This document shows, in pieces, positions 1 to 20,886 of a stretch of 20,886 nt of DNA. Location of the stretch: positions 1 to 20,886 of IMG/VR virus record IMGVR_UViG_3300039036_000041; one strand, given 5' to 3'. Source of the DNA: a virus. Positions within the stretch are counted from its first letter, which is position 1; each line of letters opens with the position of its first letter. A model generated the notes under the pieces. The model made no database searches, was not told where the DNA came from, and worked only from the letters and a program-made list of their open reading frames with translations. The position numbers and the translations under genes were made by a program.

Positions 1-233
1 GTGAGATTGTTCATACCAAGTTCCGTGACTTAGAAAAAGAAATGGGAGAAATCCAGGCTCTTGTTTCTACCAAGGTAAGCAAGGCAGAAGAAACTAAACT
101 AGAACAACAAATAAAGGAATTAGAACCAATTGTAATGTTGGTTAGATACCCTAAAGTTGCTCTATTAGGTTTAGTCTTCTTCTACTTAATGGCTTTCCAA
201 GAAATAAGACACCTAGTTCTACCATTCTTATAA
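1..233 (+). CDS. Small membrane protein with coiled coil, holin/lysis-associated candidate (5' partial)
   Basis: The reading frame is open from position 3, upstream of the first ATG at 42, so the start lies outside the window. The visible part is a charged, helical, probably coiled-coil stretch rich in Lys, Glu and Gln. It is followed by one C-terminal hydrophobic segment (VALLGLVFFYLMAF) and a short tail ending HLVLPFL. It stops 9 bases before an M15 peptidase lysin that has no signal peptide and would need help to cross the inner membrane. A holin or other lysis accessory is therefore reasonable from position and topology. No family-specific motif was recognised, so it could equally be an unrelated small membrane protein. 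Confidence 0.6.
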   Translation, partial: EIVHTKFRDLEKEMGEIQALVSTKVSKAEETKLEQQIKELEPIVMLVRYPKVALLGLVFFYLMAFQEIRHLVLPFL

Positions 234-242
234 GAGGTAAGT

Positions 243-584
243 ATGAGATATTTTAAATTATCTGAGTTTGATTGTAAAGAAACAGGCGAGAATAAAATGG
301 ATACTTCCTTTTTATCTCTACTTGATGAACTACGTGAGGAATGTGGTTTCCCTTTCACAATCACTTCTGGTTATCGCTCACCTAATCATTCTATTGAAAA
401 GGCTAAGAATAAACCAGGTACACATGCACAAGGAATTGCTGCAGATATTAAAGTAACCTCTGGTTGGGAACGTTATGTGATTACCCAGAAAGCACTAGAA
501 CTTGGTTTTACTGGTATTGGTATTGCAAGAGGTTTTATCCATGTGGATACTCGTGCAGGGACACCAGTTATCTGGACTTATTAA
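243..584 (+). CDS. M15-family peptidase, probable endolysin
   Basis: A 113-aa protein of the Peptidase_M15_3 type (zinc D-Ala-D-Ala carboxypeptidase/endopeptidase fold). The family signature is seen in order: SGYRSP at residues 42-47, HAQGIAAD (HxxGxAxD) at 61-68, and FIHVD at 99-102. The predicted zinc ligands are therefore H61, D68 and H100. Its length suits a single catalytic domain with no cell-wall-binding domain. It has no signal peptide, so release would depend on a membrane protein such as the one just upstream. An AGAGGT-like ribosome site precedes the ATG. The inferred role is cleavage of peptidoglycan cross-bridges at lysis. The precise bond cut cannot be read from sequence. Confidence 0.85.
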   Translation: MRYFKLSEFDCKETGENKMDTSFLSLLDELREECGFPFTITSGYRSPNHSIEKAKNKPGTHAQGIAADIKVTSGWERYVITQKALELGFTGIGIARGFIHVDTRAGTPVIWTY

Positions 585-593
585 AGGAAGTTT

Positions 594-2117
594 ATGTCAA
601 CTAAAGCACAATTACAAGAAATCAAAAGCTTGTGTGAAGCTGATTTATTTACGTTTGCTCAGTGGGTTAACCCTCAGAGATTGTACGGTCAGGTTCACAA
701 AGAGATGTTTGATTTTATTACGAAGGAGGAAGCAGCTCCTAACCAACTGCTACTTATCCCTCGTGCTCATATGAAGAGTCATGTAATTGCTGTTTGGTGT
801 GCATGGTGGATAACAAGACATCCAGAAACAACGATACTTTACTTATCAGCTACAGCAACCCTAGCAGAGTCCCAACTGTATGCCATTAAGAATATGCTTA
901 CATCTAAACAGTATGGTCAGCTTTGGCCTAGCATGGTAAACAAAGAAGAAGGTAAGCGAGAGAAATGGTCTGCTACTGCTATTGCTGTTGACCACCCTAA
1001 ACGTAAAGAAGAGGGCATACGTGATATGACCATTGTTACAGGTGGTATCACAACAAACACCACAGGTCTTCACGCTGATGTTATTGTTGCGGATGATGTT
1101 GTTGTACCAGACAATGCTTATACCGAAGAGGGTAGACGCAAGGTATCCTCAGCTATGTCCCAAATGGCTTCCATTAAGAACACTGGGGGTATGACAAAAG
1201 CTGTTGGTACACGTTATCATCCTAAAGACCAATACCATATCTGGAAAGAGCAGAAGATGCGAATCTATGATGATGATGGTAACATGATTGGTCAAGAACC
1301 TATCTGGGAAGTAATGGAAAGACAGGTTGAGGAGTTTGGAGACTTCTTATGGAAACGTACACAAAGGGAAGATGGTAAGTGGTTTGGTTTTGACCGAAAG
1401 GAACTTGCAAGGATTGAAGGGGAATACACAGATAGAACCCAGTTCTTTGCACAGTACTACAATCAACCTAACGATGTATCTACTCAAAGAATTAGTAATG
1501 AGAAGTTTCAATACTATGACCCTAAGCACTTAAAGTACTTTGACAATAAGTGGAGGTTCAAAGGTGAGCCTCTGAACGTATATGCTTCTATTGACTTTGC
1601 ATTCTCTTTAAACAAACTAGCGGATTATACAGCTATTGTTGTTATTGGGATTAACGCAGAAGGTCATATCTACATACTAGATATTGATAGATTCAAAGCA
1701 GATAAAATTTCTATTTACTTTGACCACATATCTTCACTTCATAGTAAGTGGGACTTTAGAAAGATTCGTGCAGAGGTTACAGTAGCCCAACAGCTTATTG
1801 TGAGAGACCTTAAAGAACATATTACAAGAAACGGCATGAGCTTATCTATTGATGAGTTTAGACCTCAAGGTAAAAAAGAAGAACGCATTGCAGCAACCTT
1901 AGAGCATAGATATGATAACTTATCCATGTGGCACACAAGAGGTGGCTACACTGATATTTTAGAAGATGAGCTTATGCAACAAAACCCTTCACATGATGAT
2001 GTCAAGGATGCACTAGCAAGTGCCGTTGAGATTGCTGTTAAACCAATGAAAAGGAAACATAGGGATGCCACAACAAGAAAGGTTATTTACAATTCTAGGT
2101 TCGGAGGAGTTGGATGA
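594..2117 (+). CDS. terL: Terminase large subunit (DNA-packaging ATPase/nuclease)
   Basis: A 507-aa packaging motor of T7 gp19-like architecture. The N-terminal ATPase has a deviant Walker A (IPRAHMKS, residues 55-62), a Walker B (ADVIVADD, 161-168; Asp sits where Glu is common) and a coupling motif GTRYHP (205-210). The C-terminal RNase H-like nuclease has a first catalytic Asp in SIDFAFS (D334), an acidic residue near RAEV (E394), and a final cluster HDDVKDA (468-472). It would translocate genome concatemers through the portal and cut them. An AAGGAAG ribosome site lies before the ATG, and its stop overlaps the portal start as ATGA. No small terminase is seen in this window; it probably lies upstream. 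Confidence 0.95.
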   Translation: MSTKAQLQEIKSLCEADLFTFAQWVNPQRLYGQVHKEMFDFITKEEAAPNQLLLIPRAHMKSHVIAVWCAWWITRHPETTILYLSATATLAESQLYAIKNMLTSKQYGQLWPSMVNKEEGKREKWSATAIAVDHPKRKEEGIRDMTIVTGGITTNTTGLHADVIVADDVVVPDNAYTEEGRRKVSSAMSQMASIKNTGGMTKAVGTRYHPKDQYHIWKEQKMRIYDDDGNMIGQEPIWEVMERQVEEFGDFLWKRTQREDGKWFGFDRKELARIEGEYTDRTQFFAQYYNQPNDVSTQRISNEKFQYYDPKHLKYFDNKWRFKGEPLNVYASIDFAFSLNKLADYTAIVVIGINAEGHIYILDIDRFKADKISIYFDHISSLHSKWDFRKIRAEVTVAQQLIVRDLKEHITRNGMSLSIDEFRPQGKKEERIAATLEHRYDNLSMWHTRGGYTDILEDELMQQNPSHDDVKDALASAVEIAVKPMKRKHRDATTRKVIYNSRFGGVG

Positions 2118-3853
2118 GTAATACTATTGAGATTAGTAATGAAAGGCAACTAGCAGAAACCATTTCAGGTTTGTTTCAAAGATGGGACGATGCTAGAGCA
2201 CCTTGGAAGAAAAGCATGGAGGAGCTGCAAGGTTACCTCTACGCAACAGATACAACCAAGACAAGCAACTCTAAGCTTCCTTGGTCTAACAAAACAACTC
2301 TACCTAAACTAACACAGATTATGGAGAACCTTGTAGCCAACTATGAAGCTACTTTGTTTCCTAACCAAGACTGGTTAAAGTGGGAAGCAGCAGATTCAAA
2401 CTCTGCTATTGCTGAGAAGAAAAACTTAGTAACTTCTTACACAAAGAACAAACTAAAAGCTGGTGACTTTCACTCTACTGTTAGACAAGCTTTATATGAC
2501 TTTACAATCTATGGGAATGTTTTCTCAACCGTAGAGTTTGTTAAGGATACGAGCTATGACCCTTTAACAGAAGAAGAGACTGTTAGGTTTGTTGGTGGTA
2601 AAGCTAAACGTATTAGCCCTTACGATATTGTATTTAACCCTAGAGCAACTTCTTTTGAAGAGTCTCCTAAGATTGTTAGATATGTTAAAACATTAGGTGA
2701 CTTAGCTTTAGATGCAGACACTCGACCAGAGTTATCTTATTCAGAAGAAGTGGTTAATCAGTTATATGCTGACAGAAACACATTCTCTGGTTTAGGTAAG
2801 CGTACACAGAATGAACTACGTAAGCAGTTTACTTTAGATGGTTTTGGTTCTATTGATGAATACTATACTTCTGGTATGGTTGAGTTGTTAGAGTTTACAG
2901 GTAACCTTTACAACAGAGAAACAAAAGAACTAGAGAAGAACATTGTTGTTACTATTGTTGACAGAAAGTACATTGTTCGTAAAGAAAAGATTACTACTTG
3001 GAATAACGAAGACTACATTAAACATGTTGGTTGGCGAATCAGACCAGACAACCTATGGGCTATGTCTCCCTTGGAGAACCTTGTAGGTATGCAGTATCGT
3101 ATTGACCACTTAGAGAACCTTAAAGCTGACATTATGGATATGGTAGCTTACCCTATTCCAGTTATGAAAGGTGATGTTGAGTGGGACGGTTGGTATCCTG
3201 GTGCTGAGGTATATGTTGGTGAGGATGGAGCTATTGACTTACTCCGTGTTGACTCAGCAGCTTTAAGCTATGATAACCAAATCAATATGCTAGAAGCTAA
3301 GATGGAACAATACGCAGGTGCTCCTAGAGAGGCTATGGGTATTCGTAGTCCTGGTGAGAAAACAGCTTATGAGGTACAGTCCTTACAGAACGCTGCATCT
3401 AGACTTTTCCAATCTAAAGTAGCTTACTTTGAAGAGAAGTTCTTAGAACCTCTTGTTAACCAAATCTTTGAAATCTCTAGAAGAAACTTAGATGGTTTAG
3501 ACATTGTAAGTTCTATTGATAATGAGTTAGGTATTCAAGAGTTCCTTTCAATTACCCGTAAGGACTTAGAAGCTAAAGGTAAGTTTTATCCTAGAGGTGC
3601 TAGACACTTTGCTGAGAAAGCATTGTTTGTACAAGAGATTACTCAGTTCCAAGGTCAGATGCCAGCGGATGTTACAAACCATATTTCAGGACAGGTTATT
3701 GCTAAGGCTTTTGCAGAGCACTTGAATCTAGATAAGATTGGAGCTTTCCAACCTAACATTAGAATCATGGAACAGATAGAAGCACAAAGATTAATCAATG
3801 AGGGTCAACAACAAACAGAAGTTGAGTCCATGACACCAGGGGCTGAATTATGA
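2114..3853 (+). CDS. Portal (head-tail connector) protein
   Basis: A 579-aa protein directly after the large terminase, with its ATG overlapping the terminase TGA. Its size and composition fit podovirus portals (T7 gp8 is about 536 aa). The N-terminal region has the pattern typical of these proteins: helix, a PWSNKTTLPKL stretch near residues 55-65, then helical NLVANYEATLFPNQDW. It would form the dodecameric ring through which DNA enters and leaves the head, and on which terminase and tail adaptor dock. The C-terminal tail is Gln/Glu-rich (EGQQQTEVES). The assignment rests on position, length and general similarity to portals rather than on a catalytic motif. Confidence 0.85.
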   Translation: MSNTIEISNERQLAETISGLFQRWDDARAPWKKSMEELQGYLYATDTTKTSNSKLPWSNKTTLPKLTQIMENLVANYEATLFPNQDWLKWEAADSNSAIAEKKNLVTSYTKNKLKAGDFHSTVRQALYDFTIYGNVFSTVEFVKDTSYDPLTEEETVRFVGGKAKRISPYDIVFNPRATSFEESPKIVRYVKTLGDLALDADTRPELSYSEEVVNQLYADRNTFSGLGKRTQNELRKQFTLDGFGSIDEYYTSGMVELLEFTGNLYNRETKELEKNIVVTIVDRKYIVRKEKITTWNNEDYIKHVGWRIRPDNLWAMSPLENLVGMQYRIDHLENLKADIMDMVAYPIPVMKGDVEWDGWYPGAEVYVGEDGAIDLLRVDSAALSYDNQINMLEAKMEQYAGAPREAMGIRSPGEKTAYEVQSLQNAASRLFQSKVAYFEEKFLEPLVNQIFEISRRNLDGLDIVSSIDNELGIQEFLSITRKDLEAKGKFYPRGARHFAEKALFVQEITQFQGQMPADVTNHISGQVIAKAFAEHLNLDKIGAFQPNIRIMEQIEAQRLINEGQQQTEVESMTPGAEL

Positions 3854-4077
3854 ACACTCTCTGGAAAAAAGTTTCAGTAACTAAAGAGGGTTATTCAGAA
3901 ATGATGACACCTTCTTTTATGTTGCGGGAAAAGCTAGCAGAGGTAATTGACAATGAACTTGCAAGTCTTGAAGTTTGTGATGATTACTCTGTTAATAACT
4001 GGCAACTGCTTCAAGCAGAAGCTAACGGTAAGCGTAAAGCCTATCAGTTAATTTTAAAATTAATTAAGGAAGACTAA
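3850..4077 (+). CDS. Small unknown protein between portal and scaffold
   Basis: A 75-aa protein whose ATG overlaps the portal stop (ATGA), so it is probably translated by coupling. It is predicted mostly helical. The C-terminal half (NNWQLLQAEANGKRKAYQ) resembles short helical proteins often found between portal and scaffold genes in T7-like operons. It has no transmembrane segment and one Cys (in EVCDDY). A role in head assembly is suggested only by position. The function was not recognised. Confidence 0.8.
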   Translation: MNTLWKKVSVTKEGYSEMMTPSFMLREKLAEVIDNELASLEVCDDYSVNNWQLLQAEANGKRKAYQLILKLIKED

Positions 4078-4079
4078 CC

Positions 4080-4778
4080 ATGTCGGATGTTTTTGAACAA
4101 GCTAAAGGTACTGAACCCGAAGCACAACAAACAACTTCACCACAAGTTGAAGCCACTCCACAGCAACCACAAGCTGCCGTAGAGTACAATGGAAAAGTAT
4201 GGAAGCAAGAAGACATTATCAATAAGTTTGAGAATGCTGACTCCTACATTAATCAGTTAAAAGCTGAGAATGAAGAGTTACGTTTAAAGGCTAATCGAGG
4301 TGCTACTCTTGACGATGTACTTAGCCGAATGGATAACACACAAAACACAACCACACCAGCAGAGCCTACCAAAACTCCAGTTGTAGAAGTTGATGTTGAA
4401 GCTGTTGCCATGAATGCGTATCAGAAACTAAAACAGCAAGAACAAATGGAAGCTAACTTGCAAGGTGCTATCAATAAGCTATCGGAAACCTACGGGGAGA
4501 AGACTATTGAAGTACTTAAAGAGAAAGCCTCTGAGTTTGATTTAAGTCTTGACGAAGCTAAGGAGTTAGCTATGACTCGACCTAAATTATTTGCTGCTCA
4601 GTTCCTAGCAGGTACGCAACAAAAAGTTGTAGGTAATACAACAGGTAATATTAATACTCAAACTTTACAATCACAACAAAAAGCTCCTAAGCTGAAAGAT
4701 ATTAAAGATAAGGCATCTTTCCAGCAGGAACTTAACCGCAGATTTGCAGAAAAAGCTGCAACTATGCAAAACTACTAA
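4080..4778 (+). CDS. Capsid scaffolding-like protein
   Basis: A 232-aa protein in the canonical scaffold slot between portal and major capsid. The first 35 residues are disordered and rich in Gln, Pro and Thr. A coiled coil covers about residues 45-75 (FENADSYINQLKAENEELR). A second low-complexity linker spans 85-105, a long helical region 106-180, another Gln/Thr/Asn linker 180-203, and a basic helix closes the protein (KDKASFQQELNRRFAEKAA). This acidic, helical, linker-rich layout with a basic C-terminal helix is typical of scaffolds, which bind the capsid protein during procapsid assembly and then leave. An AAGGAAG ribosome site is present. Confidence 0.78.
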   Translation: MSDVFEQAKGTEPEAQQTTSPQVEATPQQPQAAVEYNGKVWKQEDIINKFENADSYINQLKAENEELRLKANRGATLDDVLSRMDNTQNTTTPAEPTKTPVVEVDVEAVAMNAYQKLKQQEQMEANLQGAINKLSETYGEKTIEVLKEKASEFDLSLDEAKELAMTRPKLFAAQFLAGTQQKVVGNTTGNINTQTLQSQQKAPKLKDIKDKASFQQELNRRFAEKAATMQNY

Positions 4779-4799
4779 AAATTATTGGAGAAATAAAAC

Positions 4800-5885
4800 A
4801 TGGCTATTGCAACAAATTATCAAACTACATTAGGTGGTGGTACATTTACTAACGACGGTACTATTGCTAACAACAACCCTGCAATCCGTGCAGCGGTTTA
4901 CTCAGATATTATGATGGAAGAAATCCAAGATGGTTTCTTACCTGATGGTATCTATCGTGATGTATCTGAATTTTCAGACGGTTCACAAATCATTATCCCT
5001 CAGCTTGGTAACGTAACTGTTGCTGATGTTGAAGAATCTAACGCTGTTAATTCACAATCGATTGACATCAGTAAGATTAACCTGCAAATCAGTCAGTACA
5101 AAGGTGCGATGACAGCCATTACTGATGAGATGAAGCAAGACTCTTACATGTGGCAGAAGGTTGAATCTTCTATGCCTGGTAAGCACTTACGTGCTATCCG
5201 TGAAGAGTTTGAAGAAAACATGCTTTCAGTTGCTTCTGCTTCTCAGGTTGCTGCTACTACTGCATGGGCTTCAAGTGCTTATGGTAAAGCACAAACAGGT
5301 GTTGTAGCTGGTGCTACTATCAATGGTGTACCTCACCGTTATATCGCAAGTGGTACAAACTCTACATTAGACCTTAACGATTTTATCTCTGCTAAGTTAT
5401 CTATGGATAAAGCTAACATCCCAGCAGAAGGTCGTATTGCTATTGTTGACCCTGTTGTTGAGGCAACTCTTAACAAGCTTGTTGGTGCTCAAGCATTCTC
5501 TAGCAGCCAGCATTGGGAGAACATCCTTGACACTGGTTTCGCTAACAACATGAAGTTTGTTGCTAATATCTTTGGTTTCGATGTTTATACTTCTAACCGT
5601 TTGGCTTCTCTAGGTGAAGAAGCTATTGGTACTTTTGCTGATATGTATGATGGTACATTAACTTCTGACATCGTAACAGATGGTATGAAAGCTAACATCT
5701 TTATGTCAGTTGCTGATGAAGACACTATGCCTCTTATGGGTGCATGGCGTAAAATGCCAGGAATGGAAGGTGACCGTAACGTATCTCTACGTCGTGATGA
5801 GTTCTACTCAACAGCACGTTGGGGCTTCGGTATTCAACGTCCTGAGTCTATTGTTGTTGTTGGTACTTCTGCAACAGACTACTAG
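4800..5885 (+). CDS. Major capsid protein
   Basis: A 361-aa protein in the position of the major capsid gene, after the scaffold and followed by a strong terminator. Its size is close to T7 gp10A. The start has a good ribosome site (TTGGAGAAATAAAAC before ATG). It has the mixed alpha/beta composition expected of an HK97-fold capsid subunit. Early helices (NPAIRAAVYSDIMMEEIQDGF) lead to an extended region with a GSQIIIPQLG strand, and a C-terminal beta-rich segment has MPGMEGDRN and SLRRDEFYSTARWG, typical of podovirus capsid C-termini. No long +1 or -1 extension indicating a frameshifted minor form was identified. The fold assignment is inferred. Confidence 0.88.
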   Translation: MAIATNYQTTLGGGTFTNDGTIANNNPAIRAAVYSDIMMEEIQDGFLPDGIYRDVSEFSDGSQIIIPQLGNVTVADVEESNAVNSQSIDISKINLQISQYKGAMTAITDEMKQDSYMWQKVESSMPGKHLRAIREEFEENMLSVASASQVAATTAWASSAYGKAQTGVVAGATINGVPHRYIASGTNSTLDLNDFISAKLSMDKANIPAEGRIAIVDPVVEATLNKLVGAQAFSSSQHWENILDTGFANNMKFVANIFGFDVYTSNRLASLGEEAIGTFADMYDGTLTSDIVTDGMKANIFMSVADEDTMPLMGAWRKMPGMEGDRNVSLRRDEFYSTARWGFGIQRPESIVVVGTSATDY

Positions 5886-5903
5886 GCAACTAAACAATAA
5901 CTA

Positions 5904-5955
5904 TTAGGTTATAGTTTGGAGGGCTTCTTCGGGAGTCCTCTTTAATATGACCTAA
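5904..5955 (+). terminator. Extended hairpin terminator after the capsid gene
   Basis: A 9-bp stem, GAGGGCTTC (5919-5927) with GGAGTCCTC (5932-5940), is closed by a C(TTCG)G tetraloop and followed by TTTAATAT. Outside it, TTAGGT (5904-5909) pairs with ACCTAA (5950-5955) and an ATA/TAT step adds to this, so the whole 52 bases can fold into one long imperfect hairpin. The U-tract is short, so termination may be partial. That would let some transcripts continue into the tail genes while capsid mRNA stays most abundant. Confidence 0.85.
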
Positions 5956-5971
5956 CAACAAAGGAAATAGA

Positions 5972-6193
5972 ATGGCAGAATTAAAAGAGATTAAGATAAT
6001 CAAAGATACCAACGGAATGTTCTACGCTAAGTATAAACAAGGCGGTCAACTACCAGCAGTACTAGGTGGTATGTGGACACATGAAGCAGACTTAAAAAGT
6101 CGTATCAACAATTATCTACGAACCAGACCAGCACAGAGTCCAACACAAAGACGAGTGGCTAAAACTAAGAAGACAGAAGGGGTTTCTAAATGA
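5972..6193 (+). CDS. Small unknown protein after the capsid gene
   Basis: A 73-aa basic protein with an AAAGGAAATAG ribosome site. The N-terminal half is probably beta-rich (KEIKIIKDTNGMFYAKY), followed by LPAVLGGMWTHEADLKSRIN and a Lys/Arg-rich, disordered C-terminus (TQRRVAKTKKTEG). It is the first gene after the terminator, and its stop overlaps the next start (ATGA). Small proteins at this place in related phages are often virion-associated or of unknown role. No known domain was recognised. Confidence 0.75.
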   Translation: MAELKEIKIIKDTNGMFYAKYKQGGQLPAVLGGMWTHEADLKSRINNYLRTRPAQSPTQRRVAKTKKTEGVSK

Positions 6194-6747
6194 GTGTTGA
6201 GTTACAAACAATTATTAATAGTTCTTTGTTCAAATCTACAACTGATGGGTTAAGTGGGACAGGTGCTTTAAAGTACTCAGGAAATACCCTAGCATGGACA
6301 CCTGATGTTGCCCCTGAGAGCAAAGCCTATGCCTCTCTAGGAGCTTCAAATGCAGAGACCTTTACATTGGTAGCAGATACACCCATTGACCTCACCAGTG
6401 CCACTCTATGGGCTTCTGGTGTATCAACAAACTTTACCATTGACAACACAGCAGGTGAATTGTTAGCAGATGTTGCAGGTGTATATACAATCTCTGCATG
6501 GGCTTCTATAGCTTCTGATACAATTAACACAACAGTTACTTTACGGTATGTCTTAAATGGAACTGCTTCCCCTACTGGGTTGGTAGGTACTTCTAAAGAT
6601 GCTGGGGACACTAAAGCGTTATCCGCAGATAGCTTAATTGCTTTAGCTCAAAATGATGTTATTAGTTTAGAAATTGAAGCAGATAAGAACTGTGTCCTTA
6701 CAGTTAAAGGTGCTGGTTTTACTTTACATAAAATAGATGAGGTTTAA
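6190..6747 (+). CDS. Beta-rich virion protein, possible head fibre/decoration
   Basis: A 185-aa protein rich in Thr, Ser, Ala and Val. The C-terminal 120 residues have the strand pattern of a jelly-roll, C1q/TNF-like or phage fibre-head domain. Recognisable pieces are a GVYTISAWASI strand, a TTVTLRYVLNGT strand, an LAQNDVISLEIEAD strand and a closing VKGAGFTLHKI strand. In such domains the 'N-D-x-I/V-x-L' turn and the final 'x-L-x-K/R-I' strand are typical. The first about 45 residues could be the part that anchors to the virion. It sits between capsid and tail-adaptor genes, which suits a capsid decoration or fibre. The function is inferred from fold pattern and position only. Confidence 0.6.
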   Translation: MSVELQTIINSSLFKSTTDGLSGTGALKYSGNTLAWTPDVAPESKAYASLGASNAETFTLVADTPIDLTSATLWASGVSTNFTIDNTAGELLADVAGVYTISAWASIASDTINTTVTLRYVLNGTASPTGLVGTSKDAGDTKALSADSLIALAQNDVISLEIEADKNCVLTVKGAGFTLHKIDEV

Positions 6748-6749
6748 GA

Positions 6750-7487
6750 ATGACTTTACTTGAAGCTGTACAAAACATTATGTCCTCTTTCTCACTTGAA
6801 GAGGTAAACTCTATTGATGAAGTACCAGAGTCACTTCAAGTAGCAGAGGTTATTAGAGAAACTTATTATAACATTATTTCTCAAAGAGAGTGGGACTTTT
6901 TAAAAGAAACTTTTTCATTAGTTGCAAGTGGTTCTACAAGCAAACCTGTAAAGATGAAAATACCAGCAGATGTTAACTATGTTAAGTTTGTTAAGTATCA
7001 GAATGAAGATGGTAAGTATGTAGATGTTCAAGAACTAGAACCAGAAGACTTCCTTGAGGTACTTAACGAGAGAAGCCTAACAGCAACCGAACAGGTTACT
7101 GGTTTGGTTAAACAGTTAAACTTCCCTGTTAATATTTATACAGATAGACAGCCTAAATACTTTACAACTTTTGATGATGAGTATGTTATCTTTGATGCTT
7201 ACGATAGTAACTTAGATGATACCTTACAGGAAGCTAAGACACTTTGCTATGGCACAAGAGCTCCTGTGTTTAGTATTGATGATGACACTGTTATTGATAT
7301 GCCAGAAGAAATGGTATGGTCTTTCTTAATACCAGAAGTTAAATCTGTGGCTAGTGTGAACTTACTACAAACAGTTAACTCTAAAGAAGAACAAAAAAGT
7401 AGGAGAGGTCGTTTCAGAGCCTACCATTCTCATCCTAAAACCTCTAATGTTGTTGATAGGAAAAAAGCTACATACGGGAGAAAATAA
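6750..7487 (+). CDS. Tail tubular protein A-like adaptor (gatekeeper)
   Basis: A 245-aa protein in the slot of T7 gp11. The N-terminus follows the family's usual layout: a helix 'LLEAVQNIMSSFSLEEVNSI', then a helix ending in a Gln-x-x-Trp-type element (ISQREWDFLKETF), then strands carrying PVKMKIPADVNYVKFV. This class of protein forms the 12-fold ring between portal and nozzle. The C-terminus is basic (SRRGRFRAYHS, VVDRKKATYGRK). It begins 2 bases after the preceding stop and its own stop overlaps the nozzle start (TAATG). The call rests on pattern and synteny. Confidence 0.82.
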   Translation: MTLLEAVQNIMSSFSLEEVNSIDEVPESLQVAEVIRETYYNIISQREWDFLKETFSLVASGSTSKPVKMKIPADVNYVKFVKYQNEDGKYVDVQELEPEDFLEVLNERSLTATEQVTGLVKQLNFPVNIYTDRQPKYFTTFDDEYVIFDAYDSNLDDTLQEAKTLCYGTRAPVFSIDDDTVIDMPEEMVWSFLIPEVKSVASVNLLQTVNSKEEQKSRRGRFRAYHSHPKTSNVVDRKKATYGRK

Positions 7488-9676
7488 TGCCACAGAGTCA
7501 AGGTTCTGCTATATACAATAGCTTTGTCAAAGGTCTTATAACAGACTCCTCTAACTTAAATTCAGATGTAAACACAATTAAAGAAGGTGTTAACTTTGTC
7601 TTAACCCGTAGGGGTACTTTAGAGAAGCGTTTAGGTTTAGCAATTAAAAGTACTTTTGATGTTGGTCATACACCTTCCTTCATAAAGACAGAAGAGTTTG
7701 TTACCTTTGATGGTAAGACTTGGATGTATACTTACAGCCCACTAGAGGGTCGATTACAACTACTAGAAGCAAACACAAAACAAAGCTACTACTCTTCTAT
7801 TATAGGAAGTGATGTATCTTTCTCATTCAACGATAGATTCTTTGTTATCTCTAAAACATGGTCAGATATTAAAACCTTAGAATGGAACGGTACTTCTTGG
7901 GTAAGTCTTGGTGATGTTGAAGTTAAGGTAAGAGATTTTGAAGGGGTATCAGATGGTCTAGGCAATGAAGAACGACCTTCTTCTTTAGATGACTTACACA
8001 GATATAACTTAGAGAACCAAGGTTGGGGTGCTAGGTTTGATGACATTAACAAGTTTAAATTAGACTCAGGTTTCTACCCAAGCAATGCAGATATAGCTCA
8101 CTTAGGTGTTTATGAAAACCCTAATAATAAAGGGGCTAAAGAGTTTAAGACAAGTTACATTACAGGTACTTACTTAGGTTCAGGGTTAGCTCCTAGGGGT
8201 AGCAAGGTTCTCTCTACTAGAGACCAATACCCTAGAAGGTTTAATGATTATACAGACTGTGTTAACTACACTGTACAAGAATGTGCTACTTATAGTACTG
8301 ATGAGAATGGTGTTGAGTTTTGTACAAGCTACGAAACAAAACAATATCAAGACTGTACGACTGTACAAGGGGCTACTCTTACAACCAACCCTTACCCTTA
8401 CGGGACTCCTGATATACCTGTTTGTACAGCTTTCTTTGCTGGTCGTGTATTCTATGGTGCTAAGAACAATGTAATGTTTTCACAGATTGTAGGAACTACC
8501 AACAAGAACTTTGGAGAGTGTTACTCAACAGCCGACCCAACCTCAGAAGAGATTAGTGATATTATTGATACCGATGGTGGTATGATTGTTATCTCTGGAG
8601 CTAGTGGTATCTTTAAGCTAGTTGAGTTCTCTGATACTTTGTTAGTATTTGCTAAGAATGGTATCTGGGCTATCTCTGGATCTGATGCTTCTTTTACTGC
8701 AACACACTATTCTGTAAGTAAAATTTCAGACTACACAGCAGTAAGTAAAGAAGCTATCCTTGCGTTACCAGGAACAGTTACTTTCTTGTCAACCGCTGGT
8801 ATCATGACAACCTCTAAAGACAAAGTAACCCTTATGGGAACTGTGGATAACTTATCCAAGGGTCGTGTACAAGAATACTACAACAAGTTTAGTAGAGAAG
8901 AGTTGGAAGTAGCTGACTTAAAGTTCTCTAAGAAAGAAGAAGTTTTATACATACGGTTTGGTAATGAAGTCCTTGCACTTGATTCAACACTAGCTGCTTA
9001 TTATAAGTTAGAGATACCAACAGGTTGTGTTGGGATGCTTTATCAGGATGACACAGCAGTTGTTGTCTCTGAGTCGAACATTGTACATGAGACAAACCAA
9101 GTAGTTGATGGTGGAGAAGATGTTGTTGTAAGTTTAGATACAACCATTTCCGTTATCCCTCAGATACGTTTCTTGTATAACAACGGGAACTCTTTGGAAG
9201 AGTACTCTATGGAAAATACTTCTTATAAAGACTTTGGGACAGACAACTACGATGCTTACTTTGTTACATCTAACTTAATGTTTGATACACCAATGTCCAA
9301 GAAGAGAATACCACAGTTATCCTGTTGGTTTGAAAAGACAGAGACAGGTTACTCAGAGAACGTAGAAGGTGGTTTAGAATATGTAAACCCTTCACAGTGT
9401 TCTTTCCAGATAGGTTGGGATATGCCCCTACCGACTTCTTTTAGTTCAGACCCTAGAAACAAATGGTCTAGAGAGTATAGTGCTTATAGACTTTCAAGAT
9501 ATGAGTCTAAGAGTTTAGGTGAAGTACCAGGGGAAGCCCTTGATAGTATCTTTACAAGAACTTCTATTAGAGGTCAAGGTAGAACAATTATGATTAGATT
9601 TAGTTCTGAACCAGGTTATGATTGTAGACTGTTAGGTTGGAATATTGACTTAACACAAACTACAAGGAGTAAGTGA
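7487..9676 (+). CDS. Tail tubular protein B-like nozzle
   Basis: A 729-aa protein, close to T7 gp12 (about 794 aa). The N-terminus (GLITDSSNL, then EGVNFVLTRRGTLEKRLGL) is the usual opening of these beta-propeller nozzle proteins. The central VCTAFFAGRVFYGAKNNVMFSQ matches the characteristic 'F-x-G-R-v-x-y-x-g' propeller strand. It would form the tail tip through which DNA exits. An unusual cysteine-rich insertion lies before this strand, with C258, C266, C279, C290 and C313 and a repeated CxxY...C pattern. Starts and stops overlap both neighbours. No receptor-binding tail fibre gene was recognised next to it. Confidence 0.87.
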   Translation: MPQSQGSAIYNSFVKGLITDSSNLNSDVNTIKEGVNFVLTRRGTLEKRLGLAIKSTFDVGHTPSFIKTEEFVTFDGKTWMYTYSPLEGRLQLLEANTKQSYYSSIIGSDVSFSFNDRFFVISKTWSDIKTLEWNGTSWVSLGDVEVKVRDFEGVSDGLGNEERPSSLDDLHRYNLENQGWGARFDDINKFKLDSGFYPSNADIAHLGVYENPNNKGAKEFKTSYITGTYLGSGLAPRGSKVLSTRDQYPRRFNDYTDCVNYTVQECATYSTDENGVEFCTSYETKQYQDCTTVQGATLTTNPYPYGTPDIPVCTAFFAGRVFYGAKNNVMFSQIVGTTNKNFGECYSTADPTSEEISDIIDTDGGMIVISGASGIFKLVEFSDTLLVFAKNGIWAISGSDASFTATHYSVSKISDYTAVSKEAILALPGTVTFLSTAGIMTTSKDKVTLMGTVDNLSKGRVQEYYNKFSREELEVADLKFSKKEEVLYIRFGNEVLALDSTLAAYYKLEIPTGCVGMLYQDDTAVVVSESNIVHETNQVVDGGEDVVVSLDTTISVIPQIRFLYNNGNSLEEYSMENTSYKDFGTDNYDAYFVTSNLMFDTPMSKKRIPQLSCWFEKTETGYSENVEGGLEYVNPSQCSFQIGWDMPLPTSFSSDPRNKWSREYSAYRLSRYESKSLGEVPGEALDSIFTRTSIRGQGRTIMIRFSSEPGYDCRLLGWNIDLTQTTRSK

Positions 9677-10101
9677 TGGATGAGATAACTAAAGTTTTAA
9701 ATGAAAACAATGAGGTTCAGGTATATACCAAAGAGGTTGACTGTCCTGTTAAGCATGGTTTCTCTAATGGTGTTTACCTAAGAGAAATCTTTATGCCTCA
9801 AGGTAGCTATGTAATTGGTAAAGAACATACCACACAACACTTTAACATTATTCTTAAAGGTTCTGCTTATGTTATGATGAATGATGATATTCATTTTATA
9901 ACAGCACCAACTACTTTTGTATCAGAACCAGGAACTAGAAAGGTTTTGTATATTATTGAAGATATGATTTGGCAGACAGTACATCCAACAGAAGAAACTG
10001 ATATTGATGTACTTGAGGAGACTCTTGTTAATGATGTTGAAGTGGATGTTTCAAAACTGCTCCCTCCACAAACAATGATTCAAATAGGAGATATGCTATG
10101 A
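9676..10101 (+). CDS. Cupin-like small protein
   Basis: A 141-aa protein with the conserved cupin pattern. A first motif reads GKEHTTQHFNIILKG (residues 48-62; H51 and H55 are possible metal ligands), with later strands ITAPTTFVSEPGTRK and a third histidine in TVHPTEE (H103). I start it at the ATG at 9676, which overlaps the nozzle TGA (TGATG) and lies 6 bases after AAGGAG; the in-frame GTG at 9673 is only 3 bases from that site. Whether it is enzymatic or structural is unknown. In phage tail modules such domains may bind a metal or sugar, or act only as a beta-barrel. The C-terminal acidic tail (EETDIDVLEETLVNDVEVD) is unlike a compact cupin end. Confidence 0.72.
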   Translation: MDEITKVLNENNEVQVYTKEVDCPVKHGFSNGVYLREIFMPQGSYVIGKEHTTQHFNIILKGSAYVMMNDDIHFITAPTTFVSEPGTRKVLYIIEDMIWQTVHPTEETDIDVLEETLVNDVEVDVSKLLPPQTMIQIGDML

Positions 10102-10526
10102 CAATGGCTTATGTAGCAATAGCAGTGGCAGTAGGTACTACTTTAGTATCTGCAAACCAACAAGAGATTGCAAACAGAAAGCAGAAAGAAGCTGCTGAGA
10201 AACAACAGGCTATGGAAGAGATTAAAGCTTCTAGAGCTCGTCAGGAAGCCGTGAGGGAGGCTAGAGCTGTTAGAGCACAGTTAGCCTCACAATCTGTACA
10301 AAGTGGCACAGTGGGCTCCTCAGGAGCTTCTGGGGCTATGTCTAGTGTACAATCACAGCTAGGCTCTAACGTAGCCTTTCAGAATACACAAACAGCTTTC
10401 TCTCAGAGTATTGCTAGTGACCAAGCAGATATCTTTCAGGCTCAAGCTAACATTCAAAAAGTTCAAGCTCTAGGTAGTCTTGCACAGTCTGGAATTAGTT
10501 ATTATAAAAAATATGGAAAGAAGTAG
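10098..10526 (+). CDS. Internal virion protein, T7 gp14-like
   Basis: A 142-aa protein with the layout of small ejection proteins of the T7 gp14 type. It opens with a hydrophobic segment (AYVAIAVAVGTTLVSA, about residues 4-19). A long charged helix rich in Ala, Lys, Glu and Arg follows (QKEAAEKQQAMEEIKASRARQ). A Gly/Ser hinge (SGTVGSSGASGAMSS) leads to a Gln/Ala/Ser-rich helix and a basic end (YYKKYGKK). It lies upstream of two much larger proteins in the usual order small-large-large of internal virion genes. Its predicted role is to form a pore in the outer membrane at DNA entry. ATGA overlaps the preceding stop; a second in-frame ATG lies at 10104. Confidence 0.78.
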   Translation: MTMAYVAIAVAVGTTLVSANQQEIANRKQKEAAEKQQAMEEIKASRARQEAVREARAVRAQLASQSVQSGTVGSSGASGAMSSVQSQLGSNVAFQNTQTAFSQSIASDQADIFQAQANIQKVQALGSLAQSGISYYKKYGKK

Positions 10527-10532
10527 GTTACT

Positions 10533-13500
10533 ATGGAAGATTTATTTGGAAATGAAGAAGTAGATTTAGGGACATTAGGTACAACTCAAGTAGAGAATCC
10601 AAAATCAGAGAAGCAAATTAATAAAGATGCTGTAAATGCTTCTATCATTTCTGGTAAACCTATTGCCCAAGTTGTTAAACAAGAATATGAAACAACTGGA
10701 GAGTCTCTTTCTTACGATACGATTGTAGCAGAAGCTACGGATAAGACACAAGGTGTTCTTGTCAATGCAACCAATCAGGTTCTCTTAGAGTTAGACGATT
10801 CTGTTATTGCTGAGGAACTTGTTAAGAGCCTTAGAGCAACCCAACAGAAAGCAACCAACCCTGATGTATTAGCTATTAGTGAGTTGAAAAGAAAGTCAAC
10901 TGCTCTAGCCAAGCTTGAAGCTTATGACCCTGTACTAGCTATTAAAGAACAACTAGACCTTGAACAACAAACATTAGCTTTGGTTAGTAAAGGTTTTAGT
11001 GAGATGTCCTATGGAGAGATTGCTCTTGAACTTGCAGGTTTAATCTTACCACCAGACTTAGTAACAAACCCTATCCTTGGAGACAATGAGGGAGATGTTT
11101 TAAACTATGTCCAAGGTGGTGACTTTAGGGTTTCTATGACAAAACATCTTAACAGTTTATCTTTGGAGGAACGTAAGGTTTACCTAAGAGATGTTGTTGG
11201 TAAGAACTTTAAAGATTACTATGATGCAACTGGTATGAACCTTGCACCTATGATTTTTGGTACTGACATCTTTGACCCAGAGTATGAAGATAGTTGGTGG
11301 GAAACTTTAGATGATGTTGTAACAGGTTTAGAAACTGTACCTTTAGTTGGTTACCTAGCTAGTGGTGTTGCTAAAGTTGCTAAGACAGTTAAAGCGGCTT
11401 CTAAAGTAGTTAACATAGATACTGTTGAAAGGGACTCTATGTTAGCAAAACTTGAAGCAGTAGCACCAGAGAAAGCCAATGCTGTTTTTGAACAAGCTTT
11501 AGAAACCCCAGAAGTTAGTAAGGTGTTAACAGGTGTGGAGTCTACTGAGGCTTACCTAAGCAAAATATACCCTAACACTTACAACTCAAACACCTCAACA
11601 GATGTGTCTTGGTTGGCTGAGGAAATGGTTAACTCTTATGTCTTACAAGAGAAAGCTTTCTTACGTTCTCAGGGGTTAGGTGGTATTAACCTTTCAACCA
11701 AAGAACAGAAAGCCCAGATGGATGCCATGAAAGGTAGAGTCGAGGGTGTTAAGACAGCTCACCCTAAAACTGTTACAACTCTTGTTGATGAGAGTGGTAA
11801 TGGTATGCTTGTTAAAGTTCTTATTGGTGAGAAAGAACAAGGCTTTGCAACCAAAGAGGAAGCAATCCTAGCAGCTAAACAATCTTTTGCTCACTTAGGT
11901 GTTGATGAAAGAAACCTAACAGTTTTCTCAAGAGACCCTTCTACTGGTGGTCGTTATAAACCTTTAGATGGTCGAGAGGAAGTACCTGAGAAGTCTTACT
12001 ACCAAGTTGAAGTTAACTTATATAAAGACTGGGGGACTGAAAACCTTACCCCTTACTCTGTTAAGGATGTAGCTTTAGGTGCCTTACAGGAGGTTGCTGG
12101 TTATATTGTCAGCCCTATTCAAAGATTCAATAAGCACATTACACGTTCAATGAACCTTGCAGAAAACTATGGTGTTAAAACATCAGCTCACCTTGTTGGT
12201 ATCTTAGAGCCTTACACAAAGTTAAGTAGAAAGTCTGCTGATAAGGTTGGTAAGATTCTAATTAATGGTAGTGATGCTGAGATTAGATATACACCACAAG
12301 AGCTTACAAGAGCTATTAGTGGAGAAGGTTTAAAGTTAAAAGATGGTAGTAGAGTTAATATCTCTAAAGAAGAAGCTATGGCTATTCAATCACACTACAT
12401 CTTTGCTGATACACTTCACATGGTTAACAACCGTGTTATGGCTAAGGATAAAGCTAACAGAGGTTATTGGAAGTATTCAGACAATAACAGCAATGACTTC
12501 TTTGTTAAACCAACTGAGTTTAGAACTGGTGTTAGAGTGTTTAACCCAGAGACAGATGAGTACATTAACTTAACAAAAGATAACTTAGAAGCTTTACAAA
12601 AAGAAGGATACTCTTTAGGTAAACTTGATAGTCCTGTTATGGAAGGTAAAGTACCTGTTGACCACATTATTGCTAGAACTAAAAATGACAACACGTTCAG
12701 AGCTGTTAAGGAAACTGACAGCATCCTAGCATATAAACCTGGTTATGTATCTCGTAAGTATACAGGTGACCACTTTGTTTATAAAGTAACAAGTGTACCT
12801 AGAGGTGAAGGTAAGTTTGAAACAGTAACGGAAACTGTTGGTAACGTAGGTACTAAGAAAGAAGGTGAGGCTCTTGCAACAAAGCTTCAAGGTGCTAAGG
12901 GTGGTGAGTATGTTAGATACGTAACCAAACCTTCAAGTGAATCCTTGACAGCAGAAGGCTTAGAAGACTTTTCAATCTTTGATGGTATTAATAGTTCTGG
13001 TAGGTCTTTCCAAAGACACAGAGGACAAAGACTAATGGGCTATGAGGATGATGCCGCAACCCCTTATGCTGCTGTTCAGGATGTTACTGAGGTTGCCTTA
13101 CAGAATGCTTATACAGCAGGTAGATTAGCTTCTCATTATGATGCTTTAATTACAATGAAGAAGAGATTTACAAAAGGCTTCTCTGAGTATTTGCCTGATG
13201 GTGGTAAGTTCCCTAGAGACATTAACGACTTAAAACTACGTGTTGAAAAAGGTGGGGATAAAGAAGGTCTGTTAGCGGCTAGGTCTTTACATAAGTACAT
13301 TCAATCTCAAGAAGGTGCTTTAAAGAAAGACTTGGTTACTCGTATGTGGAATGGTGGCTTGTCTACTATATCAGATGCTTTTGGTATTAAGACCCCAGAG
13401 AGTATTACCAAAGACCCAATAGCTTTACTTAAAAAGATACCTTATAAGTTCTTTATCCAAGGTGCTCCTTTAAGACAACTTGCTCTTAACTCAATGCAAG

Positions 13501-15041
13501 CAGTCCCTTTAGCAGCTCTTACGGCTAGATACTTAGCAAACCCTGTTGGTTTACTTTATGATACTTCTACACTAAGAAGTTTAAGAGGTTCTTCAACATC
13601 TGCTAAGGTTGCAGCTATGAAGAAAGCTAAGGGTGCTTTTGTAAGTAAGTACACACCAGAAGAATGGGCTAAGATTTCTGACATCTTTGATGAATCTGGT
13701 CTATTTGAAGTTATCTCTAAACATGATAACATTGACTCCTCTCTTGAGAGTGTTAAGACAAGTGCCTTGGTAGAATTCATTGATACACCTTTTAGACTTG
13801 GTGGTAAGTATGGTATGGAGCTAGGGGAGGACATCAACAAATCTATGACCTTTATGGTTGCTCTTGAGAGATATACTTCTCAGAAAGGTTTGAAGATAAA
13901 TGACCTAAACTCTAGAGACTGGGCTAAGATTTCTGATGATACAATCAAGTTAGCTTTGAACATGAACTCTAAAGATAAGTTTGATTATCAAGATGGTGGT
14001 ATTAGTATTCTTATGCAATATGTCAACGTCTTCCATAAACAAATGCAAATGATGTTTGGTGGTGTTGGTGTTTTAAACAAGACTGAAAGACTTAAATACT
14101 CAGCAGGTATCTTTGCTTTGTTTGGTGGTACAGGTTACGGTGTTTATCCTATGGTTGAATACTTCTTACCAGAAGATACTGATGATACAGTACGTGAAGG
14201 TATCCAACATGGTCTAGCTACTGTTGCTTTCAATGACCTTGCAGGTTACTACACAGGTGAGAAAGAAACCGTAGCACTTTCTGGTATGTCTGCTGCTAAC
14301 GGTAACGTACAATCTGTTGTAGGTTTAGTTACAGATATTGTTACTCTTGATACTGAATCTTTGTTTGAAAAGTCTGCTCCTATTATGGGATTAGTTAACA
14401 AAGGTTTAAAGGCAACTGACAATGTGATACGAACTTTAACACTAAACAGTGAACAACTAAGCCCACTGGAAACCACAGAGATTATCCTTACAGAACTAGG
14501 TACAATGGTATCTGGTCTAAACTCTGCTTATAAAGGTTATATGGGAGCTACCCTTTTAAACGATAGAAACTTTGGTGTTGATGCACAAGGTAATAAAATA
14601 CCTGAGTTAGAACGTGCTTTGTTTACACACTTATTTGAAGCAGCCACTGGGGTAACTTCTCAGCAGACTGTTGCTTACTATGAGTTAAGAGAGAAAATCT
14701 TTGATGTTAAAAAGAGTGCTAAAGAACTAGCTAAAAGCTATCAAAGCATACTAGCTAAAGTTTCTAAGCTTAAAGAGAATGACCCTGAAAGACACCTAAA
14801 AATGTTATCTATTATGGATACCGTTATGGTTAAACGCTCAGACCCTTTATTTCAGAAAGAGTTTTCTTCTGCAATGAGTAGATTCTATAAGTCAGAAGAT
14901 GGTCGAGTGGCTATCTCTAACATGGTGGAATGGGCTAACAGTGAGAACGAAGGCTTACGTAAGAAGACTATCGGTTTCCTTTCAGCTTCCGAAGAGCCTT
15001 GGGCTAAAGATGTATTACAATTAATTAATGGAGAATATTAA
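10533..15041 (+). CDS. Large internal virion (ejection) protein
   Basis: A 1502-aa protein, the largest in the window, in the slot of T7 gp15/gp16-type ejection proteins. It is largely helical. Hydrophobic or amphipathic stretches occur around residues 265-285 (VPLVGYLASGVAKVAK), 970-1000 (IQGAPLRQLALNS, VPLAALTARYL) and 1190-1212 (GIFALFGGTGYGVYP), which could insert in the inner membrane. I see no lytic transglycosylase catalytic motif of the kind found at the N-terminus of T7 gp16, so the peptidoglycan-cutting activity may be absent or elsewhere. The ribosome site is weak (AGTAGGTTACT before ATG). Position and size make an ejection-protein role likely; domain detail is unknown. Confidence 0.75.
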   Translation: MEDLFGNEEVDLGTLGTTQVENPKSEKQINKDAVNASIISGKPIAQVVKQEYETTGESLSYDTIVAEATDKTQGVLVNATNQVLLELDDSVIAEELVKSLRATQQKATNPDVLAISELKRKSTALAKLEAYDPVLAIKEQLDLEQQTLALVSKGFSEMSYGEIALELAGLILPPDLVTNPILGDNEGDVLNYVQGGDFRVSMTKHLNSLSLEERKVYLRDVVGKNFKDYYDATGMNLAPMIFGTDIFDPEYEDSWWETLDDVVTGLETVPLVGYLASGVAKVAKTVKAASKVVNIDTVERDSMLAKLEAVAPEKANAVFEQALETPEVSKVLTGVESTEAYLSKIYPNTYNSNTSTDVSWLAEEMVNSYVLQEKAFLRSQGLGGINLSTKEQKAQMDAMKGRVEGVKTAHPKTVTTLVDESGNGMLVKVLIGEKEQGFATKEEAILAAKQSFAHLGVDERNLTVFSRDPSTGGRYKPLDGREEVPEKSYYQVEVNLYKDWGTENLTPYSVKDVALGALQEVAGYIVSPIQRFNKHITRSMNLAENYGVKTSAHLVGILEPYTKLSRKSADKVGKILINGSDAEIRYTPQELTRAISGEGLKLKDGSRVNISKEEAMAIQSHYIFADTLHMVNNRVMAKDKANRGYWKYSDNNSNDFFVKPTEFRTGVRVFNPETDEYINLTKDNLEALQKEGYSLGKLDSPVMEGKVPVDHIIARTKNDNTFRAVKETDSILAYKPGYVSRKYTGDHFVYKVTSVPRGEGKFETVTETVGNVGTKKEGEALATKLQGAKGGEYVRYVTKPSSESLTAEGLEDFSIFDGINSSGRSFQRHRGQRLMGYEDDAATPYAAVQDVTEVALQNAYTAGRLASHYDALITMKKRFTKGFSEYLPDGGKFPRDINDLKLRVEKGGDKEGLLAARSLHKYIQSQEGALKKDLVTRMWNGGLSTISDAFGIKTPESITKDPIALLKKIPYKFFIQGAPLRQLALNSMQAVPLAALTARYLANPVGLLYDTSTLRSLRGSSTSAKVAAMKKAKGAFVSKYTPEEWAKISDIFDESGLFEVISKHDNIDSSLESVKTSALVEFIDTPFRLGGKYGMELGEDINKSMTFMVALERYTSQKGLKINDLNSRDWAKISDDTIKLALNMNSKDKFDYQDGGISILMQYVNVFHKQMQMMFGGVGVLNKTERLKYSAGIFALFGGTGYGVYPMVEYFLPEDTDDTVREGIQHGLATVAFNDLAGYYTGEKETVALSGMSAANGNVQSVVGLVTDIVTLDTESLFEKSAPIMGLVNKGLKATDNVIRTLTLNSEQLSPLETTEIILTELGTMVSGLNSAYKGYMGATLLNDRNFGVDAQGNKIPELERALFTHLFEAATGVTSQQTVAYYELREKIFDVKKSAKELAKSYQSILAKVSKLKENDPERHLKMLSIMDTVMVKRSDPLFQKEFSSAMSRFYKSEDGRVAISNMVEWANSENEGLRKKTIGFLSASEEPWAKDVLQLINGEY

Positions 15042-16732
15042 TGGCAATGTTCCAACCTATACTACAAAGCCAACCTCAAGGGGAAGGCTATGTAGAACCT
15101 GTAAAGGAAGATACAAGTACCTTTACAGCAATGACAGAGTTAGCCTCCAAGGGTCTTGAAGCTTATGGTGAGCATAAAGATATACAAAGCCTAGGAGAGT
15201 TCAGAGGGAGCCGTTCTGACATAGCCCTTGTTGAACCAACTGATGTTGAAGATGCAGAGGCTCGTAAGGCACTTAGCTTAACTGAACTACAAGCTGCTAA
15301 ACAACAAGGCATGAGACCCTCTGAGTTAAACACAAGGTTTAATGCTAAGTTAAAAGAAGCTATTACTGCTGCACCACACCTTGCAGGTAAGTATAGAGAA
15401 CTTGCTAGAGAGTGGTTTGGTAGTTCTGGTGGTGGTAGTGGTGGTGGGGGTATCTTTAGTCAAGAAGAAGACCCTGCAACCAAAATGGCTTCTAGTGCTT
15501 ATGAAGCCCTTGTTAAATCTGGTAAGGTTATCTTTGACCCGACTGTTGTAAACAACCCAGAGTTGTTAGCACAAGTGGTTACAGAACAAGGTGTTGCTCA
15601 CAAGAACATGGAGATTGATGCTAAGAATGCTAATGTTGTAGGACAAACCTACATAAGCAAACATGCTACAACTGCTTTGTCTGGTCTTACAACAGTCTTC
15701 TATAACATTACAAACTCCAACAGTCCCCCAGATATTAAACAAAGACAGATGGGTGAACAGTTAGCTCTTACAAAAGATAAGCTGTTAGCAGATGCGGGTT
15801 ATTATGGTAATAGATTGTCCTCAGAAGACAAGACTATTCTTTTAAAAAGAGTTAACGGTTTATTTGCAGGTTACTCAGAAGCTAACATTAAGGGTTATGC
15901 TAACGGGTCACTCAGAGCTGAGACTTTGGCTAACGAAAACAAAACCTTGATAGAGGTCTCTAAGGCTGATTGGTATCGTAAGAACCCTGACATGTTAGCA
16001 ATGGCTATGGTAAAAGATACTGGTGGTTCTGCGTTAGCTAACTCTTTGTTTGGTACAGGTAACCTTGCAGCTATAAAGTCTACTGCTAGTGCTTCTGCAA
16101 GTGTCTTTAACAAAAGAGCGGGTTCAGTTTTTTATGCTAACCAAGGTCAACAACCTCTTACTCAAGAACAGAAAGAGTCTGGTGCAGATTATTTATTAAC
16201 TCAAGTAGCAGACCCTAGATCAAATAACAAAGAAAAGCTTATTGCTGTTAGAGACTTAGCGGCTAAGTTGGATTTAAACACCTTTAAGAAAGAAGATATG
16301 GATGCAACCATGTTGGAGAACTCACTTTCAGTTTTAGAGAGTGTTTCCCAATATGTTGTTAACAACTTACCTAGAAGCATGGTAGAAGCTAACAATGGAG
16401 AAATCCCAGAAGGTCAGTGGGAGGTGCAGAAGGATGCTACAAATAATCCTATTGTTGTGTTTACTGGTAAGGACTCCAACAAACCCCAATACAGAAACAT
16501 AGGGAACACTCTAACTGGTTTGTATAGACTAACTACTCTAACAAGTGGAGAACCAACACAGTTCCTTGATGTTATCAACCAAAGAACCCAGACAGGTGAT
16601 TATAAACCTGCTGATGGCTTACTAGATAAGATTGAGATTAGAGGTAAACAGTATGTTGCTTCTGAGCTTGCAAGAGCTGCTGAGAACAGAGAAGACCTAT
16701 TGAACTTCTTTGGGTTTGGGGAGGAGAAGTAA
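15041..16732 (+). CDS. Internal virion protein with Gly/Ser hinge
   Basis: A 563-aa protein starting on the last base of the previous stop (TAATG). The N-terminal 125 residues include an acidic, helical part ending with MRPSELNTRFNAKLKEA and KYRELAREWF. A flexible Gly/Ser linker follows at residues 127-137 (GSSGGGSGGGG), then a mainly helical 420-residue body. It has no transmembrane segment or enzymatic motif that I recognise. Sitting after the 1502-aa protein and before two basic proteins, it is probably a second large internal virion protein (T7 gp15 is 747 aa). A tail-associated structural protein is the alternative. Confidence 0.7.
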   Translation: MAMFQPILQSQPQGEGYVEPVKEDTSTFTAMTELASKGLEAYGEHKDIQSLGEFRGSRSDIALVEPTDVEDAEARKALSLTELQAAKQQGMRPSELNTRFNAKLKEAITAAPHLAGKYRELAREWFGSSGGGSGGGGIFSQEEDPATKMASSAYEALVKSGKVIFDPTVVNNPELLAQVVTEQGVAHKNMEIDAKNANVVGQTYISKHATTALSGLTTVFYNITNSNSPPDIKQRQMGEQLALTKDKLLADAGYYGNRLSSEDKTILLKRVNGLFAGYSEANIKGYANGSLRAETLANENKTLIEVSKADWYRKNPDMLAMAMVKDTGGSALANSLFGTGNLAAIKSTASASASVFNKRAGSVFYANQGQQPLTQEQKESGADYLLTQVADPRSNNKEKLIAVRDLAAKLDLNTFKKEDMDATMLENSLSVLESVSQYVVNNLPRSMVEANNGEIPEGQWEVQKDATNNPIVVFTGKDSNKPQYRNIGNTLTGLYRLTTLTSGEPTQFLDVINQRTQTGDYKPADGLLDKIEIRGKQYVASELARAAENREDLLNFFGFGEEK

Positions 16733-17079
16733 TGCCAGCTAAAGGACAACTCAAAAAGAACCCTTCAAAACGAACAGCACAACAAAGGGAATATGACCGT
16801 TCCCCTGCTGTTAAAAAGAAAAGAGCTATGCGTAACAAGGCTCGTAGAGAAGCTATCCGTGAGGGTACTGTTAAGAAGGGTGATGGTAACGACATCGACC
16901 ACAAGACACCATTAAGAGCTGGTGGCAGCAATGCTAAAACTAACCGTAGAGTTCGTAGCACGTCTGCTAACAGGGCAGACAATGGTGGGAAAGGTGGGAG
17001 ACCTGTTGGAAGTAAAACTAAGAAAAGAGCTCTGCCTAGCAAGGGCAGTAGAGTTAAAACAAATAGAGGTAAGAAATAA
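16732..17079 (+). CDS. Small basic HNH-like protein
   Basis: A 115-aa, very basic protein with the core of a small HNH nuclease: DIDHKTPLRAGGSN (D54 to N67, with D56-H57 the likely catalytic pair), a following NRRV (N71) and STSANR (N80). This matches the family pattern 'DxDHxxPLxxGGxN...NxRxxxxxxN'. A basic helix precedes it (YDRSPAVKKKRAMRNKARRE). The C-terminal Lys/Arg/Gly tail looks disordered and resembles that of its neighbour. TAATG overlaps join it to both flanking genes, so it is part of the virion operon rather than an inserted homing gene. It may be a DNA-binding virion protein, a packaging-linked nuclease, or both. Confidence 0.7.
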   Translation: MPAKGQLKKNPSKRTAQQREYDRSPAVKKKRAMRNKARREAIREGTVKKGDGNDIDHKTPLRAGGSNAKTNRRVRSTSANRADNGGKGGRPVGSKTKKRALPSKGSRVKTNRGKK

Positions 17080-17981
17080 TGGCTGTAACAGGAAGAAATA
17101 GACGTAGACCCCCAGGGAATGCTCGTACAATGGGAGTTAAGGATAAACCTAGCAACTCTCGTAGAAGACCACCTAGCAATGCTAAGAAGATGACAGTTGA
17201 TAAAGCAAAAGTTATGGAAGCTTCTAAGTCTGGTAAGGGTACGGTATCTGCTAAGGACAAGAAAACTTTACGTAATGCAAGCATTCGTGAAAGTGTCCCA
17301 ACAGGTAAAAAGAAAGGTACTTCTGTAAGCACTAAAGGTGGTAAACCTTCTGGTGGTAAGGTATCTACAAAAGTAAAAGATAAGAAGTTGCCAGCTAAAC
17401 AATCTGGTAGAAATGTTGCTAAGACAGCTCCTAAGAGAACTGTTAAGAACATGGGGAAGGCTTCGGTAGTACCTAAGAAGACTCTTGGTACGGCTAAGAA
17501 TGTAGCCAAGCTAGGTGGAATAACTGCTGTAGCTGTCGGTACAATTGGTGCATCTATGGAGCGTACCTCACACCTAGCTACTAATGGTAAGTTGTACAAC
17601 CCTATGGATAAATTTGGAGACAAGGCTATCTATGGTGATAGACTAACCAAGAAGAAGACTACTCAGATGCCTTTACCTAAGTCCAAACCATTGTACTCTG
17701 GTAAACCTACTGTGAAAGCTCCTCAGAAGCCCGTCAAGAAGACTTCTAAGGTTGCCCCTAAGGTTACCACTAAACCTGCTAAAAAACCTGTCAGCAAGCC
17801 TGTAACAAGCCCTAAGACAGCAACAAGTGGTTGGAAGTCTCAGACAGCTCCGAAGACAAAAGCAAGATTGGCTAAAGGTAATCCTACTCAGGCAAGACCT
17901 AAGCCTACACCTATCAAACCTAAGAAGAGTAAACTACCAAGTTCTGCTCAGTTTATTCAAGACTCTCCTTGGGATGATTAA
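17079..17981 (+). CDS. Lys/Pro-rich histone H1-like late protein
   Basis: A 300-aa, extremely basic, low-complexity protein and the last gene of the late operon. A 12-residue motif is repeated near the N-terminus (SRRRPPSNAKKM at 27-38 and a close copy at 7-18). Lys/Ser/Thr/Gly-rich sequence runs to about 140, a short nonpolar stretch lies at 145-159 (LGGITAVAVGTIGAS), and the long C-terminal part has PxK, PKK and SPK units like histone H1 tails or bacterial AlgP/Hc1-type proteins. The protein ends acidic and aromatic (QFIQDSPWDD). It very probably binds DNA through charge. Whether it is packaged with the genome, coats host DNA or helps entry is unknown. Confidence 0.72.
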   Translation: MAVTGRNRRRPPGNARTMGVKDKPSNSRRRPPSNAKKMTVDKAKVMEASKSGKGTVSAKDKKTLRNASIRESVPTGKKKGTSVSTKGGKPSGGKVSTKVKDKKLPAKQSGRNVAKTAPKRTVKNMGKASVVPKKTLGTAKNVAKLGGITAVAVGTIGASMERTSHLATNGKLYNPMDKFGDKAIYGDRLTKKKTTQMPLPKSKPLYSGKPTVKAPQKPVKKTSKVAPKVTTKPAKKPVSKPVTSPKTATSGWKSQTAPKTKARLAKGNPTQARPKPTPIKPKKSKLPSSAQFIQDSPWDD

Positions 17982-18003
17982 TTAATAAAAGCTAGATAGC
18001 ATT

Positions 18004-18041
18004 AAAGGGAGTTCCCAAACGGGTTCTCCCTTTTTTTTTTT
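18004..18041. terminator. Bidirectional terminator between convergent operons
   Basis: AAAGGGAG (18004-18011) pairs with CTCCCTTT (18026-18033), and an inner CCC/GGG pair closes an AAAC loop with a TT/TT internal mismatch. An 11-base T-run (18031-18041) follows on the plus strand. Read from the minus strand, the same stem ends in a shorter TTTAAT, so it can serve both the late operon ending at 17981 and nrdB ending at 18044. Confidence 0.92.
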
Positions 18042-18043
18042 AT

Positions 18044-18430
18044 TTAATTTTTAGCCCACCCCCATTCTCCTGTCATACCTCCAGCACTATAATCAGCTAC
18101 TCGTTGTTCAAAGAAGTTAGTTACGTTGTCTGCTGAGATAACCCAGTCTAACCACGGTAATGGATTCTCTTTGATACCATAGTTACCTTTCAACCCCAGT
18201 TGGATTAGTCTACGGTCAGCAATGTATCTAATGTACTGCTTTACTTCAGCTTTCGAGAGACCCTCCACATCACCCATTTGATATGCAAGGTCAACAAAAG
18301 TATCTTCAAGTTTGACAGCGTCTCTAAACATTTGGTATATATCTGCTTTAAGTTCATCTGTTACTACCCTTGGGTGTTCATCTAAAAATGTATGGAATAA
18401 CTTAATCATTCCCTCTACGTGTAAGCTCTC
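18044..18430 (-). CDS. nrdB: Ribonucleotide reductase small subunit, exon 2
   Basis: The 3' exon of the split nrdB encodes 128 residues (192-319 of the spliced protein). It opens with ESLHVEG, which holds the last two iron ligands of class I R2 proteins (E192 and H195; E238 and H241 in E. coli NrdB). It continues with the typical YIRYIADRRLIQLGLKG helix and ends near GEWGWAKN, short of the long R2 tail of E. coli. The first internal ATG is at 18409, but translation from there would lose the E-x-x-H motif, so this is an exon and not a separate gene. The stop lies next to the bidirectional terminator. Confidence 0.93.
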   Translation of the reverse strand, partial: ESLHVEGMIKLFHTFLDEHPRVVTDELKADIYQMFRDAVKLEDTFVDLAYQMGDVEGLSKAEVKQYIRYIADRRLIQLGLKGNYGIKENPLPWLDWVISADNVTNFFEQRVADYSAGGMTGEWGWAKN

Positions 18431-19248
18431 CGTGTGTTCATAGCAAGCCGCAACACTCGCTACCGTTCTCTTATGAACTGCTTATGTTTTCACACAAGTC
18501 CAGACTATATCTTCACCTATACGGTGTTATACGCTTCGAGTACCTTTAGCTTGTACTCTACTCCCTGACGGGATAGTCGTTGCACTTTCAAGACCTAACT
18601 CTTTCCAAGCATATCCCCATCTTTTTCTGTGACGAATAAGAGAAACATATCTTGGGTGTATACCGTACTTGTCGCCTGCTTCTTTGTTAGACATACCCTC
18701 ACGGAGTTCTAAAATTAACTCTTTGACGGTCTCTAAGTCTAACTTTCTTTCAGACAGTTTAGTGTTCTTAACAGGGGAGTTATACGTCTGTTTATCATGA
18801 TACCTGTGCGTGTTCTCTTCTGAGGTAACTTGCTCTAGGTTCTTAACGTGGTTATGTAGTTTATTACCATCAATATGGTCTATGTGCATACCTTTATGAA
18901 TAGTACCAACAAAAGTCTCATACACTAATCTATGAGCTGTTATTTGTTCGTGCCCTTCTTCATTGTATAAAGTATAGCAGTAGTAACCAATACCTTTCTT
19001 TAGTATCGGTTTTAAAACCTTCCCTGTTAAGTTGTTAATCACTTTCCCTGTTACGGTAATGTTGTAGTTAGTATAGGTTGGATGCGTCTTTTGCATTTCT
19101 CAATTCCTTATCTTGCTTAGCTCAGTATTAATATGCAAGTAGCTTTCTTTAGCTTTCTTGTTTAATCTTCACTGAATTCATATAATTATCTCTAATCAGT
19201 TTCCTGTTAAGAGGGACAAAAAGTCGTTATAAATCAACAACTTAGACT
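18431..19248 (-). ncRNA. Group I (IA-type) self-splicing intron in nrdB
   Basis: The 818-nt intron is read leftwards. The R element AACGACTATCC (18571-18581) and S element AAGATATAGTC (18503-18513) form P7 (GACUA/UAGUC). Between them lie P7.1 (CCC-gtca-GGG, 18563-18572), P7.2 (GAGTAC/GTACTC, 18538-18558) and P8 (CACC-gtata-GGTG, 18514-18526). Downstream are P9 (CTTGTG/CATAAG), a GTTC/GAAC hairpin and a TAGCGAG/CTTGCTA stem. The intron ends GAACACACG, like the T4 td intron's GAACATAATG. The 5' exon ends in U (GGAT) and the intron in G, as group I splicing needs. A possible guide CTTTTTGTCC (19214-19223) pairs GGAU as P1 and GAGAG of exon 2 as P10; this part is tentative. Confidence 0.93.
18527..19096 (-). 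CDS. Intron-encoded HNH homing endonuclease
   Basis: A 189-aa protein inside the nrdB intron, similar in layout to the phage enzyme I-HmuI (174 aa). It has a NUMOD4-like N-terminus (GKVINNLTGKVLKP, residues 17-30) and an HNH core with HRLV (H55), HIDHIDGNKLHN (H71 to N82) and NLEQVT (N86-T91). A helix-turn-helix DNA-binding region lies at about 135-160 (SNKEAGDKYGIHPRYVSL). AAGGA lies 9 bases before the ATG. It would nick intronless nrdB alleles and so spread the intron. The last about 19 codons coincide with the P7 5' strand, P7.1 and P7.2 of the ribozyme and stop just before P8, so the C-terminal peptide (ATTIPSGSR onward) is dictated by RNA structure. Confidence 0.93.
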   Translation of the reverse strand: MQKTHPTYTNYNITVTGKVINNLTGKVLKPILKKGIGYYCYTLYNEEGHEQITAHRLVYETFVGTIHKGMHIDHIDGNKLHNHVKNLEQVTSEENTHRYHDKQTYNSPVKNTKLSERKLDLETVKELILELREGMSNKEAGDKYGIHPRYVSLIRHRKRWGYAWKELGLESATTIPSGSRVQAKGTRSV

Positions 19249-19821
19249 ATCCTTAATGCTCCATTCGTTAATCTTACTTAGCCCCATCAGCTTACCTTTG
19301 CGTTGGAAGTTAAGTAGCATAACAAAAGCACCAAACAAGCTAACACCTTCTGATAATACTGTTCGTGCAATAGACCTAGCAATACCTCTATGGGACTTCA
19401 TATCCATATCAGTCATTGACTCAATCTTTTCGGCTAAGTCTTCATAGTCTAGGAAGGCTCTGAAAGAATCATCAGGTAATCCGATAGTGTCTGTGAACAA
19501 AGCATAGGAGCGTTGGTGGATACCTTCTCTAGCTGCAATAGACAATAGCATCTGTCTAATCTCATTGTTCTTAAATGTAGGTAAGAAGTGGTCGATGTAA
19601 CCACTAGCTACCTCAGCATCAGACTGTGTGAAGGTCTTCATAATCTCAATGACTAAGCTCTTCTCTTCTGGTGTAATAGTACCATCATTCCATTGACGCA
19701 TATCTTCTGTTAGGTCAATCTCTTGTTCTACCCAGTGCATCTTCTCGGAAGTCTCTGCAAGCTGTACTGCCCAAGCAAAAGTGAAAGGTTTGTAAGTTTT
19801 GTTTCTTTCTAGTAAGCTCAT
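19249..19821 (-). CDS. nrdB: Ribonucleotide reductase small subunit, exon 1
   Basis: The 5' exon encodes residues 1-191 of the di-iron R2 subunit, which generates the tyrosyl radical that NrdA uses to make deoxynucleotides. The iron ligands D68 (FTQSDAE), E99 and H102 (REGIH) and E158 (LSEGV) are present, as is the radical Tyr Y106 (HQRSY). The exon ends WSIKD at 19249; reading on into the intron adds only SLSC and a stop. Joined to exon 2 the protein is 319 aa and regains the KDESLH motif. AAGGAG precedes the ATG, and the groES stop TAA overlaps that ribosome site, so groES and nrdB are probably co-transcribed. Confidence 0.95.
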
Positions 19822-19830
19822 AGTTTCTCC

Positions 19831-20091
19831 TTAGTATTCGTACTTAGCAAAGACACTATCTTCACTGAGGATGAGAAGTTTCTTACCCGCCTCTGTTACA
19901 GGTAACGCCCTAGACCAGTCTACAGCAATCTTATCACCAATAGCTAAGTCTCCTGTTACGTTAACCCCCAGGGATACAACTACGGCTGCCTTAACGCCAA
20001 CCTCTGCAACCCCTTGTAGGATAATACCACTTTCTGTTTTATTCTCTACTTCAACTTCTGTTACTACAATATTATTCTTTAATGCTTTCAT
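19831..20091 (-). CDS. groES: Phage GroES-like co-chaperonin
   Basis: An 86-aa protein of the Cpn10 fold. It has an N-terminal strand MKALKNNIVVTEV, a mobile loop at about residues 15-27 (ENKTESGIILQG; the GIIL unit is the part that docks on GroEL), and the second-half motif GDLAIGDKIAVDW. It is slightly shorter than bacterial GroES (about 97 aa). No GroEL gene is in the window, so it would work with host GroEL, as T4 gp31 does, probably to fold the capsid protein. AAAGGAAAAAT precedes the ATG. It sits between nrdA and nrdB. Confidence 0.9.
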   Translation of the reverse strand: MKALKNNIVVTEVEVENKTESGIILQGVAEVGVKAAVVVSLGVNVTGDLAIGDKIAVDWSRALPVTEAGKKLLILSEDSVFAKYEY

Positions 20092-20110
20092 ATTTTTCCT
20101 TTGTTTGTAA

Positions 20111-20181
20111 TACTTTACACTTAGTGGTTTTAAGTACCAAATGTAAAGTAGATTTTACTTTCTATCCGTTATAGGTAAAGT
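20111..20181. promoter_or_regulatory. Inverted repeat and GTAAAGT motif cluster upstream of groES
   Basis: TACTTTACA (20111-20119) and TGTAAAGTA (20142-20150) form a perfect 9-bp inverted repeat. An inner TGGT/ACCA pair (20125-20128 with 20136-20139) allows a hairpin. A third GTAAAGT lies at 20175-20181, so the motif occurs about every 31-32 bp, close to three helical turns. This lies 20-90 bases before the groES start and may be an operator or leader RNA structure. No clear sigma70 promoter was recognised. Confidence 0.45.
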
Positions 20182-20190
20182 GAGTTTACT

Positions 20191-20226
20191 CTAACCTTGA
20201 CATGCGAGACATTCTCCATCATAGTC
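20191..20226 (-). pseudogene. Displaced second nrdA C-terminal tail
   Basis: Read on the minus strand this encodes DYDGECLACQG and a TAG stop. It repeats the C-terminal peptide of the nrdA gene upstream (DFEECLACQG and TAA at 20418). Five of the seven shared ECLACQG codons differ, all silently (for example TTG/CTC and GCT/GCA), so it is not a recent copy. It has no start or ribosome site of its own, and the frame is closed by a stop within the repeats. It is probably the remnant of an older nrdA 3' end. Confidence 0.7.
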
Positions 20227-20256
20227 CTTGAGGCCACAATTTGTGACCACATAATT

Positions 20257-20379
20257 AGTTAATATATAAACTATATGTACATATTTTAATGTTTTATAGT
20301 TAATATATAAACTGTATGTACATATTTTAATGTTTTATAGTTAATATATAAACTGTATGTACATATTTTAATGTTTTAT
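20257..20379. repeat. Three 41-bp AT-rich tandem repeats
   Basis: Copies start at 20257, 20298 and 20339. Copies 2 and 3 are identical and copy 1 differs by one base. Each has about 15% G+C and contains the perfect palindrome TATGTACATA plus a near-palindrome AGTTAATATATAAACT. The 41-bp period is about four helical turns, so each palindrome faces the same side of the DNA. An iteron-like protein-binding array, replication origin or regulatory site are the options; nothing here decides between them. Confidence 0.9.
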
Positions 20380-20392
20380 AAACATATAGTTG

Positions 20393-20408
20393 CAATATGT
20401 CGATATTG
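20393..20408 (-). promoter_or_regulatory. Short hairpin after nrdA
   Basis: CAATAT and ATATTG form a 6-bp stem around a 4-base loop, 9 bases after the nrdA stop. The stem is AT-rich and no T-run follows on the minus strand, so it is a poor terminator. It could be an RNA-processing or stability element. Confidence 0.35.
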
Positions 20409-20417
20409 TGCTTCGAT

Positions 20418-20886
20418 TTACCCTTGGCAAGCCAAACACTCTTCAAAGTCTACTAAAGCCTTACGTTCTACCTTAGTGCTAACAGACTCGGCTGACTTCT
20501 CACCTTCGGTACGTAGATAGTATAAACCTTTCAGTCCCTTACTCCACGCCTGGTAGTGAACCGCATTAACATAGGCCTTGTCTGCCCCAGCACCAAAGAA
20601 AAGGTTAACTGACTGTCCTTGACAGATATACTTCTGTCTGTCAGCAGCGTGTTCAACGACCCAACGCTGGTCAATATCGAAGGCAGTCTTAAAGACATCC
20701 TTTTCGTAATCGTTGAGGAACGGTAAGTGTTGTACTGAGCCTTTAGCCGCAACAATCGAATTCCATGTCTCTTCATCATTCTTACCTAAGCCTTCCAGAA
20801 CTCCTTCCAAGTATCTGTTCTTAATAAGATGAGACCCAACACGAGTACGATGTACGTAAGCGTTAGATTTAATAGGCTCAATAGAA
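20418..20886 (-). CDS. nrdA: Ribonucleotide reductase large subunit, 3' part
   Basis: The C-terminal about 155 residues of class I NrdA, open to the edge of the window. Family landmarks are NAYVHRTRVGS, an RYLEGVLEGLG helix, AADRQKYICQGQSVNLF (the family's 'Q-S-x-N' segment) and KGLYYLRTEGE, which holds the Tyr-Tyr pair of the radical-transfer path. After a linker rich in Lys, Glu and Ser, the protein ends ECLACQG; this C-x-x-C tail normally passes reducing equivalents from thioredoxin or glutaredoxin to the active site. The frame continues upstream of the TTG at 20810, so that codon is not a start. The inferred direction of transcription is nrdA, groES, nrdB. Confidence 0.95.
   Translation of the reverse strand, partial: SIEPIKSNAYVHRTRVGSHLIKNRYLEGVLEGLGKNDEETWNSIVAAKGSVQHLPFLNDYEKDVFKTAFDIDQRWVVEHAADRQKYICQGQSVNLFFGAGADKAYVNAVHYQAWSKGLKGLYYLRTEGEKSAESVSTKVERKALVDFEECLACQG

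Follow-up and report, generated by a model that had tools for sequence, protein, structure and literature searches.

The nrdB gene of the Zobellviridae-like phage represented by the 20,886-nt stretch of DNA analyzed here (the window) is very probably interrupted, between the codons for D191 and E192, by a group I intron that carries an HNH gene in its P6 loop, splices to give full-length NrdB, and homes by means of the HNH protein. We regard the intron as genuine and of an ordinary type, one more example of a group already known.

The gene is found in two pieces on the minus strand of 18044-19821, and in a profile search both match Ribonuc_red_sm. Exon 1 (19249-19821; PF00268, 2.4e-38) encodes residues 1-191 and ends with AAGGAU, its last base being U; exon 2 (18044-18430; PF00268, 1.8e-18) encodes residues 192-319, starts with the GAG codon of E192 and contains H195. 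Excision of 19248-18431 joins IKD to ESLHVEG in frame (GAT + GAG), generating a 319-residue NrdB with KDESLHVEG across the D191/E192 junction, and the boundaries 18431 and 19248 proposed by the first-pass annotation, together with its GAT/GAG junction, are thereby confirmed. Among the junction pairings considered, 19248/18431 is the only one that has U at the end of the 5' exon and G as the last intron base, keeps the frame open and retains ExxH. Ending the intron at 18430 with the same 5' site shifts the frame, and ending it there with the 5' site one base on gives KDKSLH, so that both the ligand and the U.G pair are lost.

When aligned to solved R2 proteins, the joined NrdB has its best match in 9dws_A (5.9e-116, residues 3-317); E192 and H195 align with the RDETIH stretch of 2ani, and D68, reading by eye, faces an acidic residue. 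The alignment bears out the earlier proposal that the first codon after the intron encodes a metal ligand by homology. Ligand positions were assigned from their E. coli counterparts, which we take to be D84, E115, H118, E204, E238 and H241. On this basis the intron would separate D68, E99, H102, E158 and the radical-bearing Tyr106 from E192 and H195. The ligands are thus divided as previously suggested, but not into two halves of a di-iron site, because four ligands and Tyr106 stand on one side and two ligands on the other. We infer that the metal is iron; a relative such as 2ani may bind manganese and iron.

The intron (18431-19248, minus strand) is 818 nt long, starts with A and ends with G. 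The Rfam model RF00028 (Intron_gpI) matches it with 26.3 bits (E 2.2e-4 when 1101 nt were searched and 9.6e-7 in a second, genome search), less than the curated cut-off of 50 bits, which is a curation threshold and not a defining trait, so that its filing as group I rests on core pairing, splice-site rules and the family model. A scan of Rfam at the gathering threshold was correspondingly empty and the intron was visible only in permissive searches, plausibly because the 570-nt HNH ORF splits the core. The same model found matches in four of 14 control genomes, in two of them above the cut-off. MicroRNA and snoRNA matches from the permissive Rfam search were at chance level (E 2.2 and 8.6) and were discarded. 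A covariance model of the 3' core, built from 16 relatives with the window left out and giving rough E-values, had a sole match in the window at E up to 1, at 18596-18430 (98.4 bits, E 2.7e-27); the match runs one base past 18431, where tail length varies among the relatives. The 3' core of the window intron therefore resembles that of the nrdB/nrdF HNH intron family (SPbeta yosQ-like). An Intron_gpI search had been suggested as confirmation of the core: the Rfam score fell short of the cut-off, and it was the relatives' model that recovered the 3' core.

The helices P1, P2, P3, P4, P7 and P8 can be assigned, all on the minus strand. An internal guide GUCC (19214-19217) pairs with exon-1 GGAU (19252-19249) in a 4-bp P1 that places a U.G pair at the splice site, although a P1 of this length is not beyond chance, since the approximately 76 positions searched would often yield one. 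P1 is extended by the 8-bp AAGUUGUU/AACGACUU (19221-19243), and a P2 hairpin with a GAAA loop and a CAG/CTG stem core can be read from the sequence at 19190-19213. The P3 strand UUAUAUG (19179-19185) has its partner CGUAUAA at 18533-18527, the P4 strand UUCAGU (19171-19176) has ACUGAG at 19126-19121, the P7 strand GACUAU (18573-18578) has AUAGUC at 18508-18503, and P8 is the hairpin CACC-GUAUA-GGUG (18514-18526). The strands of P3, P4, P7 and P8, chosen by eye, are complementary and in order; P5, P5a, P6a, P7.1, P7.2, P9.1 and P9.2 were also assigned, and J3/4 and P6 were placed by eye. P7 covaries among relatives (GACUAU/AUAGUC, GACCAU/AUGGUC and GAUCAU/AUGAUC) in a comparison of 13 introns that covered the P3 strands of seven, P7 of 12 and P4 of all 13. 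An alternative P4, CAAG/CUUG, was dropped in favor of UUCAGU/ACUGAG, which agrees with the relatives; a P4 proposed for the related intron of contig L178 was wrong, with two of seven pairs. Core pairing, splice-site rules and the relatives' model together uphold the first-pass identification of a group I intron in nrdB.

The core is divided into a 5' and a 3' half by an ORF (18527-19096, minus strand; 570 nt) for a predicted HNH homing endonuclease of 189 residues (PF13392, 3.7e-13; phrog_59, 4.5e-34). It consists of an HNH_3 domain and a C-terminal HTH-like RYVSLIRHRKRW, with a weak HTH_23 match of 21 bits that lies below the 24.6 cut-off, and carries a C-terminal RYVSLIRHxxRW motif. The 3' end of the ORF overlaps the P6a 3' strand, the P7 5' strand, P7.1, P7.2 and P3', so that P7, P7.1, P7.2 and P3' double as coding sequence for the final residues (TTIPSGSR...). 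Such overlap of ORF and core ("core creep") is known, for example, from a Bacillus thuringiensis nrdF intron (PMC3073962). The earlier reading had the group I class and the junction right; it did not include the HNH ORF, the way this ORF overlaps the core, or the nrdB-linked family described below.

The site is empty in related phages. In 80 of 80 viral nrdB loci listed from the confirmed matches (at least 595), the two halves of the gene are contiguous at the exact window site, and the residues at the site are D and E in every one. It is likewise uninterrupted in T5S1 and KZY1 (both Zobellviridae), Vp_R1 and pVa5; the nearest relatives of the window terminase include Zobellviridae phages and ICP2. 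Comparison with intronless nrdB alleles thus agrees with the earlier view that the insertion target is highly conserved. Nucleotide identity at the insertion site was not raised relative to two of the four relatives compared (T5S1, KZY1, Vp_R1 and pVa5). A free HNH protein of KZY1, encoded between nrdA and nrdB, was not counted as a relative because its resemblance to the window HNH is weak (E 0.001).

Other features lie around nrdB in the window. A Cpn10 (GroES-like) gene (19831-20091, minus strand; PF00166, 8.3e-10) is found between nrdA and nrdB, and between it and nrdA an AT-rich unit of 41 bp is repeated three times in tandem, almost perfectly (20256-20380); within this array are five promoter-like minus-strand matches; the array perhaps represents repeated promoters or binding sites. 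A plus-strand terminator-like hairpin with a T run (18007-18036) is positioned between nrdB and a convergent virion gene, one such structure being found against 1.1 expected from shuffling.

In the mechanism that we envisage, the intron would fold in the pre-mRNA, guanosine would attack at the P1 U.G pair and cut after GGAU, and GAU would be joined to GAG to restore full-length NrdB. Read unspliced from exon 1, the frame meets a stop after SLSC, five codons into the intron, and ribosomes running on into the intron would therefore produce a 195-residue fragment that lacks the final two metal ligands, the N-terminal product that had been anticipated from unspliced mRNA. The HNH protein would cleave nrdB genes that lack the intron, within the conserved stretch encoding DExxH, and the intron would then be copied into the cut gene by homing.

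It is unlikely that splicing acts as a regulatory switch that delays or conditions the appearance of active NrdB, a suggestion of the first-pass annotation that gains no support from this analysis. Unspliced RNA cannot yield an enzyme with all six ligands, and splicing of the T4 introns is reportedly linked to growth state and translation, going by the title of the 2007 work of Sandegren and Sjoberg cited in PMC3653736; however, nrdB is uninterrupted in all 80 of the listed other loci, so that in those phages control of nrdB does not require the intron. We consider it very improbable that the segment no longer splices and that NrdB is made as two separate polypeptides. There is a precedent in the split nrdA of Aeh1 (PMC7344957), and an ATG occurs within exon 2 at 18409, but a C-terminal half started there would lack E192 and H195, the intron core is intact and the exons join in frame. 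An assembly artefact fusing unrelated phage sequences, in favor of which stands the metagenomic origin of this IMG/VR virus record (IMGVR_UViG_3300039036_000041), is scarcely credible: the flanks together make up a single NrdB with its halves in the correct order, the splice-site rules and core are as expected, and the same arrangement is present in isolate genomes.

Several known introns resemble that of the window. The best HNH match (41.8%) is from Acinetobacter phage P577 / YMC13/03/R2096, whose nrdB intron also pairs a GUCC guide with exon GGAU and has an HNH C terminus that runs into P7, but is inserted 6 nt further 3', between GAUGAGGAU and UUGCAU. The bnrdF intron of SPbeta, containing yosQ, interrupts the same gene family, encodes a homologous HNH and fits the same 3'-core model, although it is among the 16 used to build it; it lies 10 nt upstream of the window point. 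Pectobacterium phage CB7 has an intron in the same gene with the HNH homolog CB7_196, and RT-PCR with Sanger sequencing has demonstrated that this intron is spliced (PMC7344957); it differs in being 3 nt upstream (between R and D) and in its longer HNH with a second HTH. Two uncultured phage contigs, L219 and L220, share the D/E point and GUCC/GGAU pairing with the window, but their NrdB is distant and their longer HNH proteins do not group with that of the window. The T4 nrdB intron with I-TevIII is, by annotation, also a group IA intron with an HNH gene in nrdB, but is about 30 codons upstream; T4 introns and endonucleases are reviewed in PMC2988022. RNR is the phage nucleotide gene most often interrupted by introns (PMC3653736), conserved protein sites are preferred by group I introns (PMC2814812), and homing sites often encode vital residues, with "collaborative homing" denoting a free-standing endonuclease and an ORF-less intron that have a common target (PMC3984707).

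By its sequence, the window HNH is a member of a lineage tied to nrdB/nrdF. Its relatives are found in the nrdB/nrdF introns of SPbeta, Serratia phage Sureiya, Acinetobacter P577 and CB7, and also of Vibrio 1.161.O and Alicyclobacillus KKP_3916. A single-protein search of viral contigs with the window HNH found no relative; in an alignment search, the best six of at least 80 loci (L090-L095) are in nrdB/nrdF, and the remaining 74 of those listed have no NrdB match in the surrounding DNA stretch searched. A DNA pattern for the C-terminal HNH motif, independent of nrdB, identified 36 viral loci and one genome locus, of which 32 of 37 are in nrdB/nrdF introns, four are on contigs with intact nrdB and one (L199) is approximately 2.2 kb from an intact nrdB. 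SPbeta-like bnrdF introns, many from near-identical prophages, account for 24 of the 37, both splice sites being within the examined stretch in 19 of the 24, and eight are other nrdB introns (L172, L178, L189, L190, L191, L192, L194 and L196). The four with intact nrdB (L174, L175, L177 and L180) encode free-standing proteins with the HNH motif, in which, reading by eye, an apparent GIY-YIG part is joined to the same HNH/HTH. Further introns occur in some phage nrdB genes: L178 (9270-10760, reverse complement) has an ORF-less one between EGIFFSG and SFC, upstream of that with the HNH gene, and in the L221 record nrdB is in three pieces.

The family occupies six insertion points, all within 20 nt around the DExxH codons. 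Numbered in nucleotides relative to the start of the E codon, they are -14 (Vibrio 1.161.O), -10 (SPbeta type), -7 (L094, with a nearly identical protein in L095), -3 (Serratia, CB7, Alicyclobacillus, L093, L190, L194, L196, L178 and L221), 0 (the window, L219 and L220) and +6 (P577). All 17 family nrdB introns compared and the T4 control have U before the intron, a terminal G and a P1 of at least 4 bp, the agreement on U and G being partly built in because these rules guided ambiguous junction choices. Independent checks of the junctions are the open frame and a 34-residue spacing from the exon-1 E (LEx/xEG) to the E of DExxH, found by hand count in seven (the window, SPbeta, L094, Vibrio, CB7, L219 and L220), with 36 in P577. 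P1 reaches 7 bp in P577, L094, L190 and L194, a length less expected by chance than 4 bp. A splice-site pattern for the D/E point had no matches in viral contigs; it missed L219 and L220 because it required GATATAGTC within 52-82 nt and HVEG. We found no earlier report of shifting insertion points in a literature search that covered mainly freely readable papers.

In the HNH tree of 28 rows, in which several branches are long and unsure, there are ten changes of label against a minimum of eight for nine labels. With the eight non-nrdB rows removed, the window and P577 are sisters (90/91, not starred) and the two -10 rows nest within a starred group of -3 rows (98/97); on this reduced set the AU test rejects monophyly of the nine -3 rows (p 0.0006). 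Monophyly of the three 0 rows is rejected weakly (p 0.032, for a hypothesis named after the first tree), which weakly suggests that the D/E point may have been reached more than once. Insertion point and endonuclease lineage are therefore not one to one. The mismatch could result from short hops, or related endonucleases could have invaded ORF-less introns independently.

We tentatively propose, as a scenario with somewhat less than an even chance of being correct, that one HNH intron lineage moved repeatedly among at least six nrdB points, its guide being re-matched to the end of each exon. The points would shift because the endonuclease recognizes the conserved stretch and the intron settles where there is a suitable P1 partner; the step between the window (0) and P577 (+6), whose guides are both GUCC and whose HNH proteins are sisters, would represent one short hop. 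The wider pattern of insertion points is of modest interest. Introns at conserved, vital codons of phage RNR genes are well known. Gene, endonuclease lineage and target motif are constant in this family while the site of insertion shifts by a few nucleotides, and the introns form a natural series for asking whether it is endonuclease cutting or guide pairing that fixes the landing site of a group I intron.

Follow-up and report, generated by a model that had tools for sequence, protein, structure and literature searches.

The 20,886-base stretch of DNA analysed here, a metagenomic contig held as a virus record in IMG/VR and referred to below as the window, carries two readable versions of the C-terminal end of nrdA in tandem, and the second of these (tail 2) is probably the scar of a recombination event in the gap between nrdA and nrdB, in which the DNA of two related phages was joined illegitimately over short homology. 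As a recombination scar it is ordinary in kind and unusually clear in detail: both CxxC versions of the NrdA tail can still be read, which makes this gene-end exchange unusually legible, and a related viral contig (L085/L098) places one side of the junction with single-base precision. A scar of this type would show how the nrdA-nrdB gap can acquire a gene such as groES. The nearest named phages in the terminase-portal region are the Methylophilales phages MEP401/402, at 64-65% DNA identity, while the best matches to the nrd region are oyster-associated Zobellviridae phages. The features of the locus are collected in Table 1.

Table 1. Features of the nrd region of the window, in the order in which they are read on the minus strand.
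Feature	Position	Strand	Evidence or remark
nrdA 3' part, ribonucleotide reductase large subunit	20418..20885	-	ORF; Pfam Ribonuc_red_lgC, E=1.2e-27
Spacer between both tails	20233..20417	-	no RNA family match
Three AT-rich direct repeats, 41-bp period	20256..20380	-	palindrome-adjacent copy common to L085/L098
Palindrome GTGGTCACAAATTGTGGCC	20232-20250	-	one base off the perfect form; adjoins the junction; absent from the preliminary description
Junction word CTCAAGGA	20225..20232	-	ends the match to the nrdB leader of L085 and opens tail 2 (Leu-Lys-Asp)
Tail 2, LKDYDGECLACQG-TAG	20232-20191	-	CTC AAG GAC TAT GAT GGA GAA TGT CTC GCA TGT CAA GGT TAG
groES-like gene (Cpn10)	19831..20091	-	Pfam Cpn10, E=8e-10
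nrdB, two exons flanking a group I-like intron	18053..19821	-	tblastn exons 19821-19249 and 18430-18053
nrdB intron	about 18431-19248	-	Intron_gpI, 26 bits, below gathering score

The C-terminal CxxC of class I reductases acts as the redox pair by which the active site is reduced again, and the nrdA of the window retains this motif in a complete C-terminal end. The gene extends past the window edge, has 71% identity with its best viral relative and terminates in ALVDFEECLACQG-TAA (tail 1; stop at 20420-20418, minus strand), an end that includes an unusual Val and is otherwise typical of the NrdA ends of relatives. Another instance of an altered NrdA tail is found in the proteins encoded at L073:4001-4700 and L106 (phage C48C1):2501-3217, which match that of the window to residue 146 only and continue from there into a far longer C-terminal stretch, ending in DECRACEG in L073.

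The second nrdA-like tail on the same strand, recorded in the preliminary description of this sequence, was recovered as a perfect 8/8 match to ECLACQG plus stop. When the 326-nt spacer was resampled 4,000 times with a first-order model, the best match reached 4/8, and no further site in the window matched at 6/8 or better. As had been stated, the tails use different codons at five of the seven ECLACQG positions, each a silent change. The similarity ahead of this motif is also real, with D-F-E in tail 1 corresponding to D-Y-D in tail 2, but tail 2 holds an extra residue (Gly); similarly, the second copy does lie downstream, but at 203 nt from the TAA to its Glu codon rather than the roughly 190 first given. 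Aligned as DNA, the tails are identical at 28 of 44 positions (~64%) and the differences in their common part are mostly silent, which together rule out a recent duplication. Tandem duplication of the gene end was likewise rejected, given this level of identity and the fact that each tail is closer to some relative. This degree of identity, combined with exclusively silent changes in ECLACQG, is what would be expected of alleles separated under selection, and the tail 2 sequence falls within the range of relatives' NrdA ends. Most simply, tail 2 would be what is left of the 3' end of another nrdA allele, lying upstream of groES. DNA identity failed to assign the tails to lineages (0.73 for tail 2 and 0.72 for tail 1 to L086; 0.79 and 0.80, respectively, to L227), as 42 nt is too short for this purpose.

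The origin of the junction is indicated by comparison with L085/L098, whose first 74 bp match window positions 20298-20225 at 72 of 74 bases. The matched segment comprises one copy of the 41-bp repeat, the palindrome and CTCAAGGA. In L085/L098 the repeat and palindrome constitute the leader of nrdB, ending CTCAAGGAG-ATTAG-ATG, with neither tail 2 nor groES. Beyond CTCAAGGA, L085 reads G-ATTAG-ATG into nrdB and the window reads C-TAT-GAT-GGA into tail 2, such that homology breaks abruptly at this word, exactly at the start of tail 2 (CTC AAG GAC), a break seen in this one relative, whose contig begins inside the repeat. The same CTCAAGGA thus serves as part of the ribosome-binding region of nrdB in L085 and as Leu-Lys-Asp codons in tail 2.

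These observations are best explained by the following series of events. One parent, of the L085 type, would have carried the 41-bp repeat and palindrome followed by CTCAAGGAG and nrdB. The other would have carried an nrdA with last codons CTC AAG GAC and onward, ending in LKDYDGECLACQG-stop with CTCAAGGAC, probably with groES and nrdB next. Joining of the two within the common word CTCAAGGA, about 8 bp, would yield the observed order of complete nrdA with tail 1, spacer, tail-2 remnant, groES and nrdB. The short-homology mechanism is our inference from one parent and from the codons that tail 2 reads as. A donor of tail 2 was not found among the relatives, and this second parent, like the presumed non-functionality of tail 2, is deduced from the sequence.

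To place this arrangement among related phages, we examined 166 relatives, from viral contigs and phage records, in which the end of nrdA could be read, scanning 3 kb downstream of each. All 166 have a single tail and none has a second, and none has groES in the nrdA-nrdB gap. The arrangement that the preliminary description had set against its own reading, both tails present in all relatives, was therefore not seen, and its central proposal, that two homologous tails grew apart while selected at the protein level and were then joined by recombination, is supported both by this count and by an L085/L098 spacer that lacks tail 2. The NrdA ends of the relatives vary (LKDAEECISCHG, LKDFDGDECVSCQG, LKDYDECIACQG, LKDFEEECLACQG and others), and the gap varies from an overlap of 10 bp to a length of 2.8 kb, with differing genes inside it, in keeping with a modular region. 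HNH endonuclease genes occupy it in KZY1 and in a group of contigs around L053, and a thymidylate-synthase-like protein, identified by eye, in L014. The closest NrdB proteins are those of L085/L098 (88%) and L086 (86% identity over exon 1), L085 and L086 being the only hits of the NrdB alignment scan in viral contigs, with none in genome contigs. In L086, nrdA ends in LKDFDDGGCLACQG-TAA, followed by a spacer of ~250 bp without repeats and then nrdB, with no groES.

The groES of the window, situated between nrdA and nrdB, is diverged. A tblastn search of 50,697 phage records (E 1e-5) returned no relative, and the viral contigs held only two, both distant (39% and 27%). The adjacent nrdB is uninterrupted in L085 and L086 and in the window is interrupted after codon 191 by the intron, which carries an HNH endonuclease gene (18527-19096; HNH_3).

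Which block is the newcomer is a separate question. As the repeat and palindrome form the nrdB leader in L085/L098, the extra block would be tail 2 plus groES, and on the basis of the L085 gene order we slightly favour this assignment over one in which the nrdA 3' end and spacer are new. The preliminary description had envisaged the 41-bp repeats arriving with a new 3' end, and on this point the L085/L098 leader suggests the opposite direction. A reversed history, in which an incoming nrdA 3' end (tail 1) with the repeats and palindrome displaced a resident tail 2 already positioned before groES, is nonetheless a tenable, if tentative, reading. It uses the same junction, fits a hypothetical nrdA-groES-nrdB phage as reference and gains from the high similarity of the 74-bp block to L085, from which it differs at 2 of 74 positions compared with ~19% in nrdB exon 1 (~81% identity; P about 6e-5), indicating that the block was either exchanged recently or is strongly conserved. 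Set against this are the L085 arrangement, in which repeat and palindrome immediately precede nrdB and both tail 2 and groES are missing, and the gene order nrdA-groES, which was found in no phage; nor did any relative run from tail 2 straight into groES, as relatives using the second tail directly had been expected to do. An identity dip at nrdB codons 9-18, considered as a right-hand breakpoint, was not significant (P=0.13).

The spacer itself was analyzed for signs of other origins. Its three near-identical repeat copies measure 43 nt each. An exact 34-mer of the repeat had zero matches in other viral contigs, a degenerate 39-mer matched only L085/L098 among viral contigs, and the spacer as a whole had no similar record among phages and plasmids. 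Each repeat contains a weak minus-strand match of the sigma-70 type, with 10 such matches found in the region against 2.3 expected, and it is possible that the 41-bp repeats are tandem promoters or binding sites. The 41-bp repeat corresponds to approximately four helical turns, and the sigma-70-like hexamers lie on the nrdA-groES strand.

A decayed mobile insert, in which an element such as a homing endonuclease had entered the 3' end of nrdA, delivered a replacement tail and then lost its gene, with the repeats, palindrome and old tail staying behind, would be in keeping with the HNH genes found in this gap in relatives, with the HNH-bearing intron in nrdB of the same phage and with the homing endonuclease mobE, which in T4-like phages resides between nrdA and nrdB (PMC2988022). 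We regard such an insert as unlikely, however, since the spacer contains no endonuclease remnant or other ORF of at least 40 aa with a standard start on the nrdA strand, a permissive cmscan search against Rfam detected no intron or RNA family within it (the only intron being that of nrdB), and the spacer is already accounted for as an L085-type nrdB leader. Assembly error is a further concern for a metagenomic contig with near-identical repeats, at which two coexisting phage genomes could have been mis-joined. The homology break, however, falls at CTCAAGGA, past the palindrome and outside the repeats, and even after a mis-join within the repeats one real genome would have tail 2 following a repeat and palindrome, making an artefact improbable.

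Whether tail 2 could be expressed was assessed from its own features. Its frame is intact, with the CxxC, its own stop and an in-frame GTG 19 codons before that stop, and on these grounds it could be viewed as a functional short peptide or alternative C-terminus. No Shine-Dalgarno is apparent before the GTG, which sits at the base of a hairpin, making translation unlikely; together with the lack of an intron match and the failure of any relative to keep such a second tail, this renders a functional role most improbable. As judged from the sequence, tail 2 is most likely untranslated and probably silent.

The palindrome at the junction leads to a different set of relationships. In L085/L098 it occurs in the perfect form GTGGTCACAAATTGTGACC (L098:49-67), and as RNA it would fold into a hairpin of about -10 kcal/mol. 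The motif GTGGTCACAAATTGTG[AG]CC is present in 12 viral contigs, in about seven unrelated contexts, and TGGTCACAAATTGTGACCA in at least 113 stretches of bacterial genomes from many phyla, where an estimated ~1 would be expected by chance. Among the matches listed, a single protein family, identified as ORF6N (PF10543) in the genomes tested, is represented near the palindrome at 64 of 91 loci. The palindrome lies inside a frame, reading WSQIVTTS or VVTNCDHL by frame and strand, in 50 of 80 genome loci among the matches listed when a simple filter is applied, an upper count for in-gene placement because some of these frames are antisense. We then considered 67 ORF6N loci (L303-L369) chosen by profile rather than by motif, from the phyla of the palindrome-bearing genomes. 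A palindrome with at least 8 of 9 arm pairs was found in the domain region of 48 of the 67, compared with 42 of 268 background windows (Fisher P about 3e-18), and mostly in one place. The arms vary yet remain complementary, and the palindrome occurs in more than one reading frame, a pattern that suggests that the DNA or RNA of this part of the ORF6N coding sequence is under selection in its own right; it is perhaps a candidate operator for the ORF6N protein.

A conserved palindrome within ORF6N coding sequence, for which we found no report in the published literature, could matter more than the nrdA scar. We found no ORF6N gene in the window or in ten palindrome-bearing viral records. Extending these observations to the nrd locus, where an ORF6N-type protein of the phage or its host would recognise the palindrome, which as a site would control the nrd genes or direct the exchange of gene ends between phages, is a long shot, and draws on the location of the breakpoint at the palindrome edge and on the equivalence of the perfect form to the ORF6N palindrome.

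Recombination in the nrdA-nrdB gap, as favoured here for tail 2, has clear counterparts in known systems. Phage mosaic junctions formed by illegitimate or short-homology recombination similarly display an abrupt break in homology at a gene boundary and the remains of a gene end next to a gene that has newly arrived. Unlike such junctions in general, the window retains working and displaced tails that are both readable, and the common word belongs to a ribosome-binding region in one parent and would be coding sequence in the other. The free-standing homing endonucleases of the T4 mobE type occupy the same nrdA/nrdB gap, marking it as a hot spot of gene gain (PMC2988022), whereas the window spacer consists of repeats and a palindrome with no nuclease gene or remnant, and the extra gene is groES. 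In Aeromonas phage Aeh1, insertion of mobE split nrdA (PMC2988022), likewise an event that altered the nrdA coding arrangement; in contrast to Aeh1, the nrdA end in the window is complete and the second tail is an extra remnant rather than a needed fragment.
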